DNA of 64,000 nucleotides from Paludibacterium sp. B53371 (lineage in GTDB: Bacteria; Pseudomonadota; Gammaproteobacteria; Burkholderiales; Chromobacteriaceae), in NCBI RefSeq assembly GCF_018802765.1, contig NZ_CP069163.1, positions 1,612,001 to 1,676,000 on the forward strand. Direction: 5' to 3'. A model generated the notes under the pieces. It was given only the letters and a program-made list of their open reading frames with translations, was not told the origin of the DNA and made no database searches. Both the position numbers and the translations under genes were made by a program. Shown here piece by piece: positions 1 to 64,000 of this stretch. Within the stretch, counting starts at the first letter, position 1. Each line of letters opens with the position of its first letter.

Positions 1-1392
1 ACCTGCGGACGCGTTTGTGTGCGTTTCTGCGAAGACGCCTGTCGCCGCAAGGCGGTAGACGGTCCGGTCGGCATTCGCATGCTCAAGCGTTATGCGGCCG
101 ATGTGGCGTTGTCCGGCGGCAAGGCGCTGGACATTCCGGTGCCGACGCTGAAGCGTGAACAGCGCGTGGCGGTCATTGGCGCTGGTCCGGCCGGCATCAC
201 CTGTGCCTACAAGCTGCTGCTCGATGGCTTCCAGGTCGATCTCTACGATGCGCAGAAGTCTGCAGGCGGCATGGCCTCGGTCGGGATTCCGAGCTATCGC
301 CTGCCCAAGGATGTGCTCAAGGCTGAAACCGAAACCCTGATTCGCCATCTCGGCGGCCGTTTCTTCTTCGACAAGGCGCTGGGACGGGATTTCACGCTGG
401 ACGATCTGACCGCTCAGGGCTATCAGGCCGTATTCCTCGGTTATGGTGCCAGCCAGGGCACGCTGCTGGGGGTCAAGAACGAAGATCCGACGCTGGAAGG
501 TTATGAGTCCGGGGTCGACTTCCTGCTCAAGGTGCACAAATACGTCGAGTTTGGCCTGCCTTACGAAGTGACTGGTGATGTGGTGGTGGTCGGTGGCGGC
601 AACGTGGCCATGGACTGTGTGCGTTCGGCCAAACGCATGGGTGCTCGCTCGGTGCATCTGGTCTATCGCCGCACCGTGGATGACATGCCGGCCGATCGCG
701 AAGAAATCGTCGCCAGCGGTCACGAGGCCATTCATTTCCATTGCCTGCAGAACCCGTCCTCGCTGGTGGTTCAGGATGGCCGTGTCACCGGGGTCGAGCT
801 GGTGACCATGCGTCAGACCGAGCTGGATGCCCGTGGTCGTCGCAGTGTCGAGCCGGTGCCGGGCAGCGAGCACATCATGCATTGCGATCTGGTGATTGCC
901 GCGATTGGCCAGCAGGTCGACAAGAGTGTGCTGCGTCCGGAAGACGGCATCACGCTCGACAAGTGGCACTGCATCACCGTCAATCCGGATACGCTGGAAA
1001 CCTCCCGCAAGGGCGTGTTTGCCGGCGGCGACTGCGTGCTCGGGCCGTTGACCCTGGTCAACGCGCTGGATCACGGCGATCGTGCGGCCGCCAGCATTCG
1101 CGAATATCTGTTGACTGGCAGCATCACCATCAAGCCGGCGGCGCGCATGCAGCAACTGCTGGCCGCCAACAAGCTGCTGAGCGGTGAGGGCGTGGATGTG
1201 GCACCGATACCGCGTGAACGGGCACATGTACCGGAGCAGGCCGCCGAAGTGCGGGTGCGCAATTTCAAGGAAGTGGATGGCTGTCTGAGCAAGGAGGCGG
1301 CGTACGAAGAAGCCAAGCGCTGCCTGCGTTGCTACCGGGTTTATTCGCTCTCGACCGCTCGCCCGCTGGCCTCGGCCCGGGCAGGACAGTGA
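1..1392 (+). CDS. GltD-like NAD(P)/FAD oxidoreductase, 5' end cut by the window edge
   Basis: The reading frame is open from the first base, so the start lies upstream of the window. The visible N-terminus has closely spaced cysteines (CGRVC, FCEDAC) of the kind that hold the iron-sulfur cluster of glutamate synthase small-subunit-like proteins. A first dinucleotide site, GAGPAG, lies near visible residue 57 (FAD) and a second, VVGGGNVAMD, near 195 (NAD(P)H). A CLRC pair sits near the C-terminus. The gene ends 10 bases before the [FeFe]-hydrogenase gene, which has a good GAGGAGG ribosome site, so they form one operon. By family, such flavoproteins pass electrons between pyridine nucleotides and iron-sulfur partners. 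Inference: it connects NAD(P)H to the hydrogenase rather than making glutamate. It may be the C-terminal part of a longer NuoF/GltD-type fusion; only upstream sequence can tell. Confidence 0.85.
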   Translation, partial: TCGRVCVRFCEDACRRKAVDGPVGIRMLKRYAADVALSGGKALDIPVPTLKREQRVAVIGAGPAGITCAYKLLLDGFQVDLYDAQKSAGGMASVGIPSYRLPKDVLKAETETLIRHLGGRFFFDKALGRDFTLDDLTAQGYQAVFLGYGASQGTLLGVKNEDPTLEGYESGVDFLLKVHKYVEFGLPYEVTGDVVVVGGGNVAMDCVRSAKRMGARSVHLVYRRTVDDMPADREEIVASGHEAIHFHCLQNPSSLVVQDGRVTGVELVTMRQTELDARGRRSVEPVPGSEHIMHCDLVIAAIGQQVDKSVLRPEDGITLDKWHCITVNPDTLETSRKGVFAGGDCVLGPLTLVNALDHGDRAAASIREYLLTGSITIKPAARMQQLLAANKLLSGEGVDVAPIPRERAHVPEQAAEVRVRNFKEVDGCLSKEAAYEEAKRCLRCYRVYSLSTARPLASARAGQ

Positions 1393-1402
1393 GGAGGCCG
1401 CC

Positions 1403-3202
1403 ATGCAAGCATTGATTAATGGACAAGCGTACGACTTCAAGGCCGGGCAGACCATTCTGCAAGTGGCGCGCGAGCACGATATTTTCATTCCCACCCTGTG
1501 CGAACTGAACGATATCGACCACGCGCCGGGCACCTGCCGGGTGTGTCTGGTGGAAGTGAATGATGGCCAGAGTGCCGAGCCACGCTTTCTGACCGCCTGT
1601 GACACTCCGCTGCAGGAAGGCTGGCAGGTGCAGACCCGCACGGCCAAGGTGCAGGACATGCGCCGGGTGCAGGTGGAAATGACCATGGCTGATCACCATC
1701 AGTCCTGTTCGACCTGCAAGCGCAACGGCAATTGCGAGTTGCTCAGCGTGGCCAATTCGGTTGGCCTGACCACGGTCGATTTCCATTACACCCAGGGCTG
1801 GGAAAACGACGAACCGATGGATGAGGGCCAGGCGATCATCTATGACCGCAGCCGCTGCATCCGCTGTCAGCGTTGCGTGGCTGTCTGCCGCAATGTGCAG
1901 AACATCGACTCGCTGGAGCTGGCCGGCTGGGGCAGTACCGCCGGCATCCGTCTCAAGGGTGGTTCGGTCGAGCCCTCGCCCTGTGTGACTTGCGGTCAGT
2001 GCGTGATGGTGTGCCCGACCGGGGCGCTGTCCGAGCGGGATCAGACGCAGGAAGTGCTGGATTATCTGGCCGATCCGGGCATTACCACGGTGTTCCAGAT
2101 GGCGCCGGCCATCCGTGTCGGCTTCGGTGAAGAGTTCGGTCTGCCGCCCGGCCACAATGTCGAGGGGCAGATTATCGCCGCGCTGCGCAAGCTGGGCGCC
2201 GACATCATTCTCGATACCAACTTTGCTGCTGATGTGGTGATCATGGAGGAAGGTACCGAACTGCTCGGTCGTCTGAGCCAGAAGAAGGGCCCGACCTTCA
2301 CGTCCTGTTGTCCGGCCTGGATTACCTTTATCGAGAAGCACTATCCGGACATGCGGCCGATGCTGTCGTCAACCCGCTCGCCGCAGCAGACGCTGGGGGT
2401 GATCGCCAAGACCTATCTGGCCGAGAAGCGCCAGATCGATCCGGCGCGCATGCGGGTGATTTCCATCATGCCGTGTACCGCCAAGAAGGAGGAGGCGCGC
2501 CGGCCGGAGCATGTCAAGAATGGTCAGCCGGATGTCGATGTGGTGCTGACCATCCGCGAGTTCGCCCATCTGCTGCGTCGCGAGGGGATCGACCTCAAGC
2601 ACATGACGCCGTCGGCCTTTGATGACCCCTATATGAGCGAGTACTCCGGTGCCGGGGCGATTTTCGGTACGACCGGCGGGGTGATGGAAGCGGCCTTGCG
2701 CACCATGTATTTCGTGGTGAACGGCAAGGAGCTGGAGCACATCGAAATTGGCCAGTTGCGCGGCTTCGAGAGTGTGCGTACTGCGCATGTCAATCTGGGC
2801 GGGGATTTCGGCGAGATCAAGGTGGCGATGTGTCATGGCCTGAAGGGCGCGCGCGAGGTGGTGGAAGCCATTCGTGCCGGCTCGGTCGACTTTGATTTCA
2901 TCGAGATCATGGCTTGCCCGGGGGGCTGCGTGGACGGTGGTGGTACGCTGCGCTCCAAGAAGGCCTATCTGCCGCATGCGCTCAAGCGCCGGGCGACGCT
3001 GTATGACATTGACCGCCATACCAAGGCGCGCCAGTCACACAACAATCAGCAGGTGCAGAAGCTGTATGCCGACTTCCTCGAGGCGCCGCATTCGGAGAAG
3101 GCGCATCATCTGTTGCATACCAGCTATCGCGACCGCAGTTGCGTGCGCGCCGCCGATATTCGCGCCGTCTGGGGCGAGCAGGCGGAAGAAGGCCAGCGCT
3201 GA
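1403..3202 (+). CDS. [FeFe]-hydrogenase catalytic subunit, HndD/HydA type
   Basis: This 599-residue protein should interconvert protons and H2 in the cytoplasm; no signal peptide is seen. The domains occur in canonical order. A [2Fe-2S] domain has Cys33, 45, 48 and 66. A His/Cys-ligated [4Fe-4S] motif lies at about 97-112. Two [4Fe-4S] motifs follow (CIRCQRCVAVC near 152, CVTCGQCVMVC near 194). The H-cluster signatures are L1 TSCCPAW (about 301), L2 MPCTAKKEE (about 356) and L3 ACPGGCVDGGG (about 504). The C-terminus carries the small-subunit-like helix with LLHTSY. All H-cluster cysteines and the proton-transfer Cys of L1 are present, so the enzyme looks active. Length and domains match NAD(P)-linked group A enzymes. 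The maturases HydE, HydF and HydG are not in the window. [FeFe]-hydrogenases are uncommon in betaproteobacteria. Confidence 0.96.
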   Translation: MQALINGQAYDFKAGQTILQVAREHDIFIPTLCELNDIDHAPGTCRVCLVEVNDGQSAEPRFLTACDTPLQEGWQVQTRTAKVQDMRRVQVEMTMADHHQSCSTCKRNGNCELLSVANSVGLTTVDFHYTQGWENDEPMDEGQAIIYDRSRCIRCQRCVAVCRNVQNIDSLELAGWGSTAGIRLKGGSVEPSPCVTCGQCVMVCPTGALSERDQTQEVLDYLADPGITTVFQMAPAIRVGFGEEFGLPPGHNVEGQIIAALRKLGADIILDTNFAADVVIMEEGTELLGRLSQKKGPTFTSCCPAWITFIEKHYPDMRPMLSSTRSPQQTLGVIAKTYLAEKRQIDPARMRVISIMPCTAKKEEARRPEHVKNGQPDVDVVLTIREFAHLLRREGIDLKHMTPSAFDDPYMSEYSGAGAIFGTTGGVMEAALRTMYFVVNGKELEHIEIGQLRGFESVRTAHVNLGGDFGEIKVAMCHGLKGAREVVEAIRAGSVDFDFIEIMACPGGCVDGGGTLRSKKAYLPHALKRRATLYDIDRHTKARQSHNNQQVQKLYADFLEAPHSEKAHHLLHTSYRDRSCVRAADIRAVWGEQAEEGQR

Positions 3203-3226
3203 TCGCTGAGCGAGCTGGATGTCATG

Positions 3227-3263
3227 ACGCCCTGCCATGGAGACATGGCAGGGCGTTGTTTAT
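3227..3263 (+). terminator. Rho-independent terminator of the hydrogenase operon
   Basis: A perfect 13-bp stem (3227-3239 with 3244-3256) closes a GAGA tetraloop and is followed by TGTTTATT. It lies 24 bases after the hydrogenase stop codon. Confidence 0.9.
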
Positions 3264-3298
3264 TGCTGGGCGCGCCTGGGCGGGCAGGCAGGCGGCAC

Positions 3299-3478
3299 TT
3301 ATTCGGCCGGCAAGGGGTCGGGCGTTTTGACCGTGCGACGCTTGTTGAGCTCGCGCTCGATCTGTTCTGCCAGATCGACCACGCGCCGGGCAATCACCGG
3401 GATGTTGTTGATGCCGTCTTCCGGGTCTTTCCAGGAGGCGACAATGGTCGCAGCAGCGAGCAGGCTCGATTCATTCAT
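3299..3478 (-). CDS. Small conserved-looking protein, 59 aa, unknown function
   Basis: Begins MNESSLLAAATIVASWKDPE and ends PDPLPAE, with a charged helical middle (VVDLAEQIERELNKRR). Codon choice and GC at third positions match real genes nearby. It is convergent with the hydrogenase operon, ending about 40 bases beyond its terminator. The ribosome site is weak (GGAAAA). No signal peptide or membrane segment is seen. I do not recognise the family; a small soluble helical protein is all that can be said. Confidence 0.6.
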   Translation of the reverse strand: MNESSLLAAATIVASWKDPEDGINNIPVIARRVVDLAEQIERELNKRRTVKTPDPLPAE

Positions 3479-3568
3479 GATGGGTTTTCCGTATGGGTGA
3501 TAGCTGAAGCATAGTTGCTGCGCGGGGCGGGTGTACGGCTGAATCGGCAGGGCAGGAAGGGATCAATG

Positions 3569-3601
3569 AAAACGGGCGAGCCGGTTGGCATCGCCCGTTT
3601 T
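3569..3601 (-). terminator. Hairpin terminator downstream of the 24-aa ORF
   Basis: A perfect 11-bp stem (3569-3579 with 3591-3601) encloses an 11-base loop, with A residues on the left arm and T residues on the right, so it could act in both directions. It ends the short minus-strand transcript that would carry the ORF at 3637-3711. Confidence 0.7.
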
Positions 3602-3636
3602 ACGAGGGGGACCTCGGTTTGTCGGATTTACCGGAT

Positions 3637-3711
3637 TTATCGCACACAGCGGCGACCTTCACGGTGGAATTGTTGCCAAGCAAAACGAATGGCGCTCAAC
3701 AGTCGCATCAT
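3637..3711 (-). CDS. Candidate very small protein, 24 aa
   Basis: MMRLLSAIRFAWQQFHREGR followed by RCVR and TAA. Its main support is a strong AAAGGAGA ribosome site 6 bases before the first ATG, plus a clean terminator about 35 bases after the stop. The peptide is an amphipathic, basic helix candidate. It is downstream of the PBP2 gene on the same strand (106 bases), so it could be the tail of that operon or an independent short transcript. No family is recognised. Confidence 0.45.
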   Translation of the reverse strand: MMRLLSAIRFAWQQFHREGRRCVR

Positions 3712-3817
3712 GATGATTCTCCTTTGGATTGGTTTTTGGCTGATGACCGGACCTCTGTGGTGCCGGTTGACTTCAAGCTACCGTGGCGCGGTGCTTGCAG
3801 CAATGCCATTTTCATTA

Positions 3818-5749
3818 TTAACCCTTATTTTTTGCTGAAAATTCATTATTTATCGGTGTTTGCCGGGCGCTGGATAGTTGAATGTCATTATTGTTGCTGC
3901 TTTGCAGCAAGTAGCTGTCGAACAGTGCCCGGGCAATCGGCGCGGCACTGGCCGCGCCAAAACCGGCGTTTTCGACAATGATGGCGACGGCGATGCGTGG
4001 TTTTTCCACCGGCGCAAAGGCGATGAACCAGCTGTGGTCGCGATGTTGTTCCGGCAGTGCGGCCGCATTGTATTTTTCGCCCTGGCGGATCTGGACCACC
4101 TGAGCGGTGCCGGTTTTGCCGGCCATGCTGTAGGCCAGGTCGCGGCCCAGACGGGCACTGGTCCCATAGGCCATGGCACCCTGCATGCCCTGCTTGACGT
4201 AGGCAAAATGTTCGGCGGCATAGGGCAGGCGTGTCGCGTCGGCGCGCGGCAGGGTGGTGTCCTTGTCGGCCGGTTTGCCGCCCGGGGTGATGGCCCGCAC
4301 CAGATGTGGCGGATGGATCAGGCCATCGCTGGCGAGGATGGCGGTGGCATGCGCCATTTGCAGGGGCGAGTAGGCATTGAAGCCCTGACCGATGCCGATG
4401 CTGACCACATCGGCAGGCAGCCAGCGTTGTGCGGCGGGCTGGGCGCGGGCAAAGCGGCGGGCCTTCCAGGCTTTGCTCGGCAGGGTGCCGCTGGCCTCGC
4501 CGTCGAGGTCGATGCCGGTCTGGCTGCCCAGCCCGAAGCTGCCGACCACCGGGTGGATGCGTTCGATGCCCATTTCCCAGGCCAGCTTGTAGAAGAAGGT
4601 GTCGCTGGAAACGGCGATGGCACGCTGCAGGTTGACCATGCCGTTACCCTGCTTGCGGCTGTCGCGGAACTGGTGGCTGGAGCCGGGCAAGGTGAAGTAA
4701 CCCGGTGCCGGGCGGATGTCGTCCATGGCGATGGCGCCGGTTTCCAGCGCCGCCATGGCCATGAAAGGTTTGAAGGTTGAGCCCGGCGGGTAGGTGCCGC
4801 GCAGCGCACGATTGAACAGCGGGCGCTGCCAGTCTTCGTTGAGTGCCTGCCAGTTGTCCTGGTCGATGCCGTCGACAAACAGTGCCGGGTCGAAGCCCGG
4901 TTTGGACAGCATGGCCAGGACTTCGCCGTTTTGCGGGTCAATGGCGACCAGCGCGCCACGCCGCTCGCCGAATAACTGTTCTGCGCGTTGCTGCAGGCGG
5001 ATGTCGAGCGTCAGGTGCAGGTCACGGCCGGGCTCGGCCGGGGTCTGGCGCAGGCTGCGCACGAAGCGGCCGCGTGAGTCGGTCTCCACCTGCTGGCTGC
5101 CGATCTGGCCGCGCAGCCTGTCTTCATAGACTTTTTCCAGACCGATCTTGCCCATGGACTGGGCACCGCGGTAGCGAGCCTCATCCTCTGCTTCTGTCAG
5201 CCGTTTGCGGTCGTCGGGGCTGATCCGGCCGACATAGCCCAGCACATGACTGGTCAGCGCACCGTAGGGGTAGTCGCGGAAGAAGCTGGCACGAATGTCG
5301 ATGGCCGGCAGTTGCCAGGCATTGGCCGCCAGCCGGGCAGCTTCTTCATCACTCAGTTTTTCCTTGATCACCACACTGTCGGCCGCGCGCTCCTGTTGCA
5401 GTCGCTGGCGAAATTGCCGCTCTTCGCGTGCAGACAGGCGGATCCAGCGACGCAGCTCGACCAGCAGGGCATCAATGTCGCCTGCCTCGGCAGGCTTGAT
5501 GTGCAGGGTGTGGCTGGCCAGATTGTGCGCCAGCACCGCACCGTGGCGGTCGAGGATGCGACCGCGCGCCGGCTCGACCGGCAGCAGGGCAATGCGATTG
5601 CTGTCGGCCCGGGTGGCGAAGTGCTGGTAGCGCACCAGTTGCAGACAGGCAAGGCGGCCGAGCAGCAGCAGGAAGCCCAGCAATACCAGTGAGCCGGCAA
5701 TCAGCAGGCGCAGGCGGAAGCGGCGGTCTTCGTCGTGATCGTATTTCAT
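3818..5749 (-). CDS. mrdA: Penicillin-binding protein 2 (elongation-type transpeptidase)
   Basis: Class B PBP of 643 aa that crosslinks peptidoglycan in the periplasm. One N-terminal membrane anchor lies at about 13-35, followed by the PBP dimerisation domain (GRILDRHG near 63). The transpeptidase domain has the nucleophile motif STFK (Ser324), SSD in place of the SxN motif, and KTGT near 544. Its start overlaps the stop of the upstream FtsI-like gene by 4 bases (ATGA), so the two are translationally coupled. In most relatives mrdA sits beside mreBCD and rodA; here no RodA or FtsW is adjacent, which suggests either a rearranged locus or a second PBP2. Confidence 0.9.
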   Translation of the reverse strand: MKYDHDEDRRFRLRLLIAGSLVLLGFLLLLGRLACLQLVRYQHFATRADSNRIALLPVEPARGRILDRHGAVLAHNLASHTLHIKPAEAGDIDALLVELRRWIRLSAREERQFRQRLQQERAADSVVIKEKLSDEEAARLAANAWQLPAIDIRASFFRDYPYGALTSHVLGYVGRISPDDRKRLTEAEDEARYRGAQSMGKIGLEKVYEDRLRGQIGSQQVETDSRGRFVRSLRQTPAEPGRDLHLTLDIRLQQRAEQLFGERRGALVAIDPQNGEVLAMLSKPGFDPALFVDGIDQDNWQALNEDWQRPLFNRALRGTYPPGSTFKPFMAMAALETGAIAMDDIRPAPGYFTLPGSSHQFRDSRKQGNGMVNLQRAIAVSSDTFFYKLAWEMGIERIHPVVGSFGLGSQTGIDLDGEASGTLPSKAWKARRFARAQPAAQRWLPADVVSIGIGQGFNAYSPLQMAHATAILASDGLIHPPHLVRAITPGGKPADKDTTLPRADATRLPYAAEHFAYVKQGMQGAMAYGTSARLGRDLAYSMAGKTGTAQVVQIRQGEKYNAAALPEQHRDHSWFIAFAPVEKPRIAVAIIVENAGFGAASAAPIARALFDSYLLQSSNNNDIQLSSARQTPINNEFSAKNKG

Positions 5750-7458
5750 GGGGTGAGGTGTTCCTGTGGTGTGGCGTCGTCCGGCTGATCCGGTGCGATG
5801 CCGAGAATGTGCAGCGCACCGCGCGCCACGTCGGCAAACACCGGCGCGGCGACTTCCCCGCCGTAGTACCGGCCGGCCCCGGGCTCATCCAGGGTGACGG
5901 CGATGATGATGTGCGGTGCCGGCCCCGGGGCAAAGCCGACGAACATCGCACGGTGGCGATTGGCGACATAGCGGCCGTTCTCCAGCTTGCGTGCGGTGCC
6001 GCTCTTGAAGCCGCTGCTGTAGCCCGGCACGCGGCCAGCCGGGTGTTCGCGCGCATTGCTTTGCAATAGTTTGTGTACGGCCTGTGCGCTGCCGCTGCTC
6101 AGTACCTGCCGTCCGGGTAGCGGGGTGCTCAGCTTGTAGAGCGAGACCGGCAGCAGCACCCCGTCGCTGGTCAGGGCGGTGTAGGCGCGGGCCAGTTGCA
6201 GCAAGTTGACCGAGACGCCATAGCCGAAGGACATGGTGGCCTGGTCGATCGGGTGCCAGCGTTCCCAGGGGCGCAGCTTGCCGCTGGTCTCGCCGGGGAA
6301 GCCGCTGCCGGCCGGCTGGCCAAAGCCAAGTGAGCGATAGAAGCGCCAGAAACGTTGCGGACTAATTTGCAGCGCCAGCTTGCTGGTACCGACATTGGAG
6401 GATCTGTGCATGATGCCGGCGATGTCGAGCCTGGGCTGCGGGCTGACGTCGCGCACCTGGCTGGCCCCGATGTAGTAAGGATGGGTGTCCAGCACGGTGC
6501 TCAGGGTGGCGATCCGATCCTCCAGGGCCAGCGCGATGGCAAAGGGTTTCATCACCGAGCCGCTTTCGAACTGGTCCACGACGCCACGCAGCCGTCGCGG
6601 TTCGGGGGGGACGCCGGCATGGTTGTTGGGGTTGAACGAGGGGTAGCCGGCCGCCGCCAGCAGCTCGCCGCTACGGGCGTCGAGCACCAGAACGCTGCCG
6701 CTGCGGGCTTTGTGTTGTGTGACGGCCTGGCGGATGGCGCGAAAGGCGAGGTACTGGATGCGGTTGTCGATGGCCAGTTCGATTTTCTGCCCGTCGCGGG
6801 CCGGCTGTGGTCTGCCCAGGCTGGCAATGATGCTGCCGCGGCGGTCTTTCAGTACCACCTGCTGTCCGGCGGCACCGGCCAGTTTGTCGTTCATGGCCAG
6901 TTCGATGCCTTCCTGTCCCTGGCCGTCGATGCCGGTGAAGCCGATCAGCTGGGCGGCGACCTCGCCGGTCGGGTAGTAGCGTTTGAACTCGCGCTGGGCA
7001 GCGATGCCGGGAATGTGGAGGGCCATGATGCGTTCTGCCAGTTCGGGGTCGATTTGCCGGCGCAGGTAGACGAAGTCGCGTTGCCGATCAGAAAGTCTGG
7101 CTGACAGATCCTGTAAGGGAAGGTTCAACAGCCTCGCCAGGGTGCGTAATTTTTCCGGTTCGACCGGTGCCATGTCGGAAGGGCTGGCCCAGATGGTCTG
7201 GACCGGTGTGCTGATGGCCAGCGGCTCGCCGCGGCGGTCGGTGATGATGCCGCGATGTGCCGGCAGCTGCAGAGTGCGCCGATAACGTGCCTCGCCCTGT
7301 TGCTGCAGGAAGGGTTGTTGGCGCCATTGCAGGTAGAGGGCGCGGCCGATCAGGCTGCAGAACGCCAGCGCCAGCAGCAGCCACAGCAGCAGGCTGCGCC
7401 AGGGCGGCACCGGGCGCACGGGTGTGCTGGTGGGCGCGCGTTTGTGGTCGCGGCTCAC
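5746..7458 (-). CDS. FtsI/PBP3-like class B penicillin-binding protein
   Basis: A 570-aa transpeptidase of the division-type (FtsI) family. A membrane anchor (LLLWLLLALAFCSLIGRALY) is followed by the GIITDRRGEPLA dimerisation motif. The catalytic motifs are SVMK, SSN (in RSSNVGTSKLAL, typical of FtsI) and KSGT replacing KTGT. I place the start at GTG 7458 because AAAGGAG lies 5 bases upstream; an ATG at 7518 in the same frame has no ribosome site. It is the first gene of a two-gene operon with PBP2 and is not in a dcw (mraY/murE/ftsL) cluster. It may therefore be a second, accessory PBP3 rather than the essential divisome copy. Function as a transpeptidase is well supported; the exact role is inferred. 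Confidence 0.88.
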   Translation of the reverse strand: MSRDHKRAPTSTPVRPVPPWRSLLLWLLLALAFCSLIGRALYLQWRQQPFLQQQGEARYRRTLQLPAHRGIITDRRGEPLAISTPVQTIWASPSDMAPVEPEKLRTLARLLNLPLQDLSARLSDRQRDFVYLRRQIDPELAERIMALHIPGIAAQREFKRYYPTGEVAAQLIGFTGIDGQGQEGIELAMNDKLAGAAGQQVVLKDRRGSIIASLGRPQPARDGQKIELAIDNRIQYLAFRAIRQAVTQHKARSGSVLVLDARSGELLAAAGYPSFNPNNHAGVPPEPRRLRGVVDQFESGSVMKPFAIALALEDRIATLSTVLDTHPYYIGASQVRDVSPQPRLDIAGIMHRSSNVGTSKLALQISPQRFWRFYRSLGFGQPAGSGFPGETSGKLRPWERWHPIDQATMSFGYGVSVNLLQLARAYTALTSDGVLLPVSLYKLSTPLPGRQVLSSGSAQAVHKLLQSNAREHPAGRVPGYSSGFKSGTARKLENGRYVANRHRAMFVGFAPGPAPHIIIAVTLDEPGAGRYYGGEVAAPVFADVARGALHILGIAPDQPDDATPQEHLTP

Positions 7459-7612
7459 GGTTGCTCCTTTGCCGGGGTCGGTCTGGGTAAGTGCATGGTG
7501 CGGGCGTGGCGGGATCAAAGCGTCTTATTGTCTTGATCTCGCTGGCCCGCGGGGGCAGGGTGTCGGAGGAAATAAGCCTTCGTAAGGAGATTTCCGGGGG
7601 TGCCCCGGCGTC

Positions 7613-8539
7613 TCAGGCGGGGCTGGCTGCCTGATGGCGACGCAAGCGCCAGGCGTGTTGTTCGAGAAACTGCAGCGCACAGGCCTGACCGAGCCGATAG
7701 TCGTGGCGCAGTGCCTCCGGCTTGCTGCCCAGCAACTGGCTTTTCAGCGGGGTGCGCGGGGCCAGTTCGATGATTTTGACGCCCTGAGGGGGGCGGCGGA
7801 TGAAGTCATGCGCCAGCAGGTAGCCATCCAGATGGCTTTGCAAAATGGCGGCCATATTGCTCAGGCGGCCACCATGAAGCAGGCGTGGCGGCAGTTTGAG
7901 CGGTTTGACGGCATAGCTGGCCGGCAGGGTGCGCACGACCACGATGCAATCGGCACCGAGTTGATGGGCGGCGCATACCGGCAGCGGTTCACTGACGCCG
8001 CCATCCCAGTAGTTGGCTTCACCCAGTGTCACGCCACCGCGGTAGAACAGGGGAATGGCACTGGAGGCCTTGATGGTGCTGGCCCAGTGCGTCTGGTCGA
8101 AGGGCAGGTAGTTGGCGGCCAGGGTGTCGCTGCGACAGGCCACCATATGCAGTTCGCGGCCACGCAGCCGGCGTGCTGCGCGTTCGGCGTCGAGCGGGAA
8201 CTCCTGCGCCGTGGTGTCGAACAGCCAGTCCAGATCGATCAGGTGGCCGCCGCGGGCGAAGCGCAGCGGGTCGAAGAAGGCCTTGTGACTGCTGTAGCGC
8301 AGGATGATGTGCCGGGCGTAGCCGCGGGTGCCGGCGGCATAGGCGGCGAGGTTCTGGGCGCCGGCCGAGGTGCCGACCAGGGTACGAAAGGGAAAGAAGT
8401 CGTGCTCGAGGAAGGTGTCGAGAATGCCGGCGGTGAAAATGCCGCGCTGACCGCCACCTTCGCAGGCCAGCCCGAGCCGGCTGTGCCACAGCCAGGCGCC
8501 GGGATCTTGCTGACCGGTAAAGCGGATACTGAAGTTCAT
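7613..8539 (-). CDS. Patatin-like phospholipase/esterase (YjjU-like)
   Basis: A 308-aa cytoplasmic protein with all patatin signatures: the glycine-rich oxyanion loop EGGGQRGIFTAG (about residues 27-38), the nucleophile elbow GTSAG, and the catalytic Asp in DGGVSEPLP. By family it cleaves acyl groups from lipids with a Ser-Asp dyad; the substrate is unknown. The start at ATG 8539 (MNFSIRF) is preferred. A longer in-frame start at 8635 would fall inside the terminator hairpin of the upstream small gene. The C-terminal third (after about 200) matches YjjU-type proteins rather than the larger RssA types. It stands alone, about 135 bases after the 37-aa ORF. Confidence 0.88.
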   Translation of the reverse strand: MNFSIRFTGQQDPGAWLWHSRLGLACEGGGQRGIFTAGILDTFLEHDFFPFRTLVGTSAGAQNLAAYAAGTRGYARHIILRYSSHKAFFDPLRFARGGHLIDLDWLFDTTAQEFPLDAERAARRLRGRELHMVACRSDTLAANYLPFDQTHWASTIKASSAIPLFYRGGVTLGEANYWDGGVSEPLPVCAAHQLGADCIVVVRTLPASYAVKPLKLPPRLLHGGRLSNMAAILQSHLDGYLLAHDFIRRPPQGVKIIELAPRTPLKSQLLGSKPEALRHDYRLGQACALQFLEQHAWRLRRHQAASPA

Positions 8540-8621
8540 GACCTGCTCGCGCGAAAGGGTCAGGTCAGCATAAAACCTTCTGTGCGGTCTGACAAACCTT
8601 TTTGTGCACTGCGTCAAAAAA

Positions 8622-8661
8622 ACAAGGCAGGCCACGGCGTTGCCCGGTCGGCCTGCCTTGT
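8622..8661 (-). terminator. Terminator after the 37-aa ORF
   Basis: A perfect 12-bp stem (8622-8633 with 8650-8661) with a 16-base loop is followed, on the minus strand, by a run of seven T. It lies 13 bases after the stop of the ORF at 8674-8787 and upstream of the patatin gene. Confidence 0.85.
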
Positions 8662-8673
8662 CAGCTTGTCTTG

Positions 8674-8787
8674 TCAGCCAGGGATCAGGGCTGCCGGGCG
8701 GGCGTCGCTCAGGACCACCAGTCGGGCTTTTTTCGGCTTGCGGCGTGGCGGACGAAACAGGGTCAGCAGGGCAGTATTCTTTTGCAT
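8674..8787 (-). CDS. Small basic protein, 37 aa, unknown
   Basis: MQKNTALLTLFRPPRRKPKK, then a second half ARLVVLSDARPAALIPG. A strong AAAGGAG lies 6 bases before the ATG, and a T-tailed terminator follows directly, so this is a complete monocistronic unit. The first half is rich in Arg, Lys and Pro. No family is recognised. A leader peptide or a small nucleic-acid- or membrane-interacting protein are both possible. Confidence 0.6.
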   Translation of the reverse strand: MQKNTALLTLFRPPRRKPKKARLVVLSDARPAALIPG

Positions 8788-9015
8788 CGATCGCTCCTTT
8801 GCGCGGGCGCGGCCTGTGGTCGCGGCATTTGTGTTAAACGTCTAGCCTAAATTAATCGTATGAAGTAACTATGATTGCGGCACTGCAAAATAGTTCACTG
8901 TGGTGTGAATTGATCTTTGTTGAGGCGGATTTGCCCTGGCGCAAGGGCGGTGCTTATAGATTATCGATTTATAATGTAATGTAATAAATATCCTAACCTG
9001 GTCATGAGGGCGTGA

Positions 9016-9642
9016 ATGAGTACTCAGAAAGAGCAAAGGCAGGAAGTCTTTCAGCAACTGGGGCAGATGGCGCGCACCTTGCACAAGACCTTGCAGGACG
9101 TCGGGGTGGACAGTGAGCTGGCGCGTGCGGTGGATTCGATTCCGGATGCCCGCGAGCGGCTGGCCTATGTGCTGACCATGACCGAGCAGGCGGTATCCCG
9201 GGTGTTGAATGCCGTGGATGCCATGACACCGGCGCTGGAACAGAGTCAGTCCGAGGCGCAGGCTTTGCTGGCGCAGTGGGATCAGGTGGCCGGGCAACGG
9301 CGCGATTCAGCGGCTTATCGTGCCGCCATGCAGCGTACGCGTGATTTTCTGCAGCAGAGCGTCAGTGAGGGCGAGGCGCACAAGGCGCGGCTGATGGAAA
9401 TCGTCATGGCGCAGGAGTTTCAGGATCTGACCGGGCAGGTGATCAAGCGGGTGGTGGAGGTGGCCGGCAAGATGGAAGCCGAGTTGCTGACGCTGTTGCA
9501 GCGCACTCAGCCGGGCAGTGGTCACAAGAAGAAGACGGACAGTCTGCTGAACGGGCCGGCCATGCAGTCGGATCTGCAGGGCGACCATGCGCTGGGGTCG
9601 CAGGCCGAGGTCGACAAGTTTCTCGATGACCTCGGCTTTTGA
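9016..9642 (+). CDS. cheZ: Chemotaxis phosphatase CheZ
   Basis: A 208-aa helical protein that dephosphorylates CheY-P. The long helix contains the CheZ active-site signature EFQDLTGQVIKRV (about residues 135-147, with the Asp and Gln that act on CheY-P). The C-terminus ends in AEVDKFLDDLGF, the CheY-binding tail that is nearly invariant in CheZ. It stands alone here, without cheY or other chemotaxis genes, so the motility regulon must lie elsewhere. The upstream 200 bases are AT-rich and include TATAAT at 8970-8975, but no convincing -35 partner was seen. Confidence 0.95.
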   Translation: MSTQKEQRQEVFQQLGQMARTLHKTLQDVGVDSELARAVDSIPDARERLAYVLTMTEQAVSRVLNAVDAMTPALEQSQSEAQALLAQWDQVAGQRRDSAAYRAAMQRTRDFLQQSVSEGEAHKARLMEIVMAQEFQDLTGQVIKRVVEVAGKMEAELLTLLQRTQPGSGHKKKTDSLLNGPAMQSDLQGDHALGSQAEVDKFLDDLGF

Positions 9643-9652
9643 GTCGCAGCGT

Positions 9653-10024
9653 TTAGAACCAGCGGGTTGGGCGCTCGATGGCTAGCCGGTCGTTGAATTT
9701 GAGAAAGCCGGCGATGACACGGTAGATGTGCCAGATCCACAGGGCGCCCAGCAGCAGGAAGCCGATGCCGATGAGGGCGGTCAGCATGCCCAGCAGGCCG
9801 AAGGCCAGGGTGATCCAGAAGGTGCGGATCAGCCAGGTGAAATGGCTGGCATACGCGGTGCCGTCAGCCTCTCGCCGCTTGATCAGGGCGACGATCAGCC
9901 CGATCAGGGTGCACAGCGGGACGAACAGGCCCAGTCCGAAAAGTATGTAGCAGGCCAGGGTGACGCCGTGCAGCGGCGATGCCGGGTTGATCTGCCCATC
10001 GTCAATGACCGTTTCGTAATACAT
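9653..10024 (-). CDS. DUF4870-type small membrane protein
   Basis: A 123-aa protein with three hydrophobic segments (about 18-45, 65-95 and a C-terminal amphipathic stretch). The pattern HFTWLIRTFWI between the second and third resembles DUF4870/Tic20-like proteins. AAGGAAC lies before ATG 10024; longer in-frame starts upstream lack a ribosome site. It converges with cheZ with 10 bases between stops. No biochemical role is known for the family. Confidence 0.75.
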   Translation of the reverse strand: MYYETVIDDGQINPASPLHGVTLACYILFGLGLFVPLCTLIGLIVALIKRREADGTAYASHFTWLIRTFWITLAFGLLGMLTALIGIGFLLLGALWIWHIYRVIAGFLKFNDRLAIERPTRWF

Positions 10025-10130
10025 GTTTGTTCCTTGTTTGTCTGAATCCGCCCGTCCGGGCATGGGTTTTTTTACCGTATGTCGCTCCTGGCGGCAAGCC
10101 ATTGCTGCCTTGCTCCCGTCAGAAGAGGCG

Positions 10131-11030
10131 CTACTGGTCCCAGGCTGGTTCCTCGCCAAAATATTCTGCCAGAAAGTCCACCAGTGCCCGCAGGGCACTC
10201 GACATCTGTCTGCGTGAGGCATAAACGGCATAAATGCGCATATCGCGTGGCCGGAAGTTGGCCAGTACGGGTAACAGACGCCCGGCGCGCAGCTCGCCGG
10301 CCGCCAGGTAGGTCGGTAGTTGGGCGATGCCGACGCCAGCCAGGGCGGCGGCCATCAGTGAGGTCACTTCGTTGGCGCTCAGGTTGCCGCTGACGGCGAC
10401 GGAGAGGGGGCCGTCCGCCTGCTCGAAATGCCACAGGCTCTTGCCGGCATACACGTGGGTCAAACAGTTGTGCTGTGCGAGTTCTTCCGGTCGGCGCGGC
10501 GGCGCATGGCGCTGCAGGTAGTCGGGAGAGGCGCACAGGATGGAGCGGCACAGGCTGATCTGCCGGGCAATCAGGTTGGGGTCGAGCTCGTTGGTGATGC
10601 GGATGGCCAGGTCGATACGTTCTTCTACCAGGTTGACGGTGCGGTCGAGCAGTTGCATGTCGACCGTGACGGCAGGGTGATGACTGACAAAGGCGCCGAG
10701 GGCGGCTGCCAGCTGGGCCTGACCGAAGGAGGTGCTGCAGGTGACGCGCACCAGGCCGCGCGGGGCGTCGTCCGGCGCGCGCAGGTTGTGTTGCAGCTCG
10801 CTGGCCATGTCCAGCATTTGCCGGCAGCGCGGCAGGGTCTGTTCGCCGGCAGGGGTCAGGCTCAGTCGCCGGGTCGTCCGGTGCAGCAGGCGGGCGCCCG
10901 CCCATTGTTCCAGTTCGGCCAGATAGCGCGAGACAACAGGGCGTGAAAGATCAAGCTGTTCGGCGGCGGCGGACTGGCTGCCGCTGTCGACGACGGTGAC
11001 GAAGACCCGCATGGCGGTCAGTCTGTCCAT
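10131..11030 (-). CDS. LysR-family transcriptional regulator
   Basis: A 299-aa protein with an N-terminal winged helix-turn-helix (MRVFVTVVDSGSQSAAAEQL, then RPVVSRYLAELE) and a C-terminal periplasmic-binding-like co-inducer domain from about residue 90. The N-terminus resembles the LysR subgroup related to CrgA/DmlR. It is transcribed divergently from the metallo-beta-lactamase-fold gene with 115 bases between starts, the usual layout for a LysR that controls its neighbour. The inducer is unknown. Confidence 0.92.
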   Translation of the reverse strand: MDRLTAMRVFVTVVDSGSQSAAAEQLDLSRPVVSRYLAELEQWAGARLLHRTTRRLSLTPAGEQTLPRCRQMLDMASELQHNLRAPDDAPRGLVRVTCSTSFGQAQLAAALGAFVSHHPAVTVDMQLLDRTVNLVEERIDLAIRITNELDPNLIARQISLCRSILCASPDYLQRHAPPRRPEELAQHNCLTHVYAGKSLWHFEQADGPLSVAVSGNLSANEVTSLMAAALAGVGIAQLPTYLAAGELRAGRLLPVLANFRPRDMRIYAVYASRRQMSSALRALVDFLAEYFGEEPAWDQ

Positions 11031-11113
11031 GATTTGACCGTTTTTTGCAATAAACTGTGTCGGATTATAGGCTTTTTTGCGCTGTTATTTGCAACTATTC
11101 TGCAGTCCTGTTT

Positions 11114-11127
11114 GATCCATACGGATC
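11114..11127. promoter_or_regulatory. Short inverted repeat in the LysR/MBL intergenic region
   Basis: GATCC-ATAC-GGATC, perfect 5-bp arms, 18 bases before the MBL gene start and just upstream of its ribosome site. It is a possible operator or mRNA hairpin. By eye there is no way to link it to the LysR protein. Confidence 0.3.
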
Positions 11128-11145
11128 GTTTGACTGGAGATCATC

Positions 11146-12024
11146 ATGTTGCGACGTTTTGCTGTTGGTTCTGTTTTGTCTGCTTCGCTGGCCCTGGGGC
11201 TGTCGGTGGGTGCTTCTGCGGCCCCGACACTGCATCTGCAGGTCTACAACCCGGGCGAGAAGGCCTTTTTCCCGGTGTCTTCGGTGCTGGTCAGCGGTGA
11301 GCGCGATGCGGTGTTGATCGATGCCCAGTTCGGCAAGTCGCAGGCAGCGCAGCTGGTGCAGCTGGTGCGTGCCAGCGGCAAGCATCTGACGACCATTTAC
11401 ATCAGCCATGGCGACCCGGATTACTATTTCGGTCTGGAAACCCTGCATGCCGCCTTCCCGGATGCCCGGATCGTGGCGACGGCGGCGACGGTGGCGCATA
11501 TTCGTGAAACGGCGGCCGGCAAACTGGCCTTCTGGGGGCCGAAGCTGGGCGCAGACGCGCCGAAAGTCACGCTGACGCCCAGTGTGCTGGCGGGCACCCG
11601 GCTGATGCTGGAAGGCAAGACGCTGGAAGTGCAGGGGCTGAAGGGCGACTTGTCGCGCAGCTATGTCTGGATTCCGTCGCTGAAGGCCGTGGTGGGTGGC
11701 GTGGTGTTGTTCAATAACCAGCATGTCTGGATGGCAGATACCCAGACGCCGCAATCGCATGCCGACTGGCTGGCCACGCTGGACCAGATTCGCGCCCTCA
11801 AGCCGGCGGTCGTGGTGCCGGGGCATACGCTGCCGGGCGCTGTGGCCGATAGGGATGCGCCGGCCTATACCGCTGGTTATATCCGTGCTTTCGATGCCCA
11901 GACGGTCAGGGCCGCCAGTGGCGACGCTTTGATCGCGGCCATGCGCCAGCTGTATCCGCAGGCGGGTGAGCCCGCTTCGCTGGAAATCAGTGCCCGTGTC
12001 GCCAAGGGCGAAATGAAGTGGTAA
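11146..12024 (+). CDS. Secreted metallo-beta-lactamase-fold protein with altered metal motif
   Basis: A 292-aa protein with a clear signal peptide (cleavage after GASAAP, about residue 25) and an MBL-fold body. The hallmark HxHxDH motif is replaced by H88-G-D90-P-D92-Y93, so two of the usual histidines are absent, while H194/HT-type residues later in the protein (VVPGHT) remain. The stretch SHGDPDYYFG belongs to a recognisable subgroup of exported MBL proteins of unknown substrate. TGGAG lies before the ATG. The next gene, a DsbA-like thioredoxin, follows after 13 bases in the same operon, with a LysR regulator divergent. A hydrolase role is likely, but the metal content is uncertain. Confidence 0.82.
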   Translation: MLRRFAVGSVLSASLALGLSVGASAAPTLHLQVYNPGEKAFFPVSSVLVSGERDAVLIDAQFGKSQAAQLVQLVRASGKHLTTIYISHGDPDYYFGLETLHAAFPDARIVATAATVAHIRETAAGKLAFWGPKLGADAPKVTLTPSVLAGTRLMLEGKTLEVQGLKGDLSRSYVWIPSLKAVVGGVVLFNNQHVWMADTQTPQSHADWLATLDQIRALKPAVVVPGHTLPGAVADRDAPAYTAGYIRAFDAQTVRAASGDALIAAMRQLYPQAGEPASLEISARVAKGEMKW

Positions 12025-12037
12025 GCGAGGGGACAGC

Positions 12038-12715
12038 ATGAAACTGCACTATATCTATGATCCTTTGTGCGGCTGGTGCTATGCCGCGGCACCGCTGATC
12101 GCCGCGGCACGGGAGATCCTGCCGGTCGAGGCGCACGCCGGCGGCATGATGTCGGATGAAAACCGCCAGCCCGTCACACCGCAGTTGCGTCAGTATGTCA
12201 TGGGGCATGACCGGCGCATTGCCGCCATCAGTGGACAGCCGTTTGGCGATGCCTATTTTGATGGTCTGCTGACGGATGAGACTGCCTGGTTTGATTCGAC
12301 GCCGCCGATTGCCGCGATCCTGGCGGCCGAGCAGGTCGCCGGGCGCGGGCTGGACATGCTGGCCCGTTTGCAGCGGGCGCATTACGTCGAAGGTCAGCGG
12401 ATTGCCGACCTGCCTGTCCTGAGTGTGCTGGCGCAGGAGATCGGTCTGGATGTCCCGGCCTTCGACGCAGCCCAGGCGACGGTGGATGTGAGCGGACATC
12501 TGGCCGCCAGTCGCCAACTGCTGGCTCGTTCGGGCGGGCGCGGGTTTCCGACCTTGCTGCTGGAACAGGATGACCAGTGGTCGCTGATTGATTTGGGTGA
12601 CTGGCTGGGACAGGTGGCGGCCTGGCGAACCTGGCTGCAGTCGCAGCAGGGTGCGATGCCTGCCGGGGCCAAGGGAAGCGGCCCGGTTTGTGGCCCGGAT
12701 CACTGCGAGATCTGA
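12038..12715 (+). CDS. DsbA-family (FrnE-like) cytoplasmic thioredoxin-fold protein
   Basis: A 225-aa protein with the redox motif CGWC at residues 11-14, right after the first beta strand (MKLHYIYDPL). An alpha-helical insertion and the cis-Pro loop (GGRGFPTLLL near 170) follow. There is no signal peptide, so unlike periplasmic DsbA it should work in the cytoplasm, as FrnE/DsbA-like oxidoreductases do. A second cysteine pair occurs in the C-terminal tail (VCGPDHCEI). It is cotranscribed with the MBL-fold gene. Its stop overlaps the convergent binding-protein gene by 16 bases. Confidence 0.85.
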   Translation: MKLHYIYDPLCGWCYAAAPLIAAAREILPVEAHAGGMMSDENRQPVTPQLRQYVMGHDRRIAAISGQPFGDAYFDGLLTDETAWFDSTPPIAAILAAEQVAGRGLDMLARLQRAHYVEGQRIADLPVLSVLAQEIGLDVPAFDAAQATVDVSGHLAASRQLLARSGGRGFPTLLLEQDDQWSLIDLGDWLGQVAAWRTWLQSQQGAMPAGAKGSGPVCGPDHCEI

Positions 12716-13491
12716 TCGTTGCGATGGACGGCCTGCAGGCTGTCCATCAGCTCGCGCCGATAGGTGTCCAGCGTGCCGTCAGCCTGCATGCTGGCCAGTC
12801 CCTGGTTGAAGCGCTGCAGCAGCTGGCGCCCCAGTGGTGTGTCGCGGATCAGCAGGTAGGCGGGCAGGCTGGCAAAGGGAGCCGGGTCCCCCTCCAGCCG
12901 GATGTTGGGATTGATGCCGGGCAGGGGCTGGCTGCTCAGGTAAGCCAGGTTGACCGGGTCCATCGGGACAATGTCCACCAGACCGGCCTGTAGCTCATGC
13001 AGTGCGGTGGCGTCATCCTGGACGATGTCTGCCTTGAGGACGCCGCGACGGATCAAGTCCCAGAATTCGGTGGTATAGGTGTAGCCGCGAATCACCGCAA
13101 AGCGGTATTTCGCCAGATCGCTCAGTGTGCGCCACTTGCCCAGCGTCAGTTCGCTGCGGTGAAACAGCAGCCAGGGGTTATTGGTCAGCGGCGCGCTTTG
13201 CAGCAGGCGCTGGTCACGTTTGGCATCGTGGGCCCAGAACGAGCTGGCGATGACGTTGCCGTGCTGCAGGCTGGCCATGGCACGGGCCCAGGGCATGTAG
13301 CGCAGCTCGGTTTGCACACCCTGGCGGCGGAATGCTTCTTGTACCACCCGGTTGATGAAGCCGCCATTGGGCAGCTTTTCTCCTGCCCAGGGCGGGAATT
13401 CGCCGGTGGAGATCTGGATGGTTTCCGCGTGGCTGAGCCCGAGGGCGCAGCCCAGCAACAGCGCGGTAAGCATCAGGCGCAAACGGCTCAC
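12700..13491 (-). CDS. Periplasmic solute-binding protein, family 3 type
   Basis: A 263-aa protein with a 22-residue signal peptide ending SHA and a family 3 extracellular binding domain (ISTGEFPPWAG, later VIRGYTY and DIVPMDPVNLAYL). It has no lipobox, so it is soluble. There are no permease or ATPase genes beside it; such orphan binding proteins act with remote transporters or as sensory partners. It starts at GTG 13491, overlapping the upstream membrane-protein stop by 4 bases (GTGA), which indicates translational coupling. The ligand is probably a polar amino acid or similar small molecule, not determined. Confidence 0.82.
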   Translation of the reverse strand: MSRLRLMLTALLLGCALGLSHAETIQISTGEFPPWAGEKLPNGGFINRVVQEAFRRQGVQTELRYMPWARAMASLQHGNVIASSFWAHDAKRDQRLLQSAPLTNNPWLLFHRSELTLGKWRTLSDLAKYRFAVIRGYTYTTEFWDLIRRGVLKADIVQDDATALHELQAGLVDIVPMDPVNLAYLSSQPLPGINPNIRLEGDPAPFASLPAYLLIRDTPLGRQLLQRFNQGLASMQADGTLDTYRRELMDSLQAVHRNDQISQ

Positions 13492-14144
13492 CGGAAAGTC
13501 TCCGCCTGACAGTGAATGACGATGCCGTGGATGGGGCCAGGGCTGATCAGGTGGCGGTCTTTGCCATCATCGCGGTTGCGCGCCATGATCAGGCGGTTGA
13601 TCAGCCAGGCATGCCACTGACCAAGCTGGCTGAGGTTTTCCTGCTCGTTGGCCTGCCAGCCGACAAAGTAGGCCTGGATGTCCTCGGCCCGTCCGGCCCG
13701 GCGCTCACGGTTGGAAAACAGGTGGCTGGCCATGCTGACCGTACCGGTCAGGTGCTGGGCATAGGCATAGCGCAGGATGGTGAAGACTTCGAGTTCCAGA
13801 TAGTTGGTGTCCAGTTTGGCCATGCGCCGGGCCTGCAGAAAGGGGATCAGCGCCAGACGGATCTCCCAGCGGTTCTGTCCGCAGGGAATGAGGTTGAGCA
13901 TGGATTTGCGAAAACCGATCAGGTCGGGGATCAGGCTCAGGATCAGGCACAGTCCCAGGAACACCAGCAGGCGATCCACCCAGGGGGCAAACAATTCATG
14001 GTCCAGTCCCGGCCACCAGTCGTCTGCCAGGGCCACGGCCAGGCAAGTCAGTCCGAACACCAGGCTGCGACGCAAGGTCAGGGTATTGCGCAGGCGCGAG
14101 AAATAGAAACGGTCGTAAGCGTTTTTCAATGTTGTTTTCAGCAT
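13488..14144 (-). CDS. Uncharacterised membrane protein, 218 aa
   Basis: Two adjacent transmembrane helices (about 28-44 and 58-76) are followed by a 140-residue cytoplasmic domain rich in Arg and aromatic residues (RRAGRAEDIQAYFVGWQANE). The start at ATG 14144 has GGGGGAG 4 bases upstream; a longer frame to 14282 has no ribosome site. It is coupled to the binding-protein gene by a GTGA overlap, so the two products may cooperate, for instance as a sensor pair. The family is not recognised. Confidence 0.7.
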   Translation of the reverse strand: MLKTTLKNAYDRFYFSRLRNTLTLRRSLVFGLTCLAVALADDWWPGLDHELFAPWVDRLLVFLGLCLILSLIPDLIGFRKSMLNLIPCGQNRWEIRLALIPFLQARRMAKLDTNYLELEVFTILRYAYAQHLTGTVSMASHLFSNRERRAGRAEDIQAYFVGWQANEQENLSQLGQWHAWLINRLIMARNRDDGKDRHLISPGPIHGIVIHCQAETFR

Positions 14145-14343
14145 CGCTCCCCCCTCATCTCTTTTTTTAGCATATTCACGCCATCTCACCATGACAGGAT
14201 TCCTTGTCTGAAGGCCTGTTCCTTTGCCGCCGGTCAAAAAATTATCGATTGCTAATTCATCTTCGAGTAAATTGGAACGCAAACGTCATAAGTGACGTGC
14301 CGTGCTGCTCGGGTGCGGACAATCAAAACAAGATGGAAGCACG

Positions 14344-16209
14344 ATGAAACGCTGTCTGTGGGTGTTGCTGTTACTGCCTGTCTTGGCGCAGGCGCAGGGC
14401 TATCAGCCGGATGTCACGATTGTGCGGGATGACCGGGTGGTGGTGTTTCAGGCGGATGGCCGCATGGTCGTTGATCAGGTCTATGTCAAGCGGATTGAAA
14501 CGGCCAGGGCGGTGAGCGACGACGGCCAGCAGAGCATCACGTTCTATGGCGATCAGGCGCAGTCGGTCAAGGTGCTGGAGGCCTATACCACCACGGCAGA
14601 TGGCCGGCGCATGGCGGTGCCGGCCGACAAGATTTTCGATCAGTCCGGCCGGTTGAGCCGGTCGGCGCCGATGTATGTTGATCACCAGATCAAGACTGTG
14701 GTGTTCCCCGGGGTGGAGGTGGGCGCGGTGCTGACCATCCACTGGCAAAAGGTGTACGGCCAGCCACGCTGGCCGGGTGCCAGAATCAATCAAAGCGCAT
14801 TCTGGTCGGTGCATGACCGCCTGTTGGGCGGCAGCTATACCATCAAGGCGCCGGCCGAGTGGTCGCTGAAGGTGTTTGCCCGTGATCTGCCCGCGCCTGA
14901 CCGGCAGATCATCGGCGACCTGCAAGTCTGGCGCTGGACTGTGCCGCCGCATGAGGCCCTGGCCCCGGAGCCTGGTTCGGTGAGCGAGGAAGATGTCAGC
15001 CCGATGCTCTGCTACAGTAATTTCTCCGACTGGCAGGCGGCGGCAGAGGCCTATGGCCGCCGCGCCAATGCACAGGCTGCCGTCACGCCCGAAGTGCAGC
15101 GCCTGGCCGACAAGCTCACCCACGGCATCGCCTCGCCGCATGAACAGGCGCTGCTGCTGTATGACTGGGTGCGCAGCCAGATTCGTCACATCGATCTGTA
15201 TGCATGGCGTACCAATATGGTGCCGCATCGCGCGGCCCAGGTGCTGAGTAACGGCTATGCCGATAGTCGGGATGCCGCCACGCTGCTGCAGTCCTTGCTG
15301 GCGGCACGGCAGATACGCAGCAGCCAGGCATTGCTGGATTACAGCGATAACGGCACGTTGCTGCCGGTCTCCGTGCCTTTCGCGGTTTTCGACCATGTCA
15401 TGCTGTATCTGCCGGATGAGCATCGCTTCGTGGATCCTTCGCAAACCTTGCTGGCTTACGGGCAGATGGATGAGGGCTTGCTGGGGCAGACGGCGCTGGT
15501 GCTGGATGATGGCAGTGGCCATGCCGCGCTGTTGAAAACCCCGACGCTGAATTCGGCGCAGGATCGGACGGTCTCGGCGACGCGGATGGTGTTGCAGCCG
15601 GATGGTTCGGTTACGGGGGAAAGCACCAACCGCTATGCCGGTCAGGTGGAGAGCTATATGCGCTCTGTCTTTGCGGAGGTGCCCTCGGGGGGCGAGGAAA
15701 AGATGGCGGAGGATCTGCTGGATAAAACCGGCCAGCACGGTGCCGGTCGCTTTGATCTGCCCGATGCCTACGATCTGACCCGCCCCTATGTGCTGAATGC
15801 GCGCTATACCCTGACGGGGATCGCACCCATGCCCGGACCGGGTGCGTTTGCCATTCCGCAAGGCCTGGGCGGATTGATGTGTCTGCGCGACGCTTTTCCC
15901 CAGGCGAAGCTGGCCGAGCGGCATTTGCCCTTCGTCGTCCTGTCCGGTCACTGCCGCGAGCAGACGCAATTCACGCTGCCTGCCGGTGTGAAAGTGTTTT
16001 CCCGACCCAAAGATGTCCGGATCGACAGCCCCTTCGGCCACTATCAGAGTCATTACGAGCTCGATGGCGGTGTCTTGCAGGTGACGCGGCAGTTGCAAAT
16101 GGACTGGCCGGAAAACTGGGCGCCTGTTGCGATGTATCCTGCTTATAAAAAACTGGCGGATGCCGTGCAGAAGGATCTGCGCGCGCAAGTCCTGTATCAG
16201 ATGCCATAA
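14344..16209 (+). CDS. DUF3857/transglutaminase-like exported protein, catalytic residues missing
   Basis: A 621-aa protein with a signal peptide (MKRCLWVLLLLPVLAQAQG), an N-terminal DUF3857 beta domain (about 25-220, with the conserved PEPGSVSEEDVSP loop), a transglutaminase-core domain (about 240-380) and a C-terminal beta domain. In the active-site helix the usual YGDCKDHA reads YADSRDAA: the nucleophilic Cys is Ser308 and the neighbouring His is Ala311, although the downstream His (FDHVMLYLPDE) is kept. It is therefore likely not an active transglutaminase. ATG 14344 is preferred over 14302 because it begins the signal peptide. The next gene is a paralogue with an intact site, 12 bases downstream. 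Confidence 0.88.
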   Translation: MKRCLWVLLLLPVLAQAQGYQPDVTIVRDDRVVVFQADGRMVVDQVYVKRIETARAVSDDGQQSITFYGDQAQSVKVLEAYTTTADGRRMAVPADKIFDQSGRLSRSAPMYVDHQIKTVVFPGVEVGAVLTIHWQKVYGQPRWPGARINQSAFWSVHDRLLGGSYTIKAPAEWSLKVFARDLPAPDRQIIGDLQVWRWTVPPHEALAPEPGSVSEEDVSPMLCYSNFSDWQAAAEAYGRRANAQAAVTPEVQRLADKLTHGIASPHEQALLLYDWVRSQIRHIDLYAWRTNMVPHRAAQVLSNGYADSRDAATLLQSLLAARQIRSSQALLDYSDNGTLLPVSVPFAVFDHVMLYLPDEHRFVDPSQTLLAYGQMDEGLLGQTALVLDDGSGHAALLKTPTLNSAQDRTVSATRMVLQPDGSVTGESTNRYAGQVESYMRSVFAEVPSGGEEKMAEDLLDKTGQHGAGRFDLPDAYDLTRPYVLNARYTLTGIAPMPGPGAFAIPQGLGGLMCLRDAFPQAKLAERHLPFVVLSGHCREQTQFTLPAGVKVFSRPKDVRIDSPFGHYQSHYELDGGVLQVTRQLQMDWPENWAPVAMYPAYKKLADAVQKDLRAQVLYQMP

Positions 16210-16221
16210 GGTGACATTTCG

Positions 16222-18108
16222 ATGAGAACGATGAGGGGCTTGCTCGTCTGCGTATTATTCGCTTCATCGCTGTCTTTTGCCGCGGGCCAGGCGGCTGCCG
16301 GCTATCAGCCGAATGTCACCGTGATGCAGGACGATACGCAGTTGACGATCCAGGCGAACGGCGCCAGTGACGAGGAGCGCTGGCTGGTCTTGCGCGTCAA
16401 TAACGAGTCCGCGATTGCCGCCATGAGTCAGCGTCGTTTCGAGTACAACGCCGAGCTGGAAACCTTGCAGATTCTGGAGGCGTACACCCTGACGCCGGAA
16501 GGAAAGCGACTGAATGTGGCGGCCGACAGGATCTATGACCAGCCAGGCCCTTACAGCAGTGAGCCGGTGTATGGCTCGGACAAGGAACGTGTGGTGGTGT
16601 TTCAGGGCTTGCAGCGCGGCGGCAGTGTGGCCGTGCACTGGCGTCGCAGTGCGTCGCGTGCCTTCTGGCCGAATGGCAAGGTGGACTATGTCTGGCGTCA
16701 GTCACGACATGACCAGGTGCTGTCTGCGCGCCTGACGGTGCAGATGCCCAAGTCCATGGGGGTGCGCTGGCAAGCCTCCGGCATGGCCGCCGTGACGGCT
16801 TCCGGGTCGGGTGACAGCGTGCGCTGGACGTGGCAGTACAGCCAGCCACAGGCGCTGATGCCCGAGCCTTCGTCGGTGAGCGAGGACGACTACAGCCCCT
16901 GGGTGGCATTCAGCAATTTCAGCGACTATGCCGATCTGGCGCATGCCTATTGGTCTCGTGCGCAGGACAAGGCGGCGGTGACGCCGGGTGTTCAGCAGTT
17001 GGCTGACCAGCTGACCGCTGGTCTTGCCGACCGCCGTGCACAGGAACGGGCGCTGTACGATTGGGTCAGTCGCCATATCCGCTGGGTGGGTGTCTATTTC
17101 GGTTATGGCGGTGTCGTTCCTCATTCTGCCGATGAGGTGATCGCCAATCGTTACGGGGACTGCAAGGATCACGCCACCTTGCTGCAGGCCCTGTTGGCCG
17201 CCAAGGGCATCCGCTCTTCGCAGGCCTTGATTCAGGCCGGGGCGAGTTGGTGGGTTTCGGATACGGTGCCGGTACATTTTTCTGATCACGTGATCAATTA
17301 CTTGCCGGATGAAGATCGCTTTGTGGACTCGACGATTGGTCTGGCGCCTTTTGGCCAGCTGGCCGACAGCGAGCAGGGCAAGCCGGTGCTGGTGATGGAT
17401 GACGGTACCGGGCGACCACGCCTGATGCGTACGCCGGTGGATGGCAGCACCCTGAATCGCGCCGTGGGGCTGACGCATCTGCGTTTGCTGGCGGATGGGT
17501 CCATGCAGGGGGCGACCAACCTGCAGCTGGCTGGTGTGCCCGAGTTGTCGGCTCGACGCTTTTTCAATCAGTTGCCGCCGGGCAGTGAGACCCATGCGGC
17601 CGAGAGCTGGCTGGCCGAGACGCAGCAGACCGGCAGCGGGCGTTTGCTGCCGGGTTCGCCAACCGATTTGCACCATGCCTTTGCCTATCGTACGCAGTTC
17701 ACCCTGAGTGAGGTGGCTGACCTGTCACAGCCGGGCGGGATGGCGGTGCCGCTCGGCTTGCGTGGTCGAGCCACCATTGCCTCCCGCTTTGCAGATACCA
17801 ATGCCGCAATCCGTCAGACGCCGCTCTGGATTGAGCCGGGGCTGTATCAGGAGGAGACCGTGATCGATTTGCCGGCAAAGCTGCAGGTACTGGCCTTGCC
17901 GCGCCCCCTGCGACTGAGCACGCCGTTTGGTGATTATCAGTCGAGTTATCAGCGTCAGGGCGGTCAGCTCAGGGTGACTCGTCGTTTGCGGCTGGATTGG
18001 CCGCAACCGTATCTGGCGCCGGCGGACTATGCCGCGTACAAGGCCATGGGCGAGCGGGTATTGCAGGATCTGCGCAGTCAGTTCCTGTTTCAGACAGAAC
18101 CTATGTGA
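16222..18108 (+). CDS. DUF3857/transglutaminase-like exported protein, catalytic site intact
   Basis: A 628-aa paralogue of the preceding gene with the same architecture: signal peptide (to about residue 27), DUF3857 domain, transglutaminase core and C-terminal beta domain. Here the active site is complete, YGDCKDHA with Cys314, followed by the catalytic His in SDHVINYLPDE and Asp in DRFVD. AAGGTG precedes the ATG. By fold it may crosslink or cleave peptide amides in the periplasm; the substrate of DUF3857 proteins is unknown. The pair probably arose by tandem duplication and is coexpressed. Its last 8 bases overlap the convergent VanX-like gene. Confidence 0.9.
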   Translation: MRTMRGLLVCVLFASSLSFAAGQAAAGYQPNVTVMQDDTQLTIQANGASDEERWLVLRVNNESAIAAMSQRRFEYNAELETLQILEAYTLTPEGKRLNVAADRIYDQPGPYSSEPVYGSDKERVVVFQGLQRGGSVAVHWRRSASRAFWPNGKVDYVWRQSRHDQVLSARLTVQMPKSMGVRWQASGMAAVTASGSGDSVRWTWQYSQPQALMPEPSSVSEDDYSPWVAFSNFSDYADLAHAYWSRAQDKAAVTPGVQQLADQLTAGLADRRAQERALYDWVSRHIRWVGVYFGYGGVVPHSADEVIANRYGDCKDHATLLQALLAAKGIRSSQALIQAGASWWVSDTVPVHFSDHVINYLPDEDRFVDSTIGLAPFGQLADSEQGKPVLVMDDGTGRPRLMRTPVDGSTLNRAVGLTHLRLLADGSMQGATNLQLAGVPELSARRFFNQLPPGSETHAAESWLAETQQTGSGRLLPGSPTDLHHAFAYRTQFTLSEVADLSQPGGMAVPLGLRGRATIASRFADTNAAIRQTPLWIEPGLYQEETVIDLPAKLQVLALPRPLRLSTPFGDYQSSYQRQGGQLRVTRRLRLDWPQPYLAPADYAAYKAMGERVLQDLRSQFLFQTEPM

Positions 18109-18763
18109 TCGGGAAGTCGAAGGCCTGTTCGGGGAAGGGTTCGTGACGCAGGGTGTAGTGCCACCATTCCTGCGGCAGGTTGACGAAGTCGTGTTCGAGC
18201 ATCAGTTGCTTCAGCCACTGCCGGTTGGCACGAATAGGGGCAGGCAGGTCGGGGTAGTCGGTATGCGAGGCCTGACCGAACCAGTCGAACTCGGTGCCCA
18301 TGTCCAGTTCGCCATTGTCACGCAAGGGGCCGGGCGCCTGGTGGTGCACACCGGCAATGGCGATGGTCAGGTCGACGGTGCTGCCCCGGCTGTGGCTGGA
18401 GTGCTCGACCAGGTAGCCCTCGGCAAACAGCTGCGCCTTGTCCAGTTGCGGGTAGAAGCGCGCCTTGTGACGGATGTCGTCGGGATCGAGGCTCCAGCGG
18501 ATGAACTCGCGCACTGCGCGCTCGGGGCGGTAGGCATCGAACAGTTTGAGAGTGAGTCCAAGCGGTCGCAGTCTGGCTTGAATGCCTGCCAGTTGTTGTG
18601 CGGCGGGGCGCGTCAGCAGGGCTCTGGCACAGAGATAGCCATCGACCGGCCGGCCGATGAAGTTGTCGCTGCCGGCGTAGCTGAGTTCGAGCTGCAGATC
18701 CGGGATCAGGGTTTGCAGGTCGACGAACGGTTCTGGCCAGCGCGGGCGGTCTGGTGTTTGCAT
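18101..18763 (-). CDS. D-Ala-D-Ala dipeptidase, VanX/DdpX family
   Basis: A 220-aa zinc dipeptidase with the VanX signatures: DAYRPERAVREF (substrate Arg), the zinc motif SSHSRGSTVDLT (His and Asp ligands), and EWWHYTL (catalytic Glu and third ligand His). There is no signal peptide, so it is cytoplasmic. There are no vanH or vanA homologues nearby. By analogy with chromosomal DdpX it most likely recycles D-Ala-D-Ala from cell-wall turnover and does not give glycopeptide resistance. It is convergent with the DUF3857 pair. Confidence 0.92.
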   Translation of the reverse strand: MQTPDRPRWPEPFVDLQTLIPDLQLELSYAGSDNFIGRPVDGYLCARALLTRPAAQQLAGIQARLRPLGLTLKLFDAYRPERAVREFIRWSLDPDDIRHKARFYPQLDKAQLFAEGYLVEHSSHSRGSTVDLTIAIAGVHHQAPGPLRDNGELDMGTEFDWFGQASHTDYPDLPAPIRANRQWLKQLMLEHDFVNLPQEWWHYTLRHEPFPEQAFDFPIT

Positions 18764-18887
18764 GGCACTTCCTGTTGGGCTGAGGCTGAAGATTAGCGAC
18801 AGTTTGACTGCCCGTCATGATGATTGATTCATGTTATGGTCAAGATTCGTGATCAGTGGCGGCACAGGGCGTCGGGAGGGCGGGCTG

Positions 18888-20294
18888 ATGGATCATCTGC
18901 GTCAGGAATCGGATTCGATGGGCACGGTCGATGTCGCGGCCGGCAAATACTGGGGGGCGCAAACCCAGCGCTCGGTGGCAATGTTTCAGATCGGCGTCGA
19001 GCGATTTCGCTTTACCGCGCCACTGATTCGGGCGCTGGGTGTGCTCAAGCTGGCGGCCGCCCGGGCCAATGCCGAGCTGGGGGAGCTGCCGCAGGCGCTG
19101 CTTGCGCCGATTGAGCAGGCCGCACAGGAGGTGATCGACGGCAGGCTGGACGATCACTTTCCGCTGGTGGTATTCCAGACTGGCTCCGGCACGCAGTCGA
19201 ACATGAATGCCAATGAGGTGATTGCCAATCGTGCCAATGAGTTGCTCGGCGCCGCACTGGGCAGCAAATCACCTGTTCACCCCAATGATCACGTCAATTG
19301 TGGCCAGTCCTCCAACGATACGTTTCCGACGGCAATGTATGTGGCGGTTGCCCTGGAGGTGGCGCACACGTTGCTGCCGGCGCTGCACACATTGCGCCAG
19401 ACGCTGGATGACAAGGCCCGGGATTTTGCTGGTGTGGTCAAGACCGGTCGTACGCATCTGCAGGATGCCACGCCGATTACCCTGGGGCAGGAAATCGGCA
19501 GCTGGGTGGCACAACTGGATTTTGCCATGCATGGCATCGGGCAACTGTCGGCCGGGCTGAACCAGTTGGCCATTGGCGGCACGGCGGTGGGGACCGGGCT
19601 GAATGCCCATCCGGCGTTTGGCGCGCGCTGCGCTGCGCACATTGCCGCGCTGACCGGCTTGCCCTTCTGCTCGGCCGACAACCGGTTTGCCGCCCTGTCT
19701 GCCCATGATGCCCTGGTGAATGTGTCGGCCAGTCTGCGCACACTGGCCGGCGCGTTGCTCAAGCTGGCCAATGATGTGCGCTGGCTGGCCAGCGGACCCC
19801 GCTGCGGTATTGGCGAAATTCGCCTCCCCGAGAATGAGCCGGGTTCGTCGATCATGCCGGGCAAGGTGAATCCGACTCAGTGTGAGGCCTTGTCCATGGT
19901 GTGTGTGCAGGTGTTCGGCAATGATGCTGCCGTGGCCTTTGCCGGCAGTCAGGGCAATTTTCAGCTGAATGTCTACAAGCCGGTGATGGTGCATAACGTG
20001 CTGGAGAGTCTGGCTTTGCTGGCGGATGCTGTGCGTTCCTTCGAGCAGCACTGTGCGCGGGGGATTGAGCCGGATCTCGCGGTCATTCAGCGACATCTGG
20101 GGGATAATTTGATGCTGGTGACGGCATTGAATCGCCATATCGGCTATGACCAGGCTGCCATGATCGCCAAACGAGCCCTGGCGGAAGGAGAAACGCTGAA
20201 GCAGGCGGCGCTGGCGCTGGGTCTGGTCAGCGCGGAGGATTTCGATGCCTGGGTGGATCCCTTGGCAATGACCGGACCGTCTGTCCGGACGTGA
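18888..20294 (+). CDS. fumC: Fumarate hydratase class II
   Basis: The 468-aa oxygen-stable, iron-independent fumarase converts fumarate to L-malate in the TCA cycle. It carries [14 protein letters not shown], the substrate loop [11 protein letters not shown] and the superfamily signature [14 protein letters not shown] 18888 is chosen because GGGAGGG lies 7 bases upstream and the product then matches the normal FumC N-terminus; an upstream ATG at 18831 adds an unrelated leader. It is followed directly by a strong terminator and tRNA-Thr. Confidence 0.96.
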
Positions 20295-20298
20295 AATG

Positions 20299-20329
20299 AA
20301 AAAAGCCTTGTGAAAACAAGGCTTTTTTT
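20299..20329 (+). terminator. fumC terminator
   Basis: AAAAAAGCCTTGT, loop GAAA, then ACAAGGC and seven T. This is a textbook intrinsic terminator 5 bases after the fumC stop. The A-rich left arm means it can also terminate tRNA-Thr transcription from the opposite strand. Confidence 0.95.
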
Positions 20330-20334
20330 GAATC

Positions 20335-20410
20335 TGGTGCCGGTGAAAGGAGTCGAACCCTCGACCTTCTGATTACAAGTCAGCTGCTCTACCAACTGAG
20401 CTACACCGGC
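20335..20410 (-). tRNA. tRNA-Thr (anticodon TGT)
   Basis: Read on the minus strand it begins GCCGGTGTAGCTCAGTTGG and ends CACCGGCACCA, with a 7-bp acceptor stem, a D loop with GTTGG, the anticodon loop CTTGTAA, a T loop with GGTTCGACTCC, and CCA encoded. The anticodon TGT reads ACA/ACG threonine codons. No integrase or duplicated 3' end was seen next to it. Confidence 0.97.
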
Positions 20411-20459
20411 GAGAGGGCGCCATTATGCGTAAATTGGCGCCCCAAGACAAGCACTGCGC

Positions 20460-21023
20460 TTATTTTTTCTTGTGGCTGGCGGCTCGCTTTGCCGGGCGGG
20501 CTTTCTGCTTGCCGTGCTGGCTGGCTTTGGCCGGTTTGGCGGCAGCCTTCTTGCTGTGCGTGGCGTGGCGTGGCGGAGACTTGCGCGCAGCCGCCTTGTG
20601 TCGGGTCTTGGCGCTCGGCTGCTTGCTCGTCTTGCCTTGCGGCTTGGCGTTTTTCACCGCTTTGCCGGCAGCCGGTTTTTTGGCGCTCACCGGGGTTTTG
20701 CTGCTGTGCGCCTTCTTGGCGGTATGCGGCTTCTTGCTGCCAGGCGCTTTCTTGCTGCCATGGGCCTTTTTGCCGGCATGGGCTTTCTTGCCGGCGGTGG
20801 TCTTCTTGCCGCGGACGCCCTGGCTGTCGGCGGCCGGGGCCGTGACCAGGTTGCTGCTGCCTTGGACCTTGCGCGATTTGTGGTGGGCGGGGGCCGGTTG
20901 CGAGACCTGTACATCGCCCGGCAGGGGCATGTCGGTCGTCGCCGGATCTTCGGCCAGTGCCAGACCGCTGGCGCACAGGAGCAGGGTGGCTGCCAGGGTC
21001 TTGAGAAGCGGGTTCAGTGCCAT
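20460..21023 (-). CDS. Exported lysine/alanine-rich low-complexity protein
   Basis: A 187-aa protein with a signal peptide (LLKTLAATLLLCASGLALAE), a short acidic linker and then about 120 residues of imperfect repeats built on KKAH/KKAP/SKKP units, ending SHKKK. The mature part is strongly basic (Lys, Arg, His) and nearly free of acidic and aromatic residues, like histone H1 tails. ATG 21023 is chosen because it gives a clean signal peptide. Function is unknown. An exported polycation could bind lipopolysaccharide, teichuronic polymers, DNA or polyphosphate. It is divergent from the amino-acid-binding lipoprotein. Confidence 0.75.
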   Translation of the reverse strand: MALNPLLKTLAATLLLCASGLALAEDPATTDMPLPGDVQVSQPAPAHHKSRKVQGSSNLVTAPAADSQGVRGKKTTAGKKAHAGKKAHGSKKAPGSKKPHTAKKAHSSKTPVSAKKPAAGKAVKNAKPQGKTSKQPSAKTRHKAAARKSPPRHATHSKKAAAKPAKASQHGKQKARPAKRAASHKKK

Positions 21024-21157
21024 GTCAATCAGTTCTCGTTTCGTGAGTGATAACGGAGATAGTTTATTCATTGTGAATCGATGTGCCGGTCGATTAAGAT
21101 ATCCATTCGGCTCATCAAGAGGCCGATTATAGTGCACCTCAAGATTATTGGAGCAAC

Positions 21158-21949
21158 GTGGGCATCAATCTTTTCTCCGGCTGGCGTGTCCTTGTCACAC
21201 TGGCGTTCTGTTTTCTGCTGGCAGCGTGCGACCGCGGGGCCGGGCATCCGGATGCCGCGGCTGTTCCGGTTTACGTGGTTGGCAGCGATGCCAGCTATCC
21301 GCCTTTCGAATCCATGGACGAGCACCAGAATATGGTCGGCTTCGATGTGGATCTGCTGCGTGCCATTGCCCGTCGCGAGGGATTCCGGCTGCAGTTCGTG
21401 AATACCCCCTGGGAGGGGATTTTTGCCACGCTGGGCCAGCGTAAGCGCGATATCCTGGCATCGGCGATCAGCATCTCGCAGCAGCGAATGAAGCAGGTGG
21501 ATTTCTCTGAGCCCTATTTTTCCGCGCGCCAGGTCATTGCGGTGCCGCGCGGTGCCAACGAGATCGGGTCGTTTGCCGATTTGCGCGGCATCAAGGTGGC
21601 CGTTCAGGTCGGAACCTCCGCCGATGAAGATCTGCAGCGTCTGCTGGGCAAGGAGAGTGGCGACGTCGTGCGCTATCAGACCATGACCGAGGCGTTTGCG
21701 GCCCTCAAGGCCGGCAAGGTCGGTGCGCTGGTGGGGGATAACGGTGTGGTGGCGGGTTTTGTGCGTCAGTCTGACGGTGCGTTCTTTGTGGTGCAGGATA
21801 CCGCCAGTTTTGCGCCGGAACATTACGGTTTTGCCGTGGCCAAGGGGCAGACGGCCTTGCGTGACAAGCTCAACGCCGGTCTGGCCGCAGTGCGTGCCGA
21901 CGGTACTTATGACAGGCTTTACCGGCAGTATTTCGCAGCCGGCAAGTGA
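21158..21949 (+). CDS. Amino-acid-binding lipoprotein, family 3 (ArtJ/HisJ-like)
   Basis: A 263-aa protein. The signal sequence ends in the lipobox LLAAC, so the mature protein is a lipoprotein anchored at the inner or outer membrane. The binding domain carries VVGSDASYPPFESMD, VGFDVDLLRAIA and DILASAISISQQRMKQVDFS, typical of basic/polar amino-acid binding proteins. It starts at GTG 21158 with TTGGAG just upstream (spacing slightly short). No permease or ATPase adjoins it, so the transporter partner is elsewhere. Confidence 0.88.
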   Translation: MGINLFSGWRVLVTLAFCFLLAACDRGAGHPDAAAVPVYVVGSDASYPPFESMDEHQNMVGFDVDLLRAIARREGFRLQFVNTPWEGIFATLGQRKRDILASAISISQQRMKQVDFSEPYFSARQVIAVPRGANEIGSFADLRGIKVAVQVGTSADEDLQRLLGKESGDVVRYQTMTEAFAALKAGKVGALVGDNGVVAGFVRQSDGAFFVVQDTASFAPEHYGFAVAKGQTALRDKLNAGLAAVRADGTYDRLYRQYFAAGK

Positions 21950-22026
21950 TTTACCTGATTCCGGGCTGTCTGGCGGAACATGCTGTCGCCAAACATCTCG
22001 GCTGCCATGCGTGAAATTCGCGTCCG

Positions 22027-22035
22027 TGGTAGAAT
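22027..22035 (+). promoter_or_regulatory. Extended -10 promoter element of gyrA
   Basis: TGGTAGAAT fits the extended -10 consensus TGnTATAAT, 40 bases before the gyrA ATG. No good -35 is present, which is usual for extended -10 promoters. Confidence 0.5.
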
Positions 22036-22074
22036 TGCCCTCGTTTGCCAACAATAAAAGACAAGCTCTCACCC

Positions 22075-24662
<2,588 letters not shown>

Positions 24663-24666
<4 letters not shown>

Positions 24667-25136
24667 CCGAGTTGGCGACGCCAGCCAATCCCCAGGTGCT
24701 CGAAGTGCTGAGTGAGCTGTTCGTGTCGCTGCCGCACGCCCGTACGCTGGGCATGCGGCTGGTCGGCACGGTCGGCCGCAAGCCGACCCTGGCGATCGAC
24801 TGGCGCGAGGACCTGGTCGGCAATCCGGCGACCGGCGTACTGCATGGCGGGGTGATTACCTCGCTGGTGGATACCTGCAGTGCGATCTCGGTAGCCGCTC
24901 AGCTGCCCGATTTCGAAACGATCGCCACGCTGGATCTGCGCATCGATTACCTCAAGGCGGCCACGCCTGGCAAACCGATCTTCTGTACGGCGGAGTGCTA
25001 TCGCCTGGCCGGCCAGGTCGCCTTTACCCGTGCGGTGTGCTTCCATGACAGTATCGATGCGCCCATCGCCCATGGTGTGGCGACCTTCATGCGTGAGTCC
25101 AGTCCGATTCCGATGGTCAGCGAGGCGGTGAAATGA
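24663..25136 (+). CDS. PaaI-family hotdog thioesterase (first of pair)
   Basis: A 157-aa single hotdog-domain protein. The PaaI motif [19 protein letters not shown] (about 55-73) holds the HGG loop and the catalytic acidic residue (Asp) of acyl-CoA thioesterases. It overlaps the gyrA stop by 4 bases (ATGA) and overlaps the next hotdog gene the same way, so all three are translated in a coupled series. Acyl-CoA hydrolysis is the expected reaction; the acyl chain is unknown. Confidence 0.88.
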
Positions 25137-25585
25137 GCCAGTTCATCGAGCAGTTCAATCTGTTGCGCGATGAAAAGCGCTTCGACGATCTGATCGCGCT
25201 GATTCCCTACGCCAGGCTGATGGGGGTCAACCTGCGCGCCGAGGATGACGAGGGGGGGCTGCTGTTTTCCCTGCCGTTTGCCGAGCGCAATGTCGGCAAT
25301 ACCACTTTGCCAGCCCTGCATGGCGGTCTGATCGGTGGTTTCATGGAGAACGCCGCGCTGATCCATCTGATGTGGAATCGCGAATCGCTCGACATCCCGA
25401 AAATTGTCGATTTTTCTCTGGATTATCTGCGTCCGGGCCGGCCGCAAACATTGTTTGCCCGCTGTGAAATCACCAAGCAGGGCAAGCGCGTTGCCCATGT
25501 GCTGATCGAGGCATGGCAAGACAGTCCCGACAAGCCGGTGGCGGTGGCGCGCGCGCATTTCCTGCTGCACAACAATACCAACTAG
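25133..25585 (+). CDS. PaaI-family hotdog thioesterase (second of pair)
   Basis: A 150-aa hotdog protein with LPALHGGLIGGFMENAAL; the acidic residue here is Glu rather than Asp. It is coupled to the preceding hotdog gene by an ATGA overlap. The two share little identity beyond the motif, so they could form a heteromer or act on different acyl-CoAs. gyrA followed by two hotdog genes is not a classical operon, but similar pairs downstream of gyrA occur in related betaproteobacteria as far as I recall. Confidence 0.86.
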   Translation: MSQFIEQFNLLRDEKRFDDLIALIPYARLMGVNLRAEDDEGGLLFSLPFAERNVGNTTLPALHGGLIGGFMENAALIHLMWNRESLDIPKIVDFSLDYLRPGRPQTLFARCEITKQGKRVAHVLIEAWQDSPDKPVAVARAHFLLHNNTN

Positions 25586-25638
25586 GTTGCCGACGGCAAG
25601 CAATCGCCCCGGAATGGCAATCACGACAAAGGATGGTC

Positions 25639-26727
25639 ATGGCAAAGGTCTATAACTTTTCTTCCGGTCCGGCGATGCTGCCGCACTCCGTGCTTGCCGA
25701 AGCCCAGAGCGAATTGCTCGACTGGCACGGCAGCGGCATGAGCGTGATGGAGATGAGCCATCGCGGCAAGGAGTTCATGGAAATCATCCATGACGCCGAG
25801 CATGATCTGCGTGCCCTGATGGCGATTCCGGACACCCATCGCGTGTTGTTCCTGCAGGGCGGGGCATCGCAGCAGTTCTCCATGGTGCCGCTCAATCTGC
25901 TGGGCGAGAAGAAATCCATCGATTTCGTCAATACCGGACACTGGTCCAAGCTGGCGATGAAAGAAGCCAAGCGCTATGCCAAGGTCAAAGTGGTGGCCAG
26001 CAGCGAAGACCGTCATTTCTCTTATGTGCCGGCTGAAGACAGCTGGCAGTGCGATCCGCATGCGGCCTATCTGCATTACACCTCGAACGAAACCATTGGC
26101 GGTCTGCAGTTTCCGTTTATTCCGACCCCGCCCGAAGGCGTGCCGCTGGTTTGCGACATGTCGTCCGAATTCCTGTCCCACGAGATCGACGTCAGCCGTT
26201 TCGGCCTGATCTATGCCGGTGCGCAAAAGAATATCGGCCCGTCCGGGCTGACCCTGGTCATCGTGCGCGAGGATCTGCTGGATCGCGCCTTGCCGGTCAC
26301 GCCGACCATGCTGAATTATCGTGTCCATGCCGATGCCGACTCGATGTACAACACCCCGGCCACCTTCCCGATCTATATTGCCGGCCTGGTGCTCAAGTGG
26401 ATTCGCGAGCAGGGTGGCATCAAGGGCATGGCATCGCGCAACGAAGAAAAATCCGGCCTGCTGTATCACGCCATCGACAGCAGTGGCGGGTTTTACAGTT
26501 CGCACATCGAGACCCCGTTCCGCTCGAAAATGAATGTCACTTTCCGACTGCGCGACGAGGCCCTCAATGATACGTTTGTCAGCGAGGCCAAGAAAAACGG
26601 ACTGGTGCAGATCAAGGGTCATCGCGTGGTCGGCGGGATGCGTGCTTCCATCTACAACGCCATGCCGATCGAAGGGGTCAAGGCGCTGGTCAATTTCATG
26701 CAGGACTTTGCCCGTCAGCACGGCTGA
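25639..26727 (+). CDS. serC: Phosphoserine aminotransferase
   Basis: The 362-aa PLP enzyme makes phosphoserine from 3-phosphohydroxypyruvate for serine synthesis, and acts in pyridoxine synthesis on the erythronate-derived ketoacid. Marks: N-terminal YNFSSGPAMLP, FLQGGASQQFSMVPLNL, and the PLP-lysine region LIYAGAQKNIGPSGLT (Lys in AQKN). ATG 25639 is chosen because AAAGG lies 6 bases upstream; an ATG 6 bases earlier sits on the ribosome site. It shares B6 synthesis with pdxJ at 54.5 kb. Confidence 0.97.
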   Translation: MAKVYNFSSGPAMLPHSVLAEAQSELLDWHGSGMSVMEMSHRGKEFMEIIHDAEHDLRALMAIPDTHRVLFLQGGASQQFSMVPLNLLGEKKSIDFVNTGHWSKLAMKEAKRYAKVKVVASSEDRHFSYVPAEDSWQCDPHAAYLHYTSNETIGGLQFPFIPTPPEGVPLVCDMSSEFLSHEIDVSRFGLIYAGAQKNIGPSGLTLVIVREDLLDRALPVTPTMLNYRVHADADSMYNTPATFPIYIAGLVLKWIREQGGIKGMASRNEEKSGLLYHAIDSSGGFYSSHIETPFRSKMNVTFRLRDEALNDTFVSEAKKNGLVQIKGHRVVGGMRASIYNAMPIEGVKALVNFMQDFARQHG

Positions 26728-26732
26728 TCGTG

Positions 26733-26789
26733 CACCCGGCCGCACCCGGCCGGGTGACGTGCATCTCCTGAGCGGCCACGGTCGTGGCC
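26733..26789 (+). terminator. Two hairpins between serC and the methyltransferase gene
   Basis: CACCCGGC/GCCGGGTG (26733-26740 with 26749-26756) and GGCCAC/GTGGCC (26774-26779 with 26784-26789, loop GGTC). Neither has a T run, so they may reduce rather than stop transcription into the next gene, or act as RNA-processing signals. Confidence 0.35.
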
Positions 26790-26820
26790 ATTCCCTGCCT
26801 TGAGCAAAGGAGGAGAGACC

Positions 26821-27411
26821 ATGTTGCAGCAGGAAACGCTTGAACAATTAAGAGCTATCTGGGTACAGGGAGAGGCCCATGATGCCAGTATCGATCAGGC
26901 ACAGGCGCGCTGGCGCATGCTGTCACCCGATGCCGGCATGTTCCTCTATCAGATGGCGCGCGCCGCCGGCGCCCGTCGCATTGTCGAAATCGGTACGGCC
27001 AGTGGCTATTCGACACTCTGGCTCGCGCTGGCGGCACGGGAAAATCAGGGCAAGGTCACCAGCCTGGATAGTGCCAGCGACTTTCATCAGCTGGCGGCGT
27101 CGCGATTGCAGCAGCTGGGTCTGTCGCATCTGGTTCGCCTGGAGCAGGTGGAGGCCGGCGAGTGGCTGACCTCGCTGGAGGGCGGTCCGGTCGATTTCCT
27201 GTTTCTGGATGCGGATCGCTCGCACTATCCGACGCTCTGGCCGCAGATCTGCCGGGTCTTGCGGCCCGGCGGCCTGCTGGTGATGGACAACGCCCTGTCG
27301 CATGCCGATGAATGCGCGCCGTTTGTGCGCGAAGTGCTGGCGACAGAAGGCTATCTCGCAGAAACCTACCCGATTGGCAAAGGACAATTTGTCATCCTGA
27401 AAGACGAATAA
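26821..27411 (+). CDS. SAM-dependent O-methyltransferase (catechol/caffeoyl-CoA type fold)
   Basis: A 196-aa class I methyltransferase of the O-methyltransferase family 3 type. Motif I is VEIGTASGYSTLWLA (about 46-60), the acidic motif II VTSLDSA, the metal-site-like FLFLDADRSHYPTLW, and DNALSHAD. The metal-binding residues of catechol-O-methyltransferase-like enzymes appear present (D-A-D and DN). An exceptionally strong AAAGGAGGAG precedes ATG 26821. It ends 2 bases before the pheA start, so it is cotranscribed with phenylalanine synthesis. The substrate is unknown. Confidence 0.85.
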   Translation: MLQQETLEQLRAIWVQGEAHDASIDQAQARWRMLSPDAGMFLYQMARAAGARRIVEIGTASGYSTLWLALAARENQGKVTSLDSASDFHQLAASRLQQLGLSHLVRLEQVEAGEWLTSLEGGPVDFLFLDADRSHYPTLWPQICRVLRPGGLLVMDNALSHADECAPFVREVLATEGYLAETYPIGKGQFVILKDE

Positions 27412-27413
27412 AC

Positions 27414-28487
27414 GTGACGGATCACTTACTGAAAACACATCGCGATGCCATCGATGACATCGATGCCCGCATCCTCGAGCTGCTGAACCAGCGAGCCAGC
27501 CACGCACGCGCCATCGGCGAGATCAAGGGCGGCGGCATCGTCTACCGCCCGGAGCGCGAGGCCCAGGTGCTGCGTCGCATCAAGTCGCTCAACCAGGGCC
27601 CGCTGTCGAGCGAGTCGGTGGCGCGCCTGTTCCGCGAAGTGATGTCCGAGTGCCTGGCGCTGGAGCGCCCGCTGTCGGTTGCCTATCTCGGCCCGGAAGG
27701 GACCTTTACCCAGCTGGCAGCCATGAAACATTTCGGCCACGCGGCCCATACCGTCGCCTGCGCCTCGGTCGACGAGGCTTTCCGGCTGGTGGAAGCCCGC
27801 ACGCTGGATTACGTGGTGGCGCCGGTAGAGAACTCCACTGAGGGGGCTGTCGGCCGCACGCTGGACCTGATGGTGGCCAGTCCCCTGAAAATTTGCGGTG
27901 AAGTGGTGCTGCGCATTCATCACCACCTGCTGCGACGGCCGGGGGATGAGGCCCCGGTGCGCCGGGTCTATGCCCATGCCCAGGCGCTGGCGCAATGCCA
28001 TGAATGGCTGAACAAGAACCTGCCACAGAATGTGGAACGCATCTCGGTGGCCAGCAATGCCGAGGCGGCACGACTGGCCGCAGCGGAGCCCGGTGCCGCG
28101 GCAATTGCCGGTCAGGCTGCCGCCGAACGCTACCAGCTGGAAAAAGTGGCAGAGAATATCGAGGACGAGCCGAACAACACCACCCGCTTCCTGGTCCTGG
28201 GGCATCAGGACGTGGGGGCGACCGGTCAGGACAAGACCTCGCTGATCGTGGCGGCGCCAAACCGTGCCGGTGCGCTTTATACGCTGTTGGCACCGATTGC
28301 CGCCAATGGCGTGTCGATGACCAAGCTGGAATCCCGCCCGGCCCGCGCCGGCCTGTGGGAGTATGTCTACTTCATCGATATCGAGGGGCATCAGTCCGAT
28401 GCCAATGTGGTGGCGGCGCTGCAGGCATTGCAGTCCACGGCGGCCTTCGTCAAGATTCTTGGCGCCTACCCCCTGGCGGTGATCTGA
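27414..28487 (+). CDS. pheA: Bifunctional chorismate mutase/prephenate dehydratase (P-protein)
   Basis: The 357-aa enzyme converts chorismate via prephenate to phenylpyruvate. The chorismate mutase domain (about 1-90) includes RDAIDDIDARILELLNQR and the YRPEREAQVLRR segment. The prephenate dehydratase domain (about 95-275) has YLGPEGTFTQLAA and the catalytic NNTTRFLVLG. The ACT domain (about 285-357) has the Phe-feedback motif KLESRPA. It begins at GTG 27414, 2 bases after the methyltransferase stop and without its own clear ribosome site, suggesting translational coupling. Instead of hisC, tyrA or aroA, a LOG-family gene follows after 4 bases. Confidence 0.97.
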   Translation: MTDHLLKTHRDAIDDIDARILELLNQRASHARAIGEIKGGGIVYRPEREAQVLRRIKSLNQGPLSSESVARLFREVMSECLALERPLSVAYLGPEGTFTQLAAMKHFGHAAHTVACASVDEAFRLVEARTLDYVVAPVENSTEGAVGRTLDLMVASPLKICGEVVLRIHHHLLRRPGDEAPVRRVYAHAQALAQCHEWLNKNLPQNVERISVASNAEAARLAAAEPGAAAIAGQAAAERYQLEKVAENIEDEPNNTTRFLVLGHQDVGATGQDKTSLIVAAPNRAGALYTLLAPIAANGVSMTKLESRPARAGLWEYVYFIDIEGHQSDANVVAALQALQSTAAFVKILGAYPLAVI

Positions 28488-28491
28488 GCCC

Positions 28492-29079
28492 ATGGCACTG
28501 AAATCGATCTGTCTGTTTTGTGGTGCGGCCACCGGCGCGTCGCCGGCCTATGCCGAGGCGGCACAGGCTTTGGGCCGTGCCGTGGCGCAGCAGGGGCTGA
28601 CCCTGGTGTTCGGCGGTGGCCGCGTCGGCCTGATGGGGCTGGCTGCGGATGCCGCGCTGGCGGCCGGCGGGCGCGTCGTCGGTGTCATTCCCGAGTTTCT
28701 CAAGGCGCGTGAAGTGGCCCACCTGGGCCTGAGCGAATTGCATGTCACGCAAAGCATGCACGAACGCAAGGCCCTGATGGCCGGACTGTCCGATGCCTTT
28801 GTCGCCTTGCCGGGGGGCTTCGGCACGCTGGACGAACTGTTTGAAATCCTGACCTGGGCGCAGCTCGGTGTGCATGGCAAGCCGATCGGTCTGCTGGACG
28901 TGGACGGTTTCTATCAGCCGCTGCTGCAGATGGTGCACCATATGGCCGGGCAGGGCTTTGTCCGTGATGCGCAACTGAGCCTGCTGCACCATGCGCAACA
29001 GGTCGAGCCACTACTGGCGCACCTGACCGGCCTGCCGTCCTCGTCCGCGGCGTCGATCCTGCCCCTGAATCAGATCTGA
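28492..29079 (+). CDS. LOG-family protein (TIGR00730, nucleotide phosphoribohydrolase type)
   Basis: A 195-aa Rossmann-fold protein with the family motifs GGGRVGLMGLAADA and PGGFGTLDELFE (about 102-113), the site that cleaves N6-substituted AMP to free base and ribose 5-phosphate in characterised LOG enzymes. The conserved catalytic Arg and Glu (MHERKALM, PGGFGTLDE) are present. It starts 4 bases after pheA and is followed after 7 bases by the ElbB-like gene, so it heads the accessory part of the run. Cytokinin-like or purine salvage activity is inferred from family only. Confidence 0.9.
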   Translation: MALKSICLFCGAATGASPAYAEAAQALGRAVAQQGLTLVFGGGRVGLMGLAADAALAAGGRVVGVIPEFLKAREVAHLGLSELHVTQSMHERKALMAGLSDAFVALPGGFGTLDELFEILTWAQLGVHGKPIGLLDVDGFYQPLLQMVHHMAGQGFVRDAQLSLLHHAQQVEPLLAHLTGLPSSSAASILPLNQI

Positions 29080-29086
29080 TGCTTTC

Positions 29087-29791
29087 ATGATGTCCAATAC
29101 GCCCACCATTGCCCTCATCCTGGCCGGTTGCGGTAGCCGGGACGGCAGCGATCCGCTGGAGGCGAGCAGCTGCCTGGTTGCGCTGTCGCAGGCTGGTTAT
29201 CGCGTGCGTTGCTTTGCACCGGACCGCCTGCAGCGCGAAGTCGTCGACCATGCCGGTGGCCGGCCAATGCAGGATGCCCGCAACATGATGATCGAAGCGG
29301 CGCGCCTGACGCGCGGCCAGATCGAGCCGCTCTCGGCAATGAGTCCGGAATGGCTGGACGGTGTGCTGATCCCTGGCGGCGCCGGCGTGATGCGCGGGCT
29401 GAGCAACTTTACCCCGCGCGGCAGTGACGCCACGCTGGCCCCCGAGCTGGCCGAGGCGCTGGCGGCCATGTGGTCAGCCGGCAAGCCCATGGTCGCCCTG
29501 TCTGCGGCCTCGATCTTGCTGGCCTTGCTGGCGCGCCACTGCGAGCTGAAGGGCGTGCGGCTGACCTTTGGTACCGAGCAGGAGTCGAGCGAACTGGTGC
29601 AGGCGCTGGAGGGGTGGGGCATGCGCCATGTCGAATGCGAAGCCGACGAAGCCTGCATTGATGGTCGTCACCGCTTTGCCAGTGTGCCGGCCCGGTTATA
29701 TGCCAGGGCCAGTTCCGCCGATATTTTTGGCGCTTGCCAGGCCGGGGTTTCTGCCCTTGGCTGGTTGCTGGCGCAGCAGGAGCCAACATGA
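29087..29791 (+). CDS. ElbB/DJ-1-superfamily protein lacking the nucleophilic cysteine
   Basis: A 234-aa protein clearly related to ElbB glyoxalases: AGCGSRDGSD at the start, CFAPDRLQREVVDHAGG, NMMIEAARLTRGQI and LIPGGAGVMRGLSNF follow ElbB step by step. At the nucleophile elbow E. coli ElbB has GFMCIAP, but this protein has VALSAAS, placing Ser139 where the catalytic Cys should be. The early Glu/His pair (DGSEIHE in ElbB, from memory) is DGSDPLE. It is thus probably not a glyoxalase; a binding or remodelled function is likely. It is coupled to the downstream DAHP-synthase-like gene by an ATGA overlap. Confidence 0.82.
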   Translation: MMSNTPTIALILAGCGSRDGSDPLEASSCLVALSQAGYRVRCFAPDRLQREVVDHAGGRPMQDARNMMIEAARLTRGQIEPLSAMSPEWLDGVLIPGGAGVMRGLSNFTPRGSDATLAPELAEALAAMWSAGKPMVALSAASILLALLARHCELKGVRLTFGTEQESSELVQALEGWGMRHVECEADEACIDGRHRFASVPARLYARASSADIFGACQAGVSALGWLLAQQEPT

Positions 29792-30828
29792 TCATTATCA
29801 TGACCCCGGGCGCCAGTCCGGCCCAGATCGAGCAGGTGGTGACGCGCATTCGTGCCGCCGGGCTGCGCGAACATGTCTCGCGCGGCACAGAGCGCACCCT
29901 GATCGGCGCCATCGGCGACGAGCGGGTGCTCGACCCGGCGCTGTTCGAACGCATGCCGGCCGTCGAGCGGGCCATGCGGGTGGTGCGTGAATATCGGCTG
30001 GTCGGGCGCGAGATTCACCCGGCAGCGTCGACGGTCAGCTTGCGCGGTCAGCAGTTCGGCGGCCATGCCCTGCAGATCATCGCCGGCCCGCCTGCCATCG
30101 AAGGGGCTGCGCAGATCGAGGCGGCAGCCCGCGCGGTGCAGCGTGCGGGCGCACGGGTGCTGCATGGCGGCGCCTTTGTACAGAGTGACAACCCCTACGC
30201 CTTCCAGGGGTTGGGGGTCGACGGTCTGGCCAGTCTGCAGCAGGCAGCCAGGCAGTGTGGTCTGCCCGTCGTTTCCGAACTGACCGACGTGCGTAACATC
30301 GAAGCGTTTCTCGAGCTCGAGATCGACGCCCTGGTCATCGGCCCGCGCCACATGGCCAACAGCGACCTGTTGCGCGAGGTCGGCCGGCTCAACAAGCCGG
30401 TCATCCTCAAGCGCGGTCAGGCGGCTACCTTGAGCGAATGGCTGATGGCGGCTGAAACCATTGCCGCCGGTGGTAATCACCACATCATTTTCTGCGAAAG
30501 CGGCATCCGGGGGCTGGCGCCGGATGAACGTGTCATGGCCGATATTGGTGCCATTGCCGCACTCAAAGCCGAGACCCATCTCCCGGTCATTGCCGCCCCG
30601 GCCGAAGCCTGCGGCCATGCCCGGATGGTGCCTTCGCTGGCCGCGGCTGCCATTGCAGCCGGAGCGGATGGTCTGTGGCTGGATGTCCATCCGCAGCCCG
30701 AGCAGGCCAGGGTGCATGCCGAGCAGGTGCTGACCCCGGATCAACTGAGCGAGCTGATGACCGTACTGCGCCCCCTGGCCACAGTACTGAATCGCAGTTT
30801 GCCCTCTCTCGCGGAGATCGCAGGATGA
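29788..30828 (+). CDS. DAHP-synthase (type I-beta) homologue with all metal ligands replaced
   Basis: The 346-aa protein aligns along its full length with Thermotoga-type DAHP synthase: an N-terminal ferredoxin-like domain (MIIIMTPGAS, ISRGTERTLIGAIGD-like) and a TIM barrel. Recognisable barrel segments include YAFQGLGVDGLASL, PVVSELTD, KPVILKRGQAAT, LPVIAAPAE and ADGLWLDVHPQPEQA. The active site is rewritten: AGPC is AGPP (P102), the substrate Arg/Lys are H126 and V131, the ligand His is E273, the Glu is D299 and the Asp is H310. DAHP synthesis is therefore very unlikely. ATG 29788 overlaps the ElbB-like stop (ATGA); its own stop overlaps the molbindin start the same way. Confidence 0.88.
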   Translation: MIIIMTPGASPAQIEQVVTRIRAAGLREHVSRGTERTLIGAIGDERVLDPALFERMPAVERAMRVVREYRLVGREIHPAASTVSLRGQQFGGHALQIIAGPPAIEGAAQIEAAARAVQRAGARVLHGGAFVQSDNPYAFQGLGVDGLASLQQAARQCGLPVVSELTDVRNIEAFLELEIDALVIGPRHMANSDLLREVGRLNKPVILKRGQAATLSEWLMAAETIAAGGNHHIIFCESGIRGLAPDERVMADIGAIAALKAETHLPVIAAPAEACGHARMVPSLAAAAIAAGADGLWLDVHPQPEQARVHAEQVLTPDQLSELMTVLRPLATVLNRSLPSLAEIAG

Positions 30829-31253
30829 AAAGCAGTGCACGAAATCAGTTTGATGCCACCATCACCGGCTTGCGTGCCGGGGCGGTGAACGATGAGGTGG
30901 AGCTGTCGCTGGCCAGTGGCCGGAAGCTGGTGGCGGTTATCACGCGCGAGAGCGCTGCGGCACTGGACCTGAAGACGGGTATGGCGGCAGTGGCACTCAT
31001 CAAGTCTTCGGCCATTATTGTGGTCACGGACGACCAGGGCGTGCAGTTTTCTGCCCGCAATCACTTCGCCGGGACGGTGGTGGCACTGACCGAAGGGGCC
31101 GTCAACAGCGAGGTCACGATTGCCGTGCCGGATGTCGGCCAGTTCGTTGCCATGGTGACCAATGCCAGCCGTGACGGCCTGGCGCTGCAGCCTGGCCAGC
31201 ATGCCTCTGTCCTGTTCAAGGCTTCCAGCGTGATTGTCGGCGTGCGCCGCTAG
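30825..31253 (+). CDS. Molbindin, di-Mop molybdate/tungstate-binding protein
   Basis: A 142-aa protein made of two tandem Mop (TOBE) domains. Each starts SARNxF and contains GAVN(D/S)EV, an ITRES or VTNAS turn, and K(S/A)SxVIV at the end of the repeat (repeat 1 about 3-66, repeat 2 about 73-141). Length and layout match ModG-type molbindins, which form trimers that store oxyanions in the cytoplasm. It is not next to modABC. It is translationally coupled (ATGA) to the DAHP-synthase-like gene, which ties oxyanion storage to this cluster. Confidence 0.93.
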   Translation: MKSSARNQFDATITGLRAGAVNDEVELSLASGRKLVAVITRESAAALDLKTGMAAVALIKSSAIIVVTDDQGVQFSARNHFAGTVVALTEGAVNSEVTIAVPDVGQFVAMVTNASRDGLALQPGQHASVLFKASSVIVGVRR

Positions 31254-32481
31254 TCTCCGGGCCATTGTCTTGCGTTCCCAGCCTGCAGTTCAGTGTGTCG
31301 ACGGGGTGTGGCACTACCCGCTGCATCAAGTGCGGGGCGGCACATCGCTCGGCCTGGTCCTGCCGCAAAGTCAGCTGCCGGCTCAGTCCGTGCTGCGTGA
31401 CGAACTGCTGCGACATCTTCTCGGTCTGCCCCTGCTGGGTCTGCAGCCGGACAACCGGCAACTGACCGGGCTGGGGCGCGGCACGCCGACCAGCAACAAA
31501 GTCTTTCTTGTCGGGACGGAAACAGCGGACGGTCAGCCGCGGCTGGTCAGCACGCTGGCGCAAGGAGCGTCGCACACGGCCGAGCTGGACTGGCGCGTCA
31601 ATTGCGGCAACCTGACCTCTGCCTTGCCCTTGTGGGCGCTGGATGTCGGCTTGCTGTCGCCGGTGGCCGACGGCGAGGTCCGGATCTCCATCCGCAATAC
31701 CAATACCGGCGTGATCTCCGATGCGCGACTGCGCTTTGAGGCTGACGGCCAGCTGCGATGTGCTGCCATTCCAGGGGTGCCCGGCCAGTGGCCGGCGGTC
31801 GATCTGTTTCTCAACCATCCGGCGGGTGCCAAAACCGGGCGCTTGCTGCCGACTGGCCGGCCGCAGGAGCTGGTGGAAGGGGTGCCGGTCAGCTGCGTGG
31901 ATGTTGCCGTGCCGATGGTGCTGATTCGGGCAGCGGATCTCGGTAAGCGCGGTGACGAGTCCCCGCTGGCCCTGCAGCAGGACGAGCCTTTCATGCAGGC
32001 TTTGCGACGGGTCTGGGTGGCGGCGGCGCTGCGCATGGGCTTGCGGGATGGCGAGGGGCAGCTGTTGTCGGCCGCCCGGATGGCTGTCAGCGAAACCCTG
32101 CCCAAGGTGGCGATCCTGGCTCCCGGCAGGCGGGGTGCGCAACTGAGTGTGCGTTACTTTACCCCGCAACAGGCGCACGCCTCGCTGGCCGTGTCCGGTG
32201 CCTGCTGCATTGCGGCCGCCTGCCTGGTGTCCGGTACGCTGGCGCACGAGATGGCTGTTATGGATGAGGCTGCTGACCAGGGAGATCTGGTCGACATTGC
32301 GCTGGATAATCCGGCCGGTCGGCTGCATGCCACGATTGAAAGTCAGGGGCGGGGAGAGGCGCTGCAGATCCTCCGGGTTGGTTGCCAGCGCAATGCCCAG
32401 ATCCTGCTGCGCGGGCAGATGCCGCTGTACCGGCCATCAGCGGCCCTGTCGCAATGGCTGGCCGCACAGGCTCAGCCGTAG
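31234..32481 (+). CDS. PrpF-family protein (2-methylaconitate isomerase / 4-oxalomesaconate tautomerase fold)
   Basis: A protein of up to 415 aa with the double diaminopimelate-epimerase-like fold of PrpF/GalD. Marks: VRGGTSLGLVLP near the N-terminus, GLGRGTPTSNKVFLVG (active-site Lys region), NCGNLTSALPLWALD (catalytic Cys/Asn turn), IRNTNTG and GRLLPTGRPQEL. Family members move double bonds in tricarboxylates. The start is uncertain: TTG 31234 overlaps the molbindin end by 20 bases, TTG 31270 is also possible, and neither has a clear ribosome site. There are no prpBCD or acnD genes nearby, so the substrate is open. It is the last gene of the coupled run and overlaps the convergent membrane-protein gene by 10 bases. 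Confidence 0.85.
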   Translation: MSACAASLRAIVLRSQPAVQCVDGVWHYPLHQVRGGTSLGLVLPQSQLPAQSVLRDELLRHLLGLPLLGLQPDNRQLTGLGRGTPTSNKVFLVGTETADGQPRLVSTLAQGASHTAELDWRVNCGNLTSALPLWALDVGLLSPVADGEVRISIRNTNTGVISDARLRFEADGQLRCAAIPGVPGQWPAVDLFLNHPAGAKTGRLLPTGRPQELVEGVPVSCVDVAVPMVLIRAADLGKRGDESPLALQQDEPFMQALRRVWVAAALRMGLRDGEGQLLSAARMAVSETLPKVAILAPGRRGAQLSVRYFTPQQAHASLAVSGACCIAAACLVSGTLAHEMAVMDEAADQGDLVDIALDNPAGRLHATIESQGRGEALQILRVGCQRNAQILLRGQMPLYRPSAALSQWLAAQAQP

Positions 32482-33041
32482 TTGAGCAGCGCAGGGACGG
32501 TGAGTGCGCACAGCTTGAACCAGCCCAACGGCACCAGCAGGGTCAGCAGAACCAGTGGCAGCCAGCCAATTCTCCCCTCAGCCTGCCGTCCCATCAGCCA
32601 GCACAGCGGAAAGTAAAGCAGCATGGTCAGCAGCACCATGGCGGGCGGCACCATCAGATAGAGCGACAGAATGCGCCCCTGGGACAGGGGCATGGCCAGC
32701 AAGACCCCGAGATGCAGTAACAGAGCCGCCAGATAGAGTGCGCCCATGCGGCGCGGGGTTTCGCGGATCAGCAGTCCGTGACGTGTCAGCCTGATCTGGC
32801 TGGCTGCCCAGAATACGGCGGCCAGACCAACCCAGGCATAGGGGTAGAGAAAGGGCGCCCAGACCGGGGCCATCGCATCAAAGGTGCGGCCAAGCCGCAC
32901 CACAATGGCCAGCGGGAAGTAACCGGCGACGAAACAGGCTTGTGCCACGCCATGATCGCTGGCCACTACACGCCACATGGCGAATAGCCAGAAGCCGGCC
33001 ACCATGACGAGAAACAGGGTGGACAGTGACAGCAGACTCAC
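32472..33041 (-). CDS. Uncharacterised multi-spanning membrane protein, 189 aa
   Basis: Five or six hydrophobic helices: about 5-25, 33-50, 62-82, 100-118, 126-148 and 160-182. A short cationic loop between the third and fourth reads RLTRHGLLIRETPRRM. It starts at GTG 33041, overlapping the DUF484 stop (GTGA), so it belongs to the dapF-DUF484 transcription unit. No family is recognised with confidence and no catalytic motif was seen. Confidence 0.7.
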   Translation of the reverse strand: MSLLSLSTLFLVMVAGFWLFAMWRVVASDHGVAQACFVAGYFPLAIVVRLGRTFDAMAPVWAPFLYPYAWVGLAAVFWAASQIRLTRHGLLIRETPRRMGALYLAALLLHLGVLLAMPLSQGRILSLYLMVPPAMVLLTMLLYFPLCWLMGRQAEGRIGWLPLVLLTLLVPLGWFKLCALTVPALLNYG

Positions 33042-33703
33042 GCCTGACCCAGCACCCGCAGGCAGGCTGCACTGATCAGTTCACCGATTTGCACCAGATA
33101 GTGGGTATGCATGTCATGGGTGAAGCGCTGGGCGTCGTCACTGGCCAGCACCAGCAGGCCGAACGGCTCGCCGACGGCGTCGCGCAGGGCGACCTGGCTG
33201 AAGGACTGCAGCACGGGGACGGCCGGGAACCAGGACATCACCTCGTCGTTGACATAAGGGCCGCAGTACGGCGTGTTCAGATTGCGGGCCAGCATGGCGA
33301 CATCGCTGCGAGCATTGAAGGCATCGCCGAAACTGGCGGCTGCCGGATGCCACAGGCGCAGGGCCATGCGGTCGAGGCCGAACTCGTCGGCGAAGCAGCG
33401 GGCGAGGGATTCGCTCAGCCGGGCAGGTGTTTCGGCCTGCAACAGGGTCAGGGCAAGACGGTGCATGCGCAGCTGAATCTGGTCATTGTTCTCGCCGTGG
33501 CGCACCAGTTGCTGCAGCCGGGCCTCCAGCTGGCGGCAGCGGTCTTTTAGCTCCAGCATCTGGCGATCGACCAGCGAGACCACGACGCGGTCATTTTGCT
33601 GTTTCAGACCGAAGCGGTCGGCGTGGTGCTGCAGGAAATCCGGATGGTTTTCCAGAAAGGCCAGTACATCGTCAGACTGCATCGTCACGTTTTGCTCAGA
33701 CAT
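33038..33703 (-). CDS. DUF484 family protein
   Basis: A 221-aa protein with the DUF484 N-terminal helix [19 protein letters not shown], a coiled-coil linker (about 45-80) and a GAF-like C-terminal domain. dapF-DUF484(-xerC) is a conserved gene order in proteobacteria; here it starts 8 bases inside the end of dapF. A GAF-like fold suggests small-molecule sensing, but no function is established for the family. Confidence 0.93.
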
Positions 33704-34526
33704 CGATTTCTCCGCTGAAGACCGTGTTGGCCGGGCCGGTCATCCTGACTGGCTGGCCGTCGCCAGCCCATTCTACCGTCAAGTCTCCACCATGGGTATG
33801 TACCCGAACGCGATTGTTTAGCAAACCGCGCTGAATGCCGGCAACCACGGCGGCGCAGGCGCCAGTCCCGCAGGCCAGCGTCTCGCCGGCCCCGCGTTCA
33901 TAAACACGCAGGCGGATCTCGTCGCGGCTCAGGATCTGCATGAAGCCGACATTGACGCTCTGCGGGAAGTAATGACTCTGCTGCAACGCCTGACCGATGG
34001 ATTTGACCGGCGCCAGATCCGCCTCCGGCACCACCAGCACGGCATGCGGGTTGCCCATGGACAAGGCCGAGACTTCAAGGTCTTCGCCCGCGGCATTGAG
34101 CCGGTACAGTCTGGCCGGCTCGACATCCTTCATCGGCAGATCTGCCGGCGCGAAGCGCGGAACGCCCATGTCGACCTGCACCTCGCCGTTTTCCATGCGC
34201 TCCGGCATGATGACGCCGCGCGCGGTTTCCACCTTCAGCCGGGTTTGCTGGCTCAGGCCCTGTTCAAAGACGAAGCGGGCAAAGCAGCGCGCGCCATTGC
34301 CGCACTGTTCGACTTCGCCGCCATCGTTGTTGAAGATGCGGTAACGAAAGTCATGACCGGCCTCCTGTGCCGGCTCGACCAGCAGCAACTGGTCGAAGCC
34401 GATGCCGAAGTGGCGGTGCCCCCACAGACGGATCTGCTCCGGGGTCAGTCTGACCGTCTGGCGAACGCCATCGATCACCATGAAATCATTGCCCAGACCA
34501 TGCATTTTGCTGAACTTCAGTTTCAT
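33696..34526 (-). CDS. dapF: Diaminopimelate epimerase
   Basis: The 276-aa enzyme interconverts LL- and meso-diaminopimelate for lysine and peptidoglycan. Both catalytic cysteines are present in their motifs, [13 protein letters not shown] (about residue 72) and [10 protein letters not shown] (about 216). The N-terminus [14 protein letters not shown] is diagnostic. ATG 34526 is chosen because the protein then starts [10 protein letters not shown] as in other DapF; upstream in-frame codons run into the intergenic region. It is divergent from the TetR gene. Confidence 0.97.
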
Positions 34527-34605
34527 TCTTCCCGACTCCGCGACGCGTGATTTGCCAGTCATCATACCCCAAGTAGATGGGCTGCCAAACCCCATGCCAG
34601 TCGCA

Positions 34606-34634
34606 TTGACAGCTTACTGACCAGTAAGTAAAGT
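34606..34634 (+). promoter_or_regulatory. TetR-gene promoter with an operator filling the spacer
   Basis: A perfect -35 TTGACA (34606-34611), a 17-bp spacer and a -10 TAAAGT (34629-34634). The spacer contains CTTACTG-AC-CAGTAAG (34613-34628), a perfect 7-bp inverted repeat of the kind bound by TetR proteins. A regulator bound here would block RNA polymerase completely. The predicted start of transcription, 6-7 bases after the -10, falls on the A of the tetR ATG at 34641. Confidence 0.75.
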
Positions 34635-34640
34635 TGGCGC

Positions 34641-35216
34641 ATGAAAACACCCGCAGACGCCAAGACCGATACCCGCAAACGCATTCTCGATATCGCCGAA
34701 GAATTATTGCTGACGCGGGGCTTCAATGCCTTCAGCTATCAGCTGGTCAGCAGCGAGCTTGGCATCCGCAATGCCGCCATTCATTACCATTTCCCGCACA
34801 AGACCGATCTGGGGGTCGCGCTGATCGAGCGCTATCGCCGCCGCTTGCACCGCTTCATCGAGGCGCAGGAGGCGCTGCCACCAGCCGAACAGTTGCAGCG
34901 CTACTTCGAGCTGGCGCAAAGCTACTTTCTGCAGGATCGTCAGGTTTGCCCGAGCGGCATGCTCAGTACGGAGTTTCATACCTTGCCGGATGCAATGAAG
35001 CAGCAGGCAGCCGCCTTTATCGACGAGATGCGGCACTGGTCCATCGTGCTGGCGACACGAGGGCGGGAGCAGGGGGTGTTTGACTATCCCGGGACGCCGG
35101 AGGACATGGGGGTGCTGATGTTCTCGGCGCTGCAGGGTGGCCTGCAGCTTGCCCGGGTGGACGATGGCTGGCTGGAAACGGTCAAGCGACAAATCAGCCG
35201 GTTGCTCGGGCTGTAA
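34641..35216 (+). CDS. TetR/AcrR-family repressor
   Basis: A 191-aa protein with an N-terminal helix-turn-helix (ILDIAEELLLTRGFNAFSY, then NAAIHYHFPHKTDLG) and a ligand-binding helical C-terminus. It is the first gene of a unit with a DUF4442 thioesterase-like gene and a crotonase. It probably represses its own operon through the operator at 34613-34628 and responds to an acyl-CoA. No Shine-Dalgarno sequence precedes the ATG, consistent with a leaderless mRNA. Confidence 0.92.
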   Translation: MKTPADAKTDTRKRILDIAEELLLTRGFNAFSYQLVSSELGIRNAAIHYHFPHKTDLGVALIERYRRRLHRFIEAQEALPPAEQLQRYFELAQSYFLQDRQVCPSGMLSTEFHTLPDAMKQQAAAFIDEMRHWSIVLATRGREQGVFDYPGTPEDMGVLMFSALQGGLQLARVDDGWLETVKRQISRLLGL

Positions 35217-35248
35217 AACAACAAAACACAACACGGGGATTCGCAGGG

Positions 35249-35743
35249 ATGCAAAGCAAACAAAACAGCATGAGCCGTATGGTGGCCAAGGCCGACCGTC
35301 TGCCGCGCGGGTTACGCAACGTGGTGCTGTCACGGCTGTTCGGCCGTGTCGTGCCTTTCCTTGGTACGGCGGGCCTGCGCTTCGAGGAGGTCGGGCCGCA
35401 GCGTCTGGTAGTGTCGATCCGCAACCGTCGCAAGGTGCAAAACCACATCCGGGGCGTGCATGCCGCCGCCATGGCGCTGCTGGCGGAAACCGCATCGGGG
35501 TTCGTCATGGGCATGAATGTGCCGGATGACAAACTGATGCTGCTCAAGTCCATGAAGGTCGACTATCTGCAGCGCAGCCAGGGTGACATGCGCGCGGTGG
35601 CAACGCTGCAACCGGCGCAAATCGCCGCCCTGCAGCAGGAAGAAAAGGGCAATACCGTGGTCGAGGTGGTGGTGACCGACGAATCCGGCAATGCGCCGAT
35701 TCAGTGCGAGATGACCTGGGCCTGGGTGCCGAAAAAACGCTGA
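35249..35743 (+). CDS. DUF4442 hotdog-fold protein (probable acyl-CoA thioesterase)
   Basis: A 164-aa protein of the DUF4442/PaaI-like hotdog group, with RRKVQNHIRGVHAAAMALLA (about 63-82), where the N-H-x-x-G-x-H-A-A pattern takes the place of the PaaI HGG loop. CAGGG lies before the ATG. It is 32 bases after tetR and 10 bases before the crotonase gene, so it belongs to the TetR-controlled unit. Role inferred: removal of CoA from toxic or stalled acyl chains. Confidence 0.83.
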   Translation: MQSKQNSMSRMVAKADRLPRGLRNVVLSRLFGRVVPFLGTAGLRFEEVGPQRLVVSIRNRRKVQNHIRGVHAAAMALLAETASGFVMGMNVPDDKLMLLKSMKVDYLQRSQGDMRAVATLQPAQIAALQQEEKGNTVVEVVVTDESGNAPIQCEMTWAWVPKKR

Positions 35744-35753
35744 GGAGAGACCG

Positions 35754-36566
35754 ATGAATTTCACGACACTGACGTTGGAACTGCAGGGCGCCGTGGCGCT
35801 GGTGACGTTCAATCGCCCGGACAAGGCCAATGCACTGAACGCCGACATGTGGCGCGAGATGCGTCAGGCCTTCGAGTGGTGCGATGCCGAGGGCGCGGTA
35901 CGCGCCGTGGTGCTCTCCGGGGCGGGCAAGCATTTCAGCTCCGGCATCGACTTGTCGCTGTTGATGGGGGTGCAGGGGCAGATCAATGACGAGTGCGAGG
36001 CACGCAAGCGTGAAAAGCTGCGTGGTCTGATCCTGGACCTGCAGGCCTGTGTCACCAGCCTGGAGAAGTGTCGCAAGCCCGTGATTGCCGCCATCAGCGG
36101 GTACTGTCTCGGGGGAGGATTGGATATCGCCCTGGCGGCGGATTTCCGTTACGCCAGTGTCGATGCCCAGTTTGGCGTGCGTGAGGTGGATATCGGCATG
36201 GTGGCCGACGTCGGCACCCTGCAACGCCTGCCGACCATCGTCGGCCAGGGGGTGGCACGCGAGATGGCGCTGACCGGGCGTGATATCGGCGCCGAACAGG
36301 CCGAGCGCTGGCAACTGGTCAACCGGGTGTTGCCGGATGCCGAGGCGGTGCGCGCGGCGGCGCTGGAAACGGCCGGTCTGATTGCCGCCAAGTCGCCGCT
36401 GGCGGTCCGCGGCAGCAAGCAGGTGCTCAATTACAGTCGCGATCACAGCGTGGCAGATGGCCTGGAGTATGTGGCCAACTGGAACGCCGCCATGCTGTTG
36501 TCCGAAGACATCGCCAAGGCCGGCATGGCCGCGATGATGAAGCAGCCGGCACAATTCCGCGACTGA
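35754..36566 (+). CDS. Enoyl-CoA hydratase/isomerase (crotonase superfamily)
   Basis: A 270-aa protein with the two crotonase oxyanion-hole loops (SGAGKHFSSGIDLSLL near 57-72 and AAISGYCLGGGLDIALAADF near 109-128). Acidic residues at the usual catalytic places (Asp and Glu around VGVREVDIGMVADVG) resemble dienoyl-CoA isomerases rather than classical hydratases. GAGGAGAG is its ribosome site. It is the last gene of the TetR unit and is followed by a terminator. Confidence 0.92.
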   Translation: MNFTTLTLELQGAVALVTFNRPDKANALNADMWREMRQAFEWCDAEGAVRAVVLSGAGKHFSSGIDLSLLMGVQGQINDECEARKREKLRGLILDLQACVTSLEKCRKPVIAAISGYCLGGGLDIALAADFRYASVDAQFGVREVDIGMVADVGTLQRLPTIVGQGVAREMALTGRDIGAEQAERWQLVNRVLPDAEAVRAAALETAGLIAAKSPLAVRGSKQVLNYSRDHSVADGLEYVANWNAAMLLSEDIAKAGMAAMMKQPAQFRD

Positions 36567-36573
36567 TCCCTCC

Positions 36574-36601
36574 GGCGCCGCCGTCCGGCGGCGCCATTTT
36601 C
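36574..36601 (+). terminator. Terminator of the TetR-crotonase operon
   Basis: GGCGCCGCC, loop GTCC, then GGCGGCGCC and ATTTTC: a 9-bp GC stem with a short T run, 8 bases after the crotonase stop. Confidence 0.85.
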
Positions 36602-36738
36602 CCGCATGAGGCCGGCTGCACGCCGACATCTCTGTTCATGTTTGCCCTGAGGCTGTTTACAAAAGCCGGGTGTCCGTGCATCTGCCATTTACTTGCGGAT
36701 GGTTCAATGGCGGTCTGATCAACAACAAGGACTTACCC

Positions 36739-37176
36739 ATGACCCGATCGAACTTTTTGATCCGCTGGCTGAGTCGCGGCGCCCTGGCCGGGCTGCTGGC
36801 ATGCAGCGGACTGGCGGCCAACGCGGCCGAGCCATCGACAGCACCGCGTTGTGAAATCCGCAATATGATGCATGCCCGCGTTCAGCAAATGGCCGCCATA
36901 CGTCTGAACCAAATGGCCGATGCCCTGCAGCTGCAGCCGGCACAGCAGGATGCCTGGCAAGCCTACAAGCAGGCGCGCATGGCAGAAATCAACCAGGCGC
37001 CGCTTTGTCCGCCGCCTGGCGCCAGTCCGGTCGACGAGGCCAGGCTGGCGGCGAATGATGCCCGGAAGACGGCAGGTGTGCTGGCCGATCTCAGCAGCAA
37101 GACCAGCGCCCTCTGGGCGGTCCTGACGCCGAGTCAGCGACAGCTGTGGCAAAACGGCCCGCAGACGGCCAATTAA
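36739..37176 (+). CDS. Periplasmic Spy/CpxP-like LTxxQ protein (copy 1)
   Basis: A 145-aa protein with a signal peptide to about residue 30 (ACSGLAANAAE). The helical mature part has LQPAQQDAWQAY and the family motif LTPSQRQLW near the C-terminus. AAGGA lies before ATG 36739. Spy/CpxP proteins are ATP-independent periplasmic chaperones or envelope-stress feedback factors. Two more members lie at 53.4-54.4 kb beside a two-component system; this copy stands alone with its own promoter region. Confidence 0.78.
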   Translation: MTRSNFLIRWLSRGALAGLLACSGLAANAAEPSTAPRCEIRNMMHARVQQMAAIRLNQMADALQLQPAQQDAWQAYKQARMAEINQAPLCPPPGASPVDEARLAANDARKTAGVLADLSSKTSALWAVLTPSQRQLWQNGPQTAN

Positions 37177-37200
37177 GCCGGCATCGTCCGGGAGGGCAAG

Positions 37201-37227
37201 AAAAAAGCGGAGCCCGGAGGCTCCGCT
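37201..37227 (-). terminator. Terminator of the branched-chain amino-acid-binding gene
   Basis: AGCGGAGCC, loop CGGA, then GGCTCCGCT; on the minus strand it is followed by a run of T (positions 37201-37205), 25 bases after the stop at 37252. It also separates the convergent Spy-like gene. Confidence 0.93.
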
Positions 37228-37251
37228 TGATCATGACGATTGACTGGTGAC

Positions 37252-38472
37252 TTACTGCTTGGCAGCACCACCGACAACCGAAACCACTTCCCACTTGCCA
37301 TTCTTCACCTGGTAAACGGTCACGCTGCCGTTCTTGACGTCGCCCTTGTCATCGAATTCGATGTGGCCGGTTACGCCATCGTAGGCAGTCTTGCCGACTT
37401 CCGGCAGATAGACCTTCGGGTCCGTGGAGTTGGCGCGCTTCATGGCGTCGACCAGGACACGAACTGCATCGTATTCGTACGGTGCGTAGATCTGGATGTC
37501 GGTATTGAATGCCTTCTTGAACTTGTCGTTGAAGGCGGCAAAACCCGGCATCTTGTCACGCGGCACACCGGCCATCGAGGCCAGTTGACCTTCGGATGCA
37601 TCGCCCGCCAGCTTGATGAACTCCGGCGTTTGCACGCCGTCACCGGCGATCAGACGAGCCTTGATGCCCAGTTGCTTCATCTGCTTGGCCATCGGGCCCG
37701 CCTGGGCGTCCATGCCGCCGTAGAACACCATGTCCGGCTTCTTGGCCTTGATGGCGGTCAGAATGGCATTGAAGTCAGTGGCCGAGTTGGTGGTGAATTC
37801 ACGGTCAACGATCTTGCCGCCCTTGGCCTTGACGGCATTGACGAACTGGTCGGCGAGACCCTGGCCGTACGCAGTGCGGTCATCGATGACGGCAATGTTC
37901 TTGGCCTTGGCGACGCTGACAGCGTAGTCACCCAGTGCCATGCCTTGCTGTACGTCGTTGGCAATGACGCGGAAGGTGGTCTTGTAGCCTTGCTTGGTGT
38001 AGTCCGGGTTGGTGGCGGACGGGGAAATCTGCGGAATGCCGGCATCCGAGTAGATCTTGGAGGCCGGGATGGTGGTGCCGGAGTTCAGGTGACCGACGAC
38101 GCCGACGACGCCGGCATCAACCAGACGCTGTGCAACCTGGGTGCCGATCTTCGGGTCGCCCTGGTCATCTTCCGAAACCAGCTCGAAAGTCACCTTCTTG
38201 CCGCCAATGGTCACGCCTTCGGCGTTCAGATCGGCAATCGCCAGCTTGGCGCCATACTCGTTATCCTTGCCCAGATGGGAAATCGGGCCCGACATCGGCG
38301 AAACCTGACCGATCTTGACTACGTTGCCGCTGTCGGCAGCTGCCGGGGCAGAGGCGGCCGGGGCGGAGGCCGCAGCACCGGATGCGTCGGAAGACGAACC
38401 ACCTTGTTTGCCGCAGGCTGCCAGAGCCAGTACTGCGGCTGCCATCAATGTCAGACGAGCAGTGTTTTTCAT
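37252..38472 (-). CDS. Branched-chain amino-acid ABC transporter substrate-binding lipoprotein
   Basis: A 406-aa LivJ/LivK-type protein. The signal ends in the lipobox LALAAC, followed by a low-complexity Ser/Ala/Pro linker (about 24-48) and a two-lobe periplasmic-binding domain (VKIGQVSPMSGPISHLG, GHLNSGTTIPASKIY, YGGMDAQAGPMAKQM). AAGGGAAAC precedes ATG 38472. It is monocistronic, with its own strong promoter and terminator and no LivHMGF genes adjacent, as is common for highly expressed LivJ-like proteins. Codon use is strongly biased (AAG, CTG, ACC), suggesting high expression. Confidence 0.93.
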   Translation of the reverse strand: MKNTARLTLMAAAVLALAACGKQGGSSSDASGAAASAPAASAPAAADSGNVVKIGQVSPMSGPISHLGKDNEYGAKLAIADLNAEGVTIGGKKVTFELVSEDDQGDPKIGTQVAQRLVDAGVVGVVGHLNSGTTIPASKIYSDAGIPQISPSATNPDYTKQGYKTTFRVIANDVQQGMALGDYAVSVAKAKNIAVIDDRTAYGQGLADQFVNAVKAKGGKIVDREFTTNSATDFNAILTAIKAKKPDMVFYGGMDAQAGPMAKQMKQLGIKARLIAGDGVQTPEFIKLAGDASEGQLASMAGVPRDKMPGFAAFNDKFKKAFNTDIQIYAPYEYDAVRVLVDAMKRANSTDPKVYLPEVGKTAYDGVTGHIEFDDKGDVKNGSVTVYQVKNGKWEVVSVVGGAAKQ

Positions 38473-38556
38473 TCTGTTTCCCTTATTTCTTTGTAGATTT
38501 GGTGACCCTTTGTTGCTGGCTCGGGGAGGCAGATCCATGCTTCCCCACACCTGCGT

Positions 38557-38589
38557 CTGATTATGCTAATCAGTTGTTTCTAGTGTCAA
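38557..38589 (-). promoter_or_regulatory. Promoter with overlapping palindrome upstream of the livJ-like gene
   Basis: On the minus strand: -35 TTGACA (38584-38589), an 18-bp spacer and -10 CATAAT (38560-38565). A perfect inverted repeat CTGATTA-tgc-TAATCAG (38557-38573) overlaps the -10, so a dimeric regulator bound there would compete with RNA polymerase. It lies about 85 bases before the start codon. Confidence 0.7.
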
Positions 38590-38630
38590 CGGATAAGAAA
38601 TTCGGGATTAAACAACCTTGAAAAGTCGGC

Positions 38631-39710
38631 TCAGGCTGTGGCGCCAATGGCCTGTGCACGCGCCTGGCGCTGTGTGGTATCCGATTGATTTTGCAGGGGC
38701 AAACCCTGAAGTTGTGACTGAATGATGTCGGTCAGGACCTGGATCCACTGGCTGTTGCTATTTAGGCAGGGAAGATAACGATACATGCCACCGCCATACT
38801 GATGGAACACCTCCCTGACCTCGACCGCGATTTCCTCCAGGGTCTCCAGGCAGTCGGCGACAAAGCCCGGGCACACCACATCCACCCGTGCCGTCCCTGC
38901 CTCGGCCAGTTCTCGCACAACCTCCACGGTATACGGCTTCAGCCATTCAGTGCGACCAAAACGGCTCTGAAAACTGATACGCCATGCCTCGGCGGGCAGG
39001 TGCAGGGCCTCGGCCAGCAGGCGGGCGGTTTTCTGGCATTCGCAGAAATAGGGATCGCCGCGCTCGAGGGTGAATTTGGGCATGCCATGAAAACTCATCA
39101 CCAGCACATCCGGCCGGCCATGCTGCTGCCAGTCCTGTTCGATCTGGCCGGCCAGCGCGGCGATATAGCCCGGATGATCGTGAAAATGCCGCACGGTGCG
39201 TACCGCAGGCATATTGCGGTCTTTCATCAGCTCGGCAAAGACGCCGTCCAGCGCCGAGCCGGTCGAGGCGGCCGAGTATTGCGGGTAGAGCGGCACCACG
39301 ACTAATTGATCGACATGCTGTCTGCGCATTTCCGCCAGGGCGGCAGGGATGGAGGGATTGCCATAGCGCATGGCACACATCACCAGCAGATTGTCCAGGC
39401 CGCGGGTCGCCAGGGCCTGACGCACTGCTTCGGTCTGCGCCTGTGTCTCCACCAGCAGGGGTGAACCCTGCTCGCGCCAGATGCTGGCATATTTGCGCGC
39501 CGACTGGCGCGGCCTGACGTTGAGAATCACCCCGTTGAGCAGAGGCCACCACAGCAGGCGCGGAATCTCGATTACCCGGCGATCGGAAAGGAATTCTTTC
39601 AGGTAGCGACGCAGCGCGGATGGCGTAGGGGCATCCGGCGTTCCCAGATTCAGCAGCAGGACCCCGGTGCGGGGCTGAAAATCGTGACGAAAGGCTTGCG
39701 GTGCGGTCAT
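38631..39710 (-). CDS. hemH: Ferrochelatase
   Basis: The 359-aa enzyme inserts Fe2+ into protoporphyrin IX, the last step of protoheme synthesis. It carries GVLLLNLGTPDAP at the N-terminus and the active-site signature VMSFHGMPKFTLERGDPY with the catalytic His. The later acidic patch (CPGFVADCLETLEEI) is present. Length is typical for proteobacteria. It starts 17 bases after the ftsK stop, on the same strand, so it may be read from the ftsK promoter. Confidence 0.97.
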   Translation of the reverse strand: MTAPQAFRHDFQPRTGVLLLNLGTPDAPTPSALRRYLKEFLSDRRVIEIPRLLWWPLLNGVILNVRPRQSARKYASIWREQGSPLLVETQAQTEAVRQALATRGLDNLLVMCAMRYGNPSIPAALAEMRRQHVDQLVVVPLYPQYSAASTGSALDGVFAELMKDRNMPAVRTVRHFHDHPGYIAALAGQIEQDWQQHGRPDVLVMSFHGMPKFTLERGDPYFCECQKTARLLAEALHLPAEAWRISFQSRFGRTEWLKPYTVEVVRELAEAGTARVDVVCPGFVADCLETLEEIAVEVREVFHQYGGGMYRYLPCLNSNSQWIQVLTDIIQSQLQGLPLQNQSDTTQRQARAQAIGATA

Positions 39711-39726
39711 GCCGTCTCCTGATGAG

Positions 39727-42024
39727 TCATTCTTCGCGCGCCGGCGCCAGCACGGTGCGATTGCCGTTGGTTTCCATGGCGGAGACCAGTCCGGCGGCTT
39801 CCATTTGTTCGATCAGGCGTGCGGCACGGTTGTAGCCGATCCGCAGCTGACGCTGCACCGACGAAATGGATGCCCGTCGCGTCTTGAGGACCACGGCCAC
39901 GGCCTCGTCATACAGCGGATCGGATTCGGCGTCCTCGGTGGCAAAGGGGGCGCCGGCATCGTCGTCACCCGCATTCTCGGCCGTGCCGCTCAGAATGCCC
40001 TCGATGTAATCCGGTTCGCCGGTGGTCTTCAGGTATTCGACGACGTGATGCACTTCGTCATCGGCGACAAAGGCGCCGTGGACCCGCAGCGGGTAACCGG
40101 TGCCGGGCGGCAGGTAGAGCATGTCGCCCTGGCCGAGCAGGGCTTCGGCACCCATCTGGTCCAGAATGGTGCGCGAGTCGATCTTGCTGGAAACCTGGAA
40201 GGCAATACGGGTCGGGATATTGGCCTTGATCAGGCCGGTAATCACATCCACCGAGGGACGCTGCGTGGCCAGAATCAGGTGAATGCCGGCAGCGCGTGCC
40301 TTCTGTGCCAGGCGGGCGATCAACTCTTCGATCTTCTTGCCGGCGACCATCATCAGGTCGGCCAGTTCGTCGATCACCACCACGATCATCGGCAGTGCTT
40401 CCAGCGGCTCCGGTGTTTCCGGCGTCAGCGAGAACGGATTGTCGACATGCTCGCCGGCTTTCTCTGCATCGCGGATCTTCTGGTTGTAACCCGCCAGATT
40501 GCGTACCCCGAGCTTCGACATCAGCCGGTAGCGCCGTTCCATCTCGGCCACGCACCAGTCCAGCGCGTTGGCGGCGTGTTTCATGTCAGTGACTACCGGT
40601 GCCAGCAGGTGCGGGATGCCTTCGTAAATCGACAATTCCAGCATCTTGGGGTCGACCATGATCAGCCGGACTTCCTTGGGCGTCGACTTGTACAGCAGTG
40701 ACAGGATCATGGCATTGATGGCGACCGACTTGCCCGAACCCGTGGTGCCGGCGACCAGGACGTGTGGCATCTTGGCCAGGTCGGCCGAAACTGGCTGGCC
40801 GGCGATGTCCTTGCCCAGCGCCATGGTCAGACGCGAAGCCTGGTTCTGGTAGCCATCCGAACCGATGATTTCCGACAGTCGTACGATCTGGCGTTTCGGA
40901 TTGGGAAGCTCCAGACCCATATAGGTTTTGCCGGGAATGGTCTCGACCACGCGGATCGACACCAGCGACAGCGCGCGGGCCAGGTCCTTCATCAGGTTGA
41001 CGATCTGGGCGCCCTTGACGCCGACTGCCGGCTCGATTTCGTAACGGGTGATCACCGGTCCCGGGTAGGCGGCGACGACTTTGACTTCGACGCCGAAGTC
41101 GGCCAGCTTGCGCTCGATCAGGCGTGAGGTGTACTCCACCGTCTCGGCAGACACCGATTCCACGGTCTCCTTGGGTGGCTCAAGCAGGCTCAGGCCGGGC
41201 AGGGCGTTGTCGGCCGGATCGGCAAACAGCGACTGCTGTACCGGCTTGGGCGGACGGGGCGCCGCCGCCGGCTCGATGGCCGGGGTTTCGATGCGTACCG
41301 GCTGGTGATCTTCGTGCCGTTTTTTCTCGTTGCTGACCTTGGCTTCGCGTTTTTGCGCTTCCTTGCGACCGATCTCGCGGTCACGCCGCGCCTGCCAGGA
41401 CTGATAGACATACATCACCCCCTGTTCGACCCAGGTGCCGATGCGCTCCATGATGTCGAGCCAGGAGATGCCGGCGAACAGGGAAAAACCGATGGCCGCC
41501 AGCGTTGACAGCAGCAGACTGGCGCCGGACAGACCCAGGGCATGACGGGCTGCATGGCCGATGAAATGGCCGATGACACCACCGGAGGGGAGCTGGGCCG
41601 CGATCTGATCGCCGAGTACGATGGATTCCAGGCTGGCACTGGCGAGCAGCAGCAGCCAGAAACCGGTCAGGGTGACGGCATTGAAGGCCCCGGGTGTCAG
41701 TCCTTCCTGATCCATGCGCCGATAGCCCCAGACGATGGCCGCCAGGCAGAACACCACCAGCCACCAGGCGGAGGCGCCGAGGATGAATAACAGCATGTCC
41801 GACAACCAGGCACCAAAGGTGCCGCCATAGTTGCGCACGGTCGGATCGGAGGAACTGTGCGACCAGGACGGGTCGAGCGTCGAGTGACTGGCCAGGATCA
41901 GCACCAGATACACCGCGGCAACCGCCATCAACAGCCACCAGGCTTCACGCAGCAAGGCATTGAGCCGCGGGGGGAGTTGATTCTGGCGATTGCGGACAAC
42001 CGCTTTTCGCTTGAAAAGTCGCAT
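39727..42024 (-). CDS. ftsK: DNA translocase FtsK
   Basis: A 765-aa protein. Four N-terminal transmembrane helices (about 25-200) anchor it at the septum. A short linker (about 205-270, charged) and the alpha/beta motor domain follow, with Walker [14 protein letters not shown] (about 427) and Walker [13 protein letters not shown]. The C-terminal winged-helix gamma domain ([19 protein letters not shown]) recognises KOPS and activates XerCD at dif. The short linker makes it a compact FtsK compared with the 1300-aa E. coli protein. The longer of two FtsK paralogues seen in some betaproteobacteria cannot be excluded elsewhere in the genome. Confidence 0.96.
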
Positions 42025-42145
42025 AGTCTTTTAAACGGTTGATGACAGCCGGGGATTATATAGTGGCAAGGCGCAATCGCAAGCCTGCGCCCTTTATGCA
42101 CGCGTAAAGAATAACGCGAAATTGACATTCGCGAAGCATGAATTA

Positions 42146-42177
42146 CTGCATCACGCGGGTGAACCCGCGTGATGCAG
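42146..42177 (-). terminator. Strong hairpin between the folD-like gene and ftsK
   Basis: A perfect 14-bp stem (42146-42159 with 42164-42177) with loop TGAA, 6 bases after the stop of the minus-strand folD-like gene. The T run is poor (TAATT), but position and stability support a terminator. Confidence 0.75.
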
Positions 42178-42182
42178 CCTGC

Positions 42183-43049
42183 TCAGGCGTGATAGTTGCG
42201 ATACAGGCGGGTGGCGTTGCGCAGGCACATGGCCACGGTCAGCGGGCCGACGCGCGGAATATAGATCCGGGCCGCTTCGCGTGCCGCGTCTTCGAAGTTC
42301 TTCACGAAGGAGAAGTTGAGGCAGATGGCGCCGGGTTTGAGCTCCTCGGCACGAATCTTGTCGAATTGCCGCGACGGCACGCCGGTAATGACGATATCCG
42401 ATTGCGCCAGGGCCGTGGCCCGGTCGATCGGATGGTCGTTGCCGATGACCACGCCGCCGTTGACATCGAACGAGTACACCGTGCCACCGTCGTTGGCGAG
42501 CATATGGGCCAGCGGTTTGCCGACCACGTCGGAGCGGTTGAAGACGGTGATGACCTGGTCACGGAACGGCAGGCCGCCCGGGCTGTAGGCATCGGTCGCT
42601 TCCAGTACCTTGAGGATGGCCAGCGGCGTGCAGGGCAGAATGGCGCGGTGTTGGCGTGCGGCATCATCGAAGCGCTCGTTGCGGTACAGCTTGTCCATCC
42701 AGTAGCTGGTCAGTCCTTCGACATCCTTGCGCGGATCGACCATATCCTTGATGGCGGCATCACGCTCATCCCCGAAAATCGGGTAATAGACGAAGATGCC
42801 ATGGATTTCGGGGTTGGCATTGGCGGCGCGGATGGCGTCGGCAATGGCTTCGCGCGGCATGTGCTGCAGGTTGAAATGAATGCCGACATCACGGCAGCCA
42901 TCTTCGGTGTAGCGCGCATAGGTCGCGGATGCCGGGTCGTCCGAAACCAGAAACCCTGCGACGTTCACCTGGGCCTGAAGGGAATCAATCTCCTCGCGGA
43001 TCATGCTGCGGTAAACCGCGGCCATTCCCTCCGGATTAAAGTCGTGCAT
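42183..43049 (-). CDS. MTD1-like methylenetetrahydrofolate dehydrogenase (FolD family)
   Basis: A 288-aa FolD-superfamily protein that resembles the yeast monofunctional NAD-dependent enzyme MTD1 more than bacterial FolD: IHGIFVYYPIFGDERD, KDVEGLTSYWMDKLY, ILPCTPLAILKVLE, NRSDVVGKPLAHMLANDG and VITGVPS. In bifunctional FolD an essential Lys lies in YxxxK; here the segment is TYARYTEDG, with Thr where Lys should be, as I recall for MTD1. It should oxidise 5,10-methylene-THF to methenyl-THF with little cyclohydrolase activity. ATG 43049 is chosen because TTGGAG lies 6 bases upstream. It is monocistronic with a terminator. Confidence 0.87.
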   Translation of the reverse strand: MHDFNPEGMAAVYRSMIREEIDSLQAQVNVAGFLVSDDPASATYARYTEDGCRDVGIHFNLQHMPREAIADAIRAANANPEIHGIFVYYPIFGDERDAAIKDMVDPRKDVEGLTSYWMDKLYRNERFDDAARQHRAILPCTPLAILKVLEATDAYSPGGLPFRDQVITVFNRSDVVGKPLAHMLANDGGTVYSFDVNGGVVIGNDHPIDRATALAQSDIVITGVPSRQFDKIRAEELKPGAICLNFSFVKNFEDAAREAARIYIPRVGPLTVAMCLRNATRLYRNYHA

Positions 43050-43143
43050 GCCACTCTCCAATTCAGCGATCATCCAAAAACCGGTCGGATTATATCAACT
43101 GCGCAAAGCCGCGTGGGGACTGGATTTCACGACATAAAGACTC

Positions 43144-44244
43144 TTAACGTGGATAGATTGCGCCGAGGATGCGCGGACCGCGTGCACCGGTGACCGCGGG
43201 CAGGTTGCCGGCCTGGCGCAGCAGCGCCTGACGCGCCAGCCAGGCAAAGGCCGTGGCCTCGACTTGCTGGGTTGGCAGCCCCAACTGATCCGTGTCGGCC
43301 AGGCGGCGTTGCGGCATCTGTGCCGCCAGGGCGGCCACCAGGGCCGGGTTCTGCGCGCCGCCGCCGCACAGAAAAACGTCGCGGGCCTGGTCGGCATGCT
43401 GATGGATCGCATCGGCAATGGCCTGTGCCGCCTGGGCCAGCAGGGTGGCCTGAACGTCGGCAGGACGGATTGCGGGGAAACGGCCGAGGATGGCTTGCAG
43501 CCAGGGCAGGTCGAACAGGTCGCGGCCGGTGCTTTTGGGCGGTGGGGCAGCAAAAAATGGTTCGGCCAGCAGCGCCTGCAGCAGGCCGACATGGATCTCT
43601 CCCGAGGCGGCCCATTGTCCGTCGCGGTCGAAGGGTTCACCCAGGTGCAGCCGGCACCAGGCATCCATCAGCATATTGCCCGGGCCGCAATCAAAGCCGA
43701 TGACCGGCTGCCCCGGCATCAGCAGGCTCAGATTGCTGATGCCGCCGATATTCACGATGACGCGGGCTTGTTGCGGATGAGCGAACAGGGCGTGATGGAA
43801 GGCCGGTACCAGCGGGGCTCCCTGACCGCCGGCCGCCACATCCCGGCTGCGGAAGTCGCCGACCACCTCCATGCCGGTCAGCTCGGCCAGGCGGGCCAGA
43901 TTGCCGATCTGCAGGGTATAGCCATCCTGCGGGGCATGACGAATGGTCTGGCCGTGGCAGCCGATGGCGCGGATGCGCCCGCGCAGCATGCCGGTGCGGC
44001 GCATCAGGCCGTCCACAGCTTCGGCATAGAGCGCGGCCAGCTGGTTGGCCAGCAGGGCGCTGCGACGTAGCTCATCGTGGCCGCTCTGCTGCAGTGCCAG
44101 CACCTCGCTGCGCAGCGCGGGCGGGTAGGGCAGCGCATGATCACCGCGCAGAGAAAGCCGGCCCTCGGCATCAAAAGCCACCAGCACGGCATCCACGCCG
44201 TCCAGACTGGTCCCTGACATCATGCCGATATACAGCTCTTCCAT
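43144..44244 (-). CDS. anmK: Anhydro-N-acetylmuramic acid kinase
   Basis: The 366-aa ASKHA-fold kinase opens and phosphorylates anhydroMurNAc from peptidoglycan turnover to MurNAc-6-P. Marks: N-terminal GMMSGTSLDGVDAVL (ATP loop), HGQTIRHAPQ, NIGGISNLSLL, FDCGPGNMLMDAW and CGGGAQNPALV. The start at ATG 44244 gives the normal family N-terminus (MEELYIGMMSGTS). It is divergent from the phosphoglycerate-mutase-related gene. Confidence 0.96.
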   Translation of the reverse strand: MEELYIGMMSGTSLDGVDAVLVAFDAEGRLSLRGDHALPYPPALRSEVLALQQSGHDELRRSALLANQLAALYAEAVDGLMRRTGMLRGRIRAIGCHGQTIRHAPQDGYTLQIGNLARLAELTGMEVVGDFRSRDVAAGGQGAPLVPAFHHALFAHPQQARVIVNIGGISNLSLLMPGQPVIGFDCGPGNMLMDAWCRLHLGEPFDRDGQWAASGEIHVGLLQALLAEPFFAAPPPKSTGRDLFDLPWLQAILGRFPAIRPADVQATLLAQAAQAIADAIHQHADQARDVFLCGGGAQNPALVAALAAQMPQRRLADTDQLGLPTQQVEATAFAWLARQALLRQAGNLPAVTGARGPRILGAIYPR

Positions 44245-44407
44245 CGCGTGCACCCCCAAGAAATTGTGATATTGCAACGGCCAAATGCATGAAATCGGCA
44301 ACTCAGACCGGCAAAGACGGGTAAAATACGCAAGCCCGCGAGACAGGGCAAGTCTGTCGGCACCATTCCGGCCTGCCGCCCAGTATGAAGCAAAACGAGA
44401 GACCCGC

Positions 44408-45415
44408 ATGCATCTGATTCTTTCTGTCCCCGGTCTGAGCTGGCTGGATACGCACGATGGTGGCGAAGTGGCGCGCGAACTGTCCCTGCCGGCACTGACG
44501 ACCCTGCTGGGGCGCGGCACACTGGATCTGGCCGAGCGACCGCTGTCGGCGCTGATCGGGCAGCCGTTTGGCCTCGATGGCCTGCCGCTGGCCAGCGTCG
44601 CTGCCGCGCTGGACGGTCTGGATACCCGCGAGCGCCATTGCTTGCTGGCAGATCCGGTGACCTGGCGCATCGATCGCGACCGCGCGCTGCTGGCCGATGC
44701 CGGCGTGATGCGCCTCGACCAGGCGGAAGCCGATGCCCTGGTTGCCGCGCTGAATCAGCATTTCGCTGCCGATGATCTGCAATTTCATGCCCCCACGCCA
44801 TCACGCTGGTATCTGTCGCTGCCTGAGCCTGTCCAGGCGCACTGCTACAGCCTGCCGGATGTGGTCGGCGAGAATGTGGATGATTTTCTGCCCCAGGGGC
44901 CGGATGCCTTGCGGCTTGGTCGTCTGCTCAATGAGGTGCAGATGCTGTTGTTTACGCATCCGGTCAATGAGGCACGCGAGGCGCGTGGCGAACCACGGGT
45001 CAACAGCCTGTGGCTGTGGGGCAGTGGCGCATTGCCCGCGCTGCATACCCCGCCGCTTCTGTATAGCGACGATCCCTGGCAGTGTCTGCTGGCGCGCCAG
45101 TGCCAGACAGAGAGCCAGAGCGTGCCCTGGACATTTGCGGCCTGGCTGGAGAGCGCGCCCCGGGACAATGAGGTCTGGGTGCAGCTCGACCGGTTGCAGG
45201 GGCCTGCACAGTATCGCGATGCCTGGGGGTGGCGCGAACAGGTGCAGCAGCTGGAGCAGGACTGGTTCGCCCCCTTGCTGCAGGCGCTGCGCACTGGTCA
45301 GCTCCGGCAACTGACCCTGTTGTCCTGTGGGGAGCGGTCCCTTCAGGTCCGAATCCGCCGTGTCGATTTATGGAAATTCTGGCGCCGCCCGCGAGCGCTG
45401 ACCTCACTGTACTGA
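44408..45415 (+). CDS. Phosphoglycerate-mutase-related protein (COG4255-like), function unknown
   Basis: A 335-aa protein of a proteobacterial family annotated by distant similarity to cofactor-independent phosphoglycerate mutase. It begins MHLILSVPGLSWLDTHDG and has NSLWLWGSGALP near residue 199, the most conserved motif. It lacks the complete set of alkaline-phosphatase-superfamily metal ligands as far as can be seen, so mutase activity is doubtful. TAAAAT at 44322-44327 may be its -10. It is 3 bases before recJ, so it is cotranscribed with DNA repair genes. Confidence 0.72.
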   Translation: MHLILSVPGLSWLDTHDGGEVARELSLPALTTLLGRGTLDLAERPLSALIGQPFGLDGLPLASVAAALDGLDTRERHCLLADPVTWRIDRDRALLADAGVMRLDQAEADALVAALNQHFAADDLQFHAPTPSRWYLSLPEPVQAHCYSLPDVVGENVDDFLPQGPDALRLGRLLNEVQMLLFTHPVNEAREARGEPRVNSLWLWGSGALPALHTPPLLYSDDPWQCLLARQCQTESQSVPWTFAAWLESAPRDNEVWVQLDRLQGPAQYRDAWGWREQVQQLEQDWFAPLLQALRTGQLRQLTLLSCGERSLQVRIRRVDLWKFWRRPRALTSLY

Positions 45416-45418
45416 ATC

Positions 45419-47128
45419 ATGCAAAACATTCTGACACGTCCTGTTCCGCCCGATGCCTGTGCCCACCTGGTGCAAAACGGCTATTCCCCGCTGCTGGCCC
45501 GGCTGTATGCTGCGCGCGGCATCCATCAGGCGGATGAGCTGAATGATGGCCTCGGCGCCCTGCTGCCATGGCAGACCCTGAAAAACATCCGGCCGATGGC
45601 GGCGCGGCTGGCCGATGCCATTGCCCGCCGGCAGCGACTGCTGGTGATTGCCGACTATGATGCCGACGGCGCCACGGCCTGCAGCGTGGCGGTCAAGGGG
45701 CTGAGCGCCATGGGTGCCGTGGTGGATTTTCTGGTTCCCAACCGCTTTGAATATGGCTATGGCCTGACGCCACAGATTGTCGAACTGGCGGCTGAACGTC
45801 AGCCGGATATCATTTTGACGGTCGATAACGGCATCGCCAGCGTCGATGGCGTCGCCACCGCCAGTCGCCTGGGCATCGAAACCCTGATTACCGATCACCA
45901 TCTGCCCGGCAGCCAGTTGCCGGACGCGCTGATCGTCAACCCCAATCAGCCGGGCTGTACCTTCGCCTCGCGCCACCTGGCCGGTGTGGGGGTGATGTTC
46001 TATGTGCTGATGGCGCTGCGTGCCGAGCTGCGTGAGCGTGGCCATTTTGCCGCCGGTGCCGAACCCAATCTGGCTGAACTGCTTGACCTGGTCGCGCTGG
46101 GGACGGTGGCGGATGTGGTCAGGCTGGATCAGAACAATCGTATTCTGGTAGGCAACGGCCTCAAGCGCATGCGTGCCGGACGCATGAGCCACGGTGTGGC
46201 CGCCCTGTTTCAGGTGGCTGGGCGTGCGCCGCACAAGGCGAATACCTTCGACCTCGGCTTTACCCTCGGTCCGCGCCTGAATGCCGCTGGCCGGCTGGAT
46301 GACATGAGCCTCGGTATCGCCTGCCTGCTGGCCTCGTCGACCGACAGCGCCATGTCGCTGGCCCGGCAGCTGGATGACCTCAACCGCGAGCGCCGGACCA
46401 TCGAGGCCGGCATGCGGGAAGCGGCGCTGGCCGACCTGTCCGGCATCGATCCGGCGGCACGCTATACCCTGACCCTGTTTCGCGAGGACTGGCACCAGGG
46501 GGTGGTCGGCATTGTTGCCGCCCGCCTGAAGGAGCGCTTTCATCGTCCTGCCATCGTTTTTGCCCCGGGGGACGGCGACGAGATCCGCGGCTCCGGACGT
46601 TCCATCCCGGGCTTCCATCTGCGCGATGCGCTGGACCTGGTCTACAAGCGGCAGCCCGAGTTGATCGTCAAGTTCGGCGGTCATGCCATGGCAGCGGGCC
46701 TGACCATTCGCCAGCAGGGCATGGCAGATTTTCGCGAAGCCTTCGAGCAGGTGGCGCGCGAATTGCTGGATGAAAAACAGCTCACGCGCACCATCGAAAC
46801 CGATGGCGAGCTGCCCCCGCGCGACATTTCGCTGGCACTGGCCGAGTCGTTGAGCGCCGAGGTCTGGGGGCAGGGCTTTCCGGCGCCGACCTTTCATAAT
46901 CGCTTCCAGGTGCTCAAGCAGCGCGTGGTGGGCGAAAAGCATCTCAAGCTGCGGCTGGGTAGTCGCGGTTGCGAGTTCGACGCCATGCTGTTCAATCATG
47001 CCGACTGGCTGCCCGACGAGATCGATGCGGTCTATCAGCTGGTGGCGAATGAATGGCAGGGGCGCAAGGAATTGCAAGTCTATATCGACCATTGGCGTGC
47101 CGTGGTCACTGAACCTCACGAGGCTTGA
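45419..47128 (+). CDS. recJ: Single-stranded-DNA exonuclease RecJ
   Basis: A 569-aa 5'-3' exonuclease of the DHH superfamily, used in RecFOR recombination and mismatch repair. The metal-binding motifs are all present: VIADYDADGATA (motif I, about 76), DNGIAS, LITDHHLPG (motif III DHH), GLGTVADVV-like ALGTVADVVRL, and GGHAMAAGL (DHHA1 domain). The C-terminal OB-fold domain follows. Its stop abuts the rmuC start with no gap. Confidence 0.97.
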   Translation: MQNILTRPVPPDACAHLVQNGYSPLLARLYAARGIHQADELNDGLGALLPWQTLKNIRPMAARLADAIARRQRLLVIADYDADGATACSVAVKGLSAMGAVVDFLVPNRFEYGYGLTPQIVELAAERQPDIILTVDNGIASVDGVATASRLGIETLITDHHLPGSQLPDALIVNPNQPGCTFASRHLAGVGVMFYVLMALRAELRERGHFAAGAEPNLAELLDLVALGTVADVVRLDQNNRILVGNGLKRMRAGRMSHGVAALFQVAGRAPHKANTFDLGFTLGPRLNAAGRLDDMSLGIACLLASSTDSAMSLARQLDDLNRERRTIEAGMREAALADLSGIDPAARYTLTLFREDWHQGVVGIVAARLKERFHRPAIVFAPGDGDEIRGSGRSIPGFHLRDALDLVYKRQPELIVKFGGHAMAAGLTIRQQGMADFREAFEQVARELLDEKQLTRTIETDGELPPRDISLALAESLSAEVWGQGFPAPTFHNRFQVLKQRVVGEKHLKLRLGSRGCEFDAMLFNHADWLPDEIDAVYQLVANEWQGRKELQVYIDHWRAVVTEPHEA

Positions 47129-48487
47129 ATGGAACTGCTACTGAGTCTGTTGTCCGGCGTATTGCTGGGTGGTGGTGCCTGTGTTCTGGTGCTGCGGGCA
47201 CGTGCGCAGACGGCCTATCAGCAGGGGCGTGGTGAAATGGCGGTCGAGTTCGCGACCTTGCAGGGGGAAAAACATGCCCTGCAGGCTCGCGAGGCCGATC
47301 TGCGTCAACGTCTGACGGAATGTGACACGCTGTTGACACAGTTGCGCACTCAGCTTGGCCAGCGCGAACAGGATCTGGCCAGTCTGCAGACTGCCTTGCA
47401 ACAGGAGCGTCGTCAGCACGAAGAGAAACTGGCGCTGCTGAATGAAGCGAAAGACACGCTGAGCCTGCAGTTCAAAACACTGGCCAACGATATTCTGGAA
47501 GAAAAAACCCGGCGCTTTACCGAGCAGAACAAGGAAAATATCGGCAATCTGCTGACGCCGCTGGCTGAACGGATTCAGGCCTTCAGCAAACAGGTGCAGG
47601 ATACCTATGACAAGGATTCTAAAGAGCGCCTGACCCTGGAAGTCGAGCTGAAGAACCTGCAGGCGCTCAATACCCGGCTGAATCAGGACGCGGTGGCCCT
47701 GACCAACGCCCTGACCGGCGCCAGCAGCAAGGCGCAGGGGAACTGGGGCGAGATGGTGCTGGAGCGGGTGCTGGAGACGTCGGGACTGCAAAAGGGGCGC
47801 GAATATCGCGTGCAGGTCTCCGATGTGGTCGTCGGCGAAGAGGGCAGCAGCCGCTTCCAGCCGGACGTGATTATCGACTTGCCGGAAAACAAGCAGCTGG
47901 TGGTGGACTCCAAGGTGTCGCTCAATGCGTACACCCGCTACACCCGGGCCGAGGACGAGGCCACGCGCGAGGCGGAGCTCAAGGCCCACATCCTGGCCCT
48001 GAAAACCCATATCAAGACGCTGTCGGAAAAGCGGTATCAGGACCTCTATAGCCTGAACACCCTTGATTTCGTCTTTATGTTCGTGCCGGTCGAGCCGGCC
48101 TATCTGCTGGCGGTGCAGCAGGATATGGGCCTGTTCAACGAAGCGTTCGAGAAACGCATCATGATTGTCGGGCCCAGTACCCTGCTGGCGACCCTGCGTA
48201 CCGTGGCCAGCATCTGGCGCTACGAATACCAGAACCAGAACGCTCAGGAGATTGCCCGCCAGAGCGGCGCGATGTTCGACAAGTTTGTCGGTTTTGTCGA
48301 CAGCCTGGAGAAGCTGGGCAAACAGCTGGAGACCTCTCGTGACACCTGGCAGGATGCCATGAAGAAGCTTAGCAGCGGGCGCGGCAATCTGGTGACCAGT
48401 GCCGAAAAACTGCGCAAGCTGGGCATCAAGGCTAACAAGCAGCTGCCGACGGCGCTGCTGGATGCGACGCCGGAAGAGGATGCCTGA
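47129..48487 (+). CDS. rmuC: DNA recombination protein RmuC
   Basis: A 452-aa protein with an N-terminal membrane anchor (LLLSLLSGVLLGGGACVLVL), a long coiled coil (about 40-160) and the RmuC nuclease-like domain. Diagnostic residues include NWGEMVLERVLETSGLQKG, QPDVIIDLPENKQLVVDSKV (PD-(D/E)xK-like core) and FVFMFVPVEPAYLLA. RmuC limits inversions at short inverted repeats. It starts on the base after the recJ stop, so the two are an operon. Confidence 0.96.
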   Translation: MELLLSLLSGVLLGGGACVLVLRARAQTAYQQGRGEMAVEFATLQGEKHALQAREADLRQRLTECDTLLTQLRTQLGQREQDLASLQTALQQERRQHEEKLALLNEAKDTLSLQFKTLANDILEEKTRRFTEQNKENIGNLLTPLAERIQAFSKQVQDTYDKDSKERLTLEVELKNLQALNTRLNQDAVALTNALTGASSKAQGNWGEMVLERVLETSGLQKGREYRVQVSDVVVGEEGSSRFQPDVIIDLPENKQLVVDSKVSLNAYTRYTRAEDEATREAELKAHILALKTHIKTLSEKRYQDLYSLNTLDFVFMFVPVEPAYLLAVQQDMGLFNEAFEKRIMIVGPSTLLATLRTVASIWRYEYQNQNAQEIARQSGAMFDKFVGFVDSLEKLGKQLETSRDTWQDAMKKLSSGRGNLVTSAEKLRKLGIKANKQLPTALLDATPEEDA

Positions 48488-48544
48488 CTTGGCGCCAGCG
48501 ACCGTCGCCGGCTGCTGGCACCTGCCCACCCGCCTGACGCTTGC

Positions 48545-49321
48545 TCAGTTCAGTGCACACTGCGTCAGCGCGACATTCAATTCGCCATCATCCGGGCTTT
48601 TCATGCCCAGCAGGGCAGGAATCTGCCAGCCGCCAATTTGCTGATACTGCAAGGTCGTATCGAGTGACTGCCTGGCAGCCCCTTTGCCAGCGCGTGCTGG
48701 CCAGTAGACCATCCGGCTCAGCATCCAGCCGTCCGGCGATTCCCGGAAACTCGGCAGGATGGCGTAATCCTTCTGCAGACCGGCATTGGGTGTATAGCGT
48801 GTAATCCGCCCCTGCGGATCCAGCTGCAGCTCGTCTCGGGTCTTGCCGCTGCCAATGCGGGCCTGGAAGCCATCGGCATTGCTGCGAATCTCGGCCTTGT
48901 TGGCGGCCGACGGAATAATGGCCCCACTGGTAAAACGTCCCCATAGCATCAGTGCCGTTTCGCTTGATTGCTGGATGCCGCTGACCACTTCGCGGACATC
49001 CTTGATGCTGTCTGCGCTTGCCTGTTTCGGGATGACCCCCACCGTTACCCTGACCTGATCAGGCAGGGTGAAACGCAGGGAGATCGGCATTTTGGCCATC
49101 GTCTGTGCAAAGGGGTCCTGCTGATACTCGGCCAGGCTGATGTTCAGCATCTGTGCGGTGGTCTTCGGATCGAGCTGCAACTGGCAATGAAAGCCCCTGG
49201 CCTTGGCCGCGGGCAATACATAGTACTTGCCGGCGATCTGGGCCAGCAAATCCGGACTAGTGGCCGCCAGAGCGGGCAGGGTAAAGGCAGACAACACGAG
49301 CGCGAGGGTACGAGGGTGCAT
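48545..49321 (-). CDS. Exported protein of unknown function, 258 aa
   Basis: A signal peptide (MHPRTLALVLSAFTLPALAA) is followed by a mature domain with no family I recognise. It has two cysteines (FHCQLQL near 45 and the final TQCALN) that could form a disulfide joining the two ends, and a long stretch of beta-like segments with polar repeats (LPDQVRVTVGVIPKQ, IRSNADGFQARIG). It is convergent with rmuC and borders the low-GC islet on its other side, but its own codon use matches the chromosome. Confidence 0.72.
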   Translation of the reverse strand: MHPRTLALVLSAFTLPALAATSPDLLAQIAGKYYVLPAAKARGFHCQLQLDPKTTAQMLNISLAEYQQDPFAQTMAKMPISLRFTLPDQVRVTVGVIPKQASADSIKDVREVVSGIQQSSETALMLWGRFTSGAIIPSAANKAEIRSNADGFQARIGSGKTRDELQLDPQGRITRYTPNAGLQKDYAILPSFRESPDGWMLSRMVYWPARAGKGAARQSLDTTLQYQQIGGWQIPALLGMKSPDDGELNVALTQCALN

Positions 49322-49391
49322 GGTTTATCCTGTTAGTTGTTTTGTGTGAAGCAATCTATCTTAACAGAATATTTACTCTAATGTCATTGAC

Positions 49392-49706
49392 ATGGATGCA
49401 TACCCCGTCATTGCGAAAGACCTGACCCGAACCGAACAGTGGGTTAGTCGTGTTTTAGGTGGCATGCCTAAAACTGAGCTAATGAACCAGTCAAATGTCA
49501 TCAGGTCGAACTGCCTTCCACGACTATCCAGGTTCGCCCCATGAGCTCACGTCGCATCCACCAGCAGCGATGTTGTCGATGCGCTGGTGCCAGCATACCG
49601 AAGCACGCTGGCAGAACAGTTCTATCGTCTAAAGGGCTGGCAGGGTCGCGTGATTGATGAGGAGGGACAACTGACCGTGCTTCTTGATCGAGCACCCGTC
49701 AAATAG
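49392..49706 (+). pseudogene. Decayed reading frame in the low-GC islet
   Basis: One frame runs from ATG 49392 (MDAYPVIAKDLTRTEQWVSR) to TAG 49704, interrupted by a single in-frame TGA at 49542-49544. The second half (LVPAYRSTLAEQFYRLKGWQ, then RVIDEEGQLTVLLDR) looks like real coding sequence. No family is recognised and no ribosome site is evident. A perfect 8-bp inverted repeat (GTTTTAGG/CCTAAAAC, 49452-49459 with 49467-49474) lies within it. It is probably a remnant of a transferred gene. Confidence 0.4.
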
Positions 49707-49924
49707 GCCAGTATCAGGCAACCAAATGCCATTTTTCCGATCTCATACCGCCTGTTAGTCGATTACGCCAACAGATGGAGTTACCGTTTGTTGTTGGCGG
49801 TTTCCTACATATTGCCATGACCATACATGGGAGTATTGCCAACGCCACCCATGCGGTCGCTTGAGTTCGACATTTCTGAGGCGACTGGATGAGTGTTTTT
49901 TGTGATCTCCATGAGGAAATAGGA
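49707..49924. other. Non-coding stretch upstream of the GG-leader peptide
   Basis: With the decayed frame before it, this makes a gap of about 600 bases without an intact gene. No convincing ORF or promoter is seen. It contains an 8-bp inverted repeat CGCCAACA/TGTTGGCG (49766-49773 with 49792-49799, loop 18) and AT-rich sequence. The promoter of the peptide gene should lie here. Confidence 0.5.
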
Positions 49925-50122
49925 ATGAAAGAACTGACCAACCAAGATCTGGAAAGTGTTTTCGGCGGGCAGTGCACAGGAGGTGGCAATGCCGGTTACG
50001 CCGGTGCCAGTTGCACCGTCACGGTTTATGAGAACAAAAACCTATCCTTGCAGGCGTCCCTCTCCGCCAACACCCGAACGGGCATTACCGGTGGCGGGGT
50101 AGGTTTCAAGATTGGTTTCTAG
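49925..50122 (+). CDS. Double-glycine-leader bacteriocin-like peptide
   Basis: A 65-aa peptide. Residues 1-15 (MKELTNQDLESVFGG) match the GG-leader consensus LSxxELxxIxGG of class II bacteriocins and peptide pheromones, so cleavage is expected after Gly15. The mature 50 residues start QCTGGGNAGYAGASC, with two Cys 13 apart and a Gly/Ser/Thr-rich body ending GGGVGFKIGF. GAGGAAATAGGA is a good ribosome site. No C39-peptidase transporter lies in the window; instead a retropepsin-like gene follows after an attenuator-like hairpin. GC content is clearly below the genome level. A secreted antimicrobial or signalling peptide is the best reading. Confidence 0.75.
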   Translation: MKELTNQDLESVFGGQCTGGGNAGYAGASCTVTVYENKNLSLQASLSANTRTGITGGGVGFKIGF

Positions 50123-50150
50123 CCAATATGACTAGCGATTGATTGGCATG

Positions 50151-50185
50151 AGGGGCTATTGACGGAGGGCTTGTCAATGGCCCTT
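50151..50185 (+). terminator. Attenuator-like hairpin between the peptide and the protease-like gene
   Basis: A 13-pair stem (50151-50163 with 50173-50185, two G-T wobble pairs) with a 9-base loop, followed by TTCTTT. It lies 28 bases after the peptide stop and 38 bases before the next start. Partial termination would give much peptide mRNA and less of the downstream gene. Confidence 0.65.
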
Positions 50186-50223
50186 TTCTTTGTGAAATGG
50201 TTCGGTTACGTGACGAGGGTGAG

Positions 50224-51165
50224 ATGAGATCGGTCAATTCGATATTGATTTGGTTAGCATTGACTAAAGTGGCTTTGGCGACTGAGCTTGGTTTCGACAA
50301 GATAGGGGATCTGGACATGACGTCTGGCAGGCCGGTGGTGATCGCACAGGTGGCTGGTGAGACTGTAGGTGTTGTGCTGGATACTTCCGCATCCGAGGCT
50401 GTCCTTCTGGAGGGGTTTGCCAAAAAAAAAGGACTCTTGATGCCAGGGCGCACCCCGGAGGATGGCGGCCTCTTTCTGTCCGCAGGGAAAGACATCCCTG
50501 TTGTTCTCGGCAAACATGAGTTCCGACTGCAAGAGGTGATGGTTTTGTCAGACCAGGGTCGCTATGACATAAAAAATGCAGGATTAGTCTTAAATCCGAA
50601 TGCAATCAACTGTCAACACTGCCTGATTGTTCTTGATTATATTGGCCGGGTGTTTGCGTTGGCGAATAGCACGGACATCAAAGCGGTCGAGCAGGCGCTG
50701 AGCGAGCCGTATGGGAAACTGGTCCGGGCTTCTGCCGAGATGCATGTTCTAGAAAATAATGCTGCGCTCTATATGAGCAGTGTCAGCCTTGGGGCCGGGG
50801 TGACGTCCGTTCTGCTAGATACCGGATCGAACTATACGACTTTCTTGAAAGTCGCAATACCGAATCAGGTCAGGATGGCCGGCAAGTCGTTAATCAGAAT
50901 GAAAGATGCCCGGATGACCGTGCATGAAACTGAGCCGGTTTCCATTCGTGTCAATCAGACGGAAATTGCCAAGACAGCTGTGCGGGTGGAGCCTGCGAGT
51001 TCATTTGCCCATTACTATGTCACTTATGGCAATTTTGCCTACTTTCCCCATCAAGGCAGCATTGGGATGGATGTGTTGAGGAACTGCATACTGGCCATCG
51101 AGCCCAAGAAGACCGTGCATTTGCTTTGTCGGAAAGTTGCCGACAGGCGCACGAGTGTTTCCTGA
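50224..51165 (+). CDS. Exported retropepsin-like aspartic protease family protein
   Basis: A 313-aa protein with a hydrophobic N-terminus (ILIWLALTKVALA, likely signal peptide) and two related halves. Each half has a retropepsin-type motif: VGVVLDTSASEAVLLEG (about 51-67) and SVLLDTGSNYTTFL (about 195-208). The second half ends with GSIGMDVLRNCILAIEP, the Gly-hydrophobic strand typical of pepsin/retropepsin lobes. A bilobal DTS/DTG pair could form one active site as in pepsins. GAGGG lies before ATG 50224. GC is low (about 40-45% in many lines), like the neighbouring GG peptide. Inferred role: processing, export or immunity for that peptide; a free-standing protease is the alternative. Confidence 0.7.
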   Translation: MRSVNSILIWLALTKVALATELGFDKIGDLDMTSGRPVVIAQVAGETVGVVLDTSASEAVLLEGFAKKKGLLMPGRTPEDGGLFLSAGKDIPVVLGKHEFRLQEVMVLSDQGRYDIKNAGLVLNPNAINCQHCLIVLDYIGRVFALANSTDIKAVEQALSEPYGKLVRASAEMHVLENNAALYMSSVSLGAGVTSVLLDTGSNYTTFLKVAIPNQVRMAGKSLIRMKDARMTVHETEPVSIRVNQTEIAKTAVRVEPASSFAHYYVTYGNFAYFPHQGSIGMDVLRNCILAIEPKKTVHLLCRKVADRRTSVS

Positions 51166-51185
51166 TGTTTATTTGGGATGATGGC

Positions 51186-52547
51186 TTAGTCCGCCGCCTT
51201 CAATGTCAGCACCACCCTCAGTCCGCCGCCCGGGCGGTCTTCCAGCCGGACATCGCCATGCTGGGCGCGGGCAATGGCACGGGCAATGGCCAGTCCCAGC
51301 CCGCTGCCGCCGGTGCTGCGCGCCCGCGAGGATTCCAGTCTGAAGTAAGGTTCAAACACCTGGTCACGCAGCTCGGGCGGGATGCCCGGGCCGCGGTCTT
51401 CAATCATCAGTGTCACCGTCTGACGGGTGCTTTCCACCGTCAGGTCGATGTCTTCCCCGGCGTAGCGCCGGGCGTTTTCTAGCAGGTTGCCAAGGCAGCG
51501 GCGCAGGGCCTGAGGCTGTGCCAGCACCGGACGGCCCGCTTGCCCATGCAGGGCAATGCGGGCGCCCAGTGCTTCAAAATCCTCCACCAGGCTTTCGAGC
51601 AGGATGTCGAGGTTCAGCTTGACGACCGGTTCGCTGCTCTGGCCCGCACGCAGGAAGTCGAGCGTGTGGCCGATCATGCTGTCCATTTCGGACAGATCCA
51701 TTTCGATACGTTCCCGCAGTGTCGGGTCGGCAATCTGCTCAAGGCGCAGTCGCAATCGGGTGATGGGCAGGCGCAGGTCGTGCGAGACGCCGGCCAGCGC
51801 CTGCGACCGGGTTTCCAGGTAGCTCTTCAGCTCACGTTGCATGCGATTGAAGGCGGCGGCGGCTCGCACCACTTCGCGCGGACCGGTTTCTGGCAGCGGG
51901 GGCTGATCCAGGTTGCTGGCCAGGCCGGATGCCGCATCCGCCAGTGCGGCCAGCGGCCGGGTCAGACGGCGGACCAGCCAGCTGGCCAGGATGGCCACCG
52001 TCAATGCCAGCACCCAGAGGAGCAGCAGGGTGCGGGCGGGCCAGTTGCGTGGCGTCGGCGGAATGGCATGGCGCCAGCTCAGGACAGTGCCATCCTGCAG
52101 CCGTGCCTGCACCACCAGGAAAGGCGTCAGCATCGGGCCATGTTCCGGTGCCTGTGATAGCGGCGTACCCGGTGGTGCCATGGGGCGCAGCTCGATCGGC
52201 AACACCTGGATGTCCAGCTTGCCGCTGGCGGCATCACGAAAGGTTTCTACCAGCAGATGGTCGCCGGTGGACGCTTCGCGTGCTTTGCCCCAAGGCTCTG
52301 CCAGGGTAAAGAAGTTGCCGGGTTCGTTCAGGATCAGCAGCAGGCGCTCGCGTTCGCCGGCCGGCGTGCGCGCCAGCATGTTGGCAATGCCGGCCAGTCG
52401 TTCGGCTGCACTTTCACCTCGCAGCTGCGCGCCAAAATGGTCACGGTCTTCCAGCAGCAGCCAGGCACCGAAACCTTGAGCCAGGATCAGGCTGATCACC
52501 ACTGCAAGCAATAACTGACCGGTCAGGGTTCGCGGCAGCCGCTTCAA
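51186..52547 (-). CDS. Sensor histidine kinase, CpxA/EnvZ-like
   Basis: A 453-aa membrane kinase with two transmembrane helices (about 10-30 and 170-188) around a 140-residue periplasmic domain, a HAMP domain, a DHp H-box AGVSHDLRLPITRLRLRLE with the phosphorylated His, and an HATPase domain (NLLENARRYA, EDRGPGIPPEL, GGSGLGLAIA). Its start overlaps the response-regulator stop by 4 bases (ATGA). With Spy-like genes divergent from the pair, it most resembles an envelope-stress sensor. Confidence 0.93.
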   Translation of the reverse strand: MKRLPRTLTGQLLLAVVISLILAQGFGAWLLLEDRDHFGAQLRGESAAERLAGIANMLARTPAGERERLLLILNEPGNFFTLAEPWGKAREASTGDHLLVETFRDAASGKLDIQVLPIELRPMAPPGTPLSQAPEHGPMLTPFLVVQARLQDGTVLSWRHAIPPTPRNWPARTLLLLWVLALTVAILASWLVRRLTRPLAALADAASGLASNLDQPPLPETGPREVVRAAAAFNRMQRELKSYLETRSQALAGVSHDLRLPITRLRLRLEQIADPTLRERIEMDLSEMDSMIGHTLDFLRAGQSSEPVVKLNLDILLESLVEDFEALGARIALHGQAGRPVLAQPQALRRCLGNLLENARRYAGEDIDLTVESTRQTVTLMIEDRGPGIPPELRDQVFEPYFRLESSRARSTGGSGLGLAIARAIARAQHGDVRLEDRPGGGLRVVLTLKAAD

Positions 52548-53272
52548 GTCAGCCGCTCCACCGTGGTGGCCAGCATGTAGCCGCCGTTGCGAACCGTCTT
52601 GATCAGTTGCGGATCTCGGGCGTCGTCACCCAGACGGCGACGAATGCGCGAGATCAGCACATCAACCGTACGGTCAAAGGGCGAGGCTTCGCGACCGGCC
52701 AGCCCGTCGAGCAGTTGATCCCGGGACAAGACATGATTGGGGTGCTCGGCCAGCAGACACAGCAAGGTAAATTCTGCGCCAGTGAGCGGAACGACTACGC
52801 CGTCGGCACCAATCAGGTGGCGTGCCCCCAGGTCCAGTGTTCGTCCGGCAAACAGCAGTTGCCTTGCCTTGCTGGCCAGCTCGCCGCTCTGGCTGCGTCG
52901 CAGAATGCTCTTGACGCGCGCCAGCAGCTCGCGCGGGTTGAACGGTTTGGGCAGATAGTCATCGGCGCCCATTTCCAGGCCGATGATACGGTCAATATCA
53001 TCGCCACGGGCAGTGAGCATCAGGATGGGCAGGGTGGATTCGGCGCGCAGCGAGCGGCACAGCGACAAGCCGTCTTCTCCCGGCAGCATCAGGTCCAGAA
53101 TGATCATGTCGGGCTTTTGCTCGGCACATTGCGCACGCATCTGCTCGCCATCGGCCGCAATGCTGACCAGATAACCTTGTTGCTTCAGGTAATCGCCCAG
53201 CAGTCGCGTCAGTTCGGGGTCGTCATCGACCAGCAGAATGCGCCGGGGCATGGTGTCGTTCCGTGTAGTCAT
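52544..53272 (-). CDS. OmpR/CpxR-family response regulator
   Basis: A 242-aa protein with a receiver domain (ILLVDDDPELTRLL, phospho-acceptor Asp in MIILDLMLPGEDG, Lys in YLPKPFNPRELLARV) and a winged-helix DNA-binding domain (about 145-240, DRTVDVLISRIRRRLGDD). The start is either ATG 53272 or 53251 (MPRRILLV); neither has a strong ribosome site. It is divergent from the Spy-like pair with 157 bases between, which carry TTTAC repeats resembling a CpxR box. Confidence 0.94.
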   Translation of the reverse strand: MTTRNDTMPRRILLVDDDPELTRLLGDYLKQQGYLVSIAADGEQMRAQCAEQKPDMIILDLMLPGEDGLSLCRSLRAESTLPILMLTARGDDIDRIIGLEMGADDYLPKPFNPRELLARVKSILRRSQSGELASKARQLLFAGRTLDLGARHLIGADGVVVPLTGAEFTLLCLLAEHPNHVLSRDQLLDGLAGREASPFDRTVDVLISRIRRRLGDDARDPQLIKTVRNGGYMLATTVERLT

Positions 53273-53334
53273 GGGGCGTTAGCATAACGACTCTCACTCC
53301 TTTTGTGGCCGGGATTAATGCCCGATAGCAGAAG

Positions 53335-53383
53335 ATTACAACTCATTTACAATGGGACATCCTCATTAAAAAATCTATTTACA
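53335..53383. promoter_or_regulatory. CpxR-like direct repeats between the response regulator and Spy-like genes
   Basis: ATTAC (53335-53339), TTTAC (53346-53350) and TTTAC (53378-53382). The first two are 11 bp apart, one helical turn, and the third is 32 bp further on. The complement of TTTAC-N5/6-TTTAC is the CpxR consensus GTAAA-N5-GTAAA. Site and gene content fit autoregulation and control of the Spy-like genes. Confidence 0.55.
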
Positions 53384-53429
53384 TAACTAGTTTTCAATAG
53401 GGGCTCCTCTCTCACAAAAGGATGTTCCG

Positions 53430-53915
53430 ATGAAAACCGCTCATACGCTGCGTGTCACGTTTGCTTCCGTCTTGTTGATGGCCGGTCTGGCCGCCCAGGC
53501 GGCCGATCTGCCTGCCAGTGCCCCCGTGCCGGCTTGCCCTCCGCGTCACAGCGACATGCGGCAAGCCATGCAGCAGCACCAGCAGAAGCGCCTCGATCAA
53601 CTGGCCCAGGCCCTGAAGTTGCGCCCCGCCCAGCAGGCGGCATGGCAGGCCTATACACAGGCCGAGCTGGCACTGCCGCCCGCACCGGCCTGCCCGAGCG
53701 CAGCGCCTACTGCGCCTGACATGGCCCGTGCCCGGGCCGAGCATGCCCGTCTGATGGCCGAGCACTTTGCTGCCTCCAGCAAGGCCTTGTCGGCACTGTG
53801 GCAGCAACTGACCCCAGAACAACGCCAGACCTTCGACAAGCTGGCCCGTCAGCACATGCCGCGCCACGGCATGATGGATCATCCGCATGGCGAACCCGGC
53901 CCGATGCCGCAATAA
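53430..53915 (+). CDS. Periplasmic Spy/CpxP-like LTxxQ protein (copy 2)
   Basis: A 161-aa protein with a signal peptide to AAQAAD (about residue 24), a Pro-rich start and helices with the family motif LKLRPAQQAAWQAY and LTPEQRQTFDKL. The C-terminus is His/Met/Pro-rich (RHGMMDHPHGEPGPMPQ), which suggests metal binding. AAAAGGA lies before the ATG. It is divergent from the CpxAR-like pair and upstream of a third LTxxQ gene. Likely an envelope-stress chaperone or feedback inhibitor. Confidence 0.83.
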   Translation: MKTAHTLRVTFASVLLMAGLAAQAADLPASAPVPACPPRHSDMRQAMQQHQQKRLDQLAQALKLRPAQQAAWQAYTQAELALPPAPACPSAAPTAPDMARARAEHARLMAEHFAASSKALSALWQQLTPEQRQTFDKLARQHMPRHGMMDHPHGEPGPMPQ

Positions 53916-53983
53916 CCCGAATGCGGGCCGGAAGCGCTGCCGGCCCGGCTTTTCTGCTCTTCCGTTGCAAGGAGATCACTGAT

Positions 53984-54448
53984 ATGCGAACCCTGTTTGC
54001 CACACCGCTTCGCCTCATCCAGCTGGGGGCACTGGCCCTGACCTTGTCCGCCGCGGCCTATGCCGACCCGTCGCTTGGCCTCAATCGCAGTCCGTGCCTG
54101 GCGGCGATGGAACAAGTCAGTCGCGACATGTCACGGCAACTGGATCAGATCGAGACCGATCTGGCCCTGCAGCCCTGGCAACATCAGCCCTGGCGTCGTT
54201 TTGCCGCAGATGCCCTGACCGTGGCTCAGCCACTTGACGCCCCGGTAGCCGGTGCCAGCCCGGCGGTGCTGCAGCAATATCGCATTGACTGCGCGCGCAA
54301 GATGCAGCTGCGCCTTGATTTGTCCGGACAAAGTGCGCGCGCACTCTGGACGGTTTTGACGCCGGTGCAGCGTGCGCGCTTCGAGACCCTGATGCAGAAG
54401 GGCATGATGGATCAGGCTACGTCCGCCAGGTCCGCTCTGTCAGTTTGA
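53984..54448 (+). CDS. Periplasmic Spy/CpxP-like LTxxQ protein (copy 3)
   Basis: A 154-aa protein with a signal peptide to AAAYADP (about 29) and LALQPWQHQPWRRF followed by LTPVQRARFETLMQKGMM. It has two cysteines (SPCLAAM, DCARKM) that may form a disulfide, absent from copy 2. AAGGAGA lies before ATG 53984, 68 bases after copy 2, so the two share a transcript. It is the most divergent of the three LTxxQ proteins. Confidence 0.78.
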   Translation: MRTLFATPLRLIQLGALALTLSAAAYADPSLGLNRSPCLAAMEQVSRDMSRQLDQIETDLALQPWQHQPWRRFAADALTVAQPLDAPVAGASPAVLQQYRIDCARKMQLRLDLSGQSARALWTVLTPVQRARFETLMQKGMMDQATSARSALSV

Positions 54449-54514
54449 GCGGCAAACCGGGTGTGCAGGCTGCGCGGGCAGGGTAGAATGGCGAAAAACT
54501 CCAGGAGCCCTGCC

Positions 54515-55240
54515 ATGACTTGCAAACTGAGCGTCAACCTGAACAAGATTGCCCTGATCCGCAACGCACGCGGACGTGATTTCCCCTCCGTCGAACACTT
54601 TGCCCGCCTGGCCCTGCAATGCGGTGCGCATGGCGTCACCATTCATCCGCGTCCGGATCAGCGCCATGCGCGCTATGCCGATATTGCCCTGCTGCAGCAG
54701 GTGACTCGAGCCTTCCCGGGCACAGAGCTGAATGTCGAGGGCTATCCGGATGAAACCTTTCTGGAGCAGGTCATTGCGGTACGGCCGGATCAGTGCACGC
54801 TGGTGCCGGATGCGCCGGGCCAACTGACCTCAGACCATGGCTGGGACCTGACCCGCCATCTGGATTTCGTCCGCGATGTCGTGTCACGCCTGCGCGCAGC
54901 CGGCATTCGCAGCAGTATTTTCATGGATCCGGACGCGGCCCAGATCGCCCTGGCGCCGGCGACCGGCGCGGATCGTATCGAGCTGTATACCGAGGGCTAT
55001 GCCCATGCGCCGGGCAGCGAGAGCCTGGCACCCTATGCCGCCAGTGCACGCCAGGCGGCAGCGCTGGGGCTGGGCGTCAATGCCGGTCATGACCTGAATC
55101 TCGATAATCTCGCGGCCTTTGTGGCGGCGGTCCCTGAAGTGGCTGAGGTGTCGATCGGTCATGCACTGACCGTGGAAGCCCTGCAGTTTGGCTTCGCCGA
55201 AACCGTTCGCCGCTATGTCGACATTCTGAAAACGCACTGA
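54515..55240 (+). CDS. pdxJ: Pyridoxine 5'-phosphate synthase, divergent type
   Basis: The 241-aa TIM-barrel enzyme condenses DXP with 3-amino-1-hydroxyacetone phosphate to PNP. Active-site residues are kept: the loop HPRPDQRH (His and Arg), ELNVEG (Glu) and GVNAGHDLNLDN (His). The N-terminus reads SVNLNKIALIRNARG, not the usual VNIDHVATLRQARG, and HLREDRRH is HPRPDQRH; both features recall the PdxJ type found in Bacteroidetes and some other groups. AGGAG lies before ATG 54515. It is convergent with and abuts the GGDEF/EAL gene. Confidence 0.9.
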   Translation: MTCKLSVNLNKIALIRNARGRDFPSVEHFARLALQCGAHGVTIHPRPDQRHARYADIALLQQVTRAFPGTELNVEGYPDETFLEQVIAVRPDQCTLVPDAPGQLTSDHGWDLTRHLDFVRDVVSRLRAAGIRSSIFMDPDAAQIALAPATGADRIELYTEGYAHAPGSESLAPYAASARQAAALGLGVNAGHDLNLDNLAAFVAAVPEVAEVSIGHALTVEALQFGFAETVRRYVDILKTH

Positions 55241-57718
55241 TCACCTCACATGATGCGCGCCGCCATGGCGCGCATAGCCCCGCGTCAATGCGTTAAGCAA
55301 GCTCGTTTCCTCAATCGGTTGTGCGATGGTCGCCACGGTCTCCGGCAAGTGATCCTCGTGGTCGGGCGTTCCCAGCAAAATGCCGCTGGTCGAGGGGTAC
55401 ATGCTGGTGATGCGTGTCAGAAAGGCACTGCCGCGCATTTCCGGCAATCCCTTGCCGACCACCACCACGCCGATTTCATGCGTTGCCATCAGCTCGAAAG
55501 CCTGCTGGGCCGTTTCGGCGGCCAGAATCTGGTAATCCGCCGTGGCCAGCCAGGGGCGGGCCTGTTGCAGACTGTCGCCTGTCGGGTCATACCACAGCAG
55601 ATAATGCGGGTGATAGCGTCTGCTGGTCGGCGGCAGACGTTTGCCGCTGGCCAGCAGATCCCCGCAGGCTGCCGCAGAGACCGGACGGCTGAAATAGTAG
55701 CCCTGGATGATGTCGCAACCCGCCTCGGCCAGCAGCGTCAGCTGCCCCTCGGTTTCCACGCCTTCCGCCACGACCGACAGGTGCAGCAGGTGTCCCATCG
55801 CCACCACCAGCTGTGAAATCACCAGATCATCCGGCAGCGAGGTGATTTCACGAACAAAACTCTGGTCGATCTTCAGCTTGTCGACCGGGAAACGCTTCAG
55901 ATAGCTCAGATTGCAAAAGCCGGTACCAAAGTCATCAATGGACATCTGCACCCCCATTTCGCGCAAGGCCTCCATGGTGGCCAGCGTCGCAACGGGGTTA
56001 TGCATGGAGGCCGATTCGGTCAGCTCCAGCTCGAGCCACTGCGGGTCCAGCCCGCTTTGCGCCAGAGCCTGCCGGATGGTGTCTGCCAGCCCCGGCTGCG
56101 ACCACTGTAAAGCAGACAGATTGACCGCCACCGGAACCGGCGGCAACCCGCTTTTTTGCCAGCGCACGGCCTGACTGCAGGCCAGGTCGAGTGCCTTGTC
56201 GCCCAGCGCGGCAATCAGACCGCAAGATTCGGCCAGCGGAATGAAGCGCATGGGGCCGAGCAGCCCCAGTCGCGGGTGTTGCCAGCGCATCAGTGCCTCC
56301 AGGCCGACAATGCGCCCGCTACGTATCTCGGCCTGGGGTTGATAGTCGAGGTAAAGCTGATTGTCAGCGGACAGGGCCTCATGCAGCTCGCCCTCCAGCT
56401 CCAGCCGCATCCGGGCCTCATCGGAGAGCAGGGGCTGATAAATATGGTAGCTTTCGGCCTGCTGCTGAATGGCGCGATGCAGTGCCATGGTCGCGGCCTG
56501 CAGGGTCTCTTCCGGATCGGTTTCGGTCTCGCAGAAGGCGACCCCCAAATGGGCCGTGAGGTAAAAACTGCGCTCGTTGAGTACATAAGGCTGATGTAGC
56601 CGGGTCAGCATTTCCTGCAGCGACAGGTCGAGGTTTTCTTCCGAATTGGCGGCACACAGCAGGGCAAAGCCGTCATCGCCGACCCGCGCCAGGCAATCAC
56701 CGCCGAGTTGCCAGGTCAGCAGACGGCGCGAGACTTCGCGCAACAGGCGATTGGCGGCTTCATTGCCTAGGCTGTCGCGTACATCTTGCAGACGCGTCAG
56801 TCCGACCATGACCAGTGCCGTGCGACCGTTGGTGCCGCTGGCCAGGCTGCGCATGCGCAGCAGCAATAATTCCCGATTGGGCAGGCCGCTGGCGCTGTCG
56901 AAGTGACGCAGGTAGTAGGCCTGTTGCTCGGCTTCTTCCTGGGCAGTGACATCCAGACCGGACACGACAGCAACGCCTGCACTGTCTGTCTGCACGGTCA
57001 GGCGGGCCGCCGACCACAGCACTACCCGGCCATTGACGGTGGCACGCCAGGAGAGCGGCTGGGCTTGCTCGGCCTGGCAGACCTGCTGGAGCAAGGTGTG
57101 GACATGCTGGCGTTCATCCTCGCGGGCAAAGACCGCGGCAAACGCCTGGCCCTCGACCTGAAACTCGCCCGCCAGCGGCAGGCAGGCTGCGGGGTTGGTA
57201 CGCACGATGGCGCCCTGCTCATCGACCAGAACGATCAGGGCGCCCGAGGTGTCGAGGACGGCGCTGAGTAGTTGCCGCTCGGTATGGAGCTGTTGCTGCA
57301 TCGACGCACGGATCCGGGCGTCATCGGCCTCGGCCAGGGCGCGCAGGACCGCAATCGGCAGACGTTGCAGATTGCCTTTGAGGACATAGTCAGAAGCCCC
57401 GACATGCAGCATTTCGACCGCTCGCTCTTCGCCGAGCGAGCCAGTGACAAAGATGAAGGGCAGGTCGGGCGCCAGCATGGCGCGCAGAATCAGCGCCGAG
57501 AGGCCGTCAAAATCGGGCAGTGAAAAATCCGACAGGATGATATCCAGCGAATCCGGCCGGCTGAGGTGCTCGCGGAATGACGACTCATCCTTCACCAGAC
57601 TGACGTCAATAGTCAGCCCGGCCTGGCGCAGCACCCGGCAGGTTTCCTCCGCATCTTCGACCACATCTTCCAGGAGCAAGATGCGAATCGTGCGGTTATG
57701 AAACGCACTCATGGACAT
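55241..57718 (-). CDS. REC-PAS-GGDEF(degenerate)-EAL signalling protein with C-terminal receiver-like domain
   Basis: An 825-aa protein. An N-terminal receiver (about 10-130; ILLLEDVVEDAE, phospho-Asp in LSDFSLPDFDG) is followed by a PAS-like region (about 145-265), a GGDEF domain whose motif is RVGDDGFA and so not catalytic, and an EAL domain with EAL (GLEALMRW), DDFGTGFCNLSYL, KIDQSFV and AEGVET, all consistent with active c-di-GMP phosphodiesterase. The last 110 residues resemble a second receiver that has lost its Asp ([11 protein letters not shown]). The start may be ATG 57712, which has GGGG 8 bases upstream. Likely lowers c-di-GMP under phosphorelay control. Confidence 0.9.
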   Translation of the reverse strand: MSMSAFHNRTIRILLLEDVVEDAEETCRVLRQAGLTIDVSLVKDESSFREHLSRPDSLDIILSDFSLPDFDGLSALILRAMLAPDLPFIFVTGSLGEERAVEMLHVGASDYVLKGNLQRLPIAVLRALAEADDARIRASMQQQLHTERQLLSAVLDTSGALIVLVDEQGAIVRTNPAACLPLAGEFQVEGQAFAAVFAREDERQHVHTLLQQVCQAEQAQPLSWRATVNGRVVLWSAARLTVQTDSAGVAVVSGLDVTAQEEAEQQAYYLRHFDSASGLPNRELLLLRMRSLASGTNGRTALVMVGLTRLQDVRDSLGNEAANRLLREVSRRLLTWQLGGDCLARVGDDGFALLCAANSEENLDLSLQEMLTRLHQPYVLNERSFYLTAHLGVAFCETETDPEETLQAATMALHRAIQQQAESYHIYQPLLSDEARMRLELEGELHEALSADNQLYLDYQPQAEIRSGRIVGLEALMRWQHPRLGLLGPMRFIPLAESCGLIAALGDKALDLACSQAVRWQKSGLPPVPVAVNLSALQWSQPGLADTIRQALAQSGLDPQWLELELTESASMHNPVATLATMEALREMGVQMSIDDFGTGFCNLSYLKRFPVDKLKIDQSFVREITSLPDDLVISQLVVAMGHLLHLSVVAEGVETEGQLTLLAEAGCDIIQGYYFSRPVSAAACGDLLASGKRLPPTSRRYHPHYLLWYDPTGDSLQQARPWLATADYQILAAETAQQAFELMATHEIGVVVVGKGLPEMRGSAFLTRITSMYPSTSGILLGTPDHEDHLPETVATIAQPIEETSLLNALTRGYARHGGAHHVR

Positions 57719-57812
57719 CCCCGTTGTGGATGAAACAACTGATCACGCACGACCCCGTGCCAACAAGCGCTGATCAGGCAGGTTAAAAATAGAACATGGA
57801 AAATGTTTATGC

Positions 57813-57834
57813 CAATCAACTAGGTGTTTGATTG
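57813..57834. repeat. Inverted repeat between hipA and the EAL gene
   Basis: CAATCAA/TTGATTG, perfect 7-bp arms with an 8-base loop, about 100 bases upstream of the EAL-protein start and 100 bases after hipA. It may be an operator or a weak terminator. The rest of this 216-base gap shows no ORF. Confidence 0.4.
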
Positions 57835-57934
57835 ACGAAAGCTGGGTGGCATCACCCAATTGAGGCAGGACACGGCGGTGAGTGGCAAAAAGGTCAGCAG
57901 ACAGCGTTACGTGGCCTCCGGGGCGTACAGAGGG

Positions 57935-59284
57935 TCAGCAGGCAGAGGCAGTCGGCAGTGATTCACGCAAGCGTCTTGCCGCATGAACCACCCCTTGCAG
58001 AATCGGTTCGGCCACCGCTACCGGGAACCCCGGCGGCAGCTGTTTGCGCAAGCGGGCGGACACGGGCAGGGCCTGCGCCGTCAGGGACAGGATCAGCTGC
58101 TCGATTTCTTCACGCGGCAAAGCGCAGGCGCGGGCGTGGGTCAGCCATTGTTCGCCGTCAAGTGTACGCCAGCTCGGCGGGGGGCTTTGGTCGGACAAGC
58201 CCAGTGCAGGGCGGATCTGTTCAGCACTCAATTTTCCCGGGCCGTGTCCGAGCAGGGGGTGTGCCGAAAGGACTCCCAGCGGAGGCGCCAGGCGGAAGCG
58301 GCCTTCCGGCAGCAGGTCGACCGCAAAGCGGCGGGCATGGCCGTCGAAGGCGCACAGCATCCAGAAGACCAGCAAACTGCGTACCAGTGCCAGCCGGTCG
58401 GCCGATGCGTCGCTGCTGCCCAGCATGAGGCGTGCCATGGCCGAGGCGCTGGGCCCGCCATGGATCTGATATTTCATCTCGGCACTCATGCCTTGTGCCT
58501 GACACAAATCATTGCGTGGCACCCCCAGCCAGACGCCTTGATCCGCATGCCAGCGGCGATCTGCACGTTCGATGACCAGGGCGCGACGGGCGCCGAAATG
58601 CACCAGCTCGCAGGCGGGTACCGGGACGCCGAACGCTGTGGCGACCCGCTGGCAAAGCCAGGCATTTTCCAGTGAGCCAGACAGTAGCAAGCCACAGTCC
58701 TCGTGGCGGTCCAGCGGCAGTTTCAGGATGTGGGTACTCAGCAGTCCGGGCTGTGGCATGTGCCATTGGCCCTGATGCCACAGCAGGGCGGTTTTGTCAT
58801 GCGAGCCTGGCAGGGTCACCGGTGCCAGGGGGCCGGCTTCGCCCGTCTGCATCGGGCTGAAGCGCAAAGCGGATAACAAACCTTCGATCTCGCGCGGCGT
58901 CAGGACGCGCGCCTGTGCCGGAGAGAGGGGGGTCGGTGCCGCTTCCTGGCGGGTGAGCTGGATAGCCCCTGGGCAGTCCTGTCCCACGTGGGGCAGCAAA
59001 TCAAAGGCGGATGCCGAGTCGGCGGCGAAATACAGGCGCAGGCGCTGCCGCTGCAAGGGACTGTCCGGCAGAAGGCTGTCGAAAAAGCGACTGACCACCG
59101 GGCCTTGCCAGGCATCACGTGCCGGTCTTAGCGGCAAGGAAAGCGACAGCGGGCGGCAGAGCGGCGAATCCAGCCAGCTCTGGTCGTACTGAAAGCGGTG
59201 ACCACTGGCCTCGGTGAAATGCCAGCGTCCGACCAGTACGCCATTCATCCAGACGTGCAGACAGCTCTGACCGCGGCGTGGCAT
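57935..59284 (-). CDS. hipA: HipA-family kinase with altered Mg-binding residues
   Basis: A 449-aa HipA-like protein. The N-subdomain (couple_hipA) is followed by the kinase core: PGSHDKTALLWHQGQW (P-loop region), ENAWLCQRVATAFGV, ERADRRW and CAFDGHARRFAVDLL. The catalytic-loop Asp (about D314) is kept, but the metal-binding Asn of xDGHAKN is Arg, and the Asp of PLYDVLS is Gly (PPLGVLSAHP). In HipA from E. coli these residues hold Mg-ATP, so activity is doubtful. ATG 59284 lies 1 base after the hipB stop. Toxin of a hipBA module, possibly attenuated. Confidence 0.85.
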   Translation of the reverse strand: MPRRGQSCLHVWMNGVLVGRWHFTEASGHRFQYDQSWLDSPLCRPLSLSLPLRPARDAWQGPVVSRFFDSLLPDSPLQRQRLRLYFAADSASAFDLLPHVGQDCPGAIQLTRQEAAPTPLSPAQARVLTPREIEGLLSALRFSPMQTGEAGPLAPVTLPGSHDKTALLWHQGQWHMPQPGLLSTHILKLPLDRHEDCGLLLSGSLENAWLCQRVATAFGVPVPACELVHFGARRALVIERADRRWHADQGVWLGVPRNDLCQAQGMSAEMKYQIHGGPSASAMARLMLGSSDASADRLALVRSLLVFWMLCAFDGHARRFAVDLLPEGRFRLAPPLGVLSAHPLLGHGPGKLSAEQIRPALGLSDQSPPPSWRTLDGEQWLTHARACALPREEIEQLILSLTAQALPVSARLRKQLPPGFPVAVAEPILQGVVHAARRLRESLPTASAC

Positions 59285-59285
59285 G

Positions 59286-59534
59286 TCACCAGTCCTGAGT
59301 GCGATGCAGGCTGCCGTCCTGCTTGTCACGCAGCACCAGCTCCAGATCCAGTGCTGACAAGACTTGCAGCAGACGTTCGACGCTGGATTGGGCCGTGTGG
59401 TTTTCCAGCGCGGAAATGGCTTTCTGGGCAATGCCGATGCGCCGAGCGGCCATGGCCTGCGTCAAGGCACGGGCACGGCGCCAGTTGCGCAGTTCGGCCC
59501 CCAGATTTTGGGGTGAATGAATGTTTTGCGGCAT
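59286..59534 (-). CDS. hipB: HipB-like XRE antitoxin
   Basis: An 82-aa protein with a helix-turn-helix (LGAELRNWRRARALTQAMAA, then RIGIAQKAISALENH) and a short C-terminal tail. ATG 59534 is chosen for the GAGGGG ribosome site 7 bases upstream; a longer frame to 59624 enters the promoter. It binds HipA and the operator in its own leader in known systems. A TATCC-N8-GGGTA site overlaps its ribosome site. Confidence 0.9.
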   Translation of the reverse strand: MPQNIHSPQNLGAELRNWRRARALTQAMAARRIGIAQKAISALENHTAQSSVERLLQVLSALDLELVLRDKQDGSLHRTQDW

Positions 59535-59538
59535 GACA

Positions 59539-59556
59539 TACCCCTCATAAAGGATA
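59539..59556 (-). promoter_or_regulatory. HipB-type operator
   Basis: On the minus strand TATCC-N8-GGGTA, one base from the E. coli HipB consensus TATCC-N8-GGATA. It lies immediately before hipB and overlaps the Shine-Dalgarno region, so bound HipB could block transcription and the site doubles as translation start. Confidence 0.6.
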
Positions 59557-59664
59557 TCTTCATCATAGTCATTACAAGGGATAAACCAAGGAAAATTCGC
59601 AGTGCTTGGCTTGTGGCAGATCAATGGCCGGGGCCTGGACGGTCAGCGGTGAGCAGGGGCGCAG

Positions 59665-59693
59665 GCAAGCCCTGCCCGAAGGGGCAGGCTTGC
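59665..59693 (-). terminator. Hairpin after murJ
   Basis: GCAAGC-C-CTGCCC, loop GAAG, GGGCAG-GCTTGC with one bulged base, 25 bases after the minus-strand murJ stop. There is no T run, so terminator function is uncertain. Confidence 0.45.
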
Positions 59694-59718
59694 TGTCAGG
59701 GAAATCGGGTGGCGGGGC

Positions 59719-61302
59719 TTAGCGTTTGAAGCGGCGCAGCAGCCGGTCAAGCACTTTGCGGCATTCTTCGATGCCCAGTAGCCAGGTCAGCAGGAAATAC
59801 AGTACGCCATAAGTGCCCAGCACCAGCAGCGCCAGCAGGATGGGTTTGTCGTGGTGGAATTGCAGCTTGACCACCCAGGCAAAAGCCGCGCTGGCCAGGG
59901 CTGCGCCCCAGAGGTTGACCATCAGGGAAAAGGGCAGGCCGGTATGGCCGATGCGGGCATTCAACTTGCGACGCAACAGCATGAACTCGACCCAGCCGGC
60001 GATGCCGGCGGAAGCGGTCAGGCCGGCAGCCCCCCAGCGCGGCGCCAGGCCGAGCACCGGCGTGGCAACCAGCACGCATGCCACACCAAACAGGGTGGTC
60101 AGGACGAGGCGGACCAGGGCGAATCGCAAGGGAGAGCGCGTGTCACGCAAGGCATAGTAGGTGGACGAGTACAGTCGTCCCAGCGTGGTGGCCAGCAGGC
60201 CGACCCCGGAGCCTGCGATGATGCCCCAGACGTAAAGAGTGTGGGCATGCGTGAAATGACCTGTCTGGTAAAGCGCCGCGGTAATCACGTCCCCGAGGGC
60301 GAAAAAGGCCATGGCCGAAGGCACGATGAAAAAGGCGATCTGACGCAGGCCGGCATTGACGCGCTTGACCAGGGCTGCATAGGTCTCGCTGTCATGCTGC
60401 ATGCCGACAGCACTGGCCATGGCCGGTAATTCTGCCGCCGAGACAGCCATGCCGAACAGGCTGACCGGCAGCATGTTGATGGATGCCGCGGTGGTCATGG
60501 CCGCCATGGCGCCCTGGCCCAGCAAAGAGGACAGCGCCTGGTCGACATAGGCACTGATCTGTACCACCCCCCGGCTGATCGCCACAGAGCCGAAATTGCG
60601 CACCACTTCACGCACATGGTGCGAGGTGGTGTCCAGGTTGAGCCGCAGATGGCTAGTAAAGCGCAAGACCGGCGGAATCTGGATCAGGAACTGCAGCGCA
60701 CAGCCGGCAACGGTGCCCCAGGCCAGATATACGGCCAGCTGCTCCTGTCCGGCACGGCGGAAAATCAGCAGCGAGGCAATCATGGCGGCATTCCACAGCA
60801 CCGGTGCCGAATACGACAGAAAGAACTTGCGGTGGCTGTTGAGGATGCCCAGGCACCAGGCGGAACAGACCAGCAGACCCGTGCCGGGGAACAGGATGCG
60901 CACCAGCAGGATGGTCAACTCGCGCTTGGCGCCGCTATAGCCGGGCGCAATGGCCCACAGCAGCCAGGGGGTGACCAGAATGCCGATCAGCACGATGACC
61001 GAGATCACCAGACCGAGCAGGGCACCGATGGCACCGGCAACGTGATCGGCTTCTTCTTCCTTGCCTTCGGCCAGCAGGCGCGCGTAGACCGGGATGAACG
61101 AAGCCGACAGGACACCTTCGCCAAACAGGTTTTGCAGAAAATTGGGGACGCGCAGGGCGGAACTGAAGGCGTCGGCGGTGTCGGACAGGCCGAAATAGTG
61201 GGAGAACACCCGTTGCCGCACCAGCCCCATGATGCGACTCAACAGAATGCCAATGCCCACCAGTAAGGCGTGTCGACCGGTACTTTCCCTAGCCATGCTC
61301 AT
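59719..61302 (-). CDS. murJ: Lipid II flippase MurJ (MviN family)
   Basis: A 527-aa MOP-superfamily transporter with about 14 transmembrane helices. The conserved N-terminal region reads GILLSRIMGLVRQRVFSHYFG and DAFSSALRVPNFLQNLFGEG (the Arg-rich central cavity motif), later LYSSTYYALRDTRSP. It flips undecaprenyl-linked peptidoglycan precursor across the inner membrane. ATG 61302 or 61296 may be the start. No rpsT or other usual neighbour is adjacent. It is flanked by a hipBA module and an AT-hook protein. Confidence 0.94.
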   Translation of the reverse strand: MSMARESTGRHALLVGIGILLSRIMGLVRQRVFSHYFGLSDTADAFSSALRVPNFLQNLFGEGVLSASFIPVYARLLAEGKEEEADHVAGAIGALLGLVISVIVLIGILVTPWLLWAIAPGYSGAKRELTILLVRILFPGTGLLVCSAWCLGILNSHRKFFLSYSAPVLWNAAMIASLLIFRRAGQEQLAVYLAWGTVAGCALQFLIQIPPVLRFTSHLRLNLDTTSHHVREVVRNFGSVAISRGVVQISAYVDQALSSLLGQGAMAAMTTAASINMLPVSLFGMAVSAAELPAMASAVGMQHDSETYAALVKRVNAGLRQIAFFIVPSAMAFFALGDVITAALYQTGHFTHAHTLYVWGIIAGSGVGLLATTLGRLYSSTYYALRDTRSPLRFALVRLVLTTLFGVACVLVATPVLGLAPRWGAAGLTASAGIAGWVEFMLLRRKLNARIGHTGLPFSLMVNLWGAALASAAFAWVVKLQFHHDKPILLALLVLGTYGVLYFLLTWLLGIEECRKVLDRLLRRFKR

Positions 61303-61392
61303 CGTTCCGAACAGAGAACGCGAGAGTGTAGCAGAGCCGGGGGGCGACCGGAACCGCTGTACGGTTGCCGCTGGTGTGCGCCATGGCGTGGC

Positions 61393-61767
61393 TCACGAAG
61401 GCTCATGGGGTACCTTGCGCTGTGAGTCCAGTTGCTGCAGGACAAAGTCCAGGTGAGCAGCCGCGCTGCGCGCATCGCTGGCATAAAGTTGCAGCAACTC
61501 ATCAAAACCTTGCGGATAGCGTTCGGGATGCTGGCTGACACGTTGCGCCAGTTGCAGCATGTTATTGATCACGCGATCAATAATTTTGCCGGCATCGCGC
61601 AGTGAGTGCTGGGCTACTTTGCTTTCGGCACGCTGATTGTCGCGCCATACCCGGGTGGCCTGTCTGACCTGGGCGCGCCTGGCTGCCTGGCGCTCTTCCT
61701 GGCTGCGATACTTGGCAGGACGGCCGCGCGGTTTCTTGCCGTCGGCGGGAGGGAGGTCGGATGACAT
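61393..61767 (-). CDS. Probable DNA-binding protein with AT-hook-like N-terminus
   Basis: A 124-aa hydrophilic helical protein. Residues 9-19 (DGKKPRGRPAK) match an AT-hook core (GRP flanked by Lys/Arg). The middle is very Arg/Gln-rich (EERQAARRAQVRQATRVWR) and the C-terminus is a predicted helical pair. A perfect 14-bp palindrome lies 17 bases before its ATG, and a second near-identical palindrome lies inside the gene, which suggests autoregulation. No family is recognised. Confidence 0.68.
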   Translation of the reverse strand: MSSDLPPADGKKPRGRPAKYRSQEERQAARRAQVRQATRVWRDNQRAESKVAQHSLRDAGKIIDRVINNMLQLAQRVSQHPERYPQGFDELLQLYASDARSAAAHLDFVLQQLDSQRKVPHEPS

Positions 61768-61784
61768 GCGCTCAGCCCGTTAAA

Positions 61785-61798
61785 TGATCACGTGATCA
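61785..61798. promoter_or_regulatory. Perfect palindrome TGATCACGTGATCA upstream of the AT-hook gene
   Basis: A 14-bp palindrome next to an AT-rich block (TATATT on the minus strand) that could be a -10. A related site ATTGATC-ACGC-GATCAAT lies at 61564-61581 inside the gene. Likely operator. Confidence 0.55.
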
Positions 61799-61835
61799 AT
61801 ATAATTCAGGTCACTGCGCCTGTCATCCGGATGGT

Positions 61836-62102
61836 TTATTGGTCTTGCTGGTGCATCTCGACATAGGCTTCCAGCTGCTTCAGCGTGATGTAGCCTTTCT
61901 TGTCGGTATCGATCTGATCAAAAACAGTCGCCACCTTGGGCATGCCCGCCTGGGCCTCGTTTTTGGTCAGATGGCCATCATGGTTGGCATCTGCCGCCTT
62001 GAAGCGACGCTCGACCAGCGGATGACTGTCGGCCAGCGCCTGTGAGGTGGCAGAAGCCGCCAGGACGGCGAGCAGGATCAGTTTGAGTTGTTTCAAAGTC
62101 AT
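61836..62102 (-). CDS. Exported EF-hand calcium-binding protein
   Basis: An 88-aa protein with a signal peptide (LILLAVLAASATSQALAD) and two EF-hands, ADANHDGHLTKNEA (complete, Ca ligands D/N/D/T/E) and IDTDKKGYITLKQL (12th position not acidic, so likely weak). It is placed between the AT-hook gene and the RND pump terminator. Calmodulin-like secreted proteins of this size in proteobacteria are of unknown function; calcium buffering or envelope sensing is inferred. Confidence 0.82.
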   Translation of the reverse strand: MTLKQLKLILLAVLAASATSQALADSHPLVERRFKAADANHDGHLTKNEAQAGMPKVATVFDQIDTDKKGYITLKQLEAYVEMHQQDQ

Positions 62103-62142
62103 AAAGGAATTCCAGCGTTGGTTTCAGTAACAGGAAAACAGC

Positions 62143-62168
62143 ACTCCCGCCGCTGAAGCAGCGGGAGT
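62143..62168 (-). terminator. Terminator of the RND efflux operon
   Basis: ACTCCCGC/GCGGGAGT 8-bp stem followed on the minus strand by CTGTTTTCC, 22 bases after the RND-gene stop. Confidence 0.75.
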
Positions 62169-62189
62169 CCTTGCCGAGGTCGGGGAGGG

Positions 62190-64000
62190 TCAGACGGCCT
62201 TGCTGCCGGTGCGGCGTTCGCGCCAGGAGACGATCACCACATACAGCACCGGCACGAAGGCAACGGCCAGCACGGTCGAAGCCAGCATGCCGCTGAAAAC
62301 GGTCAGGCCGATGGAGACGCGTGCGGCGGCACCCGCGCCACTGGACAGGATCAGCGGCACGACGCCGAGAATGAAGGCAAACGAGGTCATCAAAATCGGG
62401 CGGAAGCGGCGGCGCGAACCTTCCAGTGCCGCATGCACCAGATCATGGCCCTCATGCCGCATCTCCTGCGCCACCTCCACGATCAGAATGGCATTCTTGG
62501 CCGATAGGGCGATCAGCAACACCAGACCAATCTGAACGTAGATGTTATTGGCCAGCCCTACCGCCCACAGCACAGTGACCGTGCCGACCAGTGACATCGG
62601 TACGGCCAGAATCACCGGCACCGGCAGCCACCAGCTTTCGTACTGGCCCGCCAGCACCAGATAGACCAGCAGAATAGCCAGACCGAAGACCAGTACCACC
62701 GAGCTGCCCACCAGCTTCTCCTGGTAGGACAGGGCGGTCCACTCATAGCTGACGCCCTGTGGCAGGACTTCGGCCGCCACTTCTTCCATGGCCGTCAGTG
62801 CCTGACCCGAGCTGTAGCCGTTGGCGGCCGCGCCGTTGATGGTTGCCGTCGGGTACATCTGGTACTGCGAAATCAGTGCCGGGCCGCTGACCTGTTTCAC
62901 CGACAGGAAGGCGCCGAGCGGTACCATATTGCCACTGCTGTTGCGTACGGTGAGCGCCGAGATCTGCTCGCTGCGCATGCGGAAGTCCTGATCAGCCTGC
63001 ACATAAATGGTGTAGTTCTGGCCAAATTTGGAGAACTGACCAACATAGGACGAACCCAGATAGCTTTGCAGCACGTCATACACATCGTTGACCGCCACGC
63101 CAAGCATTTCGGCCCGGGCTCGGTTAATGGTCAGCGACAGCTGCGGCACCTGGGTGCGCAGCGGCGTGAAGGCCTGCTGGATTTCCGGACGCTGCTTGGC
63201 GGCAGCGATCAGTCGATCGGCAGCATCCGACAGCTTGTTCAGGTCGCCGCTGCCGTCGGTCAGCTCCAGTTGCATCTGGAAGCCTCCGGACATGCCCAGC
63301 CCGGGAATGGGCGGCGGCACCATGACCAGCGGACGGATGTCCGGCAGGGCATGCAAACGTTCGTTCAGTGTGAGGTAAATGTTCTTCAGACTCTGTTGCT
63401 TGTCCTTGCCGCGCTCAGCCCAGTCGGTCAGGGTCAGATAGACCAGACCGGCATTGGCCAGTGAGGCGTTGCCGTCCAGCGGCGACACGCCACCGATGGT
63501 GATGGCGTGCTTGACGCCCGGAATGGCGCGCGCGATCTCTGACACCTGGCTCAGGGCCTTGTCGGTGCGCTGTATCGAGGCGGCATCCGGCAACTGCACC
63601 GCCACCAGCATATAGCCCTGATCTTCGGTCGGGATAAAGCCGGTCGGCAGCTTGGCCAGCCCGACGATGGCCACCACGATCAGCCCCAGCGCCACCAGGG
63701 TACTGGTCTTGCGCGCGCCGACCAGCCGCTCGATCAGACGGGCGTATTTGACCTCCAGCGGGTTATAGACGCGGTCAAAGGCGCGGAAGAAAGCATTCTT
63801 TGGCTTGCTGTGGTCATGCACGCGCACATACTTGGCCGACTGGGTCGGTTTGAGCGTAATGGCGTTAATGCCGCTGATCAGGGCGGTGGCCGCGATGACC
63901 AGGGCGAACTGGCGATACATCTGACCGGTAATGCCGGGAATGAAGGCCGCCGGCAGGAAGACCGACATCAGCACCAGCGTAATGCCGATGATCGGCCCCA
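62190..64000 (-). CDS. RND multidrug efflux transporter (HAE1 family), N-terminal part outside the window
   Basis: 603 residues are visible; the frame is open to the window end, so about 430-450 N-terminal residues are missing. The visible part begins in the conserved TM4 region (IGITLVLMSVFLPAAFIPG, with no helix-breaking change) and covers the rest of the porter domain and TM helices 7-12. Marks: LPTGFIPTEDQGYMLVAVQLPDA, GQYESWWLPVPVILAVP and SAKNAILIVEVAQEM. It works with a periplasmic adaptor and a TolC-like channel that should lie upstream, beyond the window. Substrates cannot be read from sequence. Confidence 0.95.
   Translation of the reverse strand, partial: GPIIGITLVLMSVFLPAAFIPGITGQMYRQFALVIAATALISGINAITLKPTQSAKYVRVHDHSKPKNAFFRAFDRVYNPLEVKYARLIERLVGARKTSTLVALGLIVVAIVGLAKLPTGFIPTEDQGYMLVAVQLPDAASIQRTDKALSQVSEIARAIPGVKHAITIGGVSPLDGNASLANAGLVYLTLTDWAERGKDKQQSLKNIYLTLNERLHALPDIRPLVMVPPPIPGLGMSGGFQMQLELTDGSGDLNKLSDAADRLIAAAKQRPEIQQAFTPLRTQVPQLSLTINRARAEMLGVAVNDVYDVLQSYLGSSYVGQFSKFGQNYTIYVQADQDFRMRSEQISALTVRNSSGNMVPLGAFLSVKQVSGPALISQYQMYPTATINGAAANGYSSGQALTAMEEVAAEVLPQGVSYEWTALSYQEKLVGSSVVLVFGLAILLVYLVLAGQYESWWLPVPVILAVPMSLVGTVTVLWAVGLANNIYVQIGLVLLIALSAKNAILIVEVAQEMRHEGHDLVHAALEGSRRRFRPILMTSFAFILGVVPLILSSGAGAAARVSIGLTVFSGMLASTVLAVAFVPVLYVVIVSWRERRTGSKAV

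What the first reader, a model, noticed from the sequence alone, without database searches (positions are those of the whole stretch)
49925..51165. Double-glycine peptide paired with an exported retropepsin-like protein across an attenuator
The 65-aa peptide has a classical GG leader, but the next gene is not the usual C39-peptidase transporter. It is an exported protein with two aspartic-protease motifs (DTS and DTG). A hairpin between them would make the peptide more abundant than the protease. The pair is low in GC compared with its surroundings, as expected for transferred antagonism genes. An aspartic protease as maturation, activation or immunity factor for a GG peptide would be a new arrangement.
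Basis: partly seen in the sequence, partly recalled or inferred. Interest (0 to 1): 0.8.

Follow-up and report, generated by a model that had tools for sequence, protein, structure and literature searches.

The report
Double-glycine peptide with exported protease-fold partner
A small inserted gene pair in a bacterium encodes a bacteriocin-like peptide and an apparently exported protein that resembles aspartic proteases; the pair recurs in one related genome where one of the two protease motifs has lost its key residue, so the partner may bind or neutralise the peptide rather than cut it.

Summary
In detail: a 65-aa peptide with a ribosome-binding site and 15-residue double-glycine leader (49925-50122), a 313-aa apparently exported protein with DTS and DTG motifs (50224-51165), a strong hairpin between them, and the lowest GC of 311 sampled stretches. 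The two genes recur together in one other genome of the genus (inferred Paludibacterium), at another site; here they lie in a 2.7-kb insertion. A C39 exporter exists elsewhere (0.92 Mb away), is syntenic in the second pair-bearing genome (79% identity), and there stands beside a peptide with the same leader register, so export in trans is plausible. The partner's first lobe resembles retropepsins above all shuffles, the second barely; in the relative the second-lobe aspartate is valine. The hairpin is not conserved. Late find: the mature peptide resembles the end of YadA-type outer-membrane anchors (hhalign 90%, 0 of 100 shuffles; biased sample, no Pfam match). Best reading: a mobile microcin-like peptide with a cognate periplasmic immunity/binding protein on a tandem-retropepsin scaffold (0.42). 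Searches of an open-licence paper library found no report of the pairing.

The parts
49925..50122 (+). 65-aa double-glycine peptide gene; leader residues 1-15, predicted mature part Q16-F65 with Cys17 and Cys30
   Evidence: Open frame with ribosome-binding site; homologue 49-53% identical in G002 with both Cys and GG kept; shared leader register; mature part resembles YadA-type anchors
49925..49969 (+). 15-residue leader, cut predicted after Gly15
   Evidence: Same register in 7 other peptides of the fetched genus loci, 3 of them in C39-exporter neighbourhoods
50150..50186 (+). terminator-like hairpin between the two genes
   Evidence: not seen in the gap of the G002 pair
50224..51165 (+). apparently exported 313-aa partner with two retropepsin-like lobes (open frame from 50197 gives 322 aa)
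   Evidence: Homologue 33-36% identical in G002; profile comparison: lobe 1 and full length above all shuffles, lobe 2 reached by 1 of 100
50380..50388 (+). lobe-1 DTS motif (DTT in G002)
50818..50826 (+). lobe-2 DTG motif (first residue is Val in G002)
48488..51185 (.). insertion between two conserved genes (by my reading rmuC and a sensor kinase) that carries the pair and one further protein (48545-49321, minus strand)
   Evidence: In G002 and G003 the aligned flanks are 78 and 86 bases apart

Best explanation
A mobile two-gene module. The first gene makes a small secreted microcin-like peptide (about 50 residues, one possible disulfide) whose 15-residue GG leader is cut, and which is exported, by a C39 exporter encoded 0.92 Mb away. 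The second gene makes a periplasmic protein on a tandem-retropepsin scaffold that binds its own peptide and protects the producer. Shown: both genes, their recurrence together, the insertion, the exporter and its synteny, the shared leader register, the loss of one motif aspartate in the relative. Inferred: export by that exporter, antibacterial action, binding, immunity.
For: Both genes found in 2 of 101 genomes searched, the own one and G002, same order and orientation. Insertion relative to G002 and G003; lowest GC of 311 stretches; in G002 the pair lies on another contig with other flanking genes. The exporters of G000 and G002 are 78.8% identical with the same neighbours on both sides; the best exporters among those compared in G003, G004 and G005 are 58.1, 57.4 and 59.4% identical to the G000 one and gave no hit to the hut-type neighbours. 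In G002 a GG peptide of the same register lies just upstream of that exporter's adaptor gene. The lobe-2 aspartate is lost in G002 while four cysteines (two in CQHC) and the GMD motif are kept, which fits binding better than catalysis. Another kind of GG-peptide locus in the same two genomes also places each peptide next to a dedicated 313-351-aa protein with a hydrophobic start, twice in G002 and with a partial second copy in G000.
Against: Only two independent copies. Known class II microcin immunity proteins are 51-216 aa with predicted membrane helices, and known cores are 60-90 aa (PMC10233263, passages). The window copy keeps both Asp motifs. The hairpin after the peptide would lower partner expression, unusual for immunity. 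PF13650 finds no match in the own genome at E up to 0.01, so the fold assignment rests on profile comparison. Exporter matches to NCBIfam exporter models are all below curated cut-offs among those shown. 4 of the 14 C39 hits in G003-G005 were not compared. Six genus genomes are too few for statistics.
Confidence: 0.42

Rival explanations
1. Proteolytic immunity: the partner is an active two-lobed aspartic protease that destroys its own peptide in the periplasm; the G002 copy is decayed or only binds.
For: Window copy keeps DTS and DTG; lobe 1 is retropepsin-like; a peptidase gives immunity to microcin C (PMC10233263, passage).
Against: Lobe-2 Asp is Val in G002 although the protein is kept as one open frame.
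Confidence: 0.18
2. The peptide acts at or in the outer membrane as an adhesive, matrix or signalling peptide rather than a killer, and the partner is its periplasmic chaperone or receptor.
For: The mature part resembles the last strands of YadA-type membrane anchors; gonococcal GG peptides act in autolysis, not killing of competitors (PMC11798529, passages).
Against: Linkage one-to-one on an insertion is more typical of toxin-immunity pairs (general knowledge); the G002 peptide is less anchor-like against the one anchor not picked by the peptide search (148 of 2000 shuffles as good).
Confidence: 0.2
3. Maturation or activation: the partner trims the peptide after export.
For: Retropepsin-like, apparently exported protein in the same unit as the peptide.
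Against: A C39 exporter is present in trans; the two Asp motifs are not both conserved.
Confidence: 0.12
4. Unrelated neighbours carried together on one insertion.
For: The insertion holds a further protein, 48545-49321; four tandem-retropepsin loci elsewhere had no GG peptide in the fetched stretches.
Against: The two genes recur in the same order at another site in G002; the further protein had no match in any fetched locus outside the window's own genome.
Confidence: 0.08

Closest known systems
Class II microcin / colicin V type systems (CvaC-Cvi-CvaB-CvaA; description from PMC10233263, passages)
   Same: GG-leader peptide, C39-ABC exporter and adaptor in the genome, one partner gene next to the peptide
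   Different: Exporter encoded 0.92 Mb away; partner is a 313-aa apparently exported retropepsin-like protein; core about 50 aa
Bacterial retropepsin-like proteins (Asp_protease_2 PF13650; RloA of Pseudomonas, PMC12239564, passages)
   Same: Lobe 1 aligns with their D-T-[GSA] region; one weak out-of-genus hit of the partner profile (L058) is such a protein; G036, same family, encodes a 312-aa tandem one
   Different: Below Pfam cut-offs; second lobe weak; G002 copy lacks the second Asp; RloA forms dimers; no GG peptide seen near the tandem members examined
YadA-type membrane anchor (PF03895)
   Same: Mature peptide aligns with the last strands and ends in an aromatic residue
   Different: No Pfam match for the peptide itself; GG leader and 65 aa instead of a large autotransporter
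Gonococcal nap island (PMC11798529, passages)
   Same: Horizontally acquired GG peptides with an immunity-like gene in a Neisseria
   Different: nap carries its own C39 peptidase and export channel; NapI resembles LagC

Membership tests
Class II microcin system | double-glycine leader by sequence register | tested here: met
Class II microcin system | match to a curated GG-leader or bacteriocin model | tested here: not met
   Bacteriocin_IIc E 0.21; TIGR03949 E 0.01, below cut-off; not listed by TIGR01847 at E up to 10
Class II microcin system | C39-peptidase ABC transporter and adaptor in the genome | tested here: met
   PF03412 over cut-off at 122.7 bits; adaptor matches HlyD models below curated cut-off
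Class II microcin system | exporter encoded next to the peptide | tested here: not met
   0.92 Mb apart
Class II microcin system | small inner-membrane immunity protein of 51-216 aa | tested here: not met
   Adjacent protein is 313 aa, hydrophobic stretch only at its start by reading; size range from PMC10233263
Class II microcin system | TolC channel | not tested
   no search made
Class II microcin system | antibacterial activity and self-immunity | not testable with these tools
   needs bench work
Retropepsin-like proteases | curated Pfam match | tested here: not met
   PF13975 E 0.008, 17.2 bits (cut-off 28.2); PF13650 E 0.015; RVP E 0.052; none for the G002 copy
Retropepsin-like proteases | profile similarity above shuffled controls | tested here: met
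   Lobe 1: 0 of 100 (hhalign probability 39.7%); full length against four tandem proteins: 0 of 60 (40.6%); lobe 2: 1 of 100 (1.8%)
Retropepsin-like proteases | two D-T-[GSA] motifs conserved | tested here: not met
   Window DTS and DTG; G002 DTT and VTG
Retropepsin-like proteases | three-dimensional fold | not testable with these tools
   structure prediction switched off
YadA-type membrane anchor | curated Pfam match of the mature peptide | tested here: not met
   none at E up to 10 for either peptide
YadA-type membrane anchor | profile similarity above shuffled controls | tested here: inconclusive
   hhalign against 3 anchors 89.8%, 0 of 100 shuffles; 2 of the 3 anchors were found by the peptide profile itself; against the third alone 33.3%, 0 of 100; pairwise against the third: window peptide 0 of 2000, G002 peptide 148 of 2000

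The most novel reading that the evidence does not exclude
A mobile bacteriocin module in which the peptide mimics the closing beta-strands of an outer-membrane anchor, and so acts on outer-membrane protein assembly or inserts in the outer membrane, while its immunity protein is a periplasmic tandem-retropepsin scaffold whose old substrate groove traps the strand-like peptide; a shared chromosomal C39 exporter serves several such modules.
Probability: 0.15. Interest if true: 0.85.

Novelty: new variant of a known kind. Interest (0 to 1): 0.6.

Why it matters
Immunity proteins of Gram-negative GG peptides are described as small membrane proteins found by position (PMC10233263, passages). A retropepsin-fold binding or immunity protein would be a new solution to self-protection and would show a protease fold turned into a binder. 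A peptide that resembles an outer-membrane anchor end would point to a testable target. Export in trans means that such peptides are missed by searches that require a neighbouring transporter.

Tried and rejected
Homologues: none in plasmids or viral contigs; PDB sequences gave only E 0.47-0.84 for the single protein, among them SIV protease at residues 45-70, and 0 for the profile. PHROGs only E 0.086 and worse, PADLOC 0. The phage collection was not searched. Class sample: 1 of 369, the own genome. Order sample with the partner profile: 9 of 399 at E up to 0.1, own plus eight weak hits; order sample with the peptide profile: 12 of 399 at E up to 0.05, own plus eleven weak hits. At these E-values several chance hits are expected in 399 genomes. 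My first look covered 5 of 8 and 5 of 11, and two of the partner loci were viewed on the wrong strand; re-reading all 19 on the right strand showed that 1 of 8 (L058) is a true retropepsin-like protein and 2 of 11 (L067, L070) are YadA-type anchors; one more (L060) has DTA but no second signature; I saw nothing meaningful in the rest. First genome-contig scan: none confirmed. Direct lobe 1 to lobe 2 comparison: no signal. GG peptides beside tandem retropepsins: none by the strict pattern in stretches around four loci; one C39-like motif in L116 judged chance. Conserved attenuator: not supported. The first degenerate pattern gave five places; in the four loci I scanned no credible GG peptide was seen. 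No tRNA in 44000-56000; one sub-threshold Rfam match judged chance. One control run timed out without output and was repeated smaller.

Full report
What is there. The window lies in a one-contig genome of 3.63 Mb. The genus is inferred as Paludibacterium: contig C120 of G002, same genus, carries the DNA of record NZ_JAFAND010000051.1, a Paludibacterium MAG. A second record with identical DNA over 12,752 bases is titled Burkholderiaceae, so the label is not beyond doubt. The 65-aa peptide (49925-50122) has a ribosome-binding site and a leader ending in GG at residue 15. The partner frame runs 50197-51165; the start at 50224 gives 313 aa with a signal-peptide-like N-terminus. Export is a reading of the sequence, not a program result.

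More than chance? The leader register M..h....h..[VIL].GG with a ribosome-binding site occurs 8 times in 460,635 bases of window and fetched loci, 0 times in the reversed sequence and 0 in five mononucleotide shuffles: the two pair peptides, three peptides in C39-exporter neighbourhoods (L044, L047, L051) and three in a row in G003. The loci were partly chosen around exporters and GG hits, so this is not a genome average. Against it, curated leader models match weakly or not at all.

Recurrence. Partner and peptide were each found in 2 of 101 genomes, the own one and G002. Peptide identity is 49-53%, partner identity 33-36%. The species collection gave two identical loci, counted as one. The copies differ most at third codon positions (peptide 0.40, 0.31, 0.63; partner 0.53, 0.42, 0.67), as expected of protein-coding genes under selection.

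Mobility. In G002 and G003 the flanks align with 78 and 86 bases between them, where the window has about 2.7 kb with the pair and one further protein; the G001 stretch aligned only over part of one flank and is uninformative, and G004 and G005 were not examined. The names rmuC and sensor kinase for the flanks are mine from the sequences. The G002 pair lies on another contig, next to a phospholipase-D-like gene. GC is the lowest of 311 stretches.

Exporter. The own genome has two PF03412 hits. One, at 740 kb, is a C39-ABC protein beside an HlyD-type adaptor gene. Matches to NCBIfam exporter models shown are below curated cut-offs, the best being an NHLP bacteriocin exporter model, so 'colicin V type' is my label. 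It has the same neighbours in G000 and G002 (hut-type genes on one side, a fumarase-like gene on the other; names recalled, not searched) and is 78.8% identical between them. Exporters compared in G003, G004 and G005 are 47.9-59.4% identical for the closer type and 31.0-36.9% for the others; 10 of 14 C39 hits in these three genomes were fetched and compared, and G001 has none. In G002 a 55-aa GG peptide lies just upstream of the adaptor gene. Export in trans is the simplest reading. The finding's own refutation test is thus half met: a C39 transporter exists elsewhere, yet the pair stays together.

The partner. Pfam matches are below cut-off and absent for G002. Profile comparison with 16 retropepsin-like proteins of other genomes: lobe 1 scored 31.4, shuffle maximum 20.0, 0 of 100; lobe 2 scored 19.8, 1 of 100 as good; the whole protein against four tandem proteins 37.4, shuffle maximum 19.1, 0 of 60. 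hhalign's own probabilities are modest (40, 2 and 41%). Lobe 1 against lobe 2 gave nothing. One of eight weak order-level hits of the partner profile, E 0.005, is a true retropepsin-like protein. The assignment is likely for lobe 1 and tentative for lobe 2. Motifs are DTS and DTG in the window, DTT and VTG in G002. Four cysteines and the C-terminal GMD are shared. That weighs against a conserved protease function, with the caution of two sequences.

The peptide. Two of eleven weak order-level hits of the peptide profile (E 0.007 and 0.010, both from one genus) are the ends of YadA-type trimeric autotransporter anchors (Pfam E 5e-20 and 3e-17). The mature peptides align with the last strands, 41 and 36% identical for the window peptide, and all four end in Phe or Trp. 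Against these two and a third anchor found through them in viral contigs, hhalign gives 89.8%, 0 of 100 shuffles; against the third alone 33.3%, 0 of 100; pairwise against the third the window peptide beats 2000 of 2000 shuffles of itself and the G002 peptide fails (148 of 2000 as good). Two anchors were picked by the peptide itself from 399 genomes, and neither peptide matches the Pfam model, so this is a lead.

A second module type. A curated leader model found another GG peptide in G000 over its cut-off and sub-threshold ones in G002. These loci hold GG peptides tail-to-tail with a 313-351-aa protein of another family with a hydrophobic start (46% identical between genomes), twice in G002 and with a partial second copy in G000, and a glycosyltransferase gene. 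One peptide with one dedicated protein, in two unrelated partner families, suggests an immunity-like role; this is inference.

Mechanism. Immunity by binding 0.42; outer-membrane, matrix or signalling peptide with chaperone 0.20; proteolytic immunity 0.18; maturation 0.12; unrelated neighbours 0.08. The hairpin is strong but not seen in the G002 gap, so it may simply end the peptide transcript with some read-through.

Literature. In a library of open-licence PMC papers, searches for retropepsin with bacteriocin, retropepsin with microcin, bacteriocin immunity with aspartic protease, aspartyl protease with double glycine gene clusters, and Paludibacterium with bacteriocin held 0 papers each; one search held one unrelated paper, seen as a listing. 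Of PMC10233263, PMC11798529 and PMC12239564 I saw passages; other papers only as listings.

Noticed in passing
L113 7524-11646 (G000) and L114 8280-13167 (G002): Second GG-peptide locus type: GG peptides tail-to-tail with 313-351-aa proteins that start with a hydrophobic segment, next to a gene with a TcdA/TcdB-type catalytic glycosyltransferase domain (PF12919, E 2.8e-22 and 2.8e-21). Whether the peptides are glycosylated is untested.
   Followed up: partly
L115 9119-9991 (G003): Three consecutive GG peptides, glycine-rich with GxxxG-like repeats, with the same 15-residue leader register.
   Followed up: no
window 48545-49321: 258-aa protein with a signal-like start and no meaningful Pfam match on the same insertion, minus strand; no match in fetched loci outside the own genome.
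   Followed up: partly
window 49540-49710: Stretch upstream of the peptide with what look like gene remnants (reading of frames).
   Followed up: no
L015 and L016: Identical 12,752-base stretches in records titled Burkholderiaceae and Paludibacterium, isolates with the same name prefix, contigs of different length; perhaps a binning error.
   Followed up: partly
L047 10256-10576 (G004): 107-aa GG peptide upstream of a C39 exporter; its leader MKELTALEISIVSGG begins with the same five residues (MKELT) as the window peptide.
   Followed up: no
L009 3700-5300 (G002): Eight promoter-like sites against 2.0 expected in shuffles around the low-GC pair; not explained.
   Followed up: no
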